Of a stretch of DNA of 64,000 nt, positions 1-64,000 are shown in pieces. Each line of letters starts with the position of its first letter. Positions within the stretch are counted from its first letter, which is position 1. Both the position numbers and the translations under genes were made by a program. The notes beneath the pieces were generated by a model. The model did no database searches, had not been told where the DNA came from, and saw only the letters and a list, made by a program, of their open reading frames with translations. Origin of the DNA: Jannaschia helgolandensis (GTDB lineage Bacteria; Pseudomonadota; Alphaproteobacteria; Rhodobacterales; Rhodobacteraceae); contig NZ_FNZQ01000001.1 of assembly GCF_900109285.1 (NCBI RefSeq), positions 1,207,001 to 1,271,000 on the forward strand. The letters run 5' to 3'.

Positions 1-407
1 AGGACCGGCACCGTCACGCGGCCCGTTACGTCGGGTTTCGCGCGGACATAGATGTCGCGCAGGAACGGCAGGCCGAACAGGCGGTCGCCGGTTGTTCCAT
101 GGTCGTCGGCCTGGAACGTCCAGCCGTCGGACAACATGACGGGATGCACCACGGACACTTGGATCAGGTCCTCAAGGCCTTTCAGCTTGCGAAAGATCAG
201 CGTGCGGTGCGCCCAGGGGCAGGCAAGCGAGACATACAGATGATAACGCCCGGCCTCGGCTTTGAAACCGCCTTCGCCCGACGGGCCGGGGCTGCCGTCC
301 GGTGTGATCCAGTTGCGGAACCCCGCGGTCGCACGGACGAACTTGCCGTCGGCCGGTTTCGGATCGTACTCGATATCATGCCATATGCCGTCGACAAGCT
401 GTCCCAT
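1..407 (-). CDS. yqjG: Glutathionyl-hydroquinone reductase (GST-like), 5' part only
   Basis: The reading frame starts with an ATG at 407 and stays open to the left edge, so only about 135 N-terminal residues are present. The visible part contains the ACPWAHR motif (about residues 62-68), with the Cys-Pro-Trp that is the nucleophile site of omega-like glutathione transferases of the YqjG/ECM4 family, followed by the family-typical RTLIFRKLKGLED segment and a VVHP motif. Members reduce glutathionyl-hydroquinones using glutathione in the cytoplasm. The 124 bp before the start (408-531) are locally AT-rich and probably carry its promoter. The gene is not coupled to the membrane-protein gene upstream. 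The C-terminal helical domain lies outside the window and could not be checked. Confidence 0.85.
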   Translation of the reverse strand, partial: MGQLVDGIWHDIEYDPKPADGKFVRATAGFRNWITPDGSPGPSGEGGFKAEAGRYHLYVSLACPWAHRTLIFRKLKGLEDLIQVSVVHPVMLSDGWTFQADDHGTTGDRLFGLPFLRDIYVRAKPDVTGRVTVPV

Positions 408-531
408 TGAACCTCTGCGATATGCGGAATTGTTGGGATATTATTCAATCGGCACGACAAATATACCCCGTGTCTCGCGCAGGGACTGCGCATGGATGAA
501 CCATTCGGTATGGAACCTGGCCGCCGCGAGC

Positions 532-1626
532 TTAATCAAATGTGCCTGCGACCCGCGCGCACAGCATGAACGCCCGCGCCGTGCGGGTATCTGCGAATCG
601 GACAATTTCGCCGTCTGTGGCGATCTTTGTAAAATCGGCAAAAACCCGGTCGAAGGTTCGCAGGAAATGATGGACGGCATCGCGAAAGACGGCATCGTCC
701 TTCATCCGCCCTGCCGTCAGGGCCAACGACGAGCGGTCCCGGATGCCGCCCAGGGCCGCGACATCCGACCCGTGGGTGCCCTCGGCAAAGGCACGCCACA
801 GCACCGCGTCTGCGCGATGAACCGTCAGATCGTCCATGTAGATGCCGTCCTGCGCCAGTAATGTCAGCAGGTCCTGCGCGGCGGTGACCAGCTGCGCGGT
901 GCGATGATGTTTCAGAGCCGACCGCAGAACGCGGAAACCTTCGGCATCGCGTTCGTTCTCGGGAAAGTTCATCGCGCGGATGAAGTCGTCGGGCGGCAGA
1001 GCTTCGTCTTCGGGTTCGGTGTCCAGTGCCAGCGCCGGTTGAAGCAGCAATTGCGGAAGGGGCCGGATGGGCGCGCTCAGAATAGCGTCGGGCGCTTTCG
1101 GGCGGTGCAGCGACGCGACTTCGGCCCCAAGAACGGCTTGCGCGCGCGCAACCTGTTCGATCTGCGTGCCAAGATCGCGCTTCAGCGTTGCGGCGTCGGC
1201 CGCCTGCTGGTCGAGATGGCTGAGGCGAATGGTATCGATCGCGGCCTGCAGGCGCGCGCTTTCCTCGCGCATTGTCTGGGCAGTACGCGCGACGGAAGCG
1301 GCGACCCAGATCAATGCGACGGGCAGGAAAATGCCCAGAACAGCTATCATAAAGCCGGACGGATTGCCGCGTATCAGGCGGCCTTGGTCGTCGTCCAGCG
1401 TCAGAAAATACCAGCCGACCAATCCCAGCCAACCAAGGCTGAGGACAAGCGCCGTGATCTCGATCATCGAAATACCAGCGTTCTGTCGACCCCCGCGCGT
1501 CCGGCGACGGTTGGGGCCGCGCGATGTTGTGGCTGACATCGCCTTACTGGCCGTCAGGGGCGCTGCGCCAGTCTGCGAGCCAGTCTGCGGGCCAGTCTGC
1601 GGGCCGATCTGGGGGGCGTCCGACAT
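532..1626 (-). CDS. Conserved two-TM membrane protein with coiled coil, downstream of greA
   Basis: This 364-residue protein has no function I recognise. The N-terminus is low-complexity (PQTG repeats from a 12-bp DNA repeat, then an Arg-rich stretch). Two transmembrane helices follow at about residues 52-73 and 90-112, then a heptad-like region (about 115-175) with many Gln/Ala/Leu and a Pro/acidic linker. The C-terminal half (about 215-364) looks globular and soluble. The ATG lies 4 nt after the greA stop, so the two are almost certainly cotranscribed. By topology it is an inner-membrane protein with a large cytoplasmic C-terminal domain. I recall similar uncharacterised proteins beside greA in Rhodobacterales. 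Confidence 0.75.
   Translation of the reverse strand: MSDAPQIGPQTGPQTGSQTGAAPLTASKAMSATTSRGPNRRRTRGGRQNAGISMIEITALVLSLGWLGLVGWYFLTLDDDQGRLIRGNPSGFMIAVLGIFLPVALIWVAASVARTAQTMREESARLQAAIDTIRLSHLDQQAADAATLKRDLGTQIEQVARAQAVLGAEVASLHRPKAPDAILSAPIRPLPQLLLQPALALDTEPEDEALPPDDFIRAMNFPENERDAEGFRVLRSALKHHRTAQLVTAAQDLLTLLAQDGIYMDDLTVHRADAVLWRAFAEGTHGSDVAALGGIRDRSSLALTAGRMKDDAVFRDAVHHFLRTFDRVFADFTKIATDGEIVRFADTRTARAFMLCARVAGTFD
1567..1614. repeat. Four 12-bp tandem repeats inside a coding start
   Basis: Four imperfect copies of GCCAGTCTGCGG lie end to end (1567-1578, 1579-1590, 1591-1602 and a diverged copy at 1603-1614). The period is a multiple of three, so copy-number change would only lengthen or shorten the PQTG-rich N-terminus of the minus-strand membrane protein without breaking the frame. 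Confidence 0.85.
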
Positions 1627-1630
1627 CCGG

Positions 1631-2101
1631 CTATTTGAAGACGACAGAGGTGATTTCGTAGCCGCGCGTGCCGCCGGGCGTCCGGACCTCGACCGAGTCG
1701 CCCTCTTCCTTGCCGATCAAGGCGCGGGCTAGCGGCGACTTGATATTCAGAAGGCCGTTTTCGATATCCGCCTCCTGCTCCCCGACAATCTGATAGGTTT
1801 TTTCGGCGTCGGTATCCTCGTCGACAAGCATCACTGTCGCGCCAAACTTGACGGTGCCCGATAATTTCGCGGGGTCGATGACGTCGGCCAGTGAAATCAG
1901 GCCCTCCAGTTCCTTGACACGACCTTCGATGAAGGAATGCTTTTCGCGCGCGGAATGGTATTCCGCATTTTCCGACAGGTCCCCATGTTCGCGGGCTTCG
2001 GCGATGGCGGCGATGATCGCGGGACGCTCGACGGATTTCAGATGCTTCAATTCAGTCTGAAGGGCAGTCATGCCCCTTGGCGTCATGGGAAATTTTTCCA
2101 T
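1631..2101 (-). CDS. greA: Transcription elongation factor GreA
   Basis: GreA rescues backtracked RNA polymerase by stimulating cleavage of the nascent transcript. At 156 residues the protein is family length. The N-terminal coiled-coil hairpin carries the signature [15 protein letters not shown] (about residues 36-50), whose acidic tip residues (the D and E of GDLSENAE) act in the polymerase secondary channel. The C-terminal half (about 80-156) is the FKBP-like domain, including the late [14 protein letters not shown] segment. It is the first gene of a pair with the membrane protein at 532-1626. A GGAG-type ribosome-binding site lies just upstream of the ATG at 2101. Confidence 0.97.
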
Positions 2102-2236
2102 GGATATTCTCCTGCCGGGGAGACTGTTCCGCCCCGTTGTTCCGTGTTGGAGGCAAGACTAGCAGGGGCGTGGACAGGTGCAACAGGTGTGGAATGAGCG
2201 GGCGGCGTATCTGCCGCGCTATGTCGCCACTTGGCG

Positions 2237-2386
2237 TCAGTCGGTGCGGGCGATCCCGACCTCAACACTGCCGGACAGGGTCACGGCGGATTGTGGTTTG
2301 TCTTCGACATCAGACGGGCGGACGGGGGCGCCATCGACGCCGCAGGCCGTCAAAAGGAAAAGAACGGGAAGCAATCGCAATGTCAT
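2237..2386 (-). CDS. Tiny lipoprotein (LptM-like) coupled to argH
   Basis: This 49-codon frame begins with ATG at 2386, and that ATG overlaps the argH stop (ATGA), which indicates translational coupling. The peptide has a short hydrophobic signal ([11 protein letters not shown]) and a lipobox LTAC with the lipidated Cys at residue 15. The Cys is followed by GVDGAPVRP, which resembles the C-G-x-x-G-x-x-x-P pattern of the LptM/YifL family of small outer-membrane lipoproteins that assist LptD maturation. The remaining roughly 25 residues are polar. In several Rhodobacterales a similar small lipoprotein lies between argH and lysA; here lysA is absent and greA is next. Role by analogy only. Confidence 0.7.
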
Positions 2387-3783
2387 TTCAATCTCTCTTG
2401 CCAGAGCGCGACCTGCGCGCGGACATTGGCGGGGGCGGTGCCGCCATATGACGTGCGCGACGCGACCGAATTATGCACACCCAGCACGCCGAATACACCT
2501 TCGGTGATCCTATCGTTGACAGACTGCATCTGCGCCAGCGTCAGATCCGGCAGGTCGATGCCCGCATCTTCGGCCATCTTGACCAGCGCGCCGGTGGCAT
2601 GATGCGCATCGCGGAACGGCAAACCGGCTTCGCGCACCAGCCAGTCGGCCAGATCGGTCGCGGTCGAGAACCCGCCCGAAGCCGCCGCCTCCAGGTTGTC
2701 CTTCTGCGCCGTCATGTCGCCCACCATGCCGGTCATCGCGGCCAGCGCCAGCATCAGGCTGTCTGCGGCGTCGAAGACCTGTTCCTTGTCTTCCTGCATA
2801 TCCTTGGAATAGGCCAGCGGCAGCCCCTTCATCACCATCAGAAGCGCTGTCTGCGCTCCGAAGATACGCCCGATCTTGGCGCGCAAAAGCTCGGCGGCAT
2901 CCGGGTTCTTTTTTTGCGGCATGATACTGGACCCGGTCGTCCAGCGGTCCGACAGGCGAACAAAGCGGAACTGGGCCGAGGACCAGATCACCAGTTCCTC
3001 GGCCAGACGCGACAGGTGCATCGCGCAGATCGTGGCCGCGCCCAGAAACTCCAGTGCGAAGTCCCGGTCCGATACGGCATCCAGCGAATTGGCCGACGGT
3101 CGATCAAAACCAAGGGCCTTTGCCGTCATGTCGCGGTCGATGTCGAAGCCGGTTCCCGCCAGCGCGGCAGCCCCCAGCGGGCTTTCGTTCATCCGCTTGC
3201 GAGCATCCTCAAAACGCGACAGGTCGCGGGCGAACATTTCGGTATAGGCCAGCATGTGGTGGCCCCAGGTCACCGGTTGCGCGGTTTGCAGATGGGTAAA
3301 GCCCGGCATCACCCAACCGGCCCCGGCCTCGGCCTGCGACACCAGCGCCGTCATCAGTCGGGGCAGGGCGTCGATGGCGGCGTCACACTGGTCACGCACC
3401 CACATGCGAAAATCCAGTGCCACCTGATCGTTGCGCGACCGCGCCGTATGCAGGCGACCTGCGGCGGGGCCCACGATCTCGGTCAAGCGCGCCTCGACGT
3501 TCATGTGGATGTCTTCGAGCGCAGTCGAGAACCGGAACGTGCCGCCCTCGATTTCTGACAACACCGTAAGAAGGCCTTCCCGGATCGCGTCGGCATCCAT
3601 CTCGGTGACGATACCCTGCGCGGCCAGCATCGCGGCATGGGCCCGGCTGCCTTCGATGTCCTGTTTCGCCATGCGGCGGTCGAAACCGATCGAGGCATTG
3701 ATCGCCTCCATGATCGCGTCCGGGCCTTCCGCGAACCGGCCGCCCCACATCTTGTTCGAGCTGTTATCGGACGACTTCGACAT
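2383..3783 (-). CDS. argH: Argininosuccinate lyase
   Basis: ArgH performs the last step of arginine synthesis, splitting argininosuccinate into arginine and fumarate in the cytoplasm. The 466-residue protein carries the fumarase/aspartase superfamily signature [12 protein letters not shown] in the mobile catalytic loop, the TARSRNDQV substrate motif, and the N-terminal MWGGRF motif typical of ArgH. I chose the ATG at 3783 ([17 protein letters not shown]); the frame stays open upstream to 3957 but that extension is not ArgH-like. Its stop overlaps the start of a tiny lipoprotein gene. argD and argF lie about 15 kb away, so the pathway is dispersed. Confidence 0.96.
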
Positions 3784-3983
3784 GGAACGCCTCATGCTGT
3801 GGAAATTATGCCTGACGCTATACGGACTTGCCTTGACGCTCGCTACCCCCGGTGCCGTATCGCGGCGGCGGGGGTCATCACATGGCGGTGCGGTCGCGCC
3901 GCAGTGCAGCGGTTGCGCACGCAGCAGACACATTGTAGCGCTCATATGAAATATCACGCAACATTATGTCTCGGAGCCGTTCC

Positions 3984-4946
3984 ATGAGCTTTCGCACACA
4001 ACCCGCCCCCGTCGCCCGCCCGAACCGCTGCCAGCTCTTCGGTCCGGGGTCGAACACTAAGCTCTTCGCCAAGATGGCGGCGTCCGATGCGGATGTCATC
4101 AACCTCGACCTCGAAGATTCGGTCGCGCCCTCCGACAAGGATACGGCTAGGTTGAATGTGATCGAGGCTATCGGTGCGGTGGACTGGGGTAAGAAGGTTT
4201 TATCTGTTCGGATCAACGGCTTGGATACTCCGTACTGGTATCGCGATGTCGTCGATTTGCTGGAGCAGGCGGGTGCGCGGCTGGACCAGATCATGATCCC
4301 CAAAGTCGGCTGCGCTGCGGACGTCTATGCGGTCGACGCCCTCGTCACCGCCATCGAGACGGCGAAGGGCCGCACCAGACCCGTCACCTTCGAAGTCATC
4401 ATCGAAAGCGCGGCCGGCCTCGCCCATGTAGAGGAGATTGCCGCAAGTTCCCGCCGTTTGGTCGCCATGTCGCTGGGAGCCGCGGATTTTGCGGCCTCGA
4501 TGGGCATGCAGACGACCGGCATCGGCGGCACACAGGACGACTATTACATGCTGACCGAAGACGGGGCGCGGCATTGGTCCGACCCCTGGCACTGGGCGCA
4601 GGCGGCCATCGTTGCGGCCTGTCGGACGCACGGCGTTCTGCCGGTCGACGGACCCTTCGGCGACTTCTCGGATGACGAGGGATACCGCGCACAGTCGCGC
4701 CGGTCGGCGGTTTTGGGCATGGTCGGTAAATGGGCCATTCACCCTAAGCAGATCGCCCTGGCCAACGAGGTGTTCACCCCCTCCGACGCCAAGGTCGCCG
4801 AGGCGCGCGAAATCCTTGCTGCGATGGAAGAAGCCAAGGCTGCAGGGGCAGGCGCGACCGTCTACAAGGGTCGTCTGGTGGACATCGCTTCCATCAAACA
4901 GGCGGAGGTCATCGTGCGCCAATCCGAAATGATTGAGGATAATTGA
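3984..4946 (+). CDS. mcl1: L-malyl-CoA/beta-methylmalyl-CoA lyase
   Basis: This 320-residue HpcH/HpaI-citrate-lyase-beta family enzyme cleaves (2R,3S)-beta-methylmalyl-CoA to glyoxylate and propionyl-CoA, and makes or cleaves L-malyl-CoA, in the ethylmalonyl-CoA pathway for acetate assimilation. Visible motifs are an N-terminal RPNRCQLFGPGS, the NLDLEDSVAP motif with metal-binding acidic residues (about 43-52), the IMIPKVG strand and the FEVIIESAAG motif with its metal-binding Glu. The long C-terminal part (WAIHPKQ, then VYKGRLVDIASIKQAE) matches what I remember of the Rhodobacter Mcl1 paralogue rather than the Mcl2 thioesterase. The start at 3984 follows CGGAGCCGTTCC. It stands alone, divergent from argH. 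Confidence 0.92.
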   Translation: MSFRTQPAPVARPNRCQLFGPGSNTKLFAKMAASDADVINLDLEDSVAPSDKDTARLNVIEAIGAVDWGKKVLSVRINGLDTPYWYRDVVDLLEQAGARLDQIMIPKVGCAADVYAVDALVTAIETAKGRTRPVTFEVIIESAAGLAHVEEIAASSRRLVAMSLGAADFAASMGMQTTGIGGTQDDYYMLTEDGARHWSDPWHWAQAAIVAACRTHGVLPVDGPFGDFSDDEGYRAQSRRSAVLGMVGKWAIHPKQIALANEVFTPSDAKVAEAREILAAMEEAKAAGAGATVYKGRLVDIASIKQAEVIVRQSEMIEDN

Positions 4947-5030
4947 CCCTATTGCGCTTTGGACCTGGTAAGGTTCGATTCATGAATCGGTGAAAGGTTG
5001 GCCCTTGCAACACCTGCAAGGAACCCTGCC

Positions 5031-6230
5031 ATGATCGAAATCGGCACATTGATGGACTTCTTCGGATCGCTTTCGATTCTGGGAATGCTGGCAATCTTCT
5101 ATGGGTCAATCCGGCGGGCATTGCCGGGAACCTGGATCGCAGAATCGTTGCTGGGCATCTTGTTCGGTGTGGTTGCCGTGATGCAGATGAATGCCCCGTT
5201 CGAACCGATACCTGGTCTGATTATCGATATGCGAAATGTACCTATGGTGCTGGCGGGGGCCTTTCTGGGTGCGCGCGGGATGTTGCTTTGCATGGTTCTG
5301 GCAATTGCGGCACGCCTTCAGATCGGGGGAATCGGCGCTTTGGCCGGGGTTGCATCAATCCTGATCGCCGGGGCCGCTGGCGCATTCTGGAACGCGGCCA
5401 CGGCCCGCAGGACGCGGGGGCCGCTGGCGATGCTGGGTCTGGTGATGCTGCTCAGCACGCATCTTGTTTCCGTGGTGTTTCTGCCGCTTGATGTTGCGAT
5501 CTGGTTCATGGTGAATGCCGCGCCCATTCTTATCGTGTTATATCTGCTGTCGGTTCCCGTCGTTGCCGGACTGCTGGACAGGGAACGGCGTCAAATGTTG
5601 AAGGAGGCGGAACTTCGGCGCGCCGCCAATATCGGCGCATCAGACGGGCTGATGCCAAAAGAGGCGTTTGCATGGACCCTGGTGCAGGCATCGGTCACCG
5701 GAAGTCTGCGGGACGGAGCGAGCATCATTGCTATCGAATTGCGTCATCGCGGTGCCCTGGCGCGCATATGGGGGACTGAAGCCGACAAGATAGCCACAGC
5801 GGCTCTCAGTGCCCGATTGGACGCACTTGTGCCGGATGGCGGCATCGTTGGCTGGATTGGCCCCGATCAGGCAATGATGGCCATTCCCGCCATGTCCGAC
5901 CGCGCAAAGACGGACTTCCTGATGCACATCCGTCGCGAGGTTTCATCCGATCCGATCCCGGTGCCAGGCATGGCGGCGATCCGACTTTCGCTGGAGCTTG
6001 ACGCTCGCACCTATGATGCTGTTCCGCCTCTGGATCGCATTTTGACAGATATGAAGATCAAGAAAGTTGGCAAGGCTCAGATCATACCTGTCAAACGGAA
6101 GCGGGCAGGATTGGCCAAGCCAAAACGTTTTGCCGAAATGCAGACGCAGACAAAAACGGCGCGCCGAAGACGGGACGATCTTTTCGGAACCTTTGACCGC
6201 CTGCGCGAGGCAAGGTTTGGCCAGATCTAG
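5031..6230 (+). CDS. 5TM-sensor (LytS-like) protein with degenerate GGDEF-like domain
   Basis: This 399-residue protein has about six hydrophobic segments in its first 190 residues, containing a P-x-P-G-L-I-I-D-M-R-N-V-P-M-V-L-A-G-A-F-L-G stretch of the 5TMR-LYT type (the membrane domain of LytS and several diguanylate cyclases). A short helix leads into a roughly 170-residue cytoplasmic domain whose layout resembles GGDEF domains (a D-G-L-M-P-K-E-A-F start and an I-I-A-I-E-L strand). Where the active-site motif should be it reads WIGPDQA. Cyclase activity is therefore unlikely; it may be a c-di-GMP-independent sensor. The start at 5031 is preceded by AAGGAA at 8-nt spacing; a longer frame from 4998 lacks a good ribosome-binding site. 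The tail is Lys/Arg-rich. Confidence 0.7.
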   Translation: MIEIGTLMDFFGSLSILGMLAIFYGSIRRALPGTWIAESLLGILFGVVAVMQMNAPFEPIPGLIIDMRNVPMVLAGAFLGARGMLLCMVLAIAARLQIGGIGALAGVASILIAGAAGAFWNAATARRTRGPLAMLGLVMLLSTHLVSVVFLPLDVAIWFMVNAAPILIVLYLLSVPVVAGLLDRERRQMLKEAELRRAANIGASDGLMPKEAFAWTLVQASVTGSLRDGASIIAIELRHRGALARIWGTEADKIATAALSARLDALVPDGGIVGWIGPDQAMMAIPAMSDRAKTDFLMHIRREVSSDPIPVPGMAAIRLSLELDARTYDAVPPLDRILTDMKIKKVGKAQIIPVKRKRAGLAKPKRFAEMQTQTKTARRRRDDLFGTFDRLREARFGQI

Positions 6231-7001
6231 GCGCTTCCACCCCACGATTTCTGGTTTTGAAGGGCCAGATTATCGGGCACTTCCAACGTGGCCAGCGCCC
6301 CATTCGGCACCGCGTTCGCCCGGACTGACCAGGCCCTAACTGACCAGGCCCGGACTGACCAGGCCCGGACTGACCAGGCCCATCACCCGCATCTGCAATA
6401 GCGGCCACAACGCTCCGCCTTTCCGTTTCCAGGCTTGCGACGTGCGGTGAATTGCGGCCTGCGCCATCTTGATATCAGCTTCCGCCGGCCAACGACCCAC
6501 TGACCGACGACAGAACCTGTAGCGTGCCTTCCTTGGTCATGTGCCCGAAGTGCCGGATCGCAACATGAAACCGCCGCCGATCCCCGTGCGCCCGCACAGC
6601 GTTGAATTTTCGCAAGGCGCGCGATCGTCACGACCGTCTGATCCATACCGTCGATCCCCTTGTCCGGATTTTACTGGAACAGATTACGCCAGGAGAACTT
6701 GCGAGGTGCACTGGGTATAACTGTCATGGCATTGACTGCCATGTCCTGCGCATCAGGCGGGTTGCTGCGCTGTCAACGGAACGGCGTACGGCCCATGTGA
6801 CAGACTTTCGGAATATCAACCATGATCGGAATTCGATGGTTCTCGGATGAGGACGGCCGCCTGGGGAAGATGCGGGCCAGACGGAACCTGCACATATCAG
6901 CACCTGCACAGTGCGAACGACAGGTTGCCGGCCTGTCCGGTCGTTGTTGCATCGCAGGCTCATGAACGCCATATCGGTGACGAAAGATCCAGGGGCCGGA
7001 C
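6231..7001. other. 770-bp gene-poor stretch with tandem and inverted repeats
   Basis: No convincing gene is present. It holds a 15-bp tandem repeat (6321-6380), a coding-like open stretch on the minus strand (6475-6627, 50 codons with a stop upstream and no start) that could be a decayed gene, and two inverted repeats: CATGGCA-5 nt-TGCCATG at 6725-6743 and GACAGG-7 nt-CCTGTC at 6919-6937. The second lies close to the accA start and could belong to its promoter region. Confidence 0.6.
6321..6380. repeat. 15-bp tandem repeat, four copies
   Basis: The unit CGGACTGACCAGGCC occurs at 6321-6335, 6351-6365 and 6366-6380, with a variant (CTAACTGACCAGGCC) at 6336-6350. It lies outside any gene I can support, just after the sensor-protein gene. 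It may be a variable-number repeat; function unknown. Confidence 0.9.
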
Positions 7002-7964
7002 ATGACGCAGTATCTCGATTTCGAAAAGCCGCTCTCGGAAATCGAAGGCAAGGCCGAGGAATTGCGGGCCATGGCCCGCGCCGACGACAAGATCGATGTC
7101 TCGAAAGAAGCGGGACAGCTGGACGTCAAGGCGCGGGATATGCTGACGACGCTCTACAAGGGGCTGACCCCGTGGCAGAAAGCGCAGGTCGCCCGGCATG
7201 CTGACCGACCGCATTGCAAGGATTATATCGAGGCGCTGTTTACCGACTGGACCCCGCTTGCCGGAGATCGGAACTTTGCCGACGATCACGCCATCATGGG
7301 TGGCCTGGCCAGGATGGACGGCAGGTCGGTCATGGTGATCGGGCATGAGAAGGGTCACGATACACGCACCCGAATCGAGCGGAATTTCGGAATGGCCCGG
7401 CCCGAAGGGTATCGCAAGGCGATCCGGCTGATGGAAATGGCAGATCGCTTCGGGCTTCCGGTCGTGACGCTGATCGACACGCCCGGTGCCTACCCCGGCA
7501 AAGGCGCGGAAGAACGAGGTCAATCCGAAGCCATTGCCCGGTCGACACAGACCTGCCTGCGGCTTGGTGTGCCGCTGATCTCGGTCATCGTGGGCGAAGG
7601 CGGATCGGGTGGCGCGGTGGCCTTCGCGACGGCCAACCGGGTCGCGATGCTGGAACATTCGATCTATTCGGTGATTTCGCCCGAGGGCTGTGCCTCGATC
7701 CTGTGGAAGGATGCGGACAAGATGCGCGAAGCCGCCGAAGCCCTGCGCCTGACCGCGCAGGATCTTTTGAAGCTGGGGGTCATCGACCGGATCGTGCCCG
7801 AGCCGTTGGGCGGCGCGCACCGCGACCGCACCGCCACGTTGAATTCCGTGGGTCAGGCCATATCGGCTCTGCTCGGCGAATTCGACGGTCAGGATGCCGA
7901 TGTCATCAGGACCGCTCGGCGGAAGAAGTTTCTCGGAATGGGGGCGAAGGGGCTGGCGGCCTGA
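7002..7964 (+). CDS. accA: Acetyl-CoA carboxylase carboxyltransferase subunit alpha
   Basis: AccA with AccD transfers the carboxyl group from biotinylated BCCP to acetyl-CoA, giving malonyl-CoA for fatty-acid synthesis. The 320-residue length is standard. The crotonase-fold core shows [17 protein letters not shown], the [10 protein letters not shown] strand-turn and the oxyanion-hole glycines GEGGSGGA, followed by [15 protein letters not shown], all diagnostic for AccA. The N-terminal helices ([15 protein letters not shown]) are also typical. The ATG follows a GGGGCCGGAC leader. It is monocistronic here; accD is not in the window. Confidence 0.97.
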
Positions 7965-8021
7965 AATCCAGGCCACAGACTTGTTTCCCGTCGGCCAGAG
8001 ATGGGTCGCGTCCCTCCAGGC

Positions 8022-8252
8022 CTAGCGACGATAGACGCCTTCCGGCAGGTTCAGCGCCGTCGCCAGATCGCGCAACTGCCCCATCGTCAGTGTGATGCGG
8101 ACAGGCAGATCGGTTCGCGGGTCGGCCTGGGTCAGCGTGATGCACTCCTCGAAGGCCGCGACGATCACATCCTCGGCGGGTTTGCGCCCCGGCTCGCCTT
8201 CGTCCACCAGGGTTATGATCGTTGCATCGAATTCGTGTTCGATCGAAAACAT
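8022..8252 (-). CDS. Small conserved hypothetical protein
   Basis: This 76-residue acidic protein (starting MFSIEHEFDATIITLVDEG) has no signal peptide or membrane segment. It contains a beta-rich N-terminus and an amphipathic helix ending DLATALNLPEGVYRR. It resembles short proteins that recur in Rhodobacterales genomes but I cannot assign a function. It converges on accA (stop-to-stop distance 57 bp) and diverges from the M48 lipoprotein gene, so it is probably transcribed alone. Confidence 0.7.
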   Translation of the reverse strand: MFSIEHEFDATIITLVDEGEPGRKPAEDVIVAAFEECITLTQADPRTDLPVRITLTMGQLRDLATALNLPEGVYRR

Positions 8253-8371
8253 TCGCCGGACCTCCGCCGTTTCCGCACTGCAATGGCGTCCGTTATTGCA
8301 TGTCCACCACTGACAAAGCGACTTGGTGAGCTATAACTTTCGTCAGACTATCGAACCATTCGGGAATATCC

Positions 8372-9082
8372 ATGCGATCATCCATTCCAACGCTTCTTTT
8401 CACAGCGCTTCTGTCCGCCTGCGTGGCCGTCGAACCGACATCCACGAGGCCATCACCCGTTGCCACGTCTGCCAGCCCGGACCGGATATCCGAATCCACC
8501 GCCGCTGCGAATTTTCGGGCTGCCGTCGCGCGCGTTGAGCCGGTGGCCGAGAATTTCTGTCGCCAACGGACGTCCAATGTGAACTGCGATTTCCTGATCC
8601 GGATCGACCCGAACCGGAACGCGCCGCCGAATGCCTTCCAATCGCTGGACCGGTCGGGCCGCCCGGTGCTGACCTTCACACAATCGCTGATTGCGGATAC
8701 CCGGAACCGGGATGAAATCGCTTTCGTCATCGGTCACGAATCGGCGCATCACATCGAGCAGCACATCGCCCGTCAGCAGCAGTCGGCGGCGACCGGCGCG
8801 CTTGTCGGGGGTCTCATCGCGACCGTGGCGGGGGCCAATTCGGCGACGGTGAACGAGATCAGCCGCGTCAGCGCCGGCGTCGGCGCGCGCCGCTACTCCA
8901 AGGAGCACGAGTTGGAGGCGGACGCCCTGGGCACCGTCATCACGGCCCGCGCTGGATTTGATCCGGTGCGCGGTGCGGCGTTCTTCATGCGGATTCCCGA
9001 CCCGGGCGATCGTTTCCTGGGGACACATCCGCCCAACAGCGAGCGCATCGAGGTCGTTCGACGCACAGCGCCGGGTCTCTGA
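8372..9082 (+). CDS. M48-family metallopeptidase lipoprotein
   Basis: This 236-residue exported zinc peptidase has a signal peptide ending in a lipobox, LLSAC (Cys about residue 17), so it should be lipid-anchored in the periplasm. The zinc site is visible as HESAHH (HExxH, about residues 126-131), with the downstream third-ligand helix SKEHELEADALG (about 179-190). This is the layout of the Oma1/BepA/LoiP-type M48 peptidases that degrade misfolded envelope proteins. The C-terminus (GTHPPNSERI) is a typical M48 closing motif. It lacks the TPR domain of BepA and is closer to LoiP/YcaL. The ATG at 8372 is preceded by GGGAATATCC. Confidence 0.88.
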   Translation: MRSSIPTLLFTALLSACVAVEPTSTRPSPVATSASPDRISESTAAANFRAAVARVEPVAENFCRQRTSNVNCDFLIRIDPNRNAPPNAFQSLDRSGRPVLTFTQSLIADTRNRDEIAFVIGHESAHHIEQHIARQQQSAATGALVGGLIATVAGANSATVNEISRVSAGVGARRYSKEHELEADALGTVITARAGFDPVRGAAFFMRIPDPGDRFLGTHPPNSERIEVVRRTAPGL

Positions 9083-9159
9083 CCACATCCGTATCGGAAC
9101 CCCGTGTCTGACGTCGAAGTGACTGGTCGGCGGGGCGGCGGTTTGACAGGCAGGCGGGT

Positions 9160-9942
9160 ATGAAATCGATTGTCCTCCTGTCTGCGATGCTGATGGCCAT
9201 GGTCGTCGCGGCCGCGCCGGTCGCCGCCTGCACCGGCACGGAGACCTGCCAGCTTGGCGACCGGTCCTATTTCGTCCGGGAGCCGGACGGATGGGACGGG
9301 AAAAGCCCGCTGGCGGTTCAACTGCATTTTCACGGATGGGGACGCCAGGGACAGGTTTCCGCCCAGAGTCCACGCACCGGCGGAGCCGCCGCCGCCGCCG
9401 GTGTCCTGTTCGTGGCACCCGACGGACTGGGGCGCACCTGGGATTTTCGCAGGCCGGGGTCGCGCGACACGGCATTCGCGCAGGCCGTTCTGGCCGATAT
9501 CGCGAAACGGTATCCCACGGCGGGGCAGCCGCTGATCGTATCGGGTTATAGCTGGGGCGCTTTGATGGCTGCGCGGTTCGCCTGCGACGGTGGCGCGCGG
9601 ATTGATGCGCTGCTGTTGATTTCAGGGGCCTTTCCACCAGGAACCGAGTGTCAGGGCGCACCGCCTGCCCGCGTCAGCCATGTGCATGGCACGACAGACA
9701 CCGTGCTGGACTTTCCTTATGGGCCCGATGGCGACGAAACTCAGGCCGTCGCCATGTGGAAAACATGGATGGGCTGTGGAGCCGTAGCTCGCCGCTATGA
9801 CTGGAGGGCGGTGGAGTGGCTGACGCATGAACGTCACGAATGGGACTGCGCCCGCGGACTGGTGACGATGGACGTCCACTCGGCCGGTCATCTGATCCCG
9901 CGCGGCTGGGTTGCCCGCATTCTGCAGGAGGTCCTTGGGTGA
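9160..9942 (+). CDS. Secreted polyhydroxyalkanoate-depolymerase-like esterase
   Basis: This 260-residue protein has a Sec signal peptide (hydrophobic core MLMAMVVAAAPVAA, cleavage about residue 23). The alpha/beta-hydrolase fold shows the oxyanion segment LHFHGWG, the nucleophile elbow GYSWG (Ser about residue 130), a likely acid in VHGTTDTVLDF and a catalytic His in SAGHLIP. This arrangement matches the polyhydroxybutyrate depolymerase/LpqC-type esterase family of the periplasm or outside. Paired cysteines (CTGTETC) suggest a disulfide near the mature N-terminus. The substrate cannot be inferred; a broad esterase role is equally possible. Confidence 0.75.
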   Translation: MKSIVLLSAMLMAMVVAAAPVAACTGTETCQLGDRSYFVREPDGWDGKSPLAVQLHFHGWGRQGQVSAQSPRTGGAAAAAGVLFVAPDGLGRTWDFRRPGSRDTAFAQAVLADIAKRYPTAGQPLIVSGYSWGALMAARFACDGGARIDALLLISGAFPPGTECQGAPPARVSHVHGTTDTVLDFPYGPDGDETQAVAMWKTWMGCGAVARRYDWRAVEWLTHERHEWDCARGLVTMDVHSAGHLIPRGWVARILQEVLG

Positions 9943-10015
9943 AAATTATTCGCCGTTTTGAAACTCGGTCGACCCACCCGACGTGGCTCTGACATTGCAA
10001 CAGATTGGAAACATC

Positions 10016-10495
10016 ATGATCAGCAGGCGTTCATTGCTCACGACAGGTTCCGCGCTTGCTGCGCTGGCCGCCACTTCGACCCTTGGAGGCCGCGCGATGG
10101 CCGCGACCTTCCCGGTGACCTACACCGATGACGAATGGCGCGCGCGACTGACGGAAAATCAGTATCTTGTGCTGCGCCAGAACGCGACCGAGAGGCCGTT
10201 TTCCAGTCCCCTGCACGAAGAGATGCGCGAAGGTATCTATACCTGCGTCGGCTGCGATCAGTATGTCTATGATTCCAAGACCAAGTATTACAGCGACAGC
10301 GGCTGGCCCGCCTTCTACGAGGAAGTCGCCGAAGGCATCGAACGCGGCCCGGATCCCGTTTACGGAGAGATCCTGCCCGAAGTGCATTGTGCCAACTGCG
10401 GCAGCCACATGGGCCATGTCTTCAACGACGGACCCGAACCGACGGGCGAACGGCACTGCATCAACGGCCTGGGTCTGAACTTCATTCCGGCCTAG
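10016..10495 (+). CDS. msrB: Tat-exported peptide-methionine (R)-S-oxide reductase
   Basis: MsrB reduces R-methionine sulfoxide in proteins. This 159-residue copy starts with a twin-arginine signal ([19 protein letters not shown]), which predicts folded export to the periplasm. The catalytic domain has two zinc-binding CxxC pairs (YTCVGC and HCANC), the [11 protein letters not shown] motif, and the catalytic Cys in [11 protein letters not shown] near the C-terminus. I start it at the ATG at 10016, which places the Arg pair directly after the start; the longer frame from 9983 adds 11 residues. Its 3' end overlaps the convergent rimO stop by 14 bp. A cytoplasmic MsrA is encoded at 56.9 kb. Confidence 0.93.
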
Positions 10496-11870
10496 ATGAA
10501 CGCTCCTGAGCCAGCCGTCCCCACAAATCGTATTCGCTGGCCTCGTCAACCTCGACCGTGACGATGTCGCCGGGGGCCAGCGTCTCGAAACCTTCGTCAA
10601 TGAACAGGTTGCCGTCGATTTCGGGCGCATCCGCCTTGGTGCGGCAGGTCGCGCCCTGATCGTCGATGCTGTCGACGATGACATCGAGCCGTGTGCCGAC
10701 CTTCGCGGCCAGCCTGGCTGCCGAAATTGCCTGCGCCTTCTCCATGAAGCGCGCGAAACGGTCTTCCTTCACATCATCCGGCACATGGTCGGGCAGGGCA
10801 TTGGATCGCGCCCCGGCGACATTTTCGTAGCGAAACGCTCCGACCCGGTCCAGTTGTGCATCATCCAGCCAGTCCAGAAGGGTCTGGAACTCCGCCTCGG
10901 TCTCGCCGGGATAGCCGACAATGAAGGTCGAGCGCAGCGTGATGTCCGGGCAGATACCGCGCCATTCCGCAATCCGGTCCAGCGTCTTTTCTGCGTGGGC
11001 AGGCCGCGCCATCCGACGCAACGTATCGGGGTGCGCATGCTGGAAGGGCACATCCAGATAAGGCAGGATCGACCCATCCGCCATCAACGGCACGAGGTCG
11101 CGCACGAACGGATAGGGATAGACGTAGTGCAGGCGCACCCAGGCCCCCAGCGACCCCAGATCGCGGGCCAGATCGACGATATGCGTCCCGGCCCCGGCGC
11201 GATCCTTCCAATCGGTGCCATAGGCCGAAGTGTCCTGACTGATGACCAGCAATTCGCGAACCCCGGCATCGACCAGCTTTTCCGCCTCGCGCAGGACCGC
11301 CTTCGCCGGGCGCGACTGCAGACGCCCCCGCATGTCGGGGATGATGCAGAACTTGCACTTGTGATTGCAGCCTTCGGAAATCTTCAGATAGCTGAAATGG
11401 CGCGGCGTAAGCGTCACGCCCGATGCGGGCAACAGGTCGACGAACGGGTCCGGCGATGGCGGCGCGACGCTGTGCACGGCATCCAGCACCTGTTCGTATT
11501 GTTGCGGACCGGTGACGGCCAGCACCTTGGGGTGCGCGCCGGTGATGTACTCCGGCTCCGCGCCCAGACAGCCGGTGACGATGACGCGCCCGTTTTCGCG
11601 CAGGGCCTCTCCTATGGCGTCCAGGCTCTCGGCCTTGGCGCTGTCGAGGAAGCCGCAGGTGTTCACGATCACCGCCTCCGCCCCGGCATAATCGGGAGAG
11701 ATGGCGTATCCCTCTGCCCGCAAACGAGTCAGGATCCGCTCCGAATCCACCAGCGCCTTGGGGCAGCCGAGCGACACCATCCCGATTTTCGGCTGACCGG
11801 GGCGCGCATCGCCGGGCAGGACGGCGCGGGGGGCGAGGTCGGGGCGAAGTTCAGGCGGATTCTGGGACAT
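10482..11870 (-). CDS. rimO: Ribosomal protein S12 methylthiotransferase
   Basis: RimO is a radical-SAM enzyme with two 4Fe-4S clusters that adds a methylthio group to the conserved Asp of ribosomal protein S12. The 462-residue protein shows the N-terminal UPF0004 cluster Cys residues ([24 protein letters not shown]), the radical-SAM triad CNHKCKFC, the C-terminal TRAM domain (from about residue 395) and the late substrate motif typical of RimO rather than MiaB. The ATG at 11870 gives a standard N-terminus; the open frame continues to 12029 but without RimO similarity. It diverges from the AsmA gene and converges on msrB. Confidence 0.96.
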
Positions 11871-11958
11871 ACAGGCCACATAAGCTGCCCTCGCGGTCCG
11901 TGGAACCCCTTGCGGTATGGGTGCAAGCGATTCATCGTCGGGCACGGGGGGATTGCGG

Positions 11959-13929
11959 ATGAAATGGCTGATCCGAAGCGCGCTGACGCTGGTCACATTG
12001 ATACTGATTGCGGTCGTCGTCCTGATCATGGTGCCGACGGAACGGGTGGCGCAACTGGCCGCGGATCGGTTCGAGGCAACGACCGGGCGCGCGCTGACGC
12101 TGGGCGGTCCGGTGAAGGCGACGCTCTGGCCGCGACCGGGTATCCGCGCCGAAGGGATCGAAATCGCGAATGCCGGGTGGTCCGATCAAGGCCCCATGCT
12201 GACGGCGGAAACACTGGAAGTGGGCATCGCCCTCGGATCCATCTTCGGCAGCGACATCCGGATCGAGACCCTGCAGATCGACGGCGCGCGCCTGATCCTT
12301 GAACGCAACGCCGATGGGCGTGGAAACTGGGAGATAGCGGGGACACCGGTCGCGCAACCGGGATCGATCGGGTCTGATGGCGGCGGTGCCTCCGCCCGTG
12401 CGCTTTCCATTGACCGGGCAATCCTGACCGGAGCCGACGTGACATGGCTGGATCACGAGGACGGAACGCAGATCCGTCTGCGTGCAGTCGATCTGGAGAC
12501 CCGGCTGGCCGATCTGAACAGCCCCGTCCGCATCACCGGTTCTGCCCTTGTCAGCGGGCAGGCCGTCACGCTGGAAGCTTCGCTCGACGCAGCCCGTTCG
12601 CTGATGCAAGGCGCGCTGACGCCTGTCGCGTTCAGCCTGCGGGCGGGCGAGACGGCGCTGCGGCTGGACGGTCGAGCCGATCTGGACCCGCTGTCATTCG
12701 AGGGTCGGATCGAGGCCACGTCATCGGATCGGTTCAAGGTGGCCAACGTGCTGGGCATCGTCGTTCCCGATCTGCCTGACGGTCTGGGCGCGCGGTCCAT
12801 CGCGCTGAACGCCGCGATCACACTGGCCCCGGCGGGCACGCTGCACTTTCGGGACATGATCATGGATCTGGACACCAACCGCCTGACCGGTGCGTTGGAC
12901 GTGGACCCGAACGGCGCAAGGACCCGGCTGGTTGCCAATCTGTCGGCCGATACGCTGGACCTGACCGCGCTCAGCCGGAAGGGACAGGGCGGCGAAACGG
13001 CTCTGGTCTCCGAGACCGGCTGGGCCCGCGAAACACTCGATGTTTCGGGCCTGTTCGCAGCGGACGGGGAACTGACCTTCAGCAGCGGCGCTGTGACCAT
13101 GGGCGATGCAACATTCGACGAGGTGCGGGCCCGCGCCGTGGTCGACGATGGCCGCGCCGTCGTCACCCTGCAGCCGCTGATCGCATATGGCGGCACCGTC
13201 ACCGGCGATGTCGTCGTGAACGGACGCGGCGGCCTGTCCTCGCGCGCGACGCTGGAACTGTCGGGGTTGCAGATGCAGCCCTTCCTGATTGAATTCGCCG
13301 ATTTCGACCGGCTGATCGGACAGGCGGATATCTCGCTGGACCTGCTGGGCATCGGCGACACCACGCAACAACTGATCGACAGCCTGTCCGGAAATGTGGC
13401 GTTTCGGATGGGAGCGGGCGAAATTCTCGGGTTCGACATCGGTGGCATGGTCCGAACGCTGGACCTGGGCTACCGTGGCGAAGGGCAAAAGACCGTATTC
13501 GACGGGGTTTCGTCCAGTTTCGTCGTGACGGACGGCATTGCGCGCGGTGACGATCTGTCGCTGACGGCCCCCTATTTGTTGGCGACCGGCGCGGGGGACA
13601 TCGCGCTTGGGGCTCAGACCATCAGTTATCGTTTGATCCCGACCTTGCGGCGAGGGGGTGGCAGCGATGGCATTACCGTGCCGCTTTTGATCGAAGGCCC
13701 GTGGTCGGACCCCCGCATTCGTCCCGATCTGGAATATATCGCCCGGCAAAAACTGGACGTGGAGCGTGCGCAGACCGAGGCGCGCGACCGCGCCGGCGAA
13801 CTGGCCCGGACCCGGATTGCCGATGAACTGGAGATCGCACCCGAAGTTCTGACCGATCGTGATGCGCTTGAGGACGCCCTCAAGGACCGGGTCGAGGAAA
13901 AATTGCTGGACCTCTTGCTGGGCCGTTGA
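11959..13929 (+). CDS. AsmA family membrane-anchored protein
   Basis: This 656-residue protein has one N-terminal transmembrane helix (about residues 6-26, [17 protein letters not shown]), then the AsmA N-terminal domain ([21 protein letters not shown], an almost diagnostic start) and a long beta-rich periplasmic body. The C-terminal AsmA-like segment (about 450-600) carries [17 protein letters not shown] and the following DIG. AsmA-family proteins are inner-membrane-anchored, repeating-groove proteins linked to phospholipid and outer-membrane homeostasis, which fits the adjacent psd-pssA pair. The last roughly 60 residues are highly charged. The ATG at 11959 follows GGGGGGATTGCGG; upstream in-frame starts would overlap the rimO promoter region. 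Confidence 0.88.
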
Positions 13930-14015
13930 TGACGCCGGCAAAATCGCATGGCCCCACCGTGCTGGACCCGGACACACCCCCGCGCTATCTGGCACCCTAG
14001 CAACAGGAGTGCCCC

Positions 14016-14711
14016 ATGAGCGTCAGCCTTGTCGGAACGGTCGTCAAACCCATCCATCCGGAAGGCCGGAAATTCATCGCGATCTTCATTGCCGTGACTC
14101 TGATCCTCTGGTTCGTGTGGGAACCGCTGGGCGTGATCGCCACGGCGCTGACGATCTGGTGCTACTACTTCTTTCGCGATCCCGACCGCACCGTGCCGAT
14201 GGATGACGGATTGATCGTCTCACCCGCCGATGGCGTCGTGTCGCTGATCGGACCCGCCGTTCCCCCGGTCGAATTGGGGCTTGGCGCGGAGCCTCTGACC
14301 CGCGTGTCGGTCTTCATGTCCGTGTTCGACTGCCACGTGAACCGTGCGCCCGTCGCGGGCGAGGTCACGGCGGTCGCCTATCGTCCCGGCAAATTCTTTT
14401 CGGCCGAACTGGATAAGGCCTCCGAGGAGAACGAGCGCAACGGCATCGTCCTGACGATGGACGATGGCACCCGTCTGGGTGTCGTGCAGATCGCCGGACT
14501 CGTGGCACGTCGTATCCTGTGCGAAGTCGATCAGGGCGCGCGCCTGGCGCGGGGTGACCGCTTCGGACTGATCCGCTTTGGATCACGACTGGATGTCTAT
14601 CTTCCCGAAGGCACTGCGCCGCGCGTGTCCGTCGGGCAGGTCATGACATCGGGCGAAAGCATCCTTGCCATTCTGGGCGATGCGCGCCCCGCTACATCAA
14701 GGGTCGAGTAA
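14016..14711 (+). CDS. psd: Phosphatidylserine decarboxylase proenzyme
   Basis: Psd converts phosphatidylserine to phosphatidylethanolamine at the inner membrane. At 231 residues it is the short (archaeal/alphaproteobacterial) type. Visible are the hydrophobic N-terminus (about 22-52), the YYFFRDPDR motif, SPADGVVS, the [13 protein letters not shown] motif with the conserved His, and the self-cleavage site [10 protein letters not shown], where the Ser becomes the pyruvoyl group. Its stop is immediately followed by the pssA ATG with no gap, so the two successive enzymes are coupled. An AACAGGAG ribosome-binding site precedes 14016. Confidence 0.97.
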
Positions 14712-15443
14712 ATGCCGCCGGTGCAGGAAACGCGCGAAGGGCGCCTGCCGCTGATCTCGCTGGTGCCGAACATCGTGACTTTGCTGGGCCTCAGCGTCGG
14801 TCTGACGTCGATCCGCTTCACGTTCGACAACCGTTTCGATATCGCGGCCGGGCTGCTGATCCTTGCCGCACTGATCGACGGTCTGGACGGTTTGCTGGCA
14901 CGGCGACTGAATGCGGCATCGCCTTTCGGGGCAGAGTTGGATTCCCTGTCGGATTTCGTCTGTTTCGGTGTCGCACCGGCGCTGCTGGTCTATCATTTCG
15001 GGTTAGAAAATCTGGCCGGCATGGGCTGGCTCGCCGCGTTGTTCTTCGCAATCTGCTGTTGTCTGCGACTGGCCCGCTTCAACGTCGCCGCCAAGGACGA
15101 GACATCCGATGACAAGCAATCCTTCACCGGCGTTCCGGCACCGGCGGGTGCGATGCTGGGCATCTTTCCGGTCACGCTCTATCTCGCCGATTTCATGGAC
15201 CTGCGCGACCTGCAATTGCTGGTGGCGATCTGGATGCTGGCCGTCGGTGCGATGATGATCGCGCGCTTCAAGACCCTGTCGCTCAAGGCGATGCGGATCA
15301 GCCGGGACAACGCGGTCTATGTTCTGCTGGCGGCGGCCATCATCATTGGCCTGATGCTGACGCGCCTCTGGCTGTTCCATGTTGCCGCGACGGTTCTGTA
15401 TCTCTCCCTGCTTGCTTGGGGCGTTGCAAAACGGCGGCTCTGA
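14712..15443 (+). CDS. pssA: CDP-diacylglycerol-serine O-phosphatidyltransferase
   Basis: PssA makes phosphatidylserine from CDP-diacylglycerol and serine, supplying the substrate of the adjacent Psd. The 243-residue integral membrane protein has about 6-8 helices and the full CDP-alcohol phosphotransferase signature, DGLDGLLARR followed by G-AEL-D-SLS-D (about residues 56-82). It is a type II PssA, typical of alphaproteobacteria. The start abuts the psd stop. A terminator hairpin follows at 15451-15476. Confidence 0.96.
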   Translation: MPPVQETREGRLPLISLVPNIVTLLGLSVGLTSIRFTFDNRFDIAAGLLILAALIDGLDGLLARRLNAASPFGAELDSLSDFVCFGVAPALLVYHFGLENLAGMGWLAALFFAICCCLRLARFNVAAKDETSDDKQSFTGVPAPAGAMLGIFPVTLYLADFMDLRDLQLLVAIWMLAVGAMMIARFKTLSLKAMRISRDNAVYVLLAAAIIIGLMLTRLWLFHVAATVLYLSLLAWGVAKRRL

Positions 15444-15450
15444 CGGAAAA

Positions 15451-15476
15451 AAGGCCCCTCATTCCTAAGGGGCCTT
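15451..15476 (-). terminator. Intrinsic terminator for gcrA, possibly bidirectional
   Basis: AAGGCCCCT (15451-15459) pairs perfectly with AGGGGCCTT (15468-15476) across an 8-nt loop. On the minus strand the hairpin is followed by six T, so it terminates gcrA best. It also lies 8 bp after the pssA stop and could act in both directions. Confidence 0.85.
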
Positions 15477-15501
15477 CGCGAAACTACGGATACGCCCGAT
15501 G

Positions 15502-16107
15502 CTACCGCTTGCGATCGCGGCGCGACGACATCGGCTGAAACGCGACAGAGACATGCGCCTCGCAATAGGGCTTTCCAGCCTGGGTCTGCAGTCCGCAGAA
15601 CCAGAACTTTTCCGTCGCCGGATCGCCGATCGGCCATTTGCAGGTCCGTTCGGTCAACTCCATCAGCGAAATCTTCTTGGCCGTCTTCTCGACCGCATTC
15701 ACCTTGGCCAGGGCTTCGGGCGAAATCTCGTTGGCCGAAGGTTGCGGCGGCAACGGCTGTCCGGCCATCAACGGTTTGCGCAGGGGCGTGACATTGGTGC
15801 CCTGCGGCACGGCTGCCATGGTCCGCGGCTCGTCGTCATCATCTTCTTCGACGGCGGCCACAGGCTCGGGCTTGGGGGCAGGCGTCGGGTCCGGTTTCGC
15901 GGTCTTCGGCGCGGGTGCCGGTTTGGCGGGCGTCTGGGACGCGGGCTTCGCCTCGTCGGCGTTGCGGTTGCTCAGACCCAGCCTGTGGACCTTGCCGATC
16001 ACCGCATTGCGGGTGACGCCCCCAAGTTCCTTGGCGATCTGCGAGGCAGAGGCCCCTTCGCCCCACATACGCTTGAGGGTCTCGACGCGGTCATCGGTCC
16101 AGGCCAT
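15502..16107 (-). CDS. gcrA: GcrA cell cycle regulator
   Basis: GcrA is the alphaproteobacterial sigma-70 cofactor that activates promoters carrying CcrM-methylated GANTC sites. The 201-residue protein has the canonical N-terminal helix-turn-helix (MAWTDDRVETLKRMW, then SASQIAKELGG and TRNAVIGKVHRLGL), a long Pro/Ala/acidic linker (about 50-140) and the conserved C-terminal sigma-interacting domain with Cys/His residues (CKWPIGDP, FWFCGL, PYCEAH). AAGGAGAGTGGC gives a strong ribosome-binding site before the ATG. It is divergent from an ABC permease gene. Confidence 0.96.
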   Translation of the reverse strand: MAWTDDRVETLKRMWGEGASASQIAKELGGVTRNAVIGKVHRLGLSNRNADEAKPASQTPAKPAPAPKTAKPDPTPAPKPEPVAAVEEDDDDEPRTMAAVPQGTNVTPLRKPLMAGQPLPPQPSANEISPEALAKVNAVEKTAKKISLMELTERTCKWPIGDPATEKFWFCGLQTQAGKPYCEAHVSVAFQPMSSRRDRKR

Positions 16108-16251
16108 GCCACTCTCCTTGAAAACTGCTCATATCCCCCGTTTGTTGTGTTCGGATACGCACACCGCTAGGGGTGGCGATCCCGGAGGAAGTGCTATTGT
16201 AAGCATCCCATGCGTCCGTCACAAGCCGGACGCCCGGTCAGAGGGTCGCAA

Positions 16252-17061
16252 ATGTCAGACACGACAGAGCTGCAACAGGGTGTGCGTCGTTTCGGCCACG
16301 TCAACTGGCTGGGGATGTGGACGCTGACGATTCGCGAAGTGCGCCGGTTCGTCGCCGTCTGGACCCAGACATTGCTGGCACCCCTGGCGACCGCCACACT
16401 GTTTCTGCTGGTTTTTTCTCTGGCGATCGGCACCCGGCGCGGTGACGTCATGGGTGTGCCTTTCGTTCAGTTTCTGGCACCCGGCATCCTGATGATGACC
16501 GTGATCCAGAATTCCTTTGCAAATGTATCGTCCTCCATCGTCATCTCCAAGGTGCAGGGCAATATCGTCGACACGTTGATGCCGCCCCTCTCGGCCTTCG
16601 AACTGGTCGTCGGCTATCTGGTCGGCGGTATCCTGCGCGGGCTGATGGTGGCGGTGGCGATCACGGTTCTGCTATTCCCGTTTATCGGCCTCGGTATTCA
16701 GAACCCGGTCATGGCGCTGGTCTGGGTCAGCCTTGGTGGTGCTTTCCTTGGGTCCATCGGCATCATCGCGGGGGTCTTCGCCAACAAATTCGACCAGATG
16801 GCGGCGATCACCAACTTCATTGTGACACCGCTCAGCTTCCTGTCAGGCACATTCTATTCCATCGAGGGACTGCCGCCTGTGATGCGTGCTCTCAGCTATG
16901 GTAACCCGATCTTCTACCTGATTGACGGATTGCGGTTTTCGGTGCTGGGCGTATCCGACAGCTCGCCCTGGCTGGGTTTCGCGGTCGTCTCCGGCACGAC
17001 GCTGGCGCTCTGTGGCGTCGCGTGGTGGATGTTCCGGACGGGGTATCGTCTGAAGTCCTGA
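16252..17061 (+). CDS. ABC-2 type transporter permease without adjacent ATPase
   Basis: This 269-residue integral membrane protein has about six transmembrane helices and belongs to the ABC-2 permease family. It shows the typical N-terminal amphipathic helix (WTLTIREVRRF) and the late signature PLSFLSGTFYSIEGLP with NPIFYLIDGLRF, shared with NodJ/YadH-like exporters of polysaccharides or drugs. Normally a nucleotide-binding subunit is encoded next door; here neither neighbour is one. It may use an ATPase encoded elsewhere. I chose the ATG at 16252, preceded by GAGGG, over an in-frame ATG at 16210. Confidence 0.88.
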   Translation: MSDTTELQQGVRRFGHVNWLGMWTLTIREVRRFVAVWTQTLLAPLATATLFLLVFSLAIGTRRGDVMGVPFVQFLAPGILMMTVIQNSFANVSSSIVISKVQGNIVDTLMPPLSAFELVVGYLVGGILRGLMVAVAITVLLFPFIGLGIQNPVMALVWVSLGGAFLGSIGIIAGVFANKFDQMAAITNFIVTPLSFLSGTFYSIEGLPPVMRALSYGNPIFYLIDGLRFSVLGVSDSSPWLGFAVVSGTTLALCGVAWWMFRTGYRLKS

Positions 17062-17068
17062 TATCTGT

Positions 17069-17206
17069 TCAGACGACAAGATCGACGTCAGGCCGGGCGG
17101 CGGGGAACAGACGGCGGGAACGCTTCGGGTACTGTCGAAATGACCGCAGGCGGCCCTCTCTCCAGACCAGAAAGCCCGTGTGCATCAGAACGGTGGCGGC
17201 GACCAT
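17069..17206 (-). CDS. Possible 45-aa small membrane protein downstream of argF
   Basis: A short frame with coding-like composition starts at ATG 17206 (or TTG 17209) and ends at TGA 17069-17071. The peptide begins with a hydrophobic segment (MVAATVLMHTGFLVW) and continues with a very Arg-rich tail and a DVDLVV end, as expected for a small inner-membrane protein with a positive cytoplasmic tail. It begins 54 bp after the argF stop on the same strand. No homologue is recognised. The in-frame stretch continues upstream to a stop at about 17239 without an ATG, so it could also be a remnant. Confidence 0.4.
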   Translation of the reverse strand: MVAATVLMHTGFLVWREGRLRSFRQYPKRSRRLFPAARPDVDLVV

Positions 17207-17260
17207 CAAGGCCCCGGCAATCGGGTTCGCGCGATCCTTCGTCGAAGGATCTCATCGGCG

Positions 17261-18187
17261 TCAGACACCCAGACACCAGCGCATGATCGCCTTCTGCGCG
17301 TGCAGCCGGTTTTCCGCCTCGTCGAAGACGACCGACCGGGGGCCATCCAGCACGGCATCAGTGATCTCTTCGCCGCGGTGGGCGGGCAGGCAGTGCATGA
17401 CCAGCGCATGGTCCGGTGCCGCGGCGATCAGGGCCTCGTTCACCTGATAGGGGCGCAACAGGTTGTGCCGCCGCTGCCGAGACGATTCCGCGTCACCCAT
17501 GCTGACCCAGGTGTCGGTCACGATCAGGTCGGCATCGGCCACCGCGCGCGCTGGGTCGCGTTCGATCCGCACGTCGCAGCCGGCCTTGCGGGCGGCCCCC
17601 ACGACGGCATCGGGCGGGTCCAGTTGCTGCGGCCCGGAGAACGTGAAGTTGAACCCGAAGCTGGCGGCGGCATGCAGGAAACTTTGGGCCACGTTATTGC
17701 CGTCACCCATCCACGCCACACGCTTGCCCACGATGGGGCCGCGATGTTCCTCGAATGTCATGACGTCGGCCATGATCTGGCAGGGATGCGAATTGTCGGT
17801 CAGGCCGTTGATGACCGGCACGCTGGCATGTTCTGCCATTTCGGTCAGAATATCCTCGCCGAAAGTCCGGATCATGATCAGGTCGACATAACGCGACAGA
17901 ACGCGGGCGGTGTCGGCGATGGTTTCGCCATGTCCCAGTTGCATGTCCGCGCCAGACAGAACCATTGTCGTGCCGCCCATCTGGCGGGTTCCGACATCGA
18001 AACTGATCCGCGTCCGGGTCGAGGGCTTCTCGAAGATCAGCGCGACGACACGGCCTGCCAGCGGCAGGTCATCGTCGGGCGTGCCCTTGGGGCGGTCGCC
18101 GCGCCCCGTCTTCATGGCCATCGCCGTATCGAGGATCGCGCGTAGCTGCGCCGGATCGGTTCTGTGAATATCAAGAAAATTGTTCAT
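17261..18187 (-). CDS. argF: Ornithine carbamoyltransferase
   Basis: ArgF condenses ornithine with carbamoyl phosphate to citrulline. The 308-residue protein contains the carbamoyl-phosphate motif EKPSTRTR (about residues 53-60), the HPCQ motif and the ornithine-binding motif [11 protein letters not shown] near the C-terminus. The ATG at 18187 follows AAGGAGCGATAT, a good ribosome-binding site. It lies 72 bp downstream of argD on the same strand, so argD-argF form an operon. Confidence 0.97.
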
Positions 18188-18259
18188 ATATCGCTCCTTG
18201 CGGAGAGGGTGGGAGCCGTCTGGCCTCAACCTCCGAGGATATTTCGGGAAAGCTTGAAT

Positions 18260-19438
18260 TCAGGCTGGGACGAGGGCCGCGGCGGTGCGGTCCAGTCGGA
18301 TCAACGCCTCGCGGATATCGTCGTCGGTGATATTCAGCGCGGGCAGAAGACGCAGGACGTTGTCGGCGGCGGGTATGACGCAAAGCTCCTGCCCGTAGGC
18401 CGCGGCCAGCACGTCGGTGTTCGGCATTTTGCACTTCAGGCCCAGCATGAGGCCCGATCCGCGCACGAAGTCGAACACATCCGGGTGCGACGCCACGAGG
18501 CCCTCCAGTCCCTGCCGGAACAACGCGGCCTTGCGGTTCACCTCGGCCAGAAAGTCATCCGTCGCGACAATATCCATGACGGCATTGCCCACGGCGCAGG
18601 CCAGCGGGTTGCCGCCATAGGTGCTGCCATGCGTGCCTGCCGTCATGCCGATGGCCGCATCCTCGGTTGCCAGAAGCGCGCCCAACGGGAAGCCCCCGCC
18701 GATGCCCTTGGCGACCATCATGATGTCGGGCGACACACCGGCCCATTCATGCGCGAACAGCTTGCCGGTCCGGCCCATGCCGCATTGCACCTCGTCGAAG
18801 ATCAACAGCGCGCCGGTCTGGTCACACAGGTCGCGCAATCCCTTCAGACATTGGTCAGGCACGGGCACGATGCCGCCTTCGCCCTGCACCGGCTCCAGGA
18901 TCACGGCGGCGACGTCGGGGGATTTCATCGCCTCGGTCAACGCATCGTGATCGCCGAACGGCAGGTGACGAAAACCCGGCAGCAGGGGGCCGAAACCCCT
19001 GGTCATCTTCTCGGACCCGGCGGCGGCGATACCTGCGGCGGACCGGCCATGAAAGCTGCCGGTGAAGGCCAGGATCACATGCCGTTCGGGCTGGCCCTTT
19101 TCGGTCCAGTACTTGCGTGCCATCTTGACCGCCAGTTCGCAGGCTTCGGTGCCGGAGTTGGTAAAGAAACAGGTGTCCGCGAAGGTATGCTCGACCAGTT
19201 TTTCAGCCAGCGCCTGCTGTTGCGGGATCTGATACAGGTTGCTGGTGTGCCATAACGCCCCGGCCTGCGTCGTCAGCGCCGAGACAAGCGCCGGATTGGC
19301 GTGGCCCAGCACGTTCACCGCGATGCCCGCGCCCAGGTCCAGAAAACGTCGCCCGTCCGCTTCCACAAGCCAGGAGCCTTCGCCCGAGACGAAGCTCATC
19401 GGCGCACGGTTGTAGGTGGGCAGGACGGCGGGGATCAT
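18260..19438 (-). CDS. argD: Acetylornithine aminotransferase
   Basis: ArgD is a class III PLP-dependent aminotransferase that converts N-acetylglutamate semialdehyde to N-acetylornithine; it may also act in lysine synthesis. The 392-residue protein shows NSGTEACELAVKMAR, the DEVQCGMGRTG motif with the PLP-ring Asp, and the Schiff-base Lys in MMVAKGIGGGFPLGA (about residues 238-241). The start at 19438 (MIPAVLPTYNR) is preceded by AAGGAAATGGT; the in-frame ATG at 19483 is less likely. First gene of the argD-argF pair. Confidence 0.96.
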   Translation of the reverse strand: MIPAVLPTYNRAPMSFVSGEGSWLVEADGRRFLDLGAGIAVNVLGHANPALVSALTTQAGALWHTSNLYQIPQQQALAEKLVEHTFADTCFFTNSGTEACELAVKMARKYWTEKGQPERHVILAFTGSFHGRSAAGIAAAGSEKMTRGFGPLLPGFRHLPFGDHDALTEAMKSPDVAAVILEPVQGEGGIVPVPDQCLKGLRDLCDQTGALLIFDEVQCGMGRTGKLFAHEWAGVSPDIMMVAKGIGGGFPLGALLATEDAAIGMTAGTHGSTYGGNPLACAVGNAVMDIVATDDFLAEVNRKAALFRQGLEGLVASHPDVFDFVRGSGLMLGLKCKMPNTDVLAAAYGQELCVIPAADNVLRLLPALNITDDDIREALIRLDRTAAALVPA

Positions 19439-19581
19439 ACCATTTCCTTGGATATGGGTTTCGAAGGTTTCGGCGTGGCGCAAATCCGGAGGCCTGTCAA
19501 CGCGACCCCCTCACGCCATCGTTGGATGAACGTGATCGGGCGGAGTGCTTCAAGCGAAGGGCGATCAATCGGGAGAGAATC

Positions 19582-20163
19582 ATGAAATACATTACGCTGG
19601 CCACCGCAGCCGCATTTGCCGGTGGTCTGACACTCGCCGCGCCCCTCGCCGCGCAGGAGGTCTGCGCCGTCGAAGGCGATTATTACGATCTGGATGCCGC
19701 CGGGGTCGACGCCTTCTACGACTGCATGTCCGACCGCATGATCGAAGGCTATACCACCGAGGGCAACGAGATCGCAGCCGTCTATCGCGGATGGAACGCG
19801 ACCGCCGAGCGCGCCGCCGTCCCCGGCCCGCATGGCGACCGGTTTCTTCTGACCTTCGCCAACGATGTCGCGGCCGAGCAGTATCTGAAATTCGAGGAGG
19901 GCGACTTCGAAATGCCCGTCGGGTCGGTTCTGGTCAAGGAATCAATCGCCGTGCGCGAGGGGACGGGCCGTGTCGGGCCGCTGTTCATCATGACCAAGGT
20001 CGACGATGCGCCGGACAATGACAACTGGCTCTACTCGGCCGTTCAGCCCAACGGCAAGGACATGAAGATCAGCCAGAGCTTCTGCAGCGACTGCCATGTC
20101 GGCTTCGATTCGCAGGACAGCATGGGGTATCCGCTGGAAGAGGTTCGCCTGACGGCAAACTGA
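19582..20163 (+). CDS. Cytochrome P460 family periplasmic haem protein
   Basis: This 193-residue protein has a Sec signal peptide (cleavage about residue 25, after APLAAQ) and a single c-type haem motif CSDCH near the C-terminus (about residues 171-175). Its beta-rich body (VYRGWNATAERAAVPGPHG, VLVKESIAVREGTGRVGPLFIM) resembles the cytochrome P460 family, whose founding members oxidise hydroxylamine; many relatives in heterotrophs have no known role. The crosslinking Lys of true P460 sits in a part I cannot align by eye. The ATG follows GGGAGAGAATC. It is divergent from argD and precedes pcs. Confidence 0.82.
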   Translation: MKYITLATAAAFAGGLTLAAPLAAQEVCAVEGDYYDLDAAGVDAFYDCMSDRMIEGYTTEGNEIAAVYRGWNATAERAAVPGPHGDRFLLTFANDVAAEQYLKFEEGDFEMPVGSVLVKESIAVREGTGRVGPLFIMTKVDDAPDNDNWLYSAVQPNGKDMKISQSFCSDCHVGFDSQDSMGYPLEEVRLTAN

Positions 20164-20253
20164 TCCGGCCACAGGCCCGCGTCAGAAACCGGGCATCCCG
20201 CGACCGGGGTGTCCCGCGTGCTCTCTCTCGACATCGGCCGGTCTGACGGGCAG

Positions 20254-20973
20254 ATGTGGCCGATGTGGCCCCGCACCCGAGCCCTTTCCGTCCATCTGCT
20301 GACCGCCACCGGCGCGGTCTTCGCGATGCTGTCCCTGCTGGCGGCGGTCGAGGGCGCGTGGTCGGCGATGTTCCTTTGGCTTCTGATGGCGCTGATCGTG
20401 GATGGCGTCGACGGCCCGCTGGCCCGGCGCTGGGACGTGACCCTTCACGCGGCGCGCTTCGATGGTGTCCTGCTGGATCTGATCATCGACTACCTGACCT
20501 ATGTGTTTATCCCGGTCTACGCGCTCTATGCGTCCGGTCTGGTGCCCGGCTGGGCGGGTTGGGGCATCCTGATCGTGGTGCCCTTCGCTTCAGCGCTGTA
20601 TTTCTGCGACACGCGGATGAAAACCGCCGATGCCAGTTTCGAGGGGTTCCCCGGCTGCTGGAACATGGTCGCCCTGACGGTTTTCATCCTGCAACCCAAC
20701 CCCTGGCTGACACTGATCGCGGCGATCCTGCTGTCGGTCGCGATGTTCCTGCCGATCCGCTTCGTGCATCCTACCCGGACGCGGCAATGGCGCCCTGTCA
20801 CGCTGTCGGTCACGACGGTCTGGATGATCCTGGCGCTGACGGCCGCCTGGGGGGAATTCGGGCTGGGTCAGGTCTTGGGCTGGAGTTTCGCGGCCTGCAC
20901 ACTCTATCTGCTCTGCGCGGGCGCGGTGCAGCAGGCACTCGGCGGCATCGCAGGGCGCGAGGGGCGGCGCTAA
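20254..20973 (+). CDS. pcs: Phosphatidylcholine synthase
   Basis: Pcs joins choline directly to CDP-diacylglycerol to make phosphatidylcholine at the inner membrane, a route found in Rhodobacterales and Rhizobiales. The protein has 7-8 hydrophobic helices and a CDP-alcohol phosphotransferase motif DGVDGPLARR with downstream Asp residues (FDGVLLDLIID). The ALYFCDTRMKTADASFEGFPGCWN segment in the middle is characteristic of Pcs. The start is uncertain: GTG 20209, ATG 20254 and ATG 20263 are in frame, and family similarity begins at about RALSVHLLTATG. The stop overlaps the convergent neighbour by 4 bp. Confidence 0.93.
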   Translation: MWPMWPRTRALSVHLLTATGAVFAMLSLLAAVEGAWSAMFLWLLMALIVDGVDGPLARRWDVTLHAARFDGVLLDLIIDYLTYVFIPVYALYASGLVPGWAGWGILIVVPFASALYFCDTRMKTADASFEGFPGCWNMVALTVFILQPNPWLTLIAAILLSVAMFLPIRFVHPTRTRQWRPVTLSVTTVWMILALTAAWGEFGLGQVLGWSFAACTLYLLCAGAVQQALGGIAGREGRR

Positions 20974-21341
20974 AGGTCGATCGACCCGTCGGCATTCGGC
21001 TCGATCTCCGGCATGTCAGGGTCGCGGAGGTCGGGGCCAGGCAGGTCGGGGGTCAGCGGGGTTTTCCGGCGGATGAGTATATCGCCGTTCGGCAGCACCT
21101 CGGGCACATCGTAGACGTCGAAATCGTCTACGATGTCACTCAGGCTGCGCTGCATTTCCTCCATGAAGGGCGTGGCATCCTGTGCCAGCCCCTCCAGATC
21201 GCGCAAGGCCGGCTCCATGTCCTCGATCAATCCGTCGAGGAACAGCCGAAGGCCCCGCTCGGTCACCGAACGGTCATCTTCCTGCGCGGCAAGCGGCAAG
21301 GCCGGGGCGGTCATCAAAAGAGCGATCAACAACGGTTTCAT
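20970..21341 (-). CDS. Small exported acidic protein of unknown function
   Basis: This 123-residue protein has a Sec signal peptide (MKPLLIALLMTAPALPLAAQ) and an acidic mature part with a helical region (LFLDGLIEDMEPALRDLEGLA) and a Pro-rich C-terminus. It is likely periplasmic. Similar proteins are common in Rhodobacterales, sometimes mislabelled as AAA ATPases, but no nucleotide-binding motif exists here. Its ATG at 21341 lies 4 bp after the stop of the endonuclease-like gene, so it ends the cobS string. The stop overlaps pcs convergently. Confidence 0.75.
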   Translation of the reverse strand: MKPLLIALLMTAPALPLAAQEDDRSVTERGLRLFLDGLIEDMEPALRDLEGLAQDATPFMEEMQRSLSDIVDDFDVYDVPEVLPNGDILIRRKTPLTPDLPGPDLRDPDMPEIEPNADGSIDL

Positions 21342-21345
21342 ATAT

Positions 21346-22356
21346 TCAAAGGTGGGTCGAAGACGCGGTGACGTCAAGGATCACCGGGAAATGGTCCGAT
21401 GCGTCCAGAAGGGCCTGCCGCAGATCCGGGTCCCTGGAGGCATCGACATCGTCGAACGGATGCAGGATGCGCCAGCGACACCGATTTCGTAACCCGCGAC
21501 TGACCATTGCAAAGTCCAGAAGCGCATTCAGATATCTGCGGTTGTCATTGTCCCAGAACCGCGCCGTCGCGGGCAGGGCGGCCCCGATGCGCACCGGTTT
21601 GGCATTCGGGTCGTGCAGCGCATCCGGCCCTTCGCCCAGCACAACTTCCACCCCCGACCGCCCGAACAGCGTCTCGAAGGCATCCAGTCCCGGTCCATCG
21701 TTGAAATCGCCCGCGACGATCATGTCGCGTCCTTCGGCCAGGCGTTCATCGACACGGCGGCGCAGCCAGATGCACTGCGCCAGTTGCTTGCGCCGGTTCA
21801 GGATATTCAGCCGCAGCTCGTCCTGCGCATCGACCGCCCCATGCGCGGCTTTCGACTTGGCATGAACCCCGATCAGGTGCAGCGGCCCGACCGGCGTCTC
21901 CAGATCGAGTTCCAGCGGAGGTTTCGACCAGATCAGCCGCTCGGCCTTCAGGTCGATGTCCAGATCCATCCCGAAAACGCGATCGAAGCGCGGCGCATTT
22001 TCGCTATCGCCGGGCGCATGGCGGGGTGTAACGCGCGTCGGATCATACAGCAGCGCGATTTCCTGCCGCGTGTCGTTCGCGAACCCCAGCATCGCTTTCG
22101 TCGTCCGCAGACCGACGGCGTCGGCGAAGCCCTGTAACGCCACCACCGATGACCGGCGGCGATTGTCGTCCGGCGCCTCGATGATCAGCAGGGCATCGGC
22201 GTCTACGGCACGCATGACCGCCGCGATAGCCTGCAACTGCCGCGCCTTCGTCACCTCATAGCGTGCCGACAGCTCCTCGGTCGCGTCCATCGCGCCATCG
22301 TCCAAAAACAGCCGGTTGAACCATTCCACGTTCCATGTGGCGAAGCGAAAGCTCAC
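21346..22356 (-). CDS. Endonuclease/exonuclease/phosphatase family protein
   Basis: This 336-residue protein belongs to the DNase I-like superfamily. The N-terminal FATWNVEWFNRLF supplies the metal-binding Asn, IIEAPDDN the catalytic Glu, HAKSKA the His, VAGDFNDGPG the Asp/Asn pair and ASDHFPVILD the C-terminal Asp-His. It has no signal peptide, so it is probably cytoplasmic; the substrate (DNA, phospholipid or inositol phosphate) cannot be told from sequence. The start is a GTG at 22356 that overlaps the stop of the preceding gene (GTGA), indicating translational coupling. Confidence 0.85.
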   Translation of the reverse strand: MSFRFATWNVEWFNRLFLDDGAMDATEELSARYEVTKARQLQAIAAVMRAVDADALLIIEAPDDNRRRSSVVALQGFADAVGLRTTKAMLGFANDTRQEIALLYDPTRVTPRHAPGDSENAPRFDRVFGMDLDIDLKAERLIWSKPPLELDLETPVGPLHLIGVHAKSKAAHGAVDAQDELRLNILNRRKQLAQCIWLRRRVDERLAEGRDMIVAGDFNDGPGLDAFETLFGRSGVEVVLGEGPDALHDPNAKPVRIGAALPATARFWDNDNRRYLNALLDFAMVSRGLRNRCRWRILHPFDDVDASRDPDLRQALLDASDHFPVILDVTASSTHL

Positions 22357-23033
22357 GCCTCGTCGGCCTGTATCTTTTCCCACGCCCGGTTGATCGCGAT
22401 CAGACGCTTTTCCGCCAGTTTTACCGCCTCTTCCGGCAGGCCGCGCGCCATCAGGCGGTCCGGGTGCGTCTCGCGGACGGCAGCGCGCCAGGCGGCGCGG
22501 ATCTCTTCCATCGGTGCATCCGGCGCCACACCCAGCACCTCGTGGCAATCCGGCTCGACCCCCGGCACGAAGCGGGTGCGCAGCGACCGGAACTCGCGTT
22601 CCGAAAGGCGGAAGATCTGCGCCACGCGGGTCAGGAAATCGTCCTCGGCGGGGTGATAGGTGCCGTCGGCCATCGCGATGTGGAACAGGCCTTCCATCAG
22701 GTCGCGCAGGGTGTCCGTGTCGTCCGCGAACATCTTCTGGATGCGGCGGGCGTATTCCTCGAAACCCGCGACGTCGGTGCGCGCCATGTCGAAGACGCGC
22801 GCGGCGTTGTCGATCTCGGACGGTGCGATGGTGAAAACTTCGCGGAAGGCGGAAACCTCGTCGCGGGTCACCAGACCGTCCGCCTTGGCCATCTTGGCGC
22901 TCAGCGCGATGACGGCGATGGTAAAGGCGACCGAACGGTCGGGCGGCGTTCGCAGCCGGTCGAACAGCCCGGACAACGCCTCGCCCGGTGCCAGGCTGGC
23001 CAGAACGTCCAGAATACGGGACCAAAGGCTCAT
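22353..23033 (-). CDS. TerB plus J-domain protein (DjlA-like)
   Basis: This 226-residue protein combines an N-terminal TerB-type all-helical domain (about residues 30-140; AKMAKADGLVTRDEV and AMADGTYHPAEDDFL carry the paired acidic motifs) with a C-terminal J domain (about 160-226) containing the HPDRL motif that stimulates DnaK. This is the DjlA layout, but the N-terminal transmembrane anchor of E. coli DjlA is weak or missing, so it may be soluble. It lies between cobS (9 bp gap) and the endonuclease-like gene (4-bp overlap). Confidence 0.88.
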   Translation of the reverse strand: MSLWSRILDVLASLAPGEALSGLFDRLRTPPDRSVAFTIAVIALSAKMAKADGLVTRDEVSAFREVFTIAPSEIDNAARVFDMARTDVAGFEEYARRIQKMFADDTDTLRDLMEGLFHIAMADGTYHPAEDDFLTRVAQIFRLSEREFRSLRTRFVPGVEPDCHEVLGVAPDAPMEEIRAAWRAAVRETHPDRLMARGLPEEAVKLAEKRLIAINRAWEKIQADEA

Positions 23034-23042
23034 TGCGCGATC

Positions 23043-23783
23043 CTACACTGATGTAAGGACGGCAAGAACGACAATTTCCGAAAGCTGCTGAATTGCCCCC
23101 AGCACATCCCCCGTCTGTCCCCCGATCCTGCTGCGCGCCAATGTCCCGATACCGGCCAGGACGCCCAGCACCAGAAGCCCCGCCACCAGCCCATGCCCCT
23201 CCACCGGGATCAGCGCCAGAACCGCCAGCCCCAGACAGACCTGCGCCACGATCGCAGGCGGCCGTCCCATGCCATGCGACAATCCGTCGGTCCGCGCGGG
23301 CGGCAGCCAGCGCATCGCGACGGCCATCGGTGCACGGCTGACAACGGCGGCGATCAGGACCGGCAGCACCTGCATCTGCACCATTGCCGTTGCGATCAGC
23401 GACCATCGGATCGTCAGCGTCAGCACCAGTGCGACCATCCCATAGGTGCCGATCCGGCTGTCGCGCATGATCTCAAGCCGTCGTTCGGGGGTGGAACCGC
23501 CCCAGATGCCGTCGGCCATGTCGGCCAGTCCGTCCTCGTGCAACGCGCCCGTCAGCACGATCTGAAGCGTCAGCGTCACGGCTGCCGCGACAGCGGGCGT
23601 CGCCCCCAGAAACCAGACCCCCCATCCGGCCCCGACCGCGATCATCGCGACCAGCAATCCGGCCAGCGGCCAGGCCCAGGCGGCATCGGCGGCCCGTGGC
23701 GTCGGAGGCGCGCGCAGGGCGGTGGTGACCGGCAGGCGGGTCATCAGCATCAGCGCGGAAGTGACGTCGGATCGAAGGGGCAT
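23043..23783 (-). CDS. cobS: Adenosylcobinamide-GDP ribazoletransferase
   Basis: CobS (cobalamin synthase, CobV in aerobic nomenclature) joins adenosylcobinamide-GDP to alpha-ribazole in the inner membrane. The 246-residue protein has about 6-7 membrane segments and the conserved catalytic loop LHEDGLADMADGIWGG followed by RRLEIMRDSRIGTYG. It is divergent from cobT, which makes alpha-ribazole phosphate, with 79 bp between them and no recognisable cobalamin riboswitch in that gap. The other cob genes are not in the window. Confidence 0.95.
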   Translation of the reverse strand: MPLRSDVTSALMLMTRLPVTTALRAPPTPRAADAAWAWPLAGLLVAMIAVGAGWGVWFLGATPAVAAAVTLTLQIVLTGALHEDGLADMADGIWGGSTPERRLEIMRDSRIGTYGMVALVLTLTIRWSLIATAMVQMQVLPVLIAAVVSRAPMAVAMRWLPPARTDGLSHGMGRPPAIVAQVCLGLAVLALIPVEGHGLVAGLLVLGVLAGIGTLARSRIGGQTGDVLGAIQQLSEIVVLAVLTSV

Positions 23784-23862
23784 GTCTTTCCTGCACTGGC
23801 GAAGGGCGTAACGCTCGCATATCGCTCGTGGTCAACACCGTAAAGATCAACCCGAGGCTCAA

Positions 23863-24864
23863 ATGACCGACCTGACCAGCCTGACCGCCATTCGTGCCGC
23901 CCTGGCCGCCGCTCCCGCCGCCGACACCGCCGCCCGCGCCGGGGCCACGGATCGCAACGGCCAGTTGACCAAGCCACCGGGCGCATTGGGCCGGTTGGAG
24001 GATCTGGCAATCTGGTATGCCGGATGGGCCGGCGACGCGCGCCCCCGGATCGCCGCGCCGCAGGTTCTGGTTTTCGCGGGCAACCATGGCGTCGCGGCGC
24101 GGGGTGTCAGCGCCTTTCCACCCGAAGTCACTATGCAGATGGTCGCCAACTTCCGCGCGGGCGGGGCCGCCATCAATCAGTTGTCGGATTTCGCGGGTGC
24201 GCAGATGCAGGTTCACGCACTCGACCTGGATACGCCCACTGCCGATTTCACCCAAGGCCCCGCCATGACCGGGGCCGAGGTCTGCGCCGCATTCACCACC
24301 GGCTGGAACGCCGTCGATCGGAACGCCGACCTTCTGGTGACAGGCGAAATGGGCATCGGCAATACCACCTCCGCCGCAGCCATCGTGACCGCGCTTCTGG
24401 GCGGCGACGACTGGACCGGACGCGGCACCGGCGTCGACGATGCCGGGCTGGCCCGCAAGCAGGCGGTCATTGCCGCAGGCCTGGCCGCCAACCCGAAGCG
24501 TTCGGGGCTGGAGGTTCTGGCTGCTCTGGGCGGTCGGGAAGTCGCAGCCATGGCAGGTGCCATCGCGGGCGCACGGGCGCTGCGCATTCCGGTCATTCTC
24601 GACGGGTTCATCTGCTGCGCCGCGGCCCTGTGCCTGCAGGCCGAAGAGGCGGGCGCATTGGATCATTGCGTCGCGGGCCACCTGTCCGCCGAAGGTGCGC
24701 ACGCCCGCATGCTGGAGGCCCTGGGCAAGCAGCCGCTGCTTTCGCTGGGCCTGCGGTTGGGCGAAGGCTCGGGCGCGGCGCTCGCCATTCAGGTTCTGAA
24801 AGGCGCGCTGGCCTGCCATTCCGGGATGGCCACATTCGCCGAGGCGGGCGTCGCGGCGGGCTAG
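23863..24864 (+). CDS. cobT: Nicotinate-nucleotide-dimethylbenzimidazole phosphoribosyltransferase
   Basis: This enzyme (CobT, CobU in aerobic nomenclature) activates dimethylbenzimidazole to alpha-ribazole 5'-phosphate for the lower ligand of cobalamin. The 333-residue protein shows [13 protein letters not shown], the [17 protein letters not shown] motif, [13 protein letters not shown] (phosphate/NaMN binding) and the catalytic Glu region near the C-terminus ([13 protein letters not shown]). Cytoplasmic. Its stop overlaps that of the convergent membrane-protein gene by 4 bp. Confidence 0.96.
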
Positions 24865-25343
24865 CCGTTCCGCGCGTCGCGGTCCGCCACCAGAAACGAC
24901 AGGGCGTCGGCCACGATCTTGGTATTCGCGCCCCCCGTGACCCCGCCGATGCCCACACGACGCCCGACACGCCACCACATGCCCGGCACCCAGGCCCGGC
25001 CCAGCGGCGATTTCAGGCGGATCAGGAACCCGTTCGACGGCTTCAGGCTGAACAGCGTGCGATCGACCGACGCGATCTGATCCAGCGGTGCGATCGGGGT
25101 GCCGTCCTCGGACCACAGGCCATCCTCGCGCAGCACGATGCCCTGCGCCGATCCGCGCCAGCCCTTCTGCGCCAGCACCAGTGCACCGATCCCTATCAGC
25201 ACGAGGAATATCTTCCACAGCGGGTTCGACGGCGGGTTCACCACGGCCAGCCACAATAACAAGCCGCCCAGCAGCAACTGGATCACCAGGCCCATCATGC
25301 GGCGCGGGGCTGAGGGACGGAGGATGTGCATCGGATCGGACAT
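24861..25343 (-). CDS. Small membrane protein with PH-like soluble domain, unknown function
   Basis: This 160-residue protein has two adjacent transmembrane helices (about residues 17-36 and 43-60) and a soluble C-terminal part rich in beta strands ([41 protein letters not shown]). That layout resembles bacterial proteins with a membrane-adjacent PH-like domain. No catalytic motif is visible. It is convergent with cobT (4-bp overlap) and divergent from the pirin gene. Confidence 0.75.
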
Positions 25344-25458
25344 GGCCCCGGCCTATCGCTCCGCGCGGCGCTGCACAATCACGGTTCGCACCCGCGCGTT
25401 GCGGCACGGCCCGCCGCCGCCTATCTTTACGTCAACTCCAAACAGGAAAGGACAGGCC

Positions 25459-26370
25459 ATGTCTCTGCGTCCCGTTCTCGAAACCCGCACCGCCCGCCCG
25501 ACGCTGGAAGGCGCCGGCGTCCACCTTCACCGTGCCTTCGGCTTCGGCGACCCGTCCGAGCAGGATCCGTTCCTGTTGTTCGACGACTTCCGTGGCGATC
25601 ACCCCGATATGTATTCCGCCGGTTTCCCGTGGCATCCGCACCGGGGAATCGAGACGATCACCTATGTTCTGGAAGGCGAGGTCGATCACGGCGACTCGCT
25701 GGGCAATTCGGGCACTTTGGGCGCTGGTTCGGTCCAGTGGATGACAGCAGGGTCCGGTATCCTGCATCAGGAAATGCCGCGCGGGAACGCCAAGGGGCAG
25801 ATGCACGGCTTCCAGCTTTGGGCAAACCTGCCCGGCGCGCTCAAGATGACGGCCCCGCGCTATCAGGACATCGCCGGATCGGACATTCCCGAGGTGACAG
25901 ACGATGACGGCACCCGCATCAAGGTCGTCATGGGCGAAATCTGGGGCACAAAGGGACCGGTCGACGGTATCGCCGCCGATCCGCAATACCTCGATATTTC
26001 GGTCCCGCCGGGCGTGAAGAAGACCTTCAAGGTCGACACCTATCGTCAGACCTTCGCCTATGTCTTCGCAGGCTCGGGCGCGTTTTCGGATGCCAGCGCG
26101 CCGCAGGGGATTCTGGTGGAGAAGGACTGGCAGGGTCAGGAGGTTAATATCCGCGACCTGTCGGGCAATCGCACGCTGGTCCGCTTCGGCTCCGGCGATG
26201 AGATCACGGTGCAGGCGGGCGAAGACGGCGTGCGTTTCCTGCTGGTCTCGGGCGCGCCGATCAGAGAGCCGGTGGCCTGGCACGGTCCCATCGTGATGAA
26301 CACTCAGGATGAATTGCAGCAGGCGATGAAGGACCTGCGCAACGGGACGTTCATTCAACCGGCGCATTAG
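25459..26370 (+). CDS. Pirin family protein
   Basis: This 303-residue bicupin shows the pirin N-terminal domain with the metal-binding histidines in FPWHPHRGIETITYVLEGE and HQEMPRG, then HGFQLWANLP, and a C-terminal cupin domain (about 175-275). Bacterial pirins are cytoplasmic iron proteins, some with quercetin 2,3-dioxygenase activity; the physiological role here is unknown. The ATG follows AGGAAAGGACAGGCC. A perfect GC-rich hairpin at 26383-26401 follows the stop. Confidence 0.93.
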   Translation: MSLRPVLETRTARPTLEGAGVHLHRAFGFGDPSEQDPFLLFDDFRGDHPDMYSAGFPWHPHRGIETITYVLEGEVDHGDSLGNSGTLGAGSVQWMTAGSGILHQEMPRGNAKGQMHGFQLWANLPGALKMTAPRYQDIAGSDIPEVTDDDGTRIKVVMGEIWGTKGPVDGIAADPQYLDISVPPGVKKTFKVDTYRQTFAYVFAGSGAFSDASAPQGILVEKDWQGQEVNIRDLSGNRTLVRFGSGDEITVQAGEDGVRFLLVSGAPIREPVAWHGPIVMNTQDELQQAMKDLRNGTFIQPAH

Positions 26371-26382
26371 ACGGGAAGGGGG

Positions 26383-26401
26383 GCGAGGGATCTTCCCTCG
26401 C
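26383..26401. terminator. Possible transcription stop hairpin between pirin and rsgA
   Basis: GCGAGGGA (26383-26390) pairs with TCCCTCGC (26394-26401) over a 3-nt loop, between the convergent pirin and rsgA stops. No T-run follows on either strand, so it is only a candidate. Confidence 0.35.
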
Positions 26402-26439
26402 GCTCCCTGGGATATTTCATGCCAAGAGGAAGGGGCGGA

Positions 26440-27486
26440 TCAGCCGCCCTTGCCCAGACGGGCGCGCCGGTCGCGAATGCCCTCGGCACGTTCCTTTTCG
26501 TCCCAGCGACGGCCCGACAGGCTTTCGGTGTTGAACGTGTCTTCCGCCACCAGAACCTTCCATCGCTCGACCCGGTTCGCGTCGATATCGCCTGCGTCCA
26601 GTGCGGCCATGATGGCGCAGCCCGGCTCTCTTTCGTGGGCGCAGTCGCGGAATTTGCACTGCCCGGCCAGCATTTCCAGATCGGCGAACAGCGTGGCCAG
26701 ACCATCGGCCGTATCGGTCAGCTGCAACTCGCGCATGCCCGGCGTGTCCAGGACGACGCAACCGTTGCCCAGCAGGTGCATCTGCCGGTGCGTCGTCGTG
26801 TGACGCCCCCGGTCGTCCGCTTCGCGCGCGGGTTGAGTGGCGATCTCCGGCCCGTCGGACAGCGCATTCACCAGCGTCGATTTCCCCACGCCCGACGACC
26901 CCAGAAACGCCACCGTCTGCCCCGGCCTGCACCAACGCGCCAGATCGCGGCGGGGTGCGTCGCCCCGCGCGTCCAGAACCACGACCTCTACCCGGTCCGA
27001 AATCGTCCGCGCCCGGTCGGCCATGGCCTGCGCGTCGTCGCACAGATCGGGCTTGGTCATCACGATCACCGGCACGGCCCCGGCCTCAAGGGTCAGGGCG
27101 GCATAGCGTTCCAGCCGGGCCACGTTGAATTCGCGCGTGCAGGAGGTGACGATGAACACCGTGTCGATGTTCGCCGCGATCAACTGTACCTCGTGCCCCT
27201 TGCCGGGCGCGCGGCGCTTGATCAGGCTGTGCCGGTCCAGCACGCGGCTGTCGACAGGGCGATCCCGGTCCAGCAGCATCCAGTCGCCCACGGTCGCCGC
27301 CACGCCCGGCGGAATACGCCGGTCCAACCCGGCCCCAAGCGCACGCAACCCGCTGCGATGGACTTCGGTGACGCGGACCGGGGGCGCGGCCTCCAGATCG
27401 GCATCCGACACCTGTTCGGCAAAGAACTCCTGCCAGCCCAGGGCCGCCAGCGTCAGATCGTCGGTCGGGGGCATGTCGTCGGACAT
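26440..27486 (-). CDS. rsgA: Ribosome small-subunit-dependent GTPase A
   Basis: RsgA is a late 30S assembly GTPase. The 348-residue protein is circularly permuted as expected: an N-terminal OB-fold region, the G4 motif MTKPD (about residue 142) ahead of the P-loop GSSGVGKSTL (about 194-203) and DTPGM (G3), then the zinc-binding C-terminal motif C-KFRD-C-A-H-EREPG-C. The N-terminus (LAALGWQEFFAEQ) resembles the YjeQ/YloQ group in proteobacteria. Divergent from the alpha/beta hydrolase gene at 27632. Confidence 0.96.
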   Translation of the reverse strand: MSDDMPPTDDLTLAALGWQEFFAEQVSDADLEAAPPVRVTEVHRSGLRALGAGLDRRIPPGVAATVGDWMLLDRDRPVDSRVLDRHSLIKRRAPGKGHEVQLIAANIDTVFIVTSCTREFNVARLERYAALTLEAGAVPVIVMTKPDLCDDAQAMADRARTISDRVEVVVLDARGDAPRRDLARWCRPGQTVAFLGSSGVGKSTLVNALSDGPEIATQPAREADDRGRHTTTHRQMHLLGNGCVVLDTPGMRELQLTDTADGLATLFADLEMLAGQCKFRDCAHEREPGCAIMAALDAGDIDANRVERWKVLVAEDTFNTESLSGRRWDEKERAEGIRDRRARLGKGG

Positions 27487-27631
27487 GGAAGTGCTTTCAG
27501 ATGGGGGGTCTCATTGCGTCGTCGCATGGCGGGGTGGTGCTGGGCAAGCGTCGCCCTGCGTCGTCTCTTCCGATCAGGGCTTCACCCGCCGCATCTGGCA
27601 ATCGGAGCGGCGGACGGATACTGCGGTTTCC

Positions 27632-28381
27632 ATGTTGAACACGATCCGCCACGGCTTGCCCACCGACCGCCCCCCGCTTTTGATCGCGCATGGCCTGTTC
27701 GGGTCGGCGCGCAACTGGGGCGTTATCGCCAAGCGCCTGTCCACGGATCGTCAGGTCGTCGCCGTCGACATGAGAAATCACGGCGACAGCGCGTGGCACG
27801 ACAGCCATTCCTATGCCGATCTCGCCGCCGATCTGGCGCAGGTCATCGGCGATACGCCGCACGACGTTCTGGGCCATTCGATGGGCGGTAAGGCGGCGAT
27901 GGTTCTGGCACTGACCGACCCGACGCGCCTTCGCCGCCTGATCGTGGCCGACATCGCTCCCGTTGCGTACGACCACACACAGGCGCATCTGATCGCGGCC
28001 ATGCGCGCCGTCGATCTGTCTGGCGTCACCCGTCGGTCGGATGCCGCCGCACAACTCATGCAGGTGCCCGACGACGGCACGCGGTCGTTCCTGCTGCAAT
28101 CGCTGGACACCGCCGACAAGCGCTGGACCCTGAACCTCGACACACTGGAGGCCGAGATGCCGAAGATCCTCGGCTTTCCCGATCTCTCGGGCACGTTCGA
28201 CGGGCCCGCGTTCTTCCTGTCAGGCGCGGAAAGCGACTACGTCCGCCCCGAACACCGGGCCACGATCAAGGCATTGTTTCCGCAGGCACGATTCGCCAGA
28301 ATTCCCGACGCCCACCATTGGTTGCACGCCGAGAAACCGCGCGAATTCGAGGCGGCGGTGCGCGCCTTTCTCGACGTCTAG
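27632..28381 (+). CDS. ybfF: YbfF-like alpha/beta-fold esterase
   Basis: This 249-residue cytoplasmic alpha/beta hydrolase has the [11 protein letters not shown] oxyanion motif, the DMRNHGDS strand typical of YbfF/ABHD11-type acyl esterases, the nucleophile elbow GHSMGG (Ser about residue 86) and a catalytic His in [11 protein letters not shown] near the end. The natural substrate is unknown, possibly acyl-CoA or short-chain esters. I chose the ATG at 27632 because it lies just ahead of the conserved core; the frame is open far upstream but antisense to rsgA. The stop overlaps folD convergently by 4 bp. Confidence 0.88.
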
Positions 28382-29283
28382 GCGGTCAGGCCCTCCGGCT
28401 CGTCCAGACCATGTGCGCGGCAGCAGGCGGTCAGCGTATTGGCCAGCAGGCAGGCAATGGTCATGGGGCCGACACCGCCGGGGACCGGGGTGATCGCCCC
28501 CGCCACGGCAGCGCAACTGTCGAAGTCGACGTCGCCCACCAGCCGTGTCCTCGGTGTCCCGTCATCCTTGATCCCGGCATCGATGCGGTTGATGCCGACA
28601 TCGATGACCGTGGCGCCCGGTTTGATCCAGTCGCCGGGCACCATCTGCGGGCGGCCCACGGCGGCGACCACGATATCGGCGCGGCGCACGACATCGGCCA
28701 GATCTCTGGTGCGCGAATGCGCGATGGTCACGGTGCAGCTGTCGCCCAGCAGAAGCTGCGCCATCGGCTTGCCGACGATGTTCGACCGGCCCAGCACGAC
28801 CGCATCCATGCCTGACAGCGAGCCATGATGATCCCGCAGCATCATCAGGCACCCCAGCGGCGTACAGGGCACCATCGCCTTCTGCCCCGTCGCCAAAAGG
28901 CCGACGTTCGAGATGTGGAAGCCATCGACGTCCTTGGCCGGGTCGATCGCGGCCAGCACCTTGTCGGCATCGATATGATCGGGCAGCGGCAACTGGCACA
29001 GGATGCCGTGGACCGCCGGGTCGGCGTTCAGCTGCGCGATCAGGGCCAGCAGGTCGGCTTCGGAGGTGTCGGCAGGCAGCCTGTGCTCGAAGCTCTCCAT
29101 TCCAACCTCGACCGTCTGCTTGCCCTTGTTGCGGACATAGACGGCACTGGCGGGGTCCTCGCCGACCAGAACGACGGCCAGACCGGGTGTCACGCCTGCG
29201 GCCTTTATCCGCGCGACCTCGGTGGCGACCTGTTCGCGGATGCGGGCCGCGAAGGCCTTTCCGTCGATGATCGTTGCGGTCAT
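28378..29283 (-). CDS. folD: Methylenetetrahydrofolate dehydrogenase/cyclohydrolase
   Basis: FolD interconverts 5,10-methylene-THF and 10-formyl-THF using NADP. The 301-residue protein has the catalytic [14 protein letters not shown] motif with Tyr and Lys (about residues 50-56), the QLPLPDHID loop and the NADP-binding [15 protein letters not shown] Rossmann segment, then VIDVGINR. It lies downstream of fhs on the same strand with 167 bp between, so the two enzymes of the formyl-THF route are neighbours and may be cotranscribed. Confidence 0.97.
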
Positions 29284-29450
29284 CCGTTTCTCCTCATCTG
29301 CTTTCTTGTCCGACCCGGATCACCCGCAGGTCACCCGTGGATCACCCGTGGCGATTCTTCGCCGGTCGCGGAGCATTGCTGCGACCGCTGGTCCCGAATG
29401 TGAACGATTGATTCACAAAGGTGAACGGCGGCGTTTCGGGTTTCGCACCT

Positions 29451-31127
29451 TCAAAACAGCCCCTCGACCTCGCCCGCGTCGTTCAAGCGGATGTTCTCGG
29501 CCGAGGGCACGCGCGGCAGGCCGGGCATCGTCATGATATCGCCGCAGACCGCGACCACGAAGCCTGCCCCCGCCGACAGCCTGACTTCGCGGACCGGCAC
29601 CGAATGCCCCGTCGGCGCGCCACGCAAATTCGGATCGGTCGAGAAGGAATACTGCGTCTTGGCCATGCAGACCGGCAGATGGCCATAGCCCTGTTCTTCC
29701 CAGGCCTTTAGCTGATCGCGGATCTTCTTGTCGGCCAGCACCTCGTCGGCGTGATAGATTCGTTTGGCGATGGTCTCCATCTTCTGGAACAGCGGCATCT
29801 CGTCGGGGTAGAGCGGCGCGAAGTTCGCCACCCCCGCATCGGCGATTTCCGCCACGCGCCTGGCCAACGCCTCGGACCCCTTGGAGCCGTCGGCCCAATG
29901 CTTCGAGACGATGGCCTCGGATCCCTGGCTGGCGACGTAGTCACTGACCGCCTGCACCTCGGCATCCGAGTCGCCGGTGAAGTGGTTGATCGCGACCACG
30001 ACCGGCACGCCGAAGGATTTCACATTGCCGATGTGGCGGCCCAGATTGGCGCAGCCCGCCTTCACCGCGTCTACATTTTCAGCGGCCAGATCGGCTTTGG
30101 CGATGCCGCCGTTCATCTTCATCGCCCGCACCGTCGCCACCAGCACCACGCAATCTGGCGCGATCCCGGCCTTGCGGCACTTGATGTTCATGAACTTCTC
30201 GGCCCCCAGATCAGCCCCGAAGCCCGCTTCGGTCACCACGTAATCCGCCAGTTTCAGCGCCGTCGTCGTAGCGATGACCGAGTTGCAACCATGCGCGATG
30301 TTGGCGAACGGCCCGCCATGCACGAAGGCGGGGTTGTTCTCCAGCGTCTGCACCAAATTGGGTTGCATCGCGTCCTTCAACAGCACCGTCATCGCACCAT
30401 CGGCCTTGATGTCGCGGGCATAGATCGGTTTGCGATCGCGGGTATAAGCCACGATCATATCACCCAAACGTTTCTCCAGATCCTTCAGGTCACTGGCCAG
30501 ACACAGGCAGGCCATGACTTCGGATGCAACGGTGATATCGAACCCGGCCTCACTGGGAAAACCGTTGCTGACCCCGCCCAGGCTGGCGGTGATCTGGCGC
30601 AGGGCCCGGTCGTTCATATCGACGACGCGCCGCCAGACGACGCGTCGGATGTCGATCTCCAGCGTGTTGCCCCAGTAGATGTGATTGTCGATCATCGCCG
30701 ACAGCAGGGAATGCGCACTGGTGATGGCATGGAAATCGCCGGTGAAGTGGAGGTTCATCTCCTCCATAGGAACGATCTGCGCGTAACCGCCGCCCGCAGC
30801 GCCGCCCTTCATCCCGAAATTGGGCCCGAGCGAGGCTTCGCGGATGCAGATCATCGCCTTTTTGCCGATCGCGTTCAGACCGTCGCCCAGACCCACCGTC
30901 GTCGTCGTCTTGCCTTCACCCGCGGGTGTCGGGTTGATCGCGGTCACAAGGATAAGTTTGCCACTCTTGCGCGCCTCGATGCCGTTGATGAACGCCTGAC
31001 TGACCTTGGCCTTGTCATGCCCATACGGCAGCAGATCATCCGCCCCGATGCCCAGCTTCTTTCCGATCTCCAGGATAGGACGCTTATTCGCCGCACGGGC
31101 AATCTCGATATCTGTCTTCACGGTCAT
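29451..31127 (-). CDS. fhs: Formate-tetrahydrofolate ligase
   Basis: Fhs makes 10-formyl-THF from formate, ATP and THF, or runs in reverse during one-carbon oxidation, which is common in roseobacters that degrade DMSP or methylated amines. The 558-residue length is standard. The P-loop motif [14 protein letters not shown] (about residues 64-77) and the start [18 protein letters not shown] are characteristic, as are [19 protein letters not shown] and the late [20 protein letters not shown]. Upstream (31128-31420) is a promoter-sized gap shared with a small plus-strand ORF. Confidence 0.97.
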
Positions 31128-31420
31128 GGCGGCATCCTTTTCGTCGCGCGGGCTTCAGACTTGGCACAAGCCCTATGCGGAGCGACAGGGGAAGGGTGTT
31201 GCGAAAACCGACATTCCGACACGTTCCCACGTCGCCGCAAGGGCCTGACGGATCGGATTGGAAACTATGGCAACGGCTGGGAAACGGAAGCATCGGCCAG
31301 AGCTGGAAAAATGATCGTGCCGAATCAAGGAACCGAAACGAGTTGTTAATTGTTCTACCTGCAAGAACGATGAACATCATCGGCAGAGTATCGCCGAACT
31401 ACCCAACTCAGGAGCTTACC

Positions 31421-31504
31421 ATGACCGCCACAAGCCTCTTCATTCACGCCGGTTTCGTCGCCGGTCTGGCCCTTGCTCTCGCGACAAGCCTGGCTCTGGC
31501 CTGA
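31421..31504 (+). CDS. 27-aa hydrophobic small protein with own RBS and terminator
   Basis: A 27-codon frame starts with ATG at 31421, preceded by AGGAGCTTACC (good ribosome-binding site, 6-nt spacing), and ends TGA at 31504. After MTATS the peptide is almost wholly hydrophobic (LFIHAGFVAGLALALATSLALA), one transmembrane span with no charged residue. A perfect 10-bp terminator hairpin follows 22 bp downstream. A GGAAC-17 nt-TGTT element at 31329-31354 resembles the promoter type used by alphaproteobacterial EcfG-like sigma factors, but this is weak. I know no homologue; it could be a small membrane protein, a toxin-like peptide, or a leader. The transcript seems real, the function unknown. 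Confidence 0.6.
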   Translation: MTATSLFIHAGFVAGLALALATSLALA

Positions 31505-31526
31505 TAAATACGAACAGATTGATTTC

Positions 31527-31555
31527 AAAGGCCTGATGCGCTGCGTCAGGCCTTT
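31527..31555 (+). terminator. Intrinsic terminator of the small hydrophobic ORF
   Basis: AAAGGCCTGA (31527-31536) pairs perfectly with TCAGGCCTTT (31546-31555) over a 9-nt loop, and the 3' side runs on into TTTTCCTTT. It stands alone between the 27-aa ORF and ftsH, so it most likely ends that short transcript. Confidence 0.88.
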
Positions 31556-31651
31556 TCCTTTGCGCATTGCCAGCCTCTGATCAGGCACAGGCAACCGATG
31601 TTTTCAGCAAGCCAGCACGGCATACGCATCCTACCCGTCACGGAATGGAAA

Positions 31652-31682
31652 CCCCGGCACGCGCCATGACACGATGCCGGGG
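31652..31682 (-). terminator. Hairpin after ftsH
   Basis: CCCCGGCA (31652-31659) pairs with TGCCGGGG (31675-31682), 15 bp beyond the ftsH stop. On the minus strand it is followed by TTTCCATTCC, a weak T-run, so termination is plausible rather than certain. Confidence 0.55.
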
Positions 31683-31696
31683 CCGTTGAGAAAACC

Positions 31697-33616
31697 TCAG
31701 GCGCTTGGTTCGGGTTCGGGCGCGATATCCGGACCCTTGGATTTCGGCTTGGTTTTCGGAACCGCCGTCAGGCTGCTGCCGCCCGAAATATCCGTGTGAT
31801 CGTCGTCATCCCCGCGCGTGAGCACCTCACCGTTGATCACCTTCATGATCTCGGGTCCGGTCAGCGTCTCATATTCCAGAAGACCCTGCGCCAGGTTTTC
31901 CAGCGCATCGGCCTTTTCGGTCAGGATACGCTTGGCGGTCTCATACCCGTCGTTGATGATTTCCTTGACCTTGTCGTCGATCAGCTTTTGCGTTTCGGAC
32001 GAATGGTTCGTACCGCCGCCATAGGGTCCCAGGAAACTTTGCTGTTCGTTTGCATAATCGACGAACCCCAATTCCTCGTGGGCATAGCCATATTGCGTGA
32101 CCATGGCGCGCGCCATTTGCGTGGCCTGTTTGATGTCCTGACTGGCCCCGCTGGTGACATGCTCCTTGCCGAAGATCAGCTCCTCGGCGACGCGGCCACC
32201 CATCGCCATTGCAATGCGCGAGGTGAACCACTGATAGCTGGCCGAGATCCGGTCGCGTTCGGGCAGCGACAACACCAGACCCAATGCACGACCGCGCGGG
32301 ATGATCGTTGCCTTGTGGATAGGATCATGCTGCGGCACGTTCAGGCCGACGATAGCGTGACCGGCTTCGTGATAGGCGGTCAGTTTCTTTTCGTCTTCGG
32401 TCATGACCATCGACCGACGCTCGGCCCCCATCATCACCTTGTCCTTGGCTTGCTCGAAGTCCTCCATCGTCACGACACGGCGGCCAATGCGAGCAGCGCT
32501 CAGCGCGGATTCGTTCACGAGGTTGGCAAGGTCGGCCCCCGAGAAACCAGGCGTGCCGCGCGCAATGATCCGCAGGTCGACGTCAGCACCCAGCGGCACC
32601 TTGCGGGCATGAACGTTGAGGATCTTTTCACGACCCTTGATGTCGGGATTCGGCACCTGCACCTGACGGTCGAAGCGACCGGGGCGCAGCAATGCCGGGT
32701 CCAGAACGTCGGGCCGGTTGGTGGCGGCGACGATGATAATGCCCTCGTTCGCCTCGAACCCGTCCATTTCGACCAGAAGCTGGTTCAGCGTCTGCTCACG
32801 CTCGTCGTTGCCACCGCCATAGCCGACGCCGCGCGAACGGCCGACGGCGTCGATTTCGTCGATGAAGACGATACAGGGCGCGTTTTTCTTGGCCTGTTCG
32901 AACATATCGCGGACACGGCTGGCCCCGACACCCACGAACATCTCGACGAAGTCAGAGCCGGAAATGGTAAAGAACGGCACCCCGGCTTCGCCCGCCACGG
33001 CGCGCGCCAGAAGCGTTTTGCCCGTACCCGGAGGGCCAACCAAAAGAGCGCCCTTGGGAATTTTACCGCCCAGTCGACTGAACTTTTGCGGATTACGCAG
33101 GAATTCGACGATTTCTTCCAGGTCTTCCTTGGCCTCATCGATGCCAGCCACGTCGTCAAACGTCACCCGGCCCGATTTCTCGGTCAGCAGTTTTGCCTTC
33201 GACTTGCCGAAGCCCATGGCGCCGCCTTTGCCGCCGCCCTGCATGCGATTCATGAAGAAGATCCAGATCCCGATCAGCACGAGGAACGGCAACCACAGTC
33301 CCAGCGCCGACAGGAACCCAGACTGTTGCTGACTTTCGGCGACGATCCGCACGTTATTCTTCAGAAGCGTATCGGTTACGTCCACGTCGGCAGGCTTGAT
33401 CGTCATCTGGTCAGCACCCGATGCGCCGCGGAAGACGATCCGCTCGCCGTCCAGAGTCACAGTGGAAACCGACCCGTTCTCGACCTGGTTGATGAAGTCG
33501 GAGTACGGGACGTCGCGGCCGGCGACCGTCGAATTACCACCTGAAAACAGTTGGAAGAGGGCCATCACAAGGACGAAAAGAACGACCCAGAAGGCGATAT
33601 TGCGCGCATTACCCAA
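31697..33616 (-). CDS. ftsH: ATP-dependent zinc metalloprotease FtsH
   Basis: FtsH is the membrane-bound AAA protease that degrades damaged membrane proteins and regulators such as LpxC or RpoH. The 639-residue protein has two N-terminal transmembrane helices (about 5-25 and 102-124) flanking a periplasmic domain, the AAA module with Walker A GPPGTGKT (about 192-199), Walker [10 protein letters not shown] and the second-region-of-homology Arg residues, and the M41 zinc site HEAGH (about 414-418). The C-terminal tail is Pro/acidic. It follows tilS at the end of the tol-pal string. Confidence 0.97.
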
Positions 33617-33666
33617 GAAAAATCTCCGAATCTCGCGGCCCTAGACCACGCGTTTGGTTTGCACTG

Positions 33667-33695
33667 AAAGATAGTCGTTCGGGCCGCAGGTTCAA
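33667..33695 (-). promoter_or_regulatory. Possible ftsH promoter
   Basis: On the minus strand TTGAAC (33695-33690), a 17-bp spacer and ATCTTT (33672-33667) lie about 50 bp ahead of the ftsH start, at the tilS stop. The match to a housekeeping promoter is fair at -35 and weak at -10; a heat-shock-type promoter is also possible. Confidence 0.35.
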
Positions 33696-34975
33696 CGTCT
33701 TATCAGCGCCTGTGCGAATGCGACGCGGGGAAATGCGTCCCAACCTTCCGACCACCCGGCGATCGGCGCGGCGATCAGGCTGTCTCCGCGCCGCACCGCA
33801 GGCGAGGCCATGACGGTTTTTCGGGGCAGGCCGGTCGCTCTCCAGTCGATGGAATTGATGTCGTCGCCGAGCGCGCCGACGGTAAGCTCGGGCGCATGCG
33901 GGCCGTCCAGTATCCAGCGCCCGTCCCATACCGCGTCGGTCTGGGACGGACCGGCGACGGCGGAAAGTTCACGTCCGATCCGCATATCGGGCAGGTTCGG
34001 CTCTATCCGGCATCCGGCCAGTGTGCAGGCCTGACGGTTCAGAATATTTTCACGCAAACGACGCTGTTCGGCCCGGCGGGGTGCATCCGACTTGCCGCCC
34101 ACCCATGCCAGTGCGGCGACCAGCAAGCGTCTGGCGTGTTCAGGTTCCGATGCGAACAGGTCGGAGAAAGGCGCAAGGGCGAAGATCAGGTCGCCACGAT
34201 CCTCGCGGATAAGTTCGCGGGCCAGCATGCGCATCCGATGGTCCAGGGTATCCCGCGCTTCGCCCAGCGCCGTCGCCGACTGACACAAAGTTGCGACATC
34301 AAGGCCGAGGCTCGCCATCGCATGGCGGACCGCGATGCGATCGAAAGACGGGTCTTCGTTGCTTGGATCTTCGATAGGTGTGATCCCCTTTGCACCGAGA
34401 TAGTCGCGCAATTCGGCGCGGCGGATATCCAGAAACGGGCGACCCCAGTGCAGCGACGTGTGCGCCGCCAGCCGCCACGCCGCCATCCGGGCCAAACCGT
34501 CGATGCCCGCCCCGCGCCGCAACCGCAACACCAGCGTTTCGGCAACGTCATCGGCGGTGTGACCCAGCAGAACGGCGTTGCAGCCCACGGTCCCGGCCCA
34601 GTCCTTCATTGCGTCGTACCTGGCATTGCGAGCGCGGGCCTGAAGGTTCGGACCGGGGACCAGATCGGTCAGGGTCAGCGTATCATGCGGGCAGTCCAGA
34701 CCGGCGCAGAGGGTGGCGACATGGTTCGCTTCGGCGGCGGAGCCGTCGCGCAACCCGTGGTCCACTGTCACGGCTCGAACGTCGATTCCGTCTTCTTTCG
34801 CCCAGTCGAGCGTTGCCAGCAAAAGCGCCGTCGAATCGCCGCCACCCGAAATGGCAACGCCAAGCGGGCCAGGCTCGAAACGAGGGCGACGGGGGCCGAG
34901 TAGGGTCTCGAGGGACGCCCAAAGGCGTCCCTCGATGGTGTTATCCGGCGCAGCCAAGACCTGCCCGCGCCGCAT
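33692..34975 (-). CDS. tilS: tRNA(Ile)-lysidine synthase
   Basis: TilS converts C34 of the CAU-anticodon isoleucine tRNA to lysidine. The 427-residue protein has the N-type ATP-pyrophosphatase P-loop SGGGDSTAL (about residues 44-52), the HGLRDGS motif, and GHTADDVAETL followed by RLRRGAGIDGLA, all diagnostic. The C-terminal half is diverged, as in other alphaproteobacteria. The start ATG at 34975 overlaps the end of cpoB by 35 bp; a TTG at 34957 would overlap less. The tol-pal-tilS-ftsH order is standard in Rhodobacterales. Confidence 0.95.
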   Translation of the reverse strand: MRRGQVLAAPDNTIEGRLWASLETLLGPRRPRFEPGPLGVAISGGGDSTALLLATLDWAKEDGIDVRAVTVDHGLRDGSAAEANHVATLCAGLDCPHDTLTLTDLVPGPNLQARARNARYDAMKDWAGTVGCNAVLLGHTADDVAETLVLRLRRGAGIDGLARMAAWRLAAHTSLHWGRPFLDIRRAELRDYLGAKGITPIEDPSNEDPSFDRIAVRHAMASLGLDVATLCQSATALGEARDTLDHRMRMLARELIREDRGDLIFALAPFSDLFASEPEHARRLLVAALAWVGGKSDAPRRAEQRRLRENILNRQACTLAGCRIEPNLPDMRIGRELSAVAGPSQTDAVWDGRWILDGPHAPELTVGALGDDINSIDWRATGLPRKTVMASPAVRRGDSLIAAPIAGWSEGWDAFPRVAFAQALIRR

Positions 34976-35783
34976 TAGCCTGCGAGATGGCGGGCGAGTT
35001 CGGGAAGCGGATCGCCACTTCCGACAGCGTCAGACATGCCTCGTCGTTTTGCCCCAGAGAGCCGAGCGCCGTGCCCAGCCCTACCAGCGCTTCGGGCGCG
35101 CGGGGGCCTTCGGGCGTGCCGGAAAACGACTCGAGATATGCGCGGGCCGCAGCGGCGTGTTGGCCGTCGCGGGCCAGCGCCTGGCCGCGGAAGAACTGTG
35201 CTTCGGCGGTCAGCGGCCCGGTCGGATAGCTTGTGACGAACTGACTGAACGCCTGCGCCGCAGCGGCATTGTCACCCGCATCCAGCGCGGATTTGGCGCG
35301 GTCAAAATCAGCCTGTTCGCTGAACGCCAACTCAGCGCCGCCGGACGTGCCACCGGTTTCGGCCGGAGGCGCGATGATGCCCGCTGCCGCTGTTCCGCCC
35401 TCGGGCGCGCCGCCCAGCGGGCCGGGGTTCGGCAGGGACGCCAGGTCGCAATCGGTCGTCAGTTCGCAAAGCTGGAACCGCAGATCCTCGATTCTTGCGG
35501 CCCCGTCACGTGATACGCTTTCGATGCGAAACTGCATCCGCTCGGTCTTTTGGGTCATGCGTTGCAGCTCGCTCTCGATCGCATTCAGGCGATCGAGAAC
35601 CGTGGACCCGCCGGTGCCGGTCGCGGGCGCACCGGTGGTGTTCAATTCACCCTTCAGTTTCTGCATCTCGACCTGCAGAACGCTCAACTGCTGGCGAATG
35701 TCGGCCAGGGTCTGGTCCTGCTGCGCGACTGCAGGCAGCCCCGACATCACTGTTAACAGAGCGACGCAGAGGACGCGCAGCAT
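34941..35783 (-). CDS. cpoB: Cell division coordinator CpoB (YbgF)
   Basis: CpoB links Tol energy state to PBP1B-driven peptidoglycan synthesis during constriction. The 280-residue periplasmic protein has a signal peptide (VLCVALLTVMSGLPAVAQ), an N-terminal trimerising coiled coil (about 22-85, IRQQLSVLQVEMQKLKGEL), a Gly/Pro/Thr linker and a C-terminal TPR domain (about 150-278) with the signature AFSQFVTSYPTGPLTAEAQF. Its ATG overlaps the pal stop (TGATG). Last gene of the canonical tol-pal set. Confidence 0.94.
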   Translation of the reverse strand: MLRVLCVALLTVMSGLPAVAQQDQTLADIRQQLSVLQVEMQKLKGELNTTGAPATGTGGSTVLDRLNAIESELQRMTQKTERMQFRIESVSRDGAARIEDLRFQLCELTTDCDLASLPNPGPLGGAPEGGTAAAGIIAPPAETGGTSGGAELAFSEQADFDRAKSALDAGDNAAAAQAFSQFVTSYPTGPLTAEAQFFRGQALARDGQHAAAARAYLESFSGTPEGPRAPEALVGLGTALGSLGQNDEACLTLSEVAIRFPNSPAISQANAARAGLGCAG

Positions 35784-36295
35784 CAGACGCCCGCCCCGGC
35801 GGCCAGCACGGTGACGGCCCGGCGGTTCTGGCTATAGCACGCTTCTGTCGAACAGACCTGAACCGGACGCTCCTTGCCATAGCTGATGGTGCGCAGGCGC
35901 GTGGCGGAAACGCCCTGGCTGATCAGGTAATCGCGGGCCGAATTCGCACGTCGGCCGCCAAGCGCAAGGTTGTATTCCCGGGTGCCCTGTTCGTCCGCAT
36001 GACCTTCGATCAGCGCGGTGTAGCCGGGGTTGCTGTTCATCCAACGGGCCTGGGCGGCAAGGACGGTCTGCGCCTCGGGAGACAGGCTGGATTGATTGAG
36101 AGCGAACAGTACGCGGTCGCCGATGGTTTGCTGGAAATAAGCCACCGAGGATGGATCGTTGGCGCTGCCGGGGACAAAACTGCCGTTTGCGCCGGCATTC
36201 AGATCGACGGCGCCGTTCGCCCCGTCTTGACCCAGGCGGCTGCCACAGGCGGACAGGGTCAGCGCGGCCAACAGAAGAAGTGCAGTCAGTTTCAT
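35783..36295 (-). CDS. pal: Peptidoglycan-associated lipoprotein Pal
   Basis: Pal anchors the outer membrane to peptidoglycan and binds TolB. The 170-residue precursor has a lipobox LSAC (Cys about residue 17) and an OmpA-like C-terminal domain (about 55-165) with the peptidoglycan-binding motif IEGHADEQGTREYNLALGGRR (Asp and Arg contact diaminopimelate). The stop overlaps the cpoB ATG and it starts 12 bp after the tolB stop, so it is within the operon. Confidence 0.97.
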   Translation of the reverse strand: MKLTALLLLAALTLSACGSRLGQDGANGAVDLNAGANGSFVPGSANDPSSVAYFQQTIGDRVLFALNQSSLSPEAQTVLAAQARWMNSNPGYTALIEGHADEQGTREYNLALGGRRANSARDYLISQGVSATRLRTISYGKERPVQVCSTEACYSQNRRAVTVLAAGAGV

Positions 36296-36306
36296 GGTAT
36301 CTACCT

Positions 36307-37629
36307 CTATCGAAGGAGCGGACCCCAGGACGGGTCCGAAGCCGCCGCGGGAGTCGCGGCACGTTGAAGATTCCGGCCAGTAATGTCGACCGTATACAAA
36401 GCAGGCGCACCATTCGCGCCCGACGTCTCGCGGGTAAACATGATCACACGACCGTTCGGCGCCCAGGTCGGCCCCTCGTCCAGAAAAGCTCCGGTCAGCA
36501 GCCGTTCTTCGGACCCGTCGGTGCGCATCACGCCAATGTGGAAGCGGCCCTCATTCTGCTTGGTGAAGGCGATATAATCGTTCTTGGGCGACCAGACAGG
36601 CGTGCCATACCGGCCCGCGCCAAAGCTGATCCGGTTACCTTCGCCGCCACTCGCAGGCATAATATAAAGCTGCTGTCCGCCCGAGCGATCAGACTCGAAG
36701 GTGATCCGGGTGCCATCGGGGCTGAAACTGGGGGCCGTCTCGATCGAGGGGGCCGTCGTCAGCCGCGTCGTCGCACCCGAGTTGAGATCCAGCAGATACA
36801 GGTCGGTATTGCCTGCCACCTCGGCGGAATACACGACGCGTCCGCCATCCGGGCTGAATCGTGGGGCGAAGCTCATGTTCTGGTCGATGCCGCCCACGGT
36901 CTGCTTTTGCAGGGTGCCGACATTGATCAACGTGACCTTGGGAAAGCCCGATTCATACCCGGTATAGATGATTCGGCTGCCGTCCGGGCTGAACCGAGGG
37001 GCCAACACGATGGAATCCGACGACGTCAGATATTGTACATTCGCCCCGTCGTAATCCATCACCGCCAGACGCTTGAGCCGTGCATCCTTGGGCCCCTGTT
37101 CCGAGACGAATACCGTGCGGCTGTCGAAATAGGGGCCTTCGCCGGTGATGCGGGAATAGGCGGCGTCGGCAACCTTGTGGGCCATGCGGCGCCAGCCATC
37201 GGCGGTCCCGACGAATTGCAGTCCCTCGCCCAGAGGTGCCTCGCTGGTCACGTCGAACAGTCGGAACTGAACGACGATGCGCCCGTCCCCCTCGGCCAGA
37301 ACGGAGCCGGTGATAAGCGCCTGTGCATTGATCGCCTTCCAGTCGGAAAACTGGATCGGGGCATCGAAAGTGCCGATACGTGAAATATGAGCGTCCCTGG
37401 GGATTTCACGGAACAGGCCGGTGTTCGTCAAATCCGCCGCGATGACCTGCGAGATGTTCTCAGCAAGTTCGGCCGCCTCCGCGTTCCGCGCCACGAAAGT
37501 CGGCACCGCAAAGGGCAGAGGCGATATGTTCGGATCGGTGATGATGATTTCCAACTGCGCCCGTGCGGCACCTGTCAGGAATGCAAGCGACAGCAGAGCG
37601 GCGCAGAGACCTTGATACAATCGTTTCAC
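36307..37629 (-). CDS. tolB: Tol-Pal system beta-propeller protein TolB
   Basis: TolB is the periplasmic protein that shuttles between Pal and TolA. The 440-residue precursor has a signal peptide (cleavage after about residue 24), an N-terminal alpha/beta domain (about 30-165) and a six-bladed beta-propeller with WD-like repeats such as [17 protein letters not shown] and [17 protein letters not shown]. The sequence is close to family length and intact. It follows tolA by 118 bp; a secondary promoter may lie in that gap. Confidence 0.97.
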
Positions 37630-37747
37630 GTCAACCTCATCGTTTCCAGAACGGTCGTGCGTCCGGTATCGCCGCCATGGCGAAATTTCTCAACCGGCCG
37701 TGTGGGCTTTGCTGCAGGGTGGCAACGTTCAGCGCGATATTGTGACA

Positions 37748-38929
37748 TCACCGAACCCGCGATTGCGTCGGATCGAAGGTGATCGTGATGTTTTTCCACT
37801 GTGCATAGCTTTCTTCGGGCAAGTCATAGCCCTGATTCTTCACCGAACACTGGATAATCGCGGTCTTGGCCCGTTCTAATGCGATTTGCTGGGACGCCGC
37901 GGTGCCGCCCGACGCATTTTTCACCCGGATCGTACTGGAGATGGGAAAACCGTCGGGCCGCATTTCGAACGACACCGTCATTACGGTCCGCATGACATCG
38001 GTCGAGACGGCACCCAGATCCCAGCAGCTTTGCACGGCGAGACGGAAGCCTTCCTCCTGTCCCGGAGAAAGTTGCGGGCCTGGATCGCCGGGCGAGGCGG
38101 GTGTGCCGCCACCCAGAGCTTCGGCCAAAGCCGCGGATGTATCGAATGTGCGGGGTTCTTCGGCGGCGGTCGCCGTTTCAGTCGGTCGGGGTTCCGCCGG
38201 AGCGGCGGGTCGTGCCGGAGCGGCGGGCGTTTCGGCCACAGCAACTTGCGGACGCGCGGGCCGTGACGGAGGCCGTGACGATGTCTCGGGGGCATTCGAC
38301 GGTTGTTCGGCGGCCGCCGGGATATCCGCTTCGGTGATGATACGCGGTGCGCTCTCCTCGGGCGCGGTCGGCGTTTCGGCAGGTTCGACCGGCTCCTCCG
38401 GTTTGACGTCCGACGGGGCAGGCGGGGCCTCGACCGTTGGCGCGGTTTCCGTCAGAGGCGGCGGGGCCGGGGCAGGCGTGGGCGACACGCGTTCCGCGGC
38501 GCGCGGGGTGGGCCGTGGGCCGGGTGCCGCATCCGGCGCATCGGCGGGCGGGGTCGGCGCGTTCGGTGCATCCTGCGTCACTTCGGTCTGTGGCAGGACC
38601 AGTTCTGCCACGTCCGGCGTATCGTCAGGCTGGGTAGGAGTCGGGGTCACGGGCGTCGGTGCAGGCTCAGGGGGCGGTGCTTCTTCGGTGGGAGTAGGCG
38701 CCTGAGATGTTTCGGGTTGTTCGGGTGCCGCAGGTGCTGCCGGAGCGGGCGCGGCAGGGGCCGGAGCCGCCGACACCAGTGCGTCGAATTCGGCACTGGA
38801 AATGACGCTGACGGCCGCAATCTGCAACTGGTCGTCTTCAACGGGGTTGAAAAGCCCGGCAACCATGGCCCAGACGATCAGGCCTGCATGGGCCGTGCCC
38901 GAGAGCGCGACTGCCGTGCGCCGTTCCAT
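37748..38929 (-). CDS. tolA: Tol-Pal inner-membrane energy-transducing protein TolA
   Basis: TolA transmits proton-motive-force energy from TolQR to the outer membrane. The 393-residue protein has one N-terminal transmembrane helix (about residues 9-26), a very long Pro/Ala/Glu domain (about 50-290) that replaces the Lys/Ala-rich helix of E. coli TolA, and a C-terminal TonB/TolA-like domain (about 300-393; GLAVQSCW-type start, VSFEMRPDGFPISSTIRV, IIQCSVKNQGYDLP). The Pro-rich linker is usual in alphaproteobacteria. The ATG abuts the tolR stop (TAGATG). Confidence 0.92.
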   Translation of the reverse strand: MERRTAVALSGTAHAGLIVWAMVAGLFNPVEDDQLQIAAVSVISSAEFDALVSAAPAPAAPAPAAPAAPEQPETSQAPTPTEEAPPPEPAPTPVTPTPTQPDDTPDVAELVLPQTEVTQDAPNAPTPPADAPDAAPGPRPTPRAAERVSPTPAPAPPPLTETAPTVEAPPAPSDVKPEEPVEPAETPTAPEESAPRIITEADIPAAAEQPSNAPETSSRPPSRPARPQVAVAETPAAPARPAAPAEPRPTETATAAEEPRTFDTSAALAEALGGGTPASPGDPGPQLSPGQEEGFRLAVQSCWDLGAVSTDVMRTVMTVSFEMRPDGFPISSTIRVKNASGGTAASQQIALERAKTAIIQCSVKNQGYDLPEESYAQWKNITITFDPTQSRVR

Positions 38930-39415
38930 CTACTGATCCGCCGTGCCGGTGCCATCCAGCGTCGGCCCGCCCGCATCCGTGACCAGCCCGATATTTCGGA
39001 ACCCGCCCGCGTTCAAAGCACCCATCACCACCATAATGTCGGAATATGGCACGCTTCCGTCAGCGCGCAGGAACACCCTGTCGCTCTGACGTTCGCCGGC
39101 GATCGCCTGCAATCGCGTGACCAATTCGTCGCGTGGCACTTCCTGAGACCCGATCTGCACGAGACCATCCGCTGCGACCGTTATGGCCAGCGGCTCCTCG
39201 TCTTCCTGAGGCAGGGGCGTGGCGGCAGTCTGGGGCAGCTCGACGGGAACGCCCGCCGTGAGCAGGGGGGCCGCGACCATGAAGATGATCAGCAGCACCA
39301 GCATCACGTCCACGAAGGGCGTGACGTTGATTTCGGACATCGGTGCGCCGCTGCTGCTGCGCCTGCGGCGTCGCCCGCCACTGCCGCCGCCGGACTGGAT
39401 CGTTCCCGCCCCCAT
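38930..39415 (-). CDS. tolR: Tol-Pal system proton-channel subunit TolR
   Basis: TolR with TolQ forms the proton-driven motor of the Tol system. The protein (161 residues from ATG 39415) has the single transmembrane helix preceded by APMSEINVTPFVDVMLVLLI, in which the Asp is the proton-carrying residue, and an ExbD-type periplasmic domain (FLRADGSVPYSDIMVVM). The start is fixed by the 1-nt spacing to tolQ; the in-frame extension back to 39499 would lie inside tolQ. Confidence 0.96.
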   Translation of the reverse strand: MGAGTIQSGGGSGGRRRRRSSSGAPMSEINVTPFVDVMLVLLIIFMVAAPLLTAGVPVELPQTAATPLPQEDEEPLAITVAADGLVQIGSQEVPRDELVTRLQAIAGERQSDRVFLRADGSVPYSDIMVVMGALNAGGFRNIGLVTDAGGPTLDGTGTADQ

Positions 39416-39416
39416 G

Positions 39417-40115
39417 TCAGGCCGCGTCCAGCTGGCGCGACAGGATCGTGGCGAATTCGTCCGCAAAGGCTTCGTAGTTACCGGTGATGCGATCCGCATC
39501 GCGGGTCAGCTTGTTATAGAAGACGACCGCCGGAATGGCGGCCAGAAGGCCCAGCCCCGTGGCCAGCAAGGCTTCGGCAATGCCGGGAGCCACGACTGCG
39601 AGATTGGTGTTCTGACTGATGGCGATCTGTTCGAACGCGTTCTTGATGCCCCAGACCGTGCCGAACAGGCCGACGAACGGCCCGGTTGAGCCGACTGTGG
39701 CCAGAAAAACGAGCCCGGATGTCAGGCGGTCGCGTTCCTTGGCGATGGCCACATCCATGGTGCGATCGATGCGCGACTGGGTGCCCGCGATCAGGCCGCC
39801 GTCATCGCGGTGGCTGCGCGACCATTCCTGCATTGCCGAGGCGAAGATGCGCTCCGACGCGGATTTGGGCCGGTCGCCGATCTGGTCATAGAGTTCGTCC
39901 AATGGCTCGCCCGACCAGAAAGCCCGGTCGAAGGAGGCGGCATGGTTGCGCGCGCGCCGGAACTGCACGACTTTCTGGATCAGCACGGCCCAGACCCAGA
40001 TCGAGGCTGCAAACAGCATGACCATAACGATCTTCACGATGAAGGTCGCACGCAGGAACAGCGCCCAGAGCGAGAAGTCGATCTCGCTGGCGGCTGCCAG
40101 TACTTCGGTTTCCAT
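39417..40115 (-). CDS. tolQ: Tol-Pal system proton-channel subunit TolQ
   Basis: TolQ is the three-TM channel subunit homologous to ExbB and MotA. The 232-residue protein shows helices at about 20-45, 135-155 and 170-195 with the conserved LATVGSTGPFVGLFGTVWG and APGIAEALLATGLGLLAAIPAV segments, including the conserved Thr/Ser-Gly positions. First gene of the tolQRAB-pal-cpoB string; an unrelated TagO-like gene and ybgC lie upstream rather than ybgC alone. Confidence 0.97.
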   Translation of the reverse strand: METEVLAAASEIDFSLWALFLRATFIVKIVMVMLFAASIWVWAVLIQKVVQFRRARNHAASFDRAFWSGEPLDELYDQIGDRPKSASERIFASAMQEWSRSHRDDGGLIAGTQSRIDRTMDVAIAKERDRLTSGLVFLATVGSTGPFVGLFGTVWGIKNAFEQIAISQNTNLAVVAPGIAEALLATGLGLLAAIPAVVFYNKLTRDADRITGNYEAFADEFATILSRQLDAA

Positions 40116-40207
40116 GTGGACTGCCCGTCCTTGGTTGTTCGGATCGTTTATCGACCGCTGAGAATTGCCGAATCCCTATCAGATGAAAAAGCGTTTGTGT
40201 AGCTGGA

Positions 40208-41419
40208 TCACTTCTTGGGCGGAATGCCGCGCGTATAATCGTTGAGCCATCTTTCGCCGAGCAACAGTCTTGGCGCGCTTTCGACGTCGGCGGGTCTTTC
40301 CCTCGACCTGTTCGATGCGTTGACTGTCACGACGACGGGTGTCGAAGCCTGCGGGTCCGTCCCGCCATCGCCTTCATGACGGCCTGCCGCCCCGTCCGAC
40401 GGCTGACCATCCAGGTGTACGATGTCGATGGATGCGCCAGCCCCAGAGCGTGCCGCAAGCAGGCTGGATGGCGGCCTGTCTGGTCCGGGCTGATCGCCGC
40501 CGTCGTTCGCCGCCTGCCGCGCTGCACCCGGCCCTATACCTCGCGACGCGGCCCCTTCGGCTGCGGTCGACGGATGGTCGCCGGATATTGCGTTGATCCC
40601 GTTCAAAGCCGACCCATCATCGCCGTGATCATCGCGCGATTTGCCTGCGCTTGTTGTCACACCGCTCTCGCCGGTGTGGGGATCGTGTTCAGACCCCACA
40701 GTTATCGCTGCGGGATCTGGTGCCTCCCATGGGGCGACATCCGACCAGTTGCAGGCTGCGCTGAGTGTCGGCAATGCCTCGGTCAGACCGGTCAGCGGAA
40801 ATCGCATCTCGCTGGTCAGCCCATCGGCGTCCGTGAAACGAAGATGGAGCTTGTCGGCGCGGATCAGGTTTTCGATGAGGGTGCGGGCGGGGCGATACTG
40901 CCAGTACCCGAATGCCTCGCCGTAACTGTCGACCTTCATATAGGCGGTGGTGGTGGTGGCAGTATCCAGACGCTGCTCCACCTGCCATCCATTGGGGTCG
41001 CCGGGTGGTGTGGCACAATCGTGGGCGATATAGACCGCTGTCCTGTCCTGAAGGCAACGCAGCATCAATGTCGCCCTGCGCCGTGGTCCGCAGGGTAATG
41101 GCCGATCGCTGGAAACGGACAGGAACACATTGGTCAGATTATCGAAATCCGACACTTCGGATCGCAAAGTCCACCCACTGGTGTCGACTGTGTCCCCGAC
41201 TGGGGCTGCCGTCGTTTGCACCGTGGTTGGCGGAGGACCGTCCGACATTGTCTCCGGGGTCGCGACCGGGGTAACGGGCGGGGTGCCGACGGGCAGGGTC
41301 GAGGGCATGGTATTCCGCGGCACCGCGCCCTCGCCGACCCCGCCCGAGATCGAATATCCCAGCGATGCCCCTGACAGCGTGGCAACGAGATAGGCGGCGG
41401 CGCGGAAGGGAAGGGGCAT
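40208..41419 (-). CDS. Orphan TagO/VasI-like exported protein with long acidic tail
   Basis: This 403-residue protein starts with a hydrophobic signal-like segment (PFRAAAYLVATLSGASLGYSI), then a Pro/Thr linker (30-75). A domain at about 78-225 closely resembles the TagO/VasI family associated with type VI secretion: GWTLRSEVSDFDN, ATLMLRCLQDRTAVYI, LIRADKLHLRFTDADG and the closing LTGLTEALPTLSAACNW. The remaining 180 residues are low-complexity, Gly/Asp/Ala-rich and probably disordered, ending WLNDYTRGIPPKK. No other T6SS gene is nearby. It sits between ybgC and tolQ, where canonical operons have nothing. Role unknown; location suggests envelope biology. Confidence 0.75.
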   Translation of the reverse strand: MPLPFRAAAYLVATLSGASLGYSISGGVGEGAVPRNTMPSTLPVGTPPVTPVATPETMSDGPPPTTVQTTAAPVGDTVDTSGWTLRSEVSDFDNLTNVFLSVSSDRPLPCGPRRRATLMLRCLQDRTAVYIAHDCATPPGDPNGWQVEQRLDTATTTTAYMKVDSYGEAFGYWQYRPARTLIENLIRADKLHLRFTDADGLTSEMRFPLTGLTEALPTLSAACNWSDVAPWEAPDPAAITVGSEHDPHTGESGVTTSAGKSRDDHGDDGSALNGINAISGDHPSTAAEGAASRGIGPGAARQAANDGGDQPGPDRPPSSLLAARSGAGASIDIVHLDGQPSDGAAGRHEGDGGTDPQASTPVVVTVNASNRSRERPADVESAPRLLLGERWLNDYTRGIPPKK

Positions 41420-41805
41420 GGCAGTCGACTCGCTGTTTTGCGGGACCCTGCCAGATTGCCCTTAAAAAACCCTTAGGACCGAGCGCGACCGTCGAGCGAT
41501 CCTTCCTCTGCACATCCGTGAATTCTGCGTCGGACGTCCGCCGGGCAAGCGTTGCACGGGTGGCGTCAGTTGATGACGGTCGCAGATCATCGATTGTCCC
41601 GTTTCGGCCTCGACGGGGAGGCATTCGCCACCAGTACAGATCAGCATCATGCGCGTGCAACTTCGTCAGTCCGGCCCGTTCGAACGGCCCGTTTGATCAG
41701 CCGGCAGGAAACTCCGCCATCGGAACGGCGATCAGCTCGTGGCCGCACCAGCATCATCGCAGCGATGCGCCGCCCTCGGGCTGTCGTGGGGTGTCGCGGC
41801 GGACG
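41420..41805. other. 386-bp gap between the TagO-like gene and ybgC
   Basis: No gene, RNA or clear repeat is seen. Short open frames exist on both strands but none has a ribosome-binding site or a recognisable product. It may contain a promoter for the TagO-like gene, or the remains of a deleted gene, since canonical ybgC-tolQ spacing is short. Confidence 0.5.
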
Positions 41806-42207
41806 TCATGGGACAAGATCCGTGATTTCGGCAGGCAAGCGGCGCGGTCGACCGGACAGGTCCATGCAGACAATGGTCACAGTCGCGAGGAACAGGGGCC
41901 TGCCATCGCGCATCACCGTCTGTTTCATCACGAAGCGCGCCGCAGTAACGTCGACCATCGTGGTTTCGACCTGAAGCGTATCGTCATAGCGCGCGGGCCT
42001 CAGGTAATCCGCTTCGACCCGCGAAACGGCAAAAACCAGCCCTGCGGACCGCATCGCGTCCTGATCCACCCCTGCGGCCCGGACCATTTCGGAGCGGGCG
42101 CGTTCTATGAACTTCAGATAATTGGCATAATAGACGATGCCGGCCAGATCGACATCCTCGTAATAGACGCGGATCGGCCAGACATGCCTCGGATCAGTGG
42201 CCGTCAT
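41806..42207 (-). CDS. ybgC: Tol-Pal-associated acyl-CoA thioesterase YbgC
   Basis: YbgC is a cytoplasmic hotdog-fold thioesterase found beside tol-pal in most proteobacteria. The 133-residue protein shows the signature YYEDVDLAGIVYYANYLKF, with the catalytic Asp in EDVD, and RVEADYLRPARYDD. Its ATG overlaps the stop of the upstream 217-aa gene (ATGA), so those two are coupled. The usual direct follow-on to tolQ is interrupted by the TagO-like gene. Confidence 0.95.
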   Translation of the reverse strand: MTATDPRHVWPIRVYYEDVDLAGIVYYANYLKFIERARSEMVRAAGVDQDAMRSAGLVFAVSRVEADYLRPARYDDTLQVETTMVDVTAARFVMKQTVMRDGRPLFLATVTIVCMDLSGRPRRLPAEITDLVP

Positions 42208-42857
42208 TGCACCCGTCCTGTGCGGGCGAAGAGGCGCAGCGCATGGCTTGGGTCCTGCGCCATCGCAGGCAGAACGGGGTCATAGGCAGCTCGCATAAGG
42301 TCGGCGACATCGGGGCGCAGCACGGCGCGACCCTCCAGCAGGGCGAGGGGGGAGGCGTCGGTAAACGCTTTATCAGACCACAGCAAAAGCGCCTGCACCA
42401 TCTGGTTCAATGCCAAGGTGTCGGCGGGTACCTGCGCCAGCTCGTCGTCCATGCGCAGGAAGGCGAAGCAGGCCTTGATCGCGCCGCTCTCGTCGAAGCG
42501 AAAGATGCGATACTGGTTGGCCTCTGCGGCCTGAAGGCGGTCGGTCAGTGCGCCCAGATCCGGGATCAGGCGGTCCAGGTTGGGCGTCACGGGCAATTCG
42601 GCCCAGTCGCGCACGAAGAAGACCATCAGGTTGACGCCAAGCTCCGGGTCGGTCTCGGCCATCTTGTGGCCGGTCAGCACGCACAATGCCTCGATCGCGC
42701 CTTTCAGAATGGCGACGGTTTCGTCGGTGACACCGAAGACGACCGGCACGATGGGTCGGCCCCAGCGGGCGAACAGGAACTGGCCGTCGCCACGGGTGAA
42801 TAGCGTTTCAATGGCGTCGGGCGACAGGGGTTCGATCTGTGGCATATTCTGTGTCAT
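42204..42857 (-). CDS. Conserved hypothetical protein upstream of ybgC
   Basis: This 217-residue soluble protein has no signal or membrane segment. The start at 42857 (MTQNMPQIEPLSPDAIETLF) fits the coding composition; the open frame upstream to 43025 overlaps prmA antisense. The N-terminal half (about 20-110) is mixed alpha/beta (QFLFARWGRPIVPVVFGV), the rest mainly helical. Homologues seem confined to Rhodobacterales as far as I recall; no function is known. Coupling to ybgC suggests a link to the tol cluster. It diverges from prmA. Confidence 0.75.
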   Translation of the reverse strand: MTQNMPQIEPLSPDAIETLFTRGDGQFLFARWGRPIVPVVFGVTDETVAILKGAIEALCVLTGHKMAETDPELGVNLMVFFVRDWAELPVTPNLDRLIPDLGALTDRLQAAEANQYRIFRFDESGAIKACFAFLRMDDELAQVPADTLALNQMVQALLLWSDKAFTDASPLALLEGRAVLRPDVADLMRAAYDPVLPAMAQDPSHALRLFARTGRVQ

Positions 42858-42972
42858 GGGCACGGAAATGCCATGACGGATGCGCGGTGGCCAGAGGGCG
42901 GGGCGCGCAATGCCTTGACGGCTGCCCCAGCCACCCCGCAAGGACACCTGAACCCGACGAGGAGCCGCAAAA

Positions 42973-43857
42973 ATGTCTGACATCACCCCCGCCAGCTGGA
43001 CCGCGCTGACCACCCTCAGGACCAAGGCGCAGGCCGAAGGGCTGGGCGACGCACTGGAAGAAACGCTGGAGCCCGACGGCGTCGGCGTCTTCGAGATGGA
43101 GGACGGCTCCGGGTTGTGGGAGGTCGGAGCCTATTTCGCGGATGCTCCCGATGACACCGGGCTGGCCTTGCTGGCGGCGGCCTTCGGGGCGAAGCCCTTT
43201 GTCATCTCAGAAGTGCCGCCGACGGACTGGGTCGCTCACGTCAGGCGCGATCTGCACCCGGTCGAAGCGGGGCGCTTCTTCGTCTATGGCAGTCACGATG
43301 CCGACCGCATTCCAGATGGCCGCGTTGCCCTGCTGATCGAGGCGGCAATGGCCTTCGGCACCGGCCACCATGGCACGACGCAGGGCTGTCTTCTGGCGTT
43401 CGAGACGCTGCTGGCCGACGGCCTGGCACCGGGATCGACAGCGGATATCGGGGCGGGTACGGCGGTTCTGGCGATGGCGGCGGCGAAGATCTGGCCGGAC
43501 ACAGCCGTTATTGCGTCGGATATCGATATGGTCGCTGTCGAAGTCGCGCAGGCCAATGTCGACGTGAACGACCTGACGGCGCGGGTCGAATGCGTTGAGG
43601 CCGCCGGGTTCGATCATCCACGACTGGCGGCACTGGCCCCTTATGGTCTGATTTTCGCCAATATCCTGAAAGGCCCACTGATCGACATGGCCCCCGATCT
43701 GGCCGCCCACGCGGCGAGGGGCGGCTACGCGATACTTTCAGGCCTGTTGAATCCACAGGGTGACGAGGTCGTGGCGGCCTATGATGCTGTCGGGTTCGAT
43801 ATGGTCCGCCGCGTCGAAGTCGGCGACTGGACAACACTGAGCCTGCGGCGGCGTTGA
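42973..43857 (+). CDS. prmA: Ribosomal protein L11 methyltransferase
   Basis: PrmA trimethylates ribosomal protein L11. The 294-residue protein has an N-terminal L11-recognition domain (about 1-110), then the SAM-binding Rossmann domain with the PrmA hallmark AMAFGTGHHGTTQGCL (about 130-145) and motif I DIGAGTAVLAMAAAK, followed by FANILKGPLIDMAP (the NPP-like post-II motif replaced by a N-I-L loop typical of PrmA). Divergent from the 217-aa gene. No terminator of its own is seen before the DUF1127 terminator at 43919-43940. Confidence 0.95.
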   Translation: MSDITPASWTALTTLRTKAQAEGLGDALEETLEPDGVGVFEMEDGSGLWEVGAYFADAPDDTGLALLAAAFGAKPFVISEVPPTDWVAHVRRDLHPVEAGRFFVYGSHDADRIPDGRVALLIEAAMAFGTGHHGTTQGCLLAFETLLADGLAPGSTADIGAGTAVLAMAAAKIWPDTAVIASDIDMVAVEVAQANVDVNDLTARVECVEAAGFDHPRLAALAPYGLIFANILKGPLIDMAPDLAAHAARGGYAILSGLLNPQGDEVVAAYDAVGFDMVRRVEVGDWTTLSLRRR

Positions 43858-43918
43858 TCCCGATGGAACGGGAGCCATGCCTGATGAAGCTGTCTCTATA
43901 AATCCACCAAGGCAAAAC

Positions 43919-43940
43919 GGGCCGTCCCGATGGACGGCCC
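43919..43940 (-). terminator. Intrinsic terminator of the DUF1127 gene
   Basis: GGGCCGTCC (43919-43927) pairs perfectly with GGACGGCCC (43932-43940) across a CGAT tetraloop. On the minus strand it is followed by GTTTTGCC. It lies 33 bp after the DUF1127 stop and may also stop prmA read-through. Confidence 0.85.
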
Positions 43941-43973
43941 ATTGGCAAATCGTAACGGTAATGCGGTCACAGA

Positions 43974-44168
43974 TTAGCGACGGCGGGACCAGGACGCGAT
44001 GTTGGCACGTTCCAGGCCGATATCGTTAAGTTCGCGGTCGGTCAGACCGTTCAGCATCTTTACAGTCACGCGGCGATCGTTCCACGAAATGAAACGTCCC
44101 AACATGGCAGTGAACATGCCTGTGGCGGGGGCTGGACGGGCGGGGGTAAAGACGTCGAAGGTGGCCAT
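43974..44168 (-). CDS. DUF1127 small Arg-rich protein
   Basis: This 64-residue basic protein carries the DUF1127 (YjiS-like) core in its C-terminal half: RFISWNDRRVTVKMLNGLTDRELNDIGLERANI, presented here as the segments NDRRVTVKMLNGLTDRELND and IGLERANI. In Rhodobacter a DUF1127 protein (CcaF1) binds RNA and helps process stress-related small RNAs, and other family members influence phosphate or stress responses. AGGATAAATC gives the ribosome-binding site. It has its own terminator and a structured upstream region, so it is a short independent transcript. Confidence 0.9.
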   Translation of the reverse strand: MATFDVFTPARPAPATGMFTAMLGRFISWNDRRVTVKMLNGLTDRELNDIGLERANIASWSRRR

Positions 44169-44473
44169 GATTTATCCTAGTTCGGAATGAGGCTGCAAAG
44201 AGGGGGTGCAGCCCTTTTGGCTGCTTCGGATCAGGCGCAGATAGGGTGGGTTCTCAAACTGCACAAATATCAAGCGGGAATGTCCGCTATGTGCTTTTTG
44301 CATAGCAGTATGAGAACCTCGGAAATAGTTGCTGCGCCGCGGCAAGTTTACACGGGGTGACCACGGCAATCCTAGTGATGCCGTTCCGCGAATGTCCGTG
44401 CTGGCCCTGTGGGCTGGCCTATGCTAGCCAAGGATCAAAGCAAGAACATCAGACGAGGCACGGGGTTGGGCAG
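44169..44473. other. Structured intergenic region between DUF1127 and ruvC
   Basis: Divergent promoters for the DUF1127 gene and ruvC should lie here. Two structures are visible: GGCTGCA (44191-44197)/TGCAGCC (44207-44213) with a G-rich loop, followed by CTTTT on the plus strand (in the DUF1127 mRNA this would be a 5'-UTR hairpin with a CCCCCUCUU loop), and an interrupted palindrome GCTATG-N9-CATAGC at 44286-44306 whose spacing would suit a dimeric regulator such as a LysR-type protein. No gene is seen. Confidence 0.5.
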
Positions 44474-44989
44474 ATGCGCGTGATGGGAATCGATCCGGGT
44501 CTGCGGGCCTGCGGCTGGGGCGTCATCGATGTCGATGGGCCGCGCATTTGCCATGTTGCGAACGGGACCTGTCGCCCGACTGGCACGGCAATGGATGTCC
44601 GCCTGCTGTCATTGCATGCTTTGCTGACCGAGGTTCTGTTGAGATACGCGCCCGATGCGGCTGCGGTCGAACAGACGTTCGTGAACGCGGGCGGGCAAAG
44701 CACGCTCAAGCTTGGGCAGGCGCGGGGGATCGCCGTTCTGGTCCCGGCACAGGCCGGAATCGATGTCGGTGAATATGCCCCCAATACGGTCAAGAAAACC
44801 GTTGTGGGCGTTGGTCACGCCGACAAATCGCAGATCCTGCACATGGTTTTGATGCAATTGCCGGGGTGCGCCCCGGATTCGGCGGATGCAGCGGATGCGC
44901 TGGCAATTGCACTGTGCCATTCCGTGCATTTGCAGACCCGCGGACGGCTGGCGGCGGCAGTGGCCCGCGGCGCGGAGACATCCGCGTGA
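44474..44989 (+). CDS. ruvC: Holliday junction resolvase RuvC
   Basis: RuvC is the endonuclease that resolves Holliday junctions after RuvAB branch migration. The 171-residue protein begins [17 protein letters not shown], giving the first catalytic Asp (residue 7), with the later catalytic Glu in AVEQTF and Asp residues in [15 protein letters not shown]. The ATG at 44474 is set by family length; the longer open frame upstream adds nothing similar. Its stop overlaps the GTG start of ruvA (GTGA). Confidence 0.97.
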
Positions 44990-45633
44990 TCGGGCGGCTG
45001 ACCGGGCGGCTTGACCACAAGGCAAGCGATCACGTTCTGTTGGACGTAAACGGCGTTGGGTATATCGTTCAATGCTCGGACCGTACAATCGCCGCACTGC
45101 CACCTGTGCGGACGCCGGTTTCGCTCTGGACCGAGTTACTGGTGCGCGAAGACCTGATGCAGCTTTTCGGATTCCTGACGGTGCAGGAGCGGGAGTGGCA
45201 CCGCCTTCTCACAAGCGTTCAGGGGATCGGAGCCAAGGGATCACTGGCTATTCTTGGCACGTTGGGTGCCGACGGTGTGGCCCGTGCGATTGCCCTGGGC
45301 GATGCGAATGCGGTCAGGGCCGCGCCGGGCGTCGGCCCGAAAATCGCGCAGCGCGTCGTGCTGGAGCTGAAGGGCAAGGCCCCGGCCATGATGCTGATGG
45401 AGGGTGGTTCGGCCCCTGACTTGGAAGGGGTGGCGGACGGACCTTTGGTCGACTCGACCGCAGTCGCGCCAAAGGTCGACGCCAGCGCCCAGTCCGAAGC
45501 GCTGTCGGCCCTGTCAAACCTGGGCTATGCCCCGGTCGATGCCGCCCGCGCCGTGGCCGAAGCGGCGAGCGCGGGCGGCGACACACCCGACCTGATCCGC
45601 GCAGCGCTCAAGCTGCTGGCCCCGAGGGATTGA
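44986..45633 (+). CDS. ruvA: Holliday junction helicase subunit RuvA
   Basis: RuvA tetramers bind Holliday junctions and load RuvB. The 215-residue protein starts at a GTG (IGRLTGRL) that overlaps the ruvC stop. Domain I is an OB fold with [12 protein letters not shown], domain II carries two helix-hairpin-helix motifs ([14 protein letters not shown] and [17 protein letters not shown]), and domain III (about 165-215) contacts RuvB ([19 protein letters not shown]). The stop overlaps the ATG of a 78-codon ORF (TGATG). Confidence 0.97.
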
Positions 45634-45869
45634 TGCTGGCGTTTCGCGAGATTCTGGAGCGCGTAAAAATCGCGCCGCAGGATGCGAATCTCATGCTGCT
45701 GTATCGGAGGCTGGGATGCAGGTTCGTTGCGTGCTTTATAAAAGCTGCGCAGGAAAACCTCTCGATCCTTGAACGCGTCTCGCCCGCCATGTCCATTGAA
45801 GACATCACGACACCGCAACAAGGCTGGATGAGACATTTGCACGCCAGAACGGATGGGTTGAACCGATGA
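45633..45869 (+). CDS. Possible 78-aa protein coupled between ruvA and ruvB
   Basis: This frame starts at an ATG overlapping the ruvA stop (TGATG) and ends in a TGA that overlaps the ruvB ATG (ATGA). Both junctions have the geometry of translational coupling. The product ([20 protein letters not shown] at the start, then [20 protein letters not shown]) is basic, with no signal peptide, no recognised domain and two Cys. Its third-position GC is visibly lower than in ruvA/ruvB, so it may be young, acquired or spurious. If not translated, ruvB would sit 232 bp from ruvA, unusual for this operon. Confidence 0.45.
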
Positions 45870-46885
45870 TGGACCGTGACCCGCTGCTGGATGCTTCGAT
45901 CCCCGATGACGTGCCGGACGACCGGGCGTTGCGTCCACAGGTGCTGGATGAATTCATCGGGCAGGCTGAGGCGCGGGCAAACCTGCGGATCTTCATCGAA
46001 AGCGCACGCAGACGGGTGCAGGCCATGGATCACGTGCTGTTTCATGGCCCTCCGGGGTTGGGCAAGACGACGCTGGCGCAGATCATGGCACGCGAGTTGG
46101 GCGTGGGGTTTCGGATGACCTCGGGGCCGGTGCTGGCCAAGGCCGGTGATCTGGCCGCGATCCTGACCAACCTGGAGCCACGCGACGTTCTGTTCATCGA
46201 CGAAATCCACCGCCTGAACCCCGCAGTCGAGGAAGTCCTTTACCCCGCGCTGGAGGATTTCGCGCTGGACCTGGTGATCGGCGAAGGTCCGGCGGCGCGC
46301 ACCGTGCGCATCGACCTGCAACCGTTCACATTGGTGGGCGCGACGACGCGGCTGGGGCTTCTGACAACGCCGTTGCGCGACCGGTTTGGCATTCCGACGC
46401 GACTGGAATTTTATACCATCCCCGAGTTGCACCAGATCGTCACCCGTGGTGCGCGACTGATGGGGGCACCCGCGACCGATGACGGCGCGCAGGAAATCGC
46501 CCGACGGGCCCGTGGCACACCGCGGATCGCCGGTCGCTTGTTGCGACGGGTGGTGGATTTCGCGGTGGTCGAGGGCGACGGGACAGTTACCTCCGCCATC
46601 GCTGACTGGGCTTTGACACGTTTGGGTGTGGACCACCTGGGCCTCGACTCCGCTGACAGAAGGTATCTGAGACTGCTGGCGGAAAATTACGGCGGCGGCC
46701 CGGTGGGGGTTGAAACGATGGCTGCCGGGCTTTCGGAAAGCCGCGATGCCCTGGAAGAGGTAATCGAGCCATACCTGCTGCAACAAGGGCTGCTTGCGCG
46801 AACGCCGCGCGGACGGGTCCTGGCGCAGAAGGGCTGGACGCACTTGGGACTGGACGTTCCTGAACGGGACGATCTTTTCGGATGA
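45866..46885 (+). CDS. ruvB: Holliday junction helicase motor RuvB
   Basis: RuvB is the hexameric AAA motor that drives branch migration. The 339-residue protein has [12 protein letters not shown] near the start, Walker [12 protein letters not shown] (about residues 59-69), Walker [12 protein letters not shown] (about 109-119), sensor 1 LVGATTR, the Arg finger region ([14 protein letters not shown]) and a C-terminal winged helix ending [18 protein letters not shown]. Start ATG at 45866 or 45869. A weak hairpin (46890-46908) follows. Confidence 0.97.
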
Positions 46886-47017
46886 AGCGAAGGTCCGTTG
46901 CAGACCTTAATGCTTCGGGAAAAGAAAAATGCGCACAGGCGGATGTGTATCCGACGATCTTTCAACCCGTCGATACCGCCATTAGGTTCGTCATGATCCC
47001 GCGATAAGGCTGTATTC

Positions 47018-47683
47018 ATGATCAAGCTCGATATTCTTTCAGACCCGATCTGCCCCTGGTGTCATATCGGCAAGGCGAACCTGTTCCGGGCGCTGCAGAA
47101 GCATCCAGACCATCCTTTCGTTCTGGAATGGCATCCGTTTCAGTTGAATCCGGACATGCCTGAAGGGGGCAGGGACCGGCGCGCCTACCTCGAGGAGAAG
47201 TTCGGTGGCAAGGAAGGCGCGGTGCGCGCCTATGCCCCCGTCGTCGAAGCGGCGGAGGCGGCGGGTCTCACAATTGATTTCGAGGCCATCAAGGTCACGC
47301 CGAACACGCTGGATGCTCATCGGCTGATCCATTGGGCAGGGCTTGAGGAAAAACAGACGCACGTGGTGCAGGCCTTGTTCGAAGCGTATTTCGAGCAGGG
47401 CCGCGACATTGGCGATATAGCTACTCTGATTGATATCGGTGTGGGCTGCGGCATGGAGCGCGAGATGCTGGACCGTCTGTTCGCATCGGACGCGGACCGC
47501 GAGGATATTCGCGCCCGCGATGCCCACGCCCGTGAACGGGGTGTCAGCGGCGTGCCGACGTTCGTGATCGCCAATCAGCATGTGCTGCGCGGGGCGCAGC
47601 CGCCCGAATTATGGGGGCAGGTCATCGAGGAAATTCTGGAGGAGGTGAATAAACAGGCCGGATCGGACGCGACTGCTACGTGA
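47018..47683 (+). CDS. DsbA family oxidoreductase (FrnE-like)
   Basis: This 221-residue thioredoxin-fold protein has the active-site CPWC (residues about 12-15 in DPICPWCHIGKANL), the helical insertion typical of DsbA/FrnE, and the cis-Pro loop GVSGVPTFVI. There is no signal peptide, so like FrnE/2-hydroxychromene-isomerase relatives it is probably cytoplasmic and acts in redox or stress metabolism rather than periplasmic folding. It is followed 7 bp later by an MFS transporter gene, presumably in one transcript. Confidence 0.9.
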   Translation: MIKLDILSDPICPWCHIGKANLFRALQKHPDHPFVLEWHPFQLNPDMPEGGRDRRAYLEEKFGGKEGAVRAYAPVVEAAEAAGLTIDFEAIKVTPNTLDAHRLIHWAGLEEKQTHVVQALFEAYFEQGRDIGDIATLIDIGVGCGMEREMLDRLFASDADREDIRARDAHARERGVSGVPTFVIANQHVLRGAQPPELWGQVIEEILEEVNKQAGSDATAT

Positions 47684-47690
47684 GAATTCC

Positions 47691-48938
47691 GTGACCGCCC
47701 GCCCGGAAGCCCCGCCGCCGCAACCGTCCCGTCTGAAACCACGCACAGAGCGCGCACTGTCAATGCCGGAGTTCGTGGCGCTGATGGCTATGCTGTCCGC
47801 TACGATCGCGTTTTCCATCGATGCCATGCTGCCCGCCTTGCCGGAAATCGGCCGTGAGCTTTCGCCCGGTGCGCCCAATGCCGCTCAGTTGGTGATCGTC
47901 GCCTTCGTGTTCGGCATGGGGCTTGGCACATTGTTCGCCGGGCCGCTGTCGGATGCGCTGGGGCGCAAATGGGTGATGATCGGCGGTGCGGTCGTCTACT
48001 CCATCGCCGCCGCACTCGCCACCATCGCGCCCAGTCTGGAAATGCTGCTGGCCGTGCGCGTGTTGCAGGGGCTGGGGGCATCCGGTCCAAGGGTCGCGGC
48101 ACAGGCGATGGTGCGCGACCTTTATGCCGGCCGGGGGATGGCGCGTGTCGCCAGTTTCATAATGATGACCTTCACTCTTGTGCCCGCCATTGCGCCGCTG
48201 ATCGGCGCGTTCATCATCGCGGGCTTCGGCTGGCGCGGGGTATTCTGGGCCTTCGTCGTGTTCGCGACCATCTCGGGTCTCTGGCTGCTGATCCGTCAGC
48301 CCGAAACCCTGCCTGTCGGTTTGCGCCGTCCCCTGCGGATCGCGCAGCTGCGCGCGGCAGTGGTCGAGGTCTTTGTCCATCGTAACGTTCGCCGGGCGAT
48401 CATCATGCAGACGCTGGTGTTCGGCATCCTGTTTGCCACCATCATCAGCATACAGCCGATCTATGAATTCACTTTCGGTCGGGCTGATACGTTCCCGATC
48501 TGGTTCGGTCTGGTCGCCCTTCTGTCCGGAGGGGCGTCCTTTCTGAACGCATCGCTCGTCGGACGGTTGGGCATGCCGTATCTGGTAAGGCTTGCGCTGG
48601 CGTCGCATCTGGTGCTGTCGCTCGTGCTGGCCGCCGGGTGGGCCACGGGACTGACGCCCGAGGGCTGGCGCTTCGGCTTGTTCGTGGTCTGGCAGGTTGG
48701 CGTTTTCGCCATGGCGGGGCTGACCATCGGCAATCTGAACGCCATCGCGATGCAGCCGATGGGACATATCGCGGGGATGGCGTCGTCGGTGATTTCAGCC
48801 GTTTCCACCATTGTCGCCGTTTTCGTGGCCGCACCCATCGGGCTGGCGTTCAATGGCACGCCGGTGCCTCTGATGCTGGGGGTCGCTGTCTGCGCCGCGC
48901 TTGGTCTGTTGCTGGCGCGCAGGTTGCGGGAGCTATAG
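47691..48938 (+). CDS. MFS multidrug efflux transporter (Bcr/CflA type)
   Basis: This 415-residue protein has 12 predicted transmembrane helices and the drug:H+ antiporter features: the MFS loop motif GPLSDALGRKWVM between helices 2 and 3, a LQGLGASGPRVAAQAMVRD segment in helix 4-loop, and Bcr/CflA-like FSIDAMLPALPEI in helix 1. It would export drugs or metabolites across the inner membrane; the substrate is unknown. The start is a GTG at 47691, 7 bp after the DsbA-like gene; ATG 47763 is an alternative that begins just before helix 1. Confidence 0.88.
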   Translation: MTARPEAPPPQPSRLKPRTERALSMPEFVALMAMLSATIAFSIDAMLPALPEIGRELSPGAPNAAQLVIVAFVFGMGLGTLFAGPLSDALGRKWVMIGGAVVYSIAAALATIAPSLEMLLAVRVLQGLGASGPRVAAQAMVRDLYAGRGMARVASFIMMTFTLVPAIAPLIGAFIIAGFGWRGVFWAFVVFATISGLWLLIRQPETLPVGLRRPLRIAQLRAAVVEVFVHRNVRRAIIMQTLVFGILFATIISIQPIYEFTFGRADTFPIWFGLVALLSGGASFLNASLVGRLGMPYLVRLALASHLVLSLVLAAGWATGLTPEGWRFGLFVVWQVGVFAMAGLTIGNLNAIAMQPMGHIAGMASSVISAVSTIVAVFVAAPIGLAFNGTPVPLMLGVAVCAALGLLLARRLREL

Positions 48939-48960
48939 GGGGGGCCCCGGCGGTGCGCTC

Positions 48961-48990
48961 CGCCACAGTCCGCCACAGTCCGCCAGTGTC
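48961..48990. repeat. 10-bp tandem repeat, three copies
   Basis: CGCCACAGTC, CGCCACAGTC and CGCCAGTGTC lie end to end in the gap between the convergent MFS and mfd genes. Function unknown; a replication-slippage repeat is the simplest reading. Confidence 0.75.
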
Positions 48991-49079
48991 CGAAAGCCAA
49001 GAAAACTGAAGGCCCGACCAGAACCACGCTCGCGTTTTGACCAGAAGCATGTCCTCCGACTCACGGTCAGCAATAAAGG

Positions 49080-52000
49080 TCAATCCGTTCGCTGCTTGGC
49101 CGCCCCCGCGTGCACCGCCAGATCGCGGGCGATGGAGAATGCGCCTTTGATGCGGTCCGCCTCGGACGGAAACTCCGAAATGACGACCAGCTTGTCGCCC
49201 TTGATTCTGGCGGCGCCGTTTCTTGCCTTGATGAAATCAACCAGACCTTCGGGCCGTGCAAAGCGGTTGCCGTGAAATTCCACCGTTGCACCCCTGGCCC
49301 CGACGTTCAGCTTCTCGACACCCGCAGCCTTGCACATAGATTTGATGCGCACGATCCGCAGCAGGACATTCACTTCGCGGGGCAGAGGACCGAAACGGTC
49401 GATGAGTTCGGCGGCAAAGCCTTCCAGTTCGACTTTCCGATCCAGACCCGACAGGCGACGATAGAGACCCAGACGGGTATCCAGGTCGGTGACGTAGTCT
49501 TCGGGGATCAGGACCGGAACACCCAGATTGATCTGGGGTGACCAATCGTCGGACAGCGCATCGGGCAGGTCGGCCTTGCCGGATTTCAGCTTCTCGATCG
49601 TCTCCTCCAGCATGGATTGGTACAGCTCGAAGCCGACTTCGCGCATGTGGCCGGACTGTTCTTCGCCAATGATGTTGCCACCGCCACGCAGGTCCAGATC
49701 CTGGCTTGCAATGTTGAACCCGGCACCGAGCGCGTCGATAGACCCAAGCACCTTCAGGCGTCGCTCGGCCTGCGGCGTCAGCTTGGCGCGCGGTTTGGTG
49801 GTCAGGAACGCATAGGCGCGCGTCTTGGAGCGACCCACGCGCCCCCTGATCTGATAAAGCTGCGACAGGCCAAACATGTCGGCGCGCCAGATGATCATGG
49901 TATTGGCGGTCGGGATGTCGATGCCGCTCTCGATGATCGTCGTCGACAGCAGGACATCGTATTTGCCGTCGTAGAAGGCGTTCATCCGCTCGTCCAGATC
50001 TCCTGCCGCAAGCTGTCCGTGGGCAATCACATAGGTCAGTTCCGGCAGTTGTTCGCGCAGGAACGCTTCCATGTCAGGCAGGTCGGTGATGCGGGGGACG
50101 ACCATGAAGGATTGCCCGCCGCGATAATGTTCGCGCAGCAATGCTTCGCGGGTCTGGACGGTGTCGAATTCGGACACATAGGTACGGATGGCAAGACGGT
50201 CTATCGGCGGTGTGCCGATGATCGACAGATCGCGCACGCCGGTCAGCGACATCTGCAACGTGCGCGGAATCGGCGTGGCGGACAGGGTCAGAACGTGAAT
50301 ATCGGACCGCATTTCCTTGAGGCGTTCCTTGTGGGTGACGCCGAAATGCTGTTCCTCGTCGATAATCAACAGGCCAAGCTCGGCGAATTTTACCTGCTTT
50401 GCCAGCAGGGCGTGGGTGCCAATGGCGATGTCGACGGTTCCATCCGTCAGACCGGCGCGGGTCGCGTTGGCATCCTTGGTGGTCACGAACCGCGACAGCT
50501 GCCGCACCTTGATCGGCAGTCCGCGAAACCGGTCCTGAAACGACTTGGCGTGTTGCCGTGCCAGCAGGGTCGTCGGTGCGATGACGGCCACCTGTTTGCC
50601 GGCGGTGACCGCGATGAAGGCAGCGCGCATCGCTACCTCGGTCTTGCCAAAGCCCACATCGCCGACAACAAGCCGGTCCATCGGACGGCCCGAGGCGAGG
50701 TCTTCGGCCACGTCCTCGATGGCCTGTAACTGATCGTCGGTTTCCTCGTAGGGGAAGCGGGCGGCGAAGGTTTCCCACATGTCGCGGGGTGCCTCCAGAA
50801 TGGGTGCCTTGCGCAGGGCACGTTCCGCCGCGATCCGCATCAGGCGTTCGGCGATCTGGCGGATGCGTTCCTTCAGGCGGGCCTTGCGGGCCTGCCATGC
50901 GCCGCCGCCCAACTTGTCGAGAAGACCTTCTTCCTGCCCGTATCGGGACAGCAGTTCAATATTCTCGACCGGCAGGAACAGGCGGTCGCCGCCCGCGTAT
51001 TCCAGCGCCAGACATTCATGCGGCGCGCCCGCCGCCGTGACCGTCTCCAGCCCGATGAACCGTCCGACACCATGATCGACGTGAACGACCAGATCGCCCA
51101 TTGACAGGGCCTGCGCCTCGGTCAGGAAGTTCTCGGCACGGCGTTTCTTTTTTTTGCCGCGGATCAGGCGTTCGCCCAGCACGTCCTGTTCTGAAATCAC
51201 CGTCAGCCTGTCCTTGCCGACAGGCCCCTCCCAGCCCCGATCCAGCGCCCAGATCGCCAGCCCGACTTCGCCCTTGGCAACGTCTTCCAGTCGCTTGACG
51301 GCACGGGTACCGGTGACGCCCTGATCTTCAAGCAATCCTTGCAGACGTTCGCGCGCGCCGCCGGAATAGGATGCGATCACAACGCCGCCATCGGCCCGTT
51401 TGGCGGCGATGTGGTCGGCAAGCGCGCCGAACAGGCTCACATCCTCCAGCTGCCGTTCGGGCGCGAAGCTGCGACCGATCCGCCCACCCGCGTCGATGAC
51501 ACCCGGGCCGGGGGCAGCGGGTAGAGGGTTCAGATGCAGCGTGCGGTGGGAGGCCAGTGCGACATCGAGGTCTTCGGGGCGCAAATACAAGGTCTCGGGC
51601 CGGGCGGGTTTATATACGCTGTCGACGCGCCCCTTGGCCTGCATCGCCTCGCGCCGATTATCATACATATCGGCGATCTGAATCCATCGGTCGGCGTGAT
51701 GCGCGGGCGTGGCGTCGTCCAGCACAAAGGTCGCGTCGGGCAGATAATCGGGCAAAGTCTCCAGCGTTTCGTGGAAGAACGGCAGCCAGTGTTCCGCGCC
51801 CTGTGGTTTCTTGCCAGCGCTGACCGCTTCGTAGAGCGGGTCGTCAGTGCCCGCCGCCCCGAACTCGATGCGATAGGTCTGACGGAATCGGGTGATCGCC
51901 GGACCGTCCAGGATGACTTCGGAAACCGGCGCAAGTTCGATCATCTTCAATTGATCGGTCGTGCGCTGCGTCACCGGATCGAAGCGGCGCAGCCCGTCCA

Positions 52001-52562
52001 GCGTGTCGCCGAACAGGTCCAGACGCACTGGCGCAGGCTGACCCGGGGGCCAGATGTCGATGATACCGCCGCGCGGCGACCAGTCGCCCGGCTCAACCAC
52101 GGTGGGGGTCTGGGTAAAACCCATGCGGACAAGGAACAGGCGCAAGGCATCCTCGTCGATGCGCTGATTCAGACGGGCGGCAAAGCCCGCACCTTTCAGT
52201 GTCGCGCGCGCAGGCATACGCTGCGTCAGCGCAGACAGCGTCGTCAGCAAGATGAATTCACCGGTGAACCCATGCGCCAGCGCCGTCAGCGTCGCCATAC
52301 GCGTGGCGCTGATTTCGGCAGCGGGACTAAGCCGGTCATAGGGCAGGCAGTCCCATGCAGGAAAGCGCAACACGGTGACGCCCGATTGGTGCGCACGGAT
52401 TGCAGCGGCCATTGCCTCGGCCCGTTTGTCGTCGCGGGCGACATGAACGACAGGTTTGCCGCTTTCCAGTTCGCGCAACAAAACACGGGCGTCGAAACCC
52501 TCGGGCGCGCCGCCGACGCGGATATGGCCTTGCGGCAAAGGAGAGAAGGCGGTGTCGGGCAT
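49080..52562 (-). CDS. mfd: Transcription-repair coupling factor Mfd
   Basis: Mfd displaces RNA polymerase stalled at lesions and recruits UvrA. The 1160-residue protein has the UvrB-homology N-terminal module, the RNA-polymerase-interacting domain with [19 protein letters not shown] (about 480-500), the RecG-type motor with Walker [10 protein letters not shown] (about 632-640) and the DEEQ box (about 730), motif VI region [14 protein letters not shown], and the C-terminal UvrA-blocking domain (YEITL-less, ending TRFG... type [16 protein letters not shown]). It is intact and of family length. Convergent with the MFS gene. Confidence 0.96.
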
Positions 52563-52615
52563 CCGCGTCAGGTAACGGCGCCGGCGCGGGTGTCAACCAT
52601 GCGCCATACCCGTAT

Positions 52616-53143
52616 TCATATTCCCAGGACGTTGGCGCTCAGATTGACCCACATGCCCCACATCGATGTGACGAAGATCGACACGATGCCAAGGAACTGG
52701 ATCAGACGTCGGGTGCGGAACAGAAGGTTGCCCAGATCTGACGCGTCCAACCCGTCGACCTTGCGGGCAGCGCGCAGGGTGACCCACGCAACAAGCATCA
52801 GCGGCAGGAACAGCAGCAGGATCGCCTGCGCGAATTCCACCCGATACAGAAAACCCAGCAGGGCCAGCATCGTGACCAGAAAGAAACTAAAGGCGGTTGT
52901 GATCAGGCCGGTTTCTTCGGCGATGAACAGAATGCGACGAGCATGGATGTTGGCCAGCACATGCATGTCCTCCAGCGACTGCTCGTTCCCTCTGGCCGCT
53001 CGGCGCACCATGTCGAAAGGCACGCCCACGACCCAATGCGATGCCGTTGACCACAGCACGGCGAGCGCGATCCAGAACCAAAGGTTCGAGAAGGACCTAA
53101 AGTCGATGGCTTCGAGAGCCAGTTCCAGGAAAAGAAAATCCAA
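52616..53143 (-). CDS. Integral membrane protein of unknown function
   Basis: This 175-residue protein has about four hydrophobic segments (about residues 18-40, 75-95, 100-120 and 145-170) with a polar loop GNEQSLEDMHVLANIHARR in the middle. Proteins starting with a similar DFRSFSNLWFWI motif are widespread in Rhodobacterales and are often labelled as a component of the SufBCD complex; I see nothing in the sequence that supports an Fe-S role. It lies upstream of mfd on the same strand with about 50 bp between, and diverges from hemB. Confidence 0.75.
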   Translation of the reverse strand: MDFLFLELALEAIDFRSFSNLWFWIALAVLWSTASHWVVGVPFDMVRRAARGNEQSLEDMHVLANIHARRILFIAEETGLITTAFSFFLVTMLALLGFLYRVEFAQAILLLFLPLMLVAWVTLRAARKVDGLDASDLGNLLFRTRRLIQFLGIVSIFVTSMWGMWVNLSANVLGI

Positions 53144-53270
53144 GGTTCAGCTTGATCCATAGCAACCGTCGCACCCATGTCGCCCACGCAAGGGTGGATG
53201 GCAAGTCGGGCGGCGGTTGAACCCAGCCTCCGGTCGTGCGACCGAAGGGCAACTGTCACAAAGGTACATC

Positions 53271-54281
53271 ATGACGGCCAAGTCTGCGCCCGGATTCCCT
53301 GCCTCCCGCCCCCGTCGTCTGCGCCGGACCCCGGCGCTGCGGGCGCTGGTCCGAGAGGACCGGCTGTCGGTCGACGACCTGATCTGGCCCGTTTTCGTCT
53401 GCGACGGTGACAACGCGACACAGGAAATCGCGTCGATGCCGGGCGTGATCCGCCGGTCCGTTGACCTGACCGTGGAAGCGGCGGCCGAAGCGCAGGCGGC
53501 TGGCATTCGCGCGATCTGTCTGTTTCCCTATACAGACGGCACCCTCAAGACCGACGATTGCGCCGAGGCATGGAACCCCGAGAACCTGTCCAACCGTGCC
53601 ACCCGTGCGATCAAGGCCGCCGTGCCCGACATCGCGATCATGACGGACGTGGCGCTGGACCCATATAACGCGCAGGGTCACGACGGCATTCTGCGCGACG
53701 GCGTCATCGTAAACGACGACTCGGTAGCGGCTCTGGTCAAAATGGCCATGGCACAGGCCGAAGCAGGGGCCGATATTCTGGGACCATCGGACATGATGGA
53801 CGGTCGCATCGGCGCGATCCGTAGTGCCTTGGAAGACGCGGGCCTGTGCGATGTGACGATCATGTCCTATGCTGCCAAATACGCCTCGGCCTTCTATGGT
53901 CCGTTCCGGGATGCGGTGGGGGCGTCGGGTGCATTGAAGGGTGACAAGAAGACCTATCAACTGGATCCGCTGAATGCCGATGAAGGTCTGCGTTGCGTCG
54001 CCCGCGATATTGCCGAGGGCGCGGATATGGTCATGGTCAAGCCGGGTATGCCCTATCTGGACCTTTGCGCGAAGGTGAAGGATCGTTTTGGCGTGCCGAC
54101 CTTTGCCTATCAGGTGTCGGGAGAATACGCGATGATCCGGGCGGCGGCGGGAAACGGATGGATCGATGGGGAAAAGGCCATGATGGAGAGCCTGATGGCG
54201 TTCCGCCGGGCCGGTTGCGACGGTGTGCTGACCTATTTCGCGCCCGAGGCGGCGCGGCTGATCCGGGCCGGATGGGAATAG
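53271..54281 (+). CDS. hemB: Delta-aminolevulinic acid dehydratase (porphobilinogen synthase)
   Basis: HemB condenses two 5-aminolevulinate into porphobilinogen. The 336-residue protein contains both Schiff-base lysines (MSYAAKYASAFYGPFRDA and MVMVKPGMPYLD). The metal region reads TDVALDPYNAQGHDG, the Asp-rich version without the zinc Cys triad, so it should be a Mg/K-dependent, zinc-independent HemB like that of Rhodobacter and Pseudomonas. The ATG at 53271 follows CACAAAGGTACATC. An 8-bp inverted repeat (54329-54350) lies 47 bp after the stop. Confidence 0.96.
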   Translation: MTAKSAPGFPASRPRRLRRTPALRALVREDRLSVDDLIWPVFVCDGDNATQEIASMPGVIRRSVDLTVEAAAEAQAAGIRAICLFPYTDGTLKTDDCAEAWNPENLSNRATRAIKAAVPDIAIMTDVALDPYNAQGHDGILRDGVIVNDDSVAALVKMAMAQAEAGADILGPSDMMDGRIGAIRSALEDAGLCDVTIMSYAAKYASAFYGPFRDAVGASGALKGDKKTYQLDPLNADEGLRCVARDIAEGADMVMVKPGMPYLDLCAKVKDRFGVPTFAYQVSGEYAMIRAAAGNGWIDGEKAMMESLMAFRRAGCDGVLTYFAPEAARLIRAGWE

Positions 54282-54328
54282 AACAATGGCGGCGAACCTT
54301 TGCCTATATCGTCGCGACTGCGCGTAAG

Positions 54329-54350
54329 GCTTGCAAACCTGCTTGCAAGC
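54329..54350. repeat. Inverted repeat in the hemB-cspA gap
   Basis: GCTTGCAA (54329-54336) and TTGCAAGC (54343-54350) form a perfect 8-bp stem with a 6-nt loop, 125 bp ahead of the cspA start. There is no T-run, so it is not a standard terminator. It could be an operator or part of a long cspA leader. Confidence 0.5.
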
Positions 54351-54474
54351 GGCCATGTGGGAGTTGCGACGTTATCCATATCGACGACACCTTCTTAAGG
54401 CTCAGTCTTTCGATCTTGCACTGACGCTAGCCGACCTGCCGCATCCTGTGGGCAGTTTAAGAAGGAGATCGACG

Positions 54475-54681
54475 ATGGCTACTGGCACCGTCAAATGGTT
54501 CAATACTACTAAAGGCTTCGGCTTCATCGCCCCCGACGGCGGCAGCAAGGACGTGTTCGTGCACATCTCTGCTGTTGAGCGCGCGGGCCTGACCGGTCTG
54601 GCCGACAACCAAAAAGTCACATTCGATATCGAGCCCGGCCGTGACGGCCGCGAGAGCGCGACCAACATCGAACTGGCCTGA
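54475..54681 (+). CDS. cspA: Cold-shock-domain protein
   Basis: This 68-residue OB-fold protein is a classic CspA-type RNA chaperone. RNP1 KGFGFIAP and RNP2 DVFVHIS are intact, with the start [10 protein letters not shown]. The ribosome-binding site AAGAAGGAG is strong (8-nt spacing). The 193-bp gap after hemB could hold a long 5' leader, the usual place of temperature control in cspA genes, but I cannot predict the fold with confidence. Two hairpins follow the stop (54687-54704 and 54715-54742). Confidence 0.96.
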
Positions 54682-54686
54682 TTTTC

Positions 54687-54742
54687 GAACCCTTTCGAGG
54701 GTTCCGACAGTCTGAAAGGCGTCCCGGAAACGGGGCGCCTTT
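54687..54742 (+). terminator. Double-hairpin terminator after cspA
   Basis: First hairpin: GAACCCT (54687-54693)/AGGGTTC (54698-54704) closing a TTCG tetraloop. Second: AAAGGCGTCCC (54715-54725)/GGGGCGCCTTT (54732-54742), 11 pairs with one wobble, followed by further T. The second is a textbook intrinsic terminator; the first may protect the mRNA 3' end. Confidence 0.92.
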
Positions 54743-55115
54743 TTCGATTCAGACCGATGCGGATCGACCTTACCGGACTGCCTGCTCACTTTTCCGACTT
54801 TGATCGTTTCGTCTGAATCGGCAAGCCGGAATGCAGATCTCCTTATGCGATTCGCTTCGCAGTCTGATGTTGATCGGCCTGTGCCGCTGCGGCGGGAACA
54901 AGCCGGAAATCACGGGCTCGATGAAGGCTTTTCCGCCGAGGTTTCCGGGCGCGATTTTTCGGGCAGGAAAGTGCGCAGGAACGGGGCAGTAAGGAGCGAG
55001 GTTGTGCACGAAAAGGGACGGATGATCACTTGGGGAAGCATCGATGACGGCGTTGCGTCCAAATGGGAGCGGGTAGAGAGATCAACCCCTTTGTAATCCA
55101 AACTGGAGAAGAACG
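54743..55115. other. Gap between cspA terminator and the EF-hand gene
   Basis: About 370 bp without a supported gene. A 79-codon minus-strand frame (54770-55009) lacks a ribosome-binding site and any recognisable product. The promoter of the EF-hand gene should be near 55000-55080; I see no confident -35/-10 pair. Confidence 0.5.
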
Positions 55116-55346
55116 ATGAAAAGCATTCTTGCGACAGCTGCTGCCGTCCTTGCCCTTGCCGCCCCGTCCTGGGCGCAGAGCGCAATGGATACCGATGGCG
55201 ATGGATACGTCTCGATGGAAGAGCTTCAGACCGCCTATCCGGATATGACTGCGGACAACTTCGCCGCGATGGACACCGATGCAGATGGGTTGCTGAGCGA
55301 AGAAGAAGTTCAGGCCGCACAGGACTCTGGTGCGCTGCCGTCCTGA
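55116..55346 (+). CDS. Small secreted EF-hand protein
   Basis: This 76-residue precursor has a Sec signal peptide (ILATAAAVLALAAPSWAQS, cleavage about residue 21) and two EF-hand calcium loops: DTDGDGYVSMEE (about 25-36) and DTDADGLLSEEE (about 53-64), with Asp at positions 1, 3 and 5 and Glu at 12. It is therefore a calmodulin-like, calcium-binding periplasmic peptide; similar small EF-hand proteins are common in marine alphaproteobacteria, with unknown roles. GGAGAAGAACG gives the ribosome-binding site. A strong terminator follows. Confidence 0.88.
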   Translation: MKSILATAAAVLALAAPSWAQSAMDTDGDGYVSMEELQTAYPDMTADNFAAMDTDADGLLSEEEVQAAQDSGALPS

Positions 55347-55387
55347 CGCGACACTGACCGGGTTGGATGGCCCGATCTGACAATATG

Positions 55388-55413
55388 ACGCCCGGATCAA
55401 GCGGTCCGGGCGT
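55388..55413 (+). terminator. Intrinsic terminator of the EF-hand gene
   Basis: ACGCCCGGA (55388-55396) pairs perfectly with TCCGGGCGT (55405-55413) over an 8-nt loop and runs into TTTT. Confidence 0.92.
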
Positions 55414-55578
55414 TTTTGCCGGGCAATAGCCTGACGCCGCGCAATCAGGTCCAGGAGCAGGAGCCTCGTGCCCCTGCCATTGCGGGTATGCACCGCCGTG
55501 CCTTGTTACAGATCAAAGGACATGGCAGTTTTCGAACAAGCGGCGACTGCACCACATTTTTTCGGACATTTCCTGGCC

Positions 55579-56331
55579 ATGGCCCACATGGATTTTTTAC
55601 TTGCGACCTCGGACTGTTCGTCCTGTCCGATCCGGCACCGGGCCGTCTGTGCCTCTTGCAACGGGGCGGAACTGAACCGCTTGTCCGACATGAAGTCCTA
55701 TCGATCGTGCAAGGCGGGCGAGGTCATCGCTCTGGAAGGCGGAGTGCTGCCGTTCGTCGCCTCGATCGTCACCGGCTGTGCGACGTTGACGCAATCGCTG
55801 GAAGACGGGCGGATGCAAATGGTCGGGCTTTTGCTGCCATCGGACTTTCTGGGCCGTCCGGGCCGTGCCACCGCACCGTTCGAAGTCGTCGCGGTCACGG
55901 ATACGACGCTGTGCGTGTTCGAACGCCTGGCCTTCGAGCGGATGATGGCGGAAACGCCGCATGTGGCGGATCGCCTTCTGAAAATGGCGTTGGATGAATT
56001 GGACGCGGCGCGTGATTGGATGCTGCTGCTGGGCCGCAAGACCGCACGCGAAAAGGTCGCGACGCTGCTGGCGATTATTCTGCGCCGCGCCCCCTCGGCA
56101 GCCTTTCCGTTGCGCGCGGAACTTCCCCTCTCGCGGGAAGCGATGGCGACTTATCTGGGTTTGACCATCGAAACCGTGAGCCGCCAGATGACCGCCCTTC
56201 GCAAGGACGGGTTCATCCGCCTTGAAGGCACACGCGGCATTGTCTGTGGCGATCTGCCCTCGTTGATATCCGTGACGGGCGATGACACAGTAATATTGTC
56301 TGACTATGGCCGGGACGACCGATCCGCTTGA
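55579..56331 (+). CDS. fnrL: FnrL-type oxygen-sensing Crp/Fnr regulator
   Basis: FnrL switches on microaerobic/anaerobic genes through an oxygen-labile 4Fe-4S cluster. The protein (about 250 residues) has the N-terminal cluster Cys set C-SS-C-PIRHRAV-C-AS-C, the cyclic-nucleotide-binding-like barrel with an internal Cys (VTGCATLTQ), the long dimer helix and the HTH LSREAMATYLGLTIETVSRQM, whose E-SR contacts recognise FNR boxes. The start is unsure: ATG 55522, 55579 and 55588 are all in frame; 55579 gives the usual short N-terminus. No FNR box is seen upstream. Its usual partners (ccoNOPQ, hemN) are absent, but a fixH fragment lies 335 bp downstream. Confidence 0.9.
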   Translation: MAHMDFLLATSDCSSCPIRHRAVCASCNGAELNRLSDMKSYRSCKAGEVIALEGGVLPFVASIVTGCATLTQSLEDGRMQMVGLLLPSDFLGRPGRATAPFEVVAVTDTTLCVFERLAFERMMAETPHVADRLLKMALDELDAARDWMLLLGRKTAREKVATLLAIILRRAPSAAFPLRAELPLSREAMATYLGLTIETVSRQMTALRKDGFIRLEGTRGIVCGDLPSLISVTGDDTVILSDYGRDDRSA

Positions 56332-56445
56332 TCTGAATCAGGGCTGACGACGGTCGAGCATGCGACCCCTCCTGTGAAGGCGGGAAGGGACCGGTATGTT
56401 CGACTGTCTGAAGTTCATTGAGCTTGTAGCGTTTTCGTGCTGATC

Positions 56446-56587
56446 CTATTTCCGGTTCAGCAGGTTCGGCGCGATGTTAGAGCGGTGATTGCTGTCGGTC
56501 GTTGCTTTTTTGCTCGCACGGCACCCCGCTCGCCAACGCCACGCGAACTGCTTCGATACTGAATTCGGGGGAAGATTTCGATGCCAA
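56446..56587 (-). pseudogene. IS3-family transposase remnant (orfA start fused to orfB fragment)
   Basis: Reading the minus strand, AAAGGAGAAGTATC precedes a TTG at 56587 that opens MASKSSPEFSIEAVRVALASG, which resembles the beginning of an IS3-family OrfA. In a shifted frame 40 bp further, the sequence reads KATTDSNHRSNIAPNLLNR and stops (TAG 56446-56448); this is the well-known TTDSNH-x-APNLLNR motif just before the DDE domain of IS3-family OrfB. Most of the element, including the helix-turn-helix body of OrfA and the catalytic core, is missing. No terminal inverted repeats were found. It is a dead remnant. Confidence 0.7.
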
Positions 56588-56665
56588 GATACTTCTCCTT
56601 TGCGGCAAAATACCAAGCCAAAGGAACGGAAAAAATTCCGCGACAGGTCCAATATGGCCTTGTAA

Positions 56666-56869
56666 CAGTTCGATACCGACCGCGGTGCACAGGAAGCGCT
56701 GGGCTGGGCGGTTTTACTTGATCACGACGGCGATCGCCTGCACCTTGCCATCACCGATACGGACGGCGAACCTGTTCATCACGGAATCGTCGCCGCTACG
56801 CTGGGTCGCGCCACGACGGTCGCGCAGGATTGCACTCCGGACTTCGATTGGAATGACACAGGTCGCTAA
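56666..56869 (+). pseudogene. Fragment of fixH/ccoH (cbb3 oxidase assembly)
   Basis: A 67-codon open stretch with no start codon follows an in-frame TAA and ends TAA at 56867-56869. It reads QFDTDRGAQEALGW, then ITDTDGEPV and ATLGRATTVAQD, which fits the periplasmic domain of FixH/CcoH as I remember it from Rhodobacter-type cco clusters. The N-terminal transmembrane part and the C-terminal end are missing. FixH helps assemble the copper/haem cbb3 oxidase and its operon is a normal neighbour and target of fnrL, so this looks like the scar of a lost ccoGHIS locus. Confidence 0.6.
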
Positions 56870-56919
56870 CTGTTCTGGGTCGGTCAAGGTGACGGACAGG
56901 ATAAACCCGTAATATGCCC

Positions 56920-57567
56920 TTACGCCCCAACGCCAATCGGGCAGGTAACACCGGTTCCGCCGATCCCGCAGTATCCGCGTGGATTTTTCGACAGGTACTG
57001 CTGATGGTATTCCTCGGCCACGTAGAAAGCCGGGGCATCCACGATCTCGGTCGTGATTTCGCCGTAGCCTGCATCGCGTAGTCGGGGGGCGAATGCCTCG
57101 GATGCGGCCTTGGCCGCCTGCATCTGCGCGTTGGAATAGGCATAGATACCGGAGCGGTATTGCGTGCCGCGATCGTTGCCCTGCCGCATGCCCTGGGTCG
57201 GGTCGTGGCCTTCCCAGAAAACGCGCAACAGATCATCATACGTCACAACGGAGGGGTCATAGATCACGCGGACGACTTCATTATGGCCGGTGCGGCCCGA
57301 ACAGACCTCGTCGTAAGTGGGGTTCGGGGTGTGCCCCCCGGCATAGCCGACCAGCGTCATGTGGACGCCGGGGGTCTGCCAGAACATGCGTTCAACGCCC
57401 CAGAAACAGCCCATGCCAAACATGGCTTCTTCCATATCTTCGGGTACGTCGTTGGACAGGGGTGTGCCGAAGACATGGTGCGTCTCGGCGGTGGAGATCG
57501 GCGTGTCTCGTCCGGGCAGGGCGGCATCTTTGGCGATCAATTCGGACTTCTGGCGTTGAAATAGCAT
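56920..57567 (-). CDS. msrA: Peptide-methionine (S)-S-oxide reductase
   Basis: MsrA reduces S-methionine sulfoxide. The 215-residue protein has the catalytic motif [12 protein letters not shown] (Cys about residue 53), [37 protein letters not shown] and a resolving Cys near the C-terminus ([10 protein letters not shown]). There is no signal peptide, so it is cytoplasmic, unlike the Tat-exported MsrB at 10 kb. The start at 57567 follows AAAGGAGTGCTAAAG; an in-frame start at 57744 is less likely. Confidence 0.96.
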
Positions 57568-57891
57568 CTTTAGCACTCCTTTGTCCTCCAATATGGGGTC
57601 GTTATTCGGCAATGACGAGGGGGCGGCGGCTGAGCGTGGTTTCGTGTCCTTCGACCGGGCATGAGAATTGCGAACAGCATCAAAAGCGCCTCGGGGCGTT
57701 GCCAGCGGGAAGCGTCGGGGCTGCGGCGAGGGAAAGAGGCGCATGCCGGTTGGCCTACGCCCCCGACCGAGAGGCGTCTAGCGAGTCCTGTTTCAAAAAG
57801 TGCCGCTGTGGGATGCATTTAGGGCGAAGATGAATCCCGCCCGCAAAGTGCAGCGCGGACGGAGCAAGGGTCGTGTGTGAGCGCGAAACGA
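57568..57891. other. Gap upstream of msrA
   Basis: About 320 bp with no gene I can support. Open frames here have no ribosome-binding site or recognisable product. It must contain the msrA promoter and the 3' end of the frameshifted membrane-protein transcript; no clear terminator was seen. Confidence 0.5.
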
Positions 57892-58934
57892 TCAGACGTG
57901 ATCGTCCAAACGGTCTCCTATCAGCGAATTAGGTTTGCCGGCGAAGGCACCGCCAGCGGCCGCGGCCAGACCCAGGATCGAGGCCAGCGACAACAGCAGC
58001 GCGGCGGCCGACAGGGCATCGCTTGCGGCTTGTGCCGCCTCAACGGTTTGTGTCTGCACGGCTTCGACAGCGGCTTCGGCTTCGTCCAGTGCAGTCAGCG
58101 CCCCGTCCTCGACCGATTGGACGATCTGTTGTGCGTCCTCTGGTGTCACTCCCAGGCGACGCTCCATGACAGCCATCGCCTCCTGACGGTCCTCATCCGA
58201 GATGATCGCGTTCGGGCCTTCAACCAGACGGTCGAAGAAGGCCGCGATGTCGGCACCCGCATCGCCCGGCGAGCGCAGGATATCGTTCAGGGTGTCGCGC
58301 GCCTCGGACATGGCGGCCTGCTGTTCCTGCTGGCTGAACACGTTGCGAAAGGCAATGGTTGCTTCCTCACGGATGTTGGCTTCGGTGATACCGGCCTCGG
58401 CCAGACGGTCCTGCACATCCTGCGGCAAGGCATCAAGCGAGATGGAGCCGGCGATTTCACCGATGTTCGGCATCGACAGATCGTCGGGTACGACCGCTTC
58501 GCCGACATTCGCGGCGGCGTTGACAGTGCCACTCATGATCGACGACGTAGCGCCAAATATCATGCCGCCGCCGGTGACAGCGGCCCAGGCCAGGAAAATA
58601 GTGGCGACCGACCATACAGCGGCACCATGAAGAACGGATGCGATCGGACGGGGAATGCCCGCCAGACGCGCGGCGACATATCCACCGACACCCAATGCGA
58701 TCAATTGCGTAATGACCATGTAGATACCCGATCCGATACCGACCCCTTCCACGGGGTTCCGGTCTAGAGCGGGTCAACGATGGCGGCACCGATGCCGATA
58801 CCGAAAGTCGTAAACAGGATCATCAGGGCAACGGACACCACAGATCCCGCAATGATGGCGCCCCAGGATACGCGGCGCACGGTTCCGGTTGCAGGGGCGG
58901 CAACGGGGGGTGCGGTGACATATGTTTCGCTCAT
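57892..58934 (-). pseudogene. Frameshifted or split membrane protein (TM-rich, YrzE-like)
   Basis: The first part (ATG 58934 to TAG 58764-58766) encodes 56 residues with a Thr/Ala/Pro start, RRVSWGAIIAGSVVSVALMIL and GIGIGAAIVDPL, i.e. one transmembrane helix. The second part (from GTG 58752) continues EGVGIGSGIYMVITQLIALGVGGYVAARLAG, three to four more helices and an acidic helical C-terminal domain. In homologues I recall, the IDPL and G-GIGSG segments belong to one protein, joined by a short loop. Here one base is missing, or two extra, near 58762-58766 (CTCTAGACC). It may be a real frameshift, a sequencing error, or two coupled cistrons. Function unknown. Confidence 0.65.
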
Positions 58935-59147
58935 GGGATCGTCCTTTTGCTTCGGGGGCGACGCCGTTACGTCTTGGCTTTCCAACACGGCCGATCACAA
59001 ATCGGTTCCCCTTGTGCGCATGCCCCGGATCGGTGCGACTGACATTCGGGGCGACGGCCTGCTAACGGATCGACGCCGGAGAGGGTTCATGTCTTGTCCG
59101 GGGGGGGGAAGATTGCAGGTGCGTTCTAGTGGCGCGCCCCAGTTCGA

Positions 59148-60566
59148 TCAGCTGGCGAGGACGTTTCGGAACTGCCACGGGTCGCTTTCGTCGATGTCTT
59201 CGGGAAAGTGCTGCCAACGGTCCTGAAGCGGGGTCCAATCGGTATAATGTGCTTCGACCGGGCCAAGGTAGGGCATCTGGATTTCCAGGCAGCGGGCGTG
59301 GTCGATCTCGTCGGTCTCGACAATGCCAGCATCGGGATTCTCCAGTGCCCAGACCATTCCAGCCAGCACGGCGGAGGTGACCTGCAAACCCGTGGCATTC
59401 TGGTCAGGGGCAAGGTCGCGGGTTTCCGCATTCGACAGACGGGAGCCATACCAGAGCGCGTTTTTCGCATGACCAAAAATGAGGACACCCAGTTCGTCCA
59501 CGCCTTCGACAATTTCGTGTTCTGACAGGATGTGGTGGTCTGGTTGCTGGCGGCCGGCACCGAACATTTCGTGCAAAGACAGAACTGCGTCGTCGCAGGG
59601 ATGATATGCGTAGTGGCAGGTCGGGCGATACTCCGGCGCGGGGCCGGACCCGACGGTATAGTAATCGGCGATACTGATCGCTTCATTATGGGTTACCAGA
59701 TAGCCGAACTGCGGGCCGGGGGTCGGGCACCAGCTATGGACGCGGGTGATCGCGCCGGGGCGGTTCAGCCAGATTGCGGACTGAGACCCGGTGCTGTGAC
59801 GACGGGCGTTCTCGGGAAACCATGTCTCATGTGTGCCCCAGCCCAATTCGGCAGGCTGGAACCCTTCGGCGATGAAACCTTCGACTGACCATGTATTGAC
59901 GAATGTGTTGCGGGGACGCGGAGTGCGGCGGGCTTGAGTGTCCCGCTCGGCGATGTGAACGCCTTTGACGCCGAGGGATTGCATCAGGCGGGCCCATCCG
60001 GTGCGGTCCGACGGTATGTTCCCGGCAACTCCGATGTCCTGCGCCAACTTCAACAGAGCTGCCTTGACGAACCAGCTGACCATGCCAGGGTTCGCACCAC
60101 AGCAGGATACTGCGGTGGTGCCACCGGGGTTCGCGGATTTCTCATCGCGGACCTTCTGACGCAGAGCGTAATTCGTACGTTGTGCGTTGTCTTCGGTGTC
60201 GAAATAAAAACCCGCCCAAGGTTCGACGACGGTGTCGATGTAGGGAACGCCGCGCGCCCGGCAGTGCTTCATCAGGTCAAGGCTGGACGTGTCGACCGAG
60301 AGATTGACGACGAAACCCGTGCCTGGGGTCATCACTTCGTCCAGAATGGCGCGATAGTTTTCGGGTGTCAGTGCGACCTGTCGGTACGGGATGCCACGGG
60401 CAGCAAGGTCGGCACAGGCTGCGTCCGATGGTTCGATCACAAGAAAACGGTCGGGGTCATAGTCGAAATGACGCTGGATCAGGGGGAGCGTGCCGCGCCC
60501 GATGGACCCGAAACCGATCATCACGACGGCACCGTCAATACGGGCGTGGACAGGGTAATCGGTCAT
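59148..60566 (-). CDS. hss: Homospermidine synthase
   Basis: Hss makes sym-homospermidine from putrescine (and spermidine) with NAD, supplying the main polyamine in many alphaproteobacteria. The 472-residue protein starts with a Rossmann fold (VVMIGFGSIGRGTLPLIQRH) of the saccharopine-dehydrogenase-like type and shows CGANPGMVSWFVKAAL, WSVEGFIAEGFQPAELGWG and EHEIVEGVDELGVL, typical of bacterial Hss. The ATG at 60566 (MTDYPVHARIDGA) fits the family; the frame stays open to 60614. It is monocistronic. Confidence 0.95.
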   Translation of the reverse strand: MTDYPVHARIDGAVVMIGFGSIGRGTLPLIQRHFDYDPDRFLVIEPSDAACADLAARGIPYRQVALTPENYRAILDEVMTPGTGFVVNLSVDTSSLDLMKHCRARGVPYIDTVVEPWAGFYFDTEDNAQRTNYALRQKVRDEKSANPGGTTAVSCCGANPGMVSWFVKAALLKLAQDIGVAGNIPSDRTGWARLMQSLGVKGVHIAERDTQARRTPRPRNTFVNTWSVEGFIAEGFQPAELGWGTHETWFPENARRHSTGSQSAIWLNRPGAITRVHSWCPTPGPQFGYLVTHNEAISIADYYTVGSGPAPEYRPTCHYAYHPCDDAVLSLHEMFGAGRQQPDHHILSEHEIVEGVDELGVLIFGHAKNALWYGSRLSNAETRDLAPDQNATGLQVTSAVLAGMVWALENPDAGIVETDEIDHARCLEIQMPYLGPVEAHYTDWTPLQDRWQHFPEDIDESDPWQFRNVLAS

Positions 60567-60676
60567 AGTCAGGTCTCCGAACAGGCGAAAGGGCAGCCGC
60601 GCGCGGGAATGCATTGCCGGAGGGCGAAGGTCAATGTCTGGACGCGCATGCGAGGTTTGGGGGCAGCCTCAACAGA

Positions 60677-60705
60677 AAAGGACCGCCCCGAAGGAGCGGC
60701 CCTTT
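60677..60705 (-). terminator. Intrinsic terminator of rpsD
   Basis: On the minus strand AAAGGGCCGCTCC and GGGCGGTCCTTT-type arms form a 13-pair stem with two G-T wobbles around a C(TTCG)G turn, and run into TTTTC. It lies 56 bp after the rpsD stop. Confidence 0.88.
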
Positions 60706-60761
60706 ATAGAATAAAACGGGAAACCCCGGATCGGTGTCAGGGATGACGCGCCGGACGCGCG

Positions 60762-61382
60762 TCAGTTCTGAGCGTAGTATTCGATGACGAGGTTCGGTTC
60801 CATGACCACTGCGTAGGGCACATCGGACAGGCCGGGCGCGCGCACGAAAGTGGCGGTCATCTTTGAGTGGTCAGCCTCGATATAGTCGGGGACGTCACGC
60901 TCGGCCAACTGCGTGGCTTCCAGCAGCACGGCCAGCTGACGCGACTTTTCGCGGACGGCAATGACGTCGCCTTCCTTGACGCGATAGGACGCGATGTTGA
61001 CGCGCTGACCGTTCACGGTGACGTGGCCGTGGTTCACGAACTGACGGGCGGCGAAGATAGTTGCCACGAACTTGGCGCGGTAGACGACGGCATCCAGACG
61101 ACGCTCCAACAGACCGATGAGGTTTTCACCGGTATCGCCTTTGACGCGGGCGGCTTCGGCGAAGATACGCTTGAACTGCTTCTCGGTCAGGTCGCCGTAA
61201 TAGCCCTTGAGCTTCTGCTTGGCGCGGAGCTGCAGGCCGAAATCCGACAGCTTGCCCTTGCGGCGCTGGCCGTGCTGGCCGGGGCCGTATTCGCGGCGGT
61301 TAACCGGCGACTTGGCGCGGCCCCAGATGTTTTCGCCCATGCGGCGGTCGATCTTGTACTTGGCAGACGTGCGTTTGGTCAC
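60762..61382 (-). CDS. rpsD: 30S ribosomal protein S4
   Basis: S4 is a primary 16S rRNA-binding protein that nucleates 30S assembly. The 206-residue protein begins at a GTG ([19 protein letters not shown]) preceded by AAGGAGAACAGCC. The N-terminal domain and the S4 RNA-binding domain ([24 protein letters not shown] and [14 protein letters not shown]) are intact, and it ends VIEYYAQN. The zinc-binding Cys set is absent, as in other C-minus S4 proteins. Standing alone, it has its own strong promoter and terminator. Confidence 0.97.
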
Positions 61383-61495
61383 GGCTGTTCTCCTTCTGAG
61401 TGCCCCCGACGGGGCGTGAAGGGCGTTGTCCTCTGGGCGATCTGCACCCTGACAGGGATCCCCTCGCGGGGGCCACCAACACCAATGGAAGTCGC

Positions 61496-61524
61496 CTGTT
61501 AGTCGCACCCCCGAAGGGTGTCAA
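61496..61524 (-). promoter_or_regulatory. rpsD promoter
   Basis: On the minus strand a perfect -35 TTGACA (61524-61519), a 17-bp spacer and TAACAG (61501-61496) lie about 115 bp ahead of the rpsD GTG. The strong -35 with a GC-rich spacer is usual for ribosomal genes of Rhodobacterales. The long leader that follows could hold autoregulatory structure. Confidence 0.65.
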
Positions 61525-61552
61525 CGCTTGTTCAGCGCCTGCCGGTCAGCCG

Positions 61553-62599
61553 CTACATCAGATAACGTGGCGGCCCGTCATGGCGCAGGATCGCCAGTTC
61601 CGCCGCCGACAGGCAACGCCGCGCCGACGGACCATAAGCGGTGTTGTCGGTGTCGATGCCGGGCACGCGGTCCAGCAACTCCTCCATCTCGGCGGTATTA
61701 ACGTGGGACAGGTCGGCCTCGCCGGGATGGAAACTTTCGGACCAGACACCGTTGGCGCGCAGCACCTGATGGTGTTGCGTCAGGACATGCAGATACGTGG
61801 CCTCGGTCGCGCTGTGATCGACCGCAACGCGGACGCCGTCGATCATGTCCTGCGCGCGGACCAGAACTTCGGCAGTATTCCAGAGCGCCTGCACCTTGCG
61901 CCCGGATATCAGCATCTGGTGGCCGGGCGACACCACGAGGTCGGTATCGTTGCCCATTGCACCGGCACGGATACGAACCGGGCGCAAACGGGGCATCGCG
62001 AACATTCGCGCGCCCGACACTCGGCGCAGTCCCATCCAAAGCACTTCCTGCGGGCCGTTGTCGCGGGTGTCGACACGGTCGCCTGGATACAGATCCTCGA
62101 TTGCGCGGGGGCCGTCGGGCGTGTCGAGCAGGGTGCCTGCGGTAAAACAGATGGTTTTCTTTTCGGTCGGCGCATCCTGCACCGTGGGCGACTGCACGAT
62201 GCGGAGATCGGCGTTGGCGGGCGGCAGACCATCCGAGAACAGAAGAAGCGTTTCACCGTTCGCGACCGGCACAACCTGAGCGGGCCATCGGGTCCGCCCG
62301 TCGGTCACGATCAGGGCGGCGGGATCCTCGTCGGGGTCCAGCAGACTGAGCGGAACGGCACTGCTGCCGCGTCCTCGGCTAAGTTTCGCTACCGTTCGCG
62401 GCACGCGCGCGCGCAGGTCCGCCTGACCTTCCGCACCATTGAGAAGCAGCGCCGCGCGAGCCCCGTCAAGGCGCAGGGGAGCACCGAACCACCGGAAATC
62501 GGAGCCGACCGGAAAAGGTGTGCGGGCGGACGGAAAATGCCCGTCCACCCGCGCCTGAACTGCGGAAATGACTTGTGCCCCTGCACATGCCCCCAACAT
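61553..62599 (-). CDS. Hint-domain protein
   Basis: This 348-residue protein has a Hedgehog/intein (Hint) module in its second half: ICFTAGTLLDTPDGPRAIED begins with the nucleophilic Cys at about residue 150, followed by LYPGDRV, VSPGHQMLI with the block-B-like His, and ATYLHVLTQHHQVLRANGVWSESF. Proteins of this type are frequent in Rhodobacterales and may self-cleave or mediate cell-surface attachment; activity is unproven. The N-terminal half (1-145) has no recognised domain. The start may be the ATG at 62599. It is transcribed apart from the lipocalin gene (150-bp gap). Confidence 0.85.
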   Translation of the reverse strand: MLGACAGAQVISAVQARVDGHFPSARTPFPVGSDFRWFGAPLRLDGARAALLLNGAEGQADLRARVPRTVAKLSRGRGSSAVPLSLLDPDEDPAALIVTDGRTRWPAQVVPVANGETLLLFSDGLPPANADLRIVQSPTVQDAPTEKKTICFTAGTLLDTPDGPRAIEDLYPGDRVDTRDNGPQEVLWMGLRRVSGARMFAMPRLRPVRIRAGAMGNDTDLVVSPGHQMLISGRKVQALWNTAEVLVRAQDMIDGVRVAVDHSATEATYLHVLTQHHQVLRANGVWSESFHPGEADLSHVNTAEMEELLDRVPGIDTDNTAYGPSARRCLSAAELAILRHDGPPRYLM

Positions 62600-62748
62600 G
62601 CCCGCCCCTTCGTTACCGTTTGTTTTTTATTGTTTTTTTCGGCCGCTGCCCGACCTGTGGCACAGTCATAGCGCATCTGCGAATCGCCCGTCAAACATTG
62701 ATTGGAATATGATTCGTTTTTCTTGCAAAACTGTTCTGACTGACCGGC

Positions 62749-63255
62749 TTACGAGGGGCGGACAAACATCAGCGCACTGCGATCGAAGCCGTTGAAGTCC
62801 AGAACCTCCAGCGCCGCGCGCAAACGGTCCAACGGCAGGCCGGGGCTACGGTTCAGGATGCGCCCCCCGGTGCCGTCGGGCCGCACGATAATGGCCGTGC
62901 GATAGCCGGTGTCAGTCCAAAGTATCCAGTGTTGCGACGTCTGTCCCTGCATCTTGACGGACAGTCGCCCAAGGCCGGTAGTATCTGCCTGGCCGGTCGC
63001 AGGATCGCCGCCGTCGCAGGTTTCGGTAATCGCCGCGGACGTCGGGCTTCGCTGGTCATAACGGACACGAGCGTTGGCACAGGCGCGCCCATCCGGGAAG
63101 CGCGCGACCTCGTACCAATCTCCCTGAAACCGGGCGAGATCGAAATCGGCTTTCGATGCAATGAGGGCGTTTGGGTCACGAAAATTGCGTTCACCGGTTG
63201 GAGACAGTGTGGCCTCGCACCCGGCGAGCAGTAGCAGGAGGAATATCGCGCGCAT
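62749..63255 (-). CDS. Lipocalin lipoprotein (Blc-like)
   Basis: This 168-residue protein has a signal peptide with lipobox LLAGC (Cys about residue 13), so it should be lipid-anchored in the envelope. The lipocalin motif GDWYEVARFP (G-x-W) lies at about 45-54, followed by a beta-barrel pattern with WILWTDTGYRTAII and the closing helix near DRLRAALEVLDF. Bacterial lipocalins such as Blc bind lysophospholipids or other lipophilic ligands. The ATG at 63255 follows AGGGTTGGCC, 8 bp after the pdeM stop, so the two are cotranscribed; a TTG at 63261 is a weaker start. Confidence 0.88.
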   Translation of the reverse strand: MRAIFLLLLLAGCEATLSPTGERNFRDPNALIASKADFDLARFQGDWYEVARFPDGRACANARVRYDQRSPTSAAITETCDGGDPATGQADTTGLGRLSVKMQGQTSQHWILWTDTGYRTAIIVRPDGTGGRILNRSPGLPLDRLRAALEVLDFNGFDRSALMFVRPS

Positions 63256-63263
63256 GGCCAACC

Positions 63264-63929
63264 CTAGCGTGGCATCGGAATTTCGACCATCGGCAGCCCG
63301 GCCAATATGGCGCGCGCATTGGCGGCCATAAGTTGCCCCAACGCCCGGTCAGAGGTTCGCATCCCGCCGGTATAGGTGCCGTAGGCAGGCAGGATAAGGC
63401 GCATGTCGTCGCGCAGGAAACAAGGTCGAGATACCGCATGCCCCCGAACCCGCAATCTGGCCTTTGGATGATAATGCCCCGAGATTTCGGGGGACGTGCC
63501 ATCAATCGCGATGTGCCGAAACGTCACCGGCCCGCAGGTCACGACATCCGCCGCGTGCCCGCCCAGCCCCGTCGGTGCCGGGTCGTGATTGCCGGTCACC
63601 CATGTCCAATCACGGCCCGCCGTCAGATTTGCGATCCAGTTCGCATGGTCGGGGTCGAGTGCGGTTACGGCGACCATATCATCGAAACTGTCGCCCAGGC
63701 AGATGACGGCGCGGGGCAGGGTCGCCGCGATATCGGCCTCCAGCCGGGTCAGCGTGTCCTGTACTTCGTAGGGCGGCAACAGGGCTCCGCCGCGCCGCGA
63801 AATGCGCTCGGATTTCCCGAGGTGCAGGTCACTGACGACCAGCAACTCCTCCGCAGGCCAGAACAGCGCACCCGAAGGGCGTGCGATCATCGCCTGACCG
63901 GCAAAGGTGAAGATGTGCCCGTTCTGCAT
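63264..63929 (-). CDS. pdeM: Ligase-associated DNA-repair endonuclease PdeM
   Basis: This 221-residue calcineurin-like phosphoesterase has the metal motifs SDLHLGKS (DxH), LGDSFDD, VTGNHD and SGHYHPKA (GHxH). It matches PdeM (YkuE/MJ0037-like), the nuclease usually encoded with a ligase-associated Lhr-type helicase, an exonuclease and an ATP-dependent DNA ligase in a bacterial DNA-damage cluster. The start at 63929 (MQNGHIFTFAGQ) is chosen by family similarity; the frame is open to the right edge. The helicase would be expected just outside the window. Confidence 0.9.
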   Translation of the reverse strand: MQNGHIFTFAGQAMIARPSGALFWPAEELLVVSDLHLGKSERISRRGGALLPPYEVQDTLTRLEADIAATLPRAVICLGDSFDDMVAVTALDPDHANWIANLTAGRDWTWVTGNHDPAPTGLGGHAADVVTCGPVTFRHIAIDGTSPEISGHYHPKARLRVRGHAVSRPCFLRDDMRLILPAYGTYTGGMRTSDRALGQLMAANARAILAGLPMVEIPMPR

Positions 63930-64000
63930 GCGTTCCGGTGAATCACGCGCGGCGGCCCAATGCAAGCGCGTCAGTCGGGCGACAGCCCTGCATCGGACAT

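What the first reader, a model, noticed from the sequence alone, without database searches (positions are those of the whole stretch)
40208..41419. TagO/VasI-like gene inserted between ybgC and tolQ
The ybgC-tolQRAB-pal-cpoB order is among the most conserved in proteobacteria. Here a 403-aa exported protein whose core resembles the type VI secretion accessory TagO lies inside it, with no other T6SS gene in the window, plus a 180-residue acidic disordered tail. TagO domains may have a general envelope role. A Tol-Pal partner or regulator is a reasonable guess.
Basis: partly seen in the sequence, partly recalled or inferred. Interest (0 to 1): 0.65.

Follow-up and report, generated by a model that had tools for sequence, protein, structure and literature searches.

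The report
TagO-like protein in Tol-Pal operon
Most Jannaschia bacteria examined carry, inside the gene cluster that keeps the outer membrane attached during cell division, an extra exported-type protein whose core is named after a toxin-injection machine that this organism appears to lack, which suggests that the core is a general cell-envelope part recruited to the Tol-Pal system.

Summary
The 403-aa ORF at 40208-41419(-) matches Pfam VasI/TagO (30.1 bits, cut-off 26.5) and lies between ybgC and tolQ; the genome has one VasI hit and no detectable TssC. The genus is Jannaschia. In 14 of its 20 held genomes a homologue follows ybgC on the same strand, in 13 of them directly before tolQ. T6SS does not explain it: TssC occurs in 5 of 14 carriers and 2 of 6 non-carriers, and in the family in 6 of 35 VasI-like carriers against 95 of 359 others. 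The predicted beta domain is closest to IalB (Z 11.4) and to the N-domain of MotY (Z 9.6, in one of two models), a protein needed to recruit flagellar stators, which belong to the same motor class as TolQR. Outside Jannaschia, two genomes encode a fusion of VasI core, peptidoglycan-binding domain and TolA C-terminal domain; in one draft genome it lies directly before tolB-pal. This links the core to Tol-Pal a second time. Best reading: a periplasmic, membrane-tethered, dispensable Tol-Pal accessory. A passenger gene remains possible. No physical interaction is shown.

The parts
40208..41419 (-). 403-aa VasI/TagO-core protein gene between ybgC and tolQ
   Evidence: ORF and translation; PF11319 30.1 bits; homologues at the same place in 14 of 20 Jannaschia genomes, window included
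41354..41413 (-). N-terminal hydrophobic helix (residues about 3-22), read as an uncleaved membrane anchor (inferred; no signal-peptide program was run)
   Evidence: AF2 helix 3-16; a loose SG-small-residue pattern in 10 of 10 core-type and 1 of 4 full-type homologues
41180..41353 (-). Pro/Thr-rich linker (residues about 23-80), in place of the Cys-containing TagO N-terminal segment seen in 4 of 14 homologues
   Evidence: alignment A1, cysteine positions, low pLDDT
40727..41179 (-). VasI/IalB-like beta domain (residues 81-231) with Trp83, Cys110, Cys122, Cys135, Cys223, Trp225
   Evidence: block means of pLDDT 90-97 for residues 81-230; fold matches; in the 14 homologues Trp83, Cys110, Cys135, Cys223, Trp225 are invariant and Cys122 is lost only in G167; dN/dS 0.17-0.47 in nine pairs
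40211..40726 (-). C-terminal tail (residues 232-403), mostly disordered, ending in a short predicted helix and a GERxL motif
   Evidence: low pLDDT; composition; motif shared with G156
41806..42207 (-). ybgC-like thioesterase gene
   Evidence: PF13279 and PF03061
39417..40115 (-). tolQ, 92 bp after the stop codon of the finding
   Evidence: PF01618 E 2.3e-35
38930..39499 (-). tolR (the listed ORF overlaps tolQ; the true start may lie inside it)
   Evidence: PF02472 E 3.6e-27
37748..38929 (-). tolA
   Evidence: place; C-terminal domain aligned with other Jannaschia TolA and with the fusion protein
36307..37629 (-). tolB
   Evidence: PF04052 and PD40
35783..36295 (-). pal
   Evidence: PF00691

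Best explanation
It is a lineage-specific, dispensable accessory of the Tol-Pal system. Shown by computation: a protein with a well-folded VasI-class beta domain, encoded in the tol gene cluster of most Jannaschia genomes examined and not tied to T6SS. Inferred: the N-terminal helix stays in the inner membrane beside TolQ-TolR-TolA, the folded domain stands in the periplasm on a Pro-rich stalk and docks on the Tol machine (TolA, TolB or Pal) near peptidoglycan, helping to place or hold the TolQR motor or its TolA-TolB-Pal train, much as the periplasmic T-ring protein MotY does for the related PomAB motor. The long tail would widen its reach.
For: Synteny: 14 of 14 carriers in the genus have the gene next to ybgC on the same strand, 13 of 14 directly before tolQ. 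Constraint: dN/dS 0.17-0.47 over 148-149 core codons in nine pairs; invariant Cys and Trp residues. Fold: IalB 3dtd Z 11.4, rmsd 3.5, 136 aligned; 8z5n_B Z 10.7, rmsd 3.3, 126 aligned; MotY 2zf8 Z 9.6, rmsd 3.6, 122 aligned; next row Z 5.8. Passages of reviews say that MotY uses its N-domain for the basal body and its C-domain for peptidoglycan (PMC3872333), that stator units are not recruited without MotX or MotY (PMC7990780), and that TolQR is a MotAB-like motor (PMC9389320). Second Tol link: fusions of VasI core + PG_binding_1 + TolA C-terminal domain in G656 and G798, the last domain 58% identical over 99 residues to the end of G656's own TolA, in a branch of the core's tree apart from Jannaschia (G656 tested, 100/99); in G798 the fusion gene lies directly before tolB, pal and a CpoB-like gene. 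Not T6SS-linked: TssC in 6 of 35 VasI-like carriers against 95 of 359 others.
Against: Six of 20 genus members lack it, so Tol-Pal works without it. VasI-like genes in other genera of the family are not near tol in the loci examined: 0 of 28 with up to 1.5 kb flanks, 0 of 14 in wider stretches. The second model, of a VasI protein from another genus, again gave IalB (Z 11.3), but MotY was not in its list, so the MotY analogy rests on one model. The window protein lacks the peptidoglycan-binding domain of MotY and of the fusions. The fusion matches over nearly its full length in 2 of 17 genomes of its family; tol adjacency is on one contig of one draft assembly, and in G656 no tol gene was found on the fusion's contig. 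The shared place in Jannaschia counts as one inherited event. No interaction data exist.
Confidence: 0.45

Rival explanations
1. Passenger: an ordinary stand-alone periplasmic TagO-type protein with a function of its own landed once between ybgC and tolQ in the Jannaschia ancestor and was kept there by descent; it has no dealings with Tol-Pal.
For: TagO-like proteins occur at other loci in the family (35 of 394 genomes match the profile). The 14 Jannaschia copies form one clade (99/97), so the shared place counts as one event. Absence in 6 of 20 points to repeated loss or late gain. Proteins of the IalB family, which share the fold, occur in 10 of 10 genomes tested.
Against: A second VasI-core lineage is fused to the TolA C-terminal domain and in one genome lies beside tolB-pal. 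A passenger does not explain the form with hydrophobic helix and stalk found in 10 of 14 copies.
Confidence: 0.33
2. Guard: an exported Tol-binding shield or decoy against agents that use Tol proteins as a way in (bacteriocins, filamentous phages), which would explain patchy presence and variable linkers and tails.
For: Patchy presence (14 of 20); variable linker and tail beside a conserved core. That Tol proteins serve as entry routes is general knowledge, from no call.
Against: The core is under purifying, not diversifying, selection. No defence library was searched and no defence gene was sought nearby.
Confidence: 0.1
3. A true T6SS accessory (VasI/TagO) that has moved away from its cluster.
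For: Pfam name and score.
Against: No TssC in the own genome; TssC in 5 of 14 genus carriers and 2 of 6 non-carriers; 6 of 35 against 95 of 359 in the family; TIGR03360 equivalog cut-off missed by far.
Confidence: 0.04

Closest known systems
VasI/TagO/EvfG family (PF11319, TIGR03360)
   Same: residues 96-225 match above Pfam's cut-off; four of the 14 genus homologues also have the Cys-containing N-terminal segment with CWDR
   Different: no TssC in the genome; first third of the profile not matched, helix and stalk instead; long tail; far below the equivalog cut-off
IalB, invasion-associated locus B (PF06776; 3dtd)
   Same: predicted fold, Z 11.4 and 11.3 for two models
   Different: no sequence link: hhalign probability 0.7%, no Pfam IalB match at E 0.1
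MotY of the Vibrio polar flagellar motor (2zf8)
   Same: predicted fold of its N-terminal part, Z 9.6; both go with a motor of the MotA/TolQ class
   Different: no OmpA-like C-terminal domain; sequence similarity not tested; seen with one of two models
Auxiliary proteins of the tol cluster (YbgC, CpoB)
   Same: encoded in the tol gene cluster
   Different: found at this place in one genus only among the genomes examined; predicted anchored beta domain

Membership tests
VasI/TagO (PF11319) | sequence match above Pfam's gathering score | tested here: met
   30.1 bits against 26.5, profile positions 66-184 only
VasI/TagO (PF11319) | N-terminal Cys-containing segment (profile positions 1-65) | tested here: not met
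   not matched in the window protein and no Cys in its first 70 residues; present in the G149, G155, G160, G162 homologues
T6SS-associated VasI (TIGR03360 equivalog) | score above the curated equivalog cut-off | tested here: not met
   21.1 against 124.2 bits
T6SS-associated VasI (TIGR03360 equivalog) | T6SS in the genome | tested here: not met
   no VipB/TssC in G000; other tss genes not searched
IalB (PF06776) | sequence match to the family | tested here: not met
   no IalB match at E 0.1; hhalign probability 0.7% against ten IalB proteins
IalB (PF06776) | same fold | tested here: met
   predicted model, Z 11.4, rmsd 3.5 over 136 residues; other-genus VasI model Z 11.3, rmsd 4.0 over 138
MotY | N-domain fold | tested here: inconclusive
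   Z 9.6 for the window model; not in the list for the second model
MotY | C-terminal OmpA-like peptidoglycan-binding domain | tested here: not met
   no OmpA match in the window protein; tail of low pLDDT
Tol-Pal component | encoded in the tol gene cluster | tested here: met
   same strand, between ybgC and tolQ in 13 of 14 carriers; co-transcription not tested
Tol-Pal component | binds a Tol or Pal protein, or a mutant has a tol phenotype | not testable with these tools
   needs experiments

The most novel reading that the evidence does not exclude
The VasI/TagO core, IalB and the N-domain of MotY are one periplasmic module that adapts ion-driven 5:2 motors and envelope machines to the cell wall. 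It has been recruited to Tol-Pal at least twice, as the anchored ybgC-tolQ protein of Jannaschia and as a core + peptidoglycan-binding + TolA-C fusion that in G798 may stand in for TolA itself; its T6SS role is only one use.
Probability: 0.22. Interest if true: 0.78.

Novelty: new variant of a known kind. Interest (0 to 1): 0.56.

Why it matters
PF11319 carries the name of a type VI secretion part. Here 29 of 35 family genomes with such a core lack the TssC marker, so the name misleads, and two separate arrangements tie the core to Tol-Pal. If confirmed, this gives a testable handle on how TolQR-TolA-TolB-Pal is positioned in alphaproteobacteria, and on what TagO does in T6SS.

Tried and rejected
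T6SS accessory: tested through TssC in the own genome, the genus and the family, and rejected. Homology with IalB by sequence: hhalign of the Jannaschia alignment with ten IalB proteins gave probability 0.7%; only the fold agrees. Solved relatives by sequence: six weak glutamine synthetase matches, best E 0.17, taken as chance. The first scan of named genomes with the single protein found nothing; the scan with the alignment gave seven named Jannaschia loci. MotY did not appear in the second model's list. blastp of the window TolA C-terminus against the fusion found no match in its C-terminal domain (best chance match E 8.4 elsewhere in it); the profile comparison did, and 50 shuffled decoys reached probability 1.0% at most. 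TslA (PMC10564176, PMC11731876; passages) was looked at as a T6SS contact-sensing protein; the term search found no TagO or VasI in those texts, so no link is claimed. Literature: the listings showed no paper on a VasI/TagO protein in a tol cluster; most of those papers were not opened, and the library holds open-licence PMC papers only.

Limits and rows left out. The family search scored at most six first-look candidates per genome, so 35 of 394 is a lower bound; its 394 genomes are taken to be the same draw as (same number, same wording; the six TssC-positive carriers were also tested directly). Of its 34 matches in other genera, 28 came with loci and were checked for tol neighbours; three of the other six were checked in wider stretches; three were not checked (the second match of G186, G278, G230). 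The sub-threshold or partial VasI matches L007, L092 and L093 were not followed. The class search found VasI in 12 of 385 genomes. Start codons of the 13 homologues in A1 were chosen by me (a start before the hydrophobic stretch). In the tree, G153 lacks ybgC and the upstream gene, and some outgroup rows are under half filled. The alignment behind the second model (A3) holds seven Jannaschia rows among 14, so the two models are not wholly independent.

Not settled: whether G798 has tolQ, tolR or a separate tolA.

Full report
What is there. The ORF at 40208-41419 on the minus strand is 403 codons long and lies between a ybgC-like thioesterase gene and tolQ, followed by tolR, tolA, tolB and pal on the same strand (TolA by place). 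Its residues 96-225 match Pfam PF11319 (VasI) at 30.1 bits, above the cut-off of 26.5, but on profile positions 66-184 only. The T6SS-specific equivalog TIGR03360 is missed by far, 21.1 against 124.2 bits. The own genome, 99.56% complete, has one VasI match and no VipB/TssC.

Whose genome. The window therefore belongs to the same genus; its species name was not obtained.

Synteny. Of 20 genomes of the genus, window included, 14 encode a homologue. In all 14 it follows ybgC on the same strand, and in 13 of 14 it directly precedes tolQ; in G160 tolQ starts about 1.9 kb further on, with other open frames between. Of the six without it, five keep ybgC close to tolQ, at 184, 232, 264, 402 and 506 bp between matched segments, and in G153 ybgC is not within 1.5 kb of tolQ. 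Of ten loci from other genera of the family, seven have ybgC 110-334 bp from tolQ with no insert, and in three ybgC is not within 1.5 kb.

Descent. On a tree of four neighbouring proteins, presence and absence need four changes within the genus. Counting the absence in the outgroup, one ancestral gain with four losses and a later gain with two losses and two more gains are equally short (my count); the shared place and the single Jannaschia clade of the protein (99/97) favour one gain. One result complicates the story: the four copies with the full TagO N-terminus group together in the gene tree with modest support (85/64) but fall in two places in the neighbour tree, so parallel change or exchange within the genus is possible.

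Anatomy. Ten of 14 homologues, window included, have an N-terminal hydrophobic stretch with a small-residue motif and then a Pro-rich linker; the other four (G149, G155, G160, G162) have a start that reads like a signal peptide and a Cys-containing segment with CWDR. No signal-peptide or membrane-helix program was run. Trp83, Cys110, Cys135, Cys223 and Trp225 are invariant in the 14, and Cys122 is lost only in G167. The core is under purifying selection: dN/dS 0.17-0.47 in nine pairs, with dS above 1.2 in seven of them, so the ratios are rough. The tail is mostly disordered in the model. That it is translated rests on an open frame, which is weak (45 of 5000 shuffles also stay open), and on an ending shared with G156.

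Fold. The AlphaFold model has block means of pLDDT 90-97 for residues 81-230. The structural comparison gives IalB at Z 11.4, chain 8z5n_B of an 'LPHT ring' at Z 10.7 and MotY at Z 9.6 over its residues 11-149, with the next row at Z 5.8. I take 8z5n_B to be MotY, which no call confirms. Foldseek's matches at E 0.001 or better are three chains of IalB. A model of a VasI protein from another genus, which scores 61.7 bits against PF11319, again gives IalB at Z 11.3, but MotY is not in its list. The IalB likeness is thus firm; the MotY likeness rests on one model.

T6SS. TssC is present in 5 of 14 carriers and 2 of 6 non-carriers in the genus. In 394 genomes of the family it is present in 101; of the 35 that match the profile of this protein (a lower bound), 6 have it, against 95 of the other 359, if both calls drew the same genomes. 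The name 'type VI' therefore misleads here.

The Tol link outside Jannaschia. Four family proteins of 423-496 aa that were scanned have a VasI-like core (18.6-19.5 bits, below Pfam's cut-off) and a PG_binding_1 domain above its cut-off; their N-terminal parts read like coiled coils, which was not tested. In another alphaproteobacterial family, G656 and G798 encode proteins of 567 and 547 aa with a VasI core (23.0 and 35.7 bits, the second above the cut-off), PG_binding_1 and a C-terminal domain of TolA. Pfam does not name that last domain above its cut-off (TonB_C at E 0.11 in G656, none in G798). It is 58% identical over 99 residues to the end of G656's own TolA, which lies between tolR and tolB, and aligns with Jannaschia TolA at hhalign probability 97%, where 50 shuffles reach 1% at most. 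In G798 the fusion gene (L160 1863-3506) is followed on the same strand by tolB (3616-4959), pal (5152-5649), a TPR gene taken for cpoB (5796-6920; TolA_bind_tri at E 0.0019, below its cut-off) and, further on, ftsH (8366-10372). Of 17 genomes of that family, two match the fusion over nearly its full length. On the G656 contig that holds the fusion no tol gene was found. G798 is a draft of 230 contigs, 96% complete and 4% contaminated, so the adjacency rests on one contig.

How it may work. MotY's N-domain associates with the basal body and its C-domain with peptidoglycan (PMC3872333, passages), and stator units are not recruited without MotX or MotY (PMC7990780, passages). TolQR is a MotAB-like motor that acts through TolA on TolB and Pal (PMC9389320, passages). 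I therefore infer that the Jannaschia protein is tethered beside TolQRA and that its folded domain helps to hold or place the Tol train at the wall. Computed: gene, place, predicted fold, constraint, lack of T6SS linkage, and TolA-C fusions elsewhere. Inferred: membrane anchoring, disulphides, contact with Tol proteins, and direction of effect.

Verdict. A real, conserved, genus-level addition to the tol cluster with a VasI core; a role in Tol-Pal is the likeliest reading but not shown. A passenger gene is the main rival.

Noticed in passing
L160 1863-6920 (G798 contig C116): VasI core + PG_binding_1 + TolA-C fusion gene directly before tolB, pal and a cpoB-like gene, in the usual place of tolA; with the fusion as query no other TolA-C domain was found in that genome except a short copy at a contig end.
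   Followed up: partly
L163 (G798 contig C216, minus-strand start) and L160 3404-3502: The end of contig C216 repeats 99 bases of the 3' end of the fusion gene exactly and then diverges, as at the border of an inserted element or an assembly break.
   Followed up: partly
L070-L077, L079, L107, L113-L116: Proteins of roughly 420-500 aa in the window's family with a VasI-like core and a C-terminal stretch that in the four scanned (L107, L113, L115, L116) is a PG_binding_1 domain; function unknown.
   Followed up: partly
L040 and L042 (G153, G160), upstream of tolQ: Both carry, on the opposite strand, what reads like a radical-SAM, spore-photoproduct-lyase-type gene upstream of tolQ; not checked with a family search.
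   Followed up: no
window 41420-41805: The gap between ybgC and the gene is 386 bp here against 66-85 bp between matched segments in L010, L011, L012 and L017; its content was not explained.
   Followed up: no
window 37748-38929: TolA has no Pfam match at E 0.1, so TolA of this group can be missed by automatic annotation.
   Followed up: no
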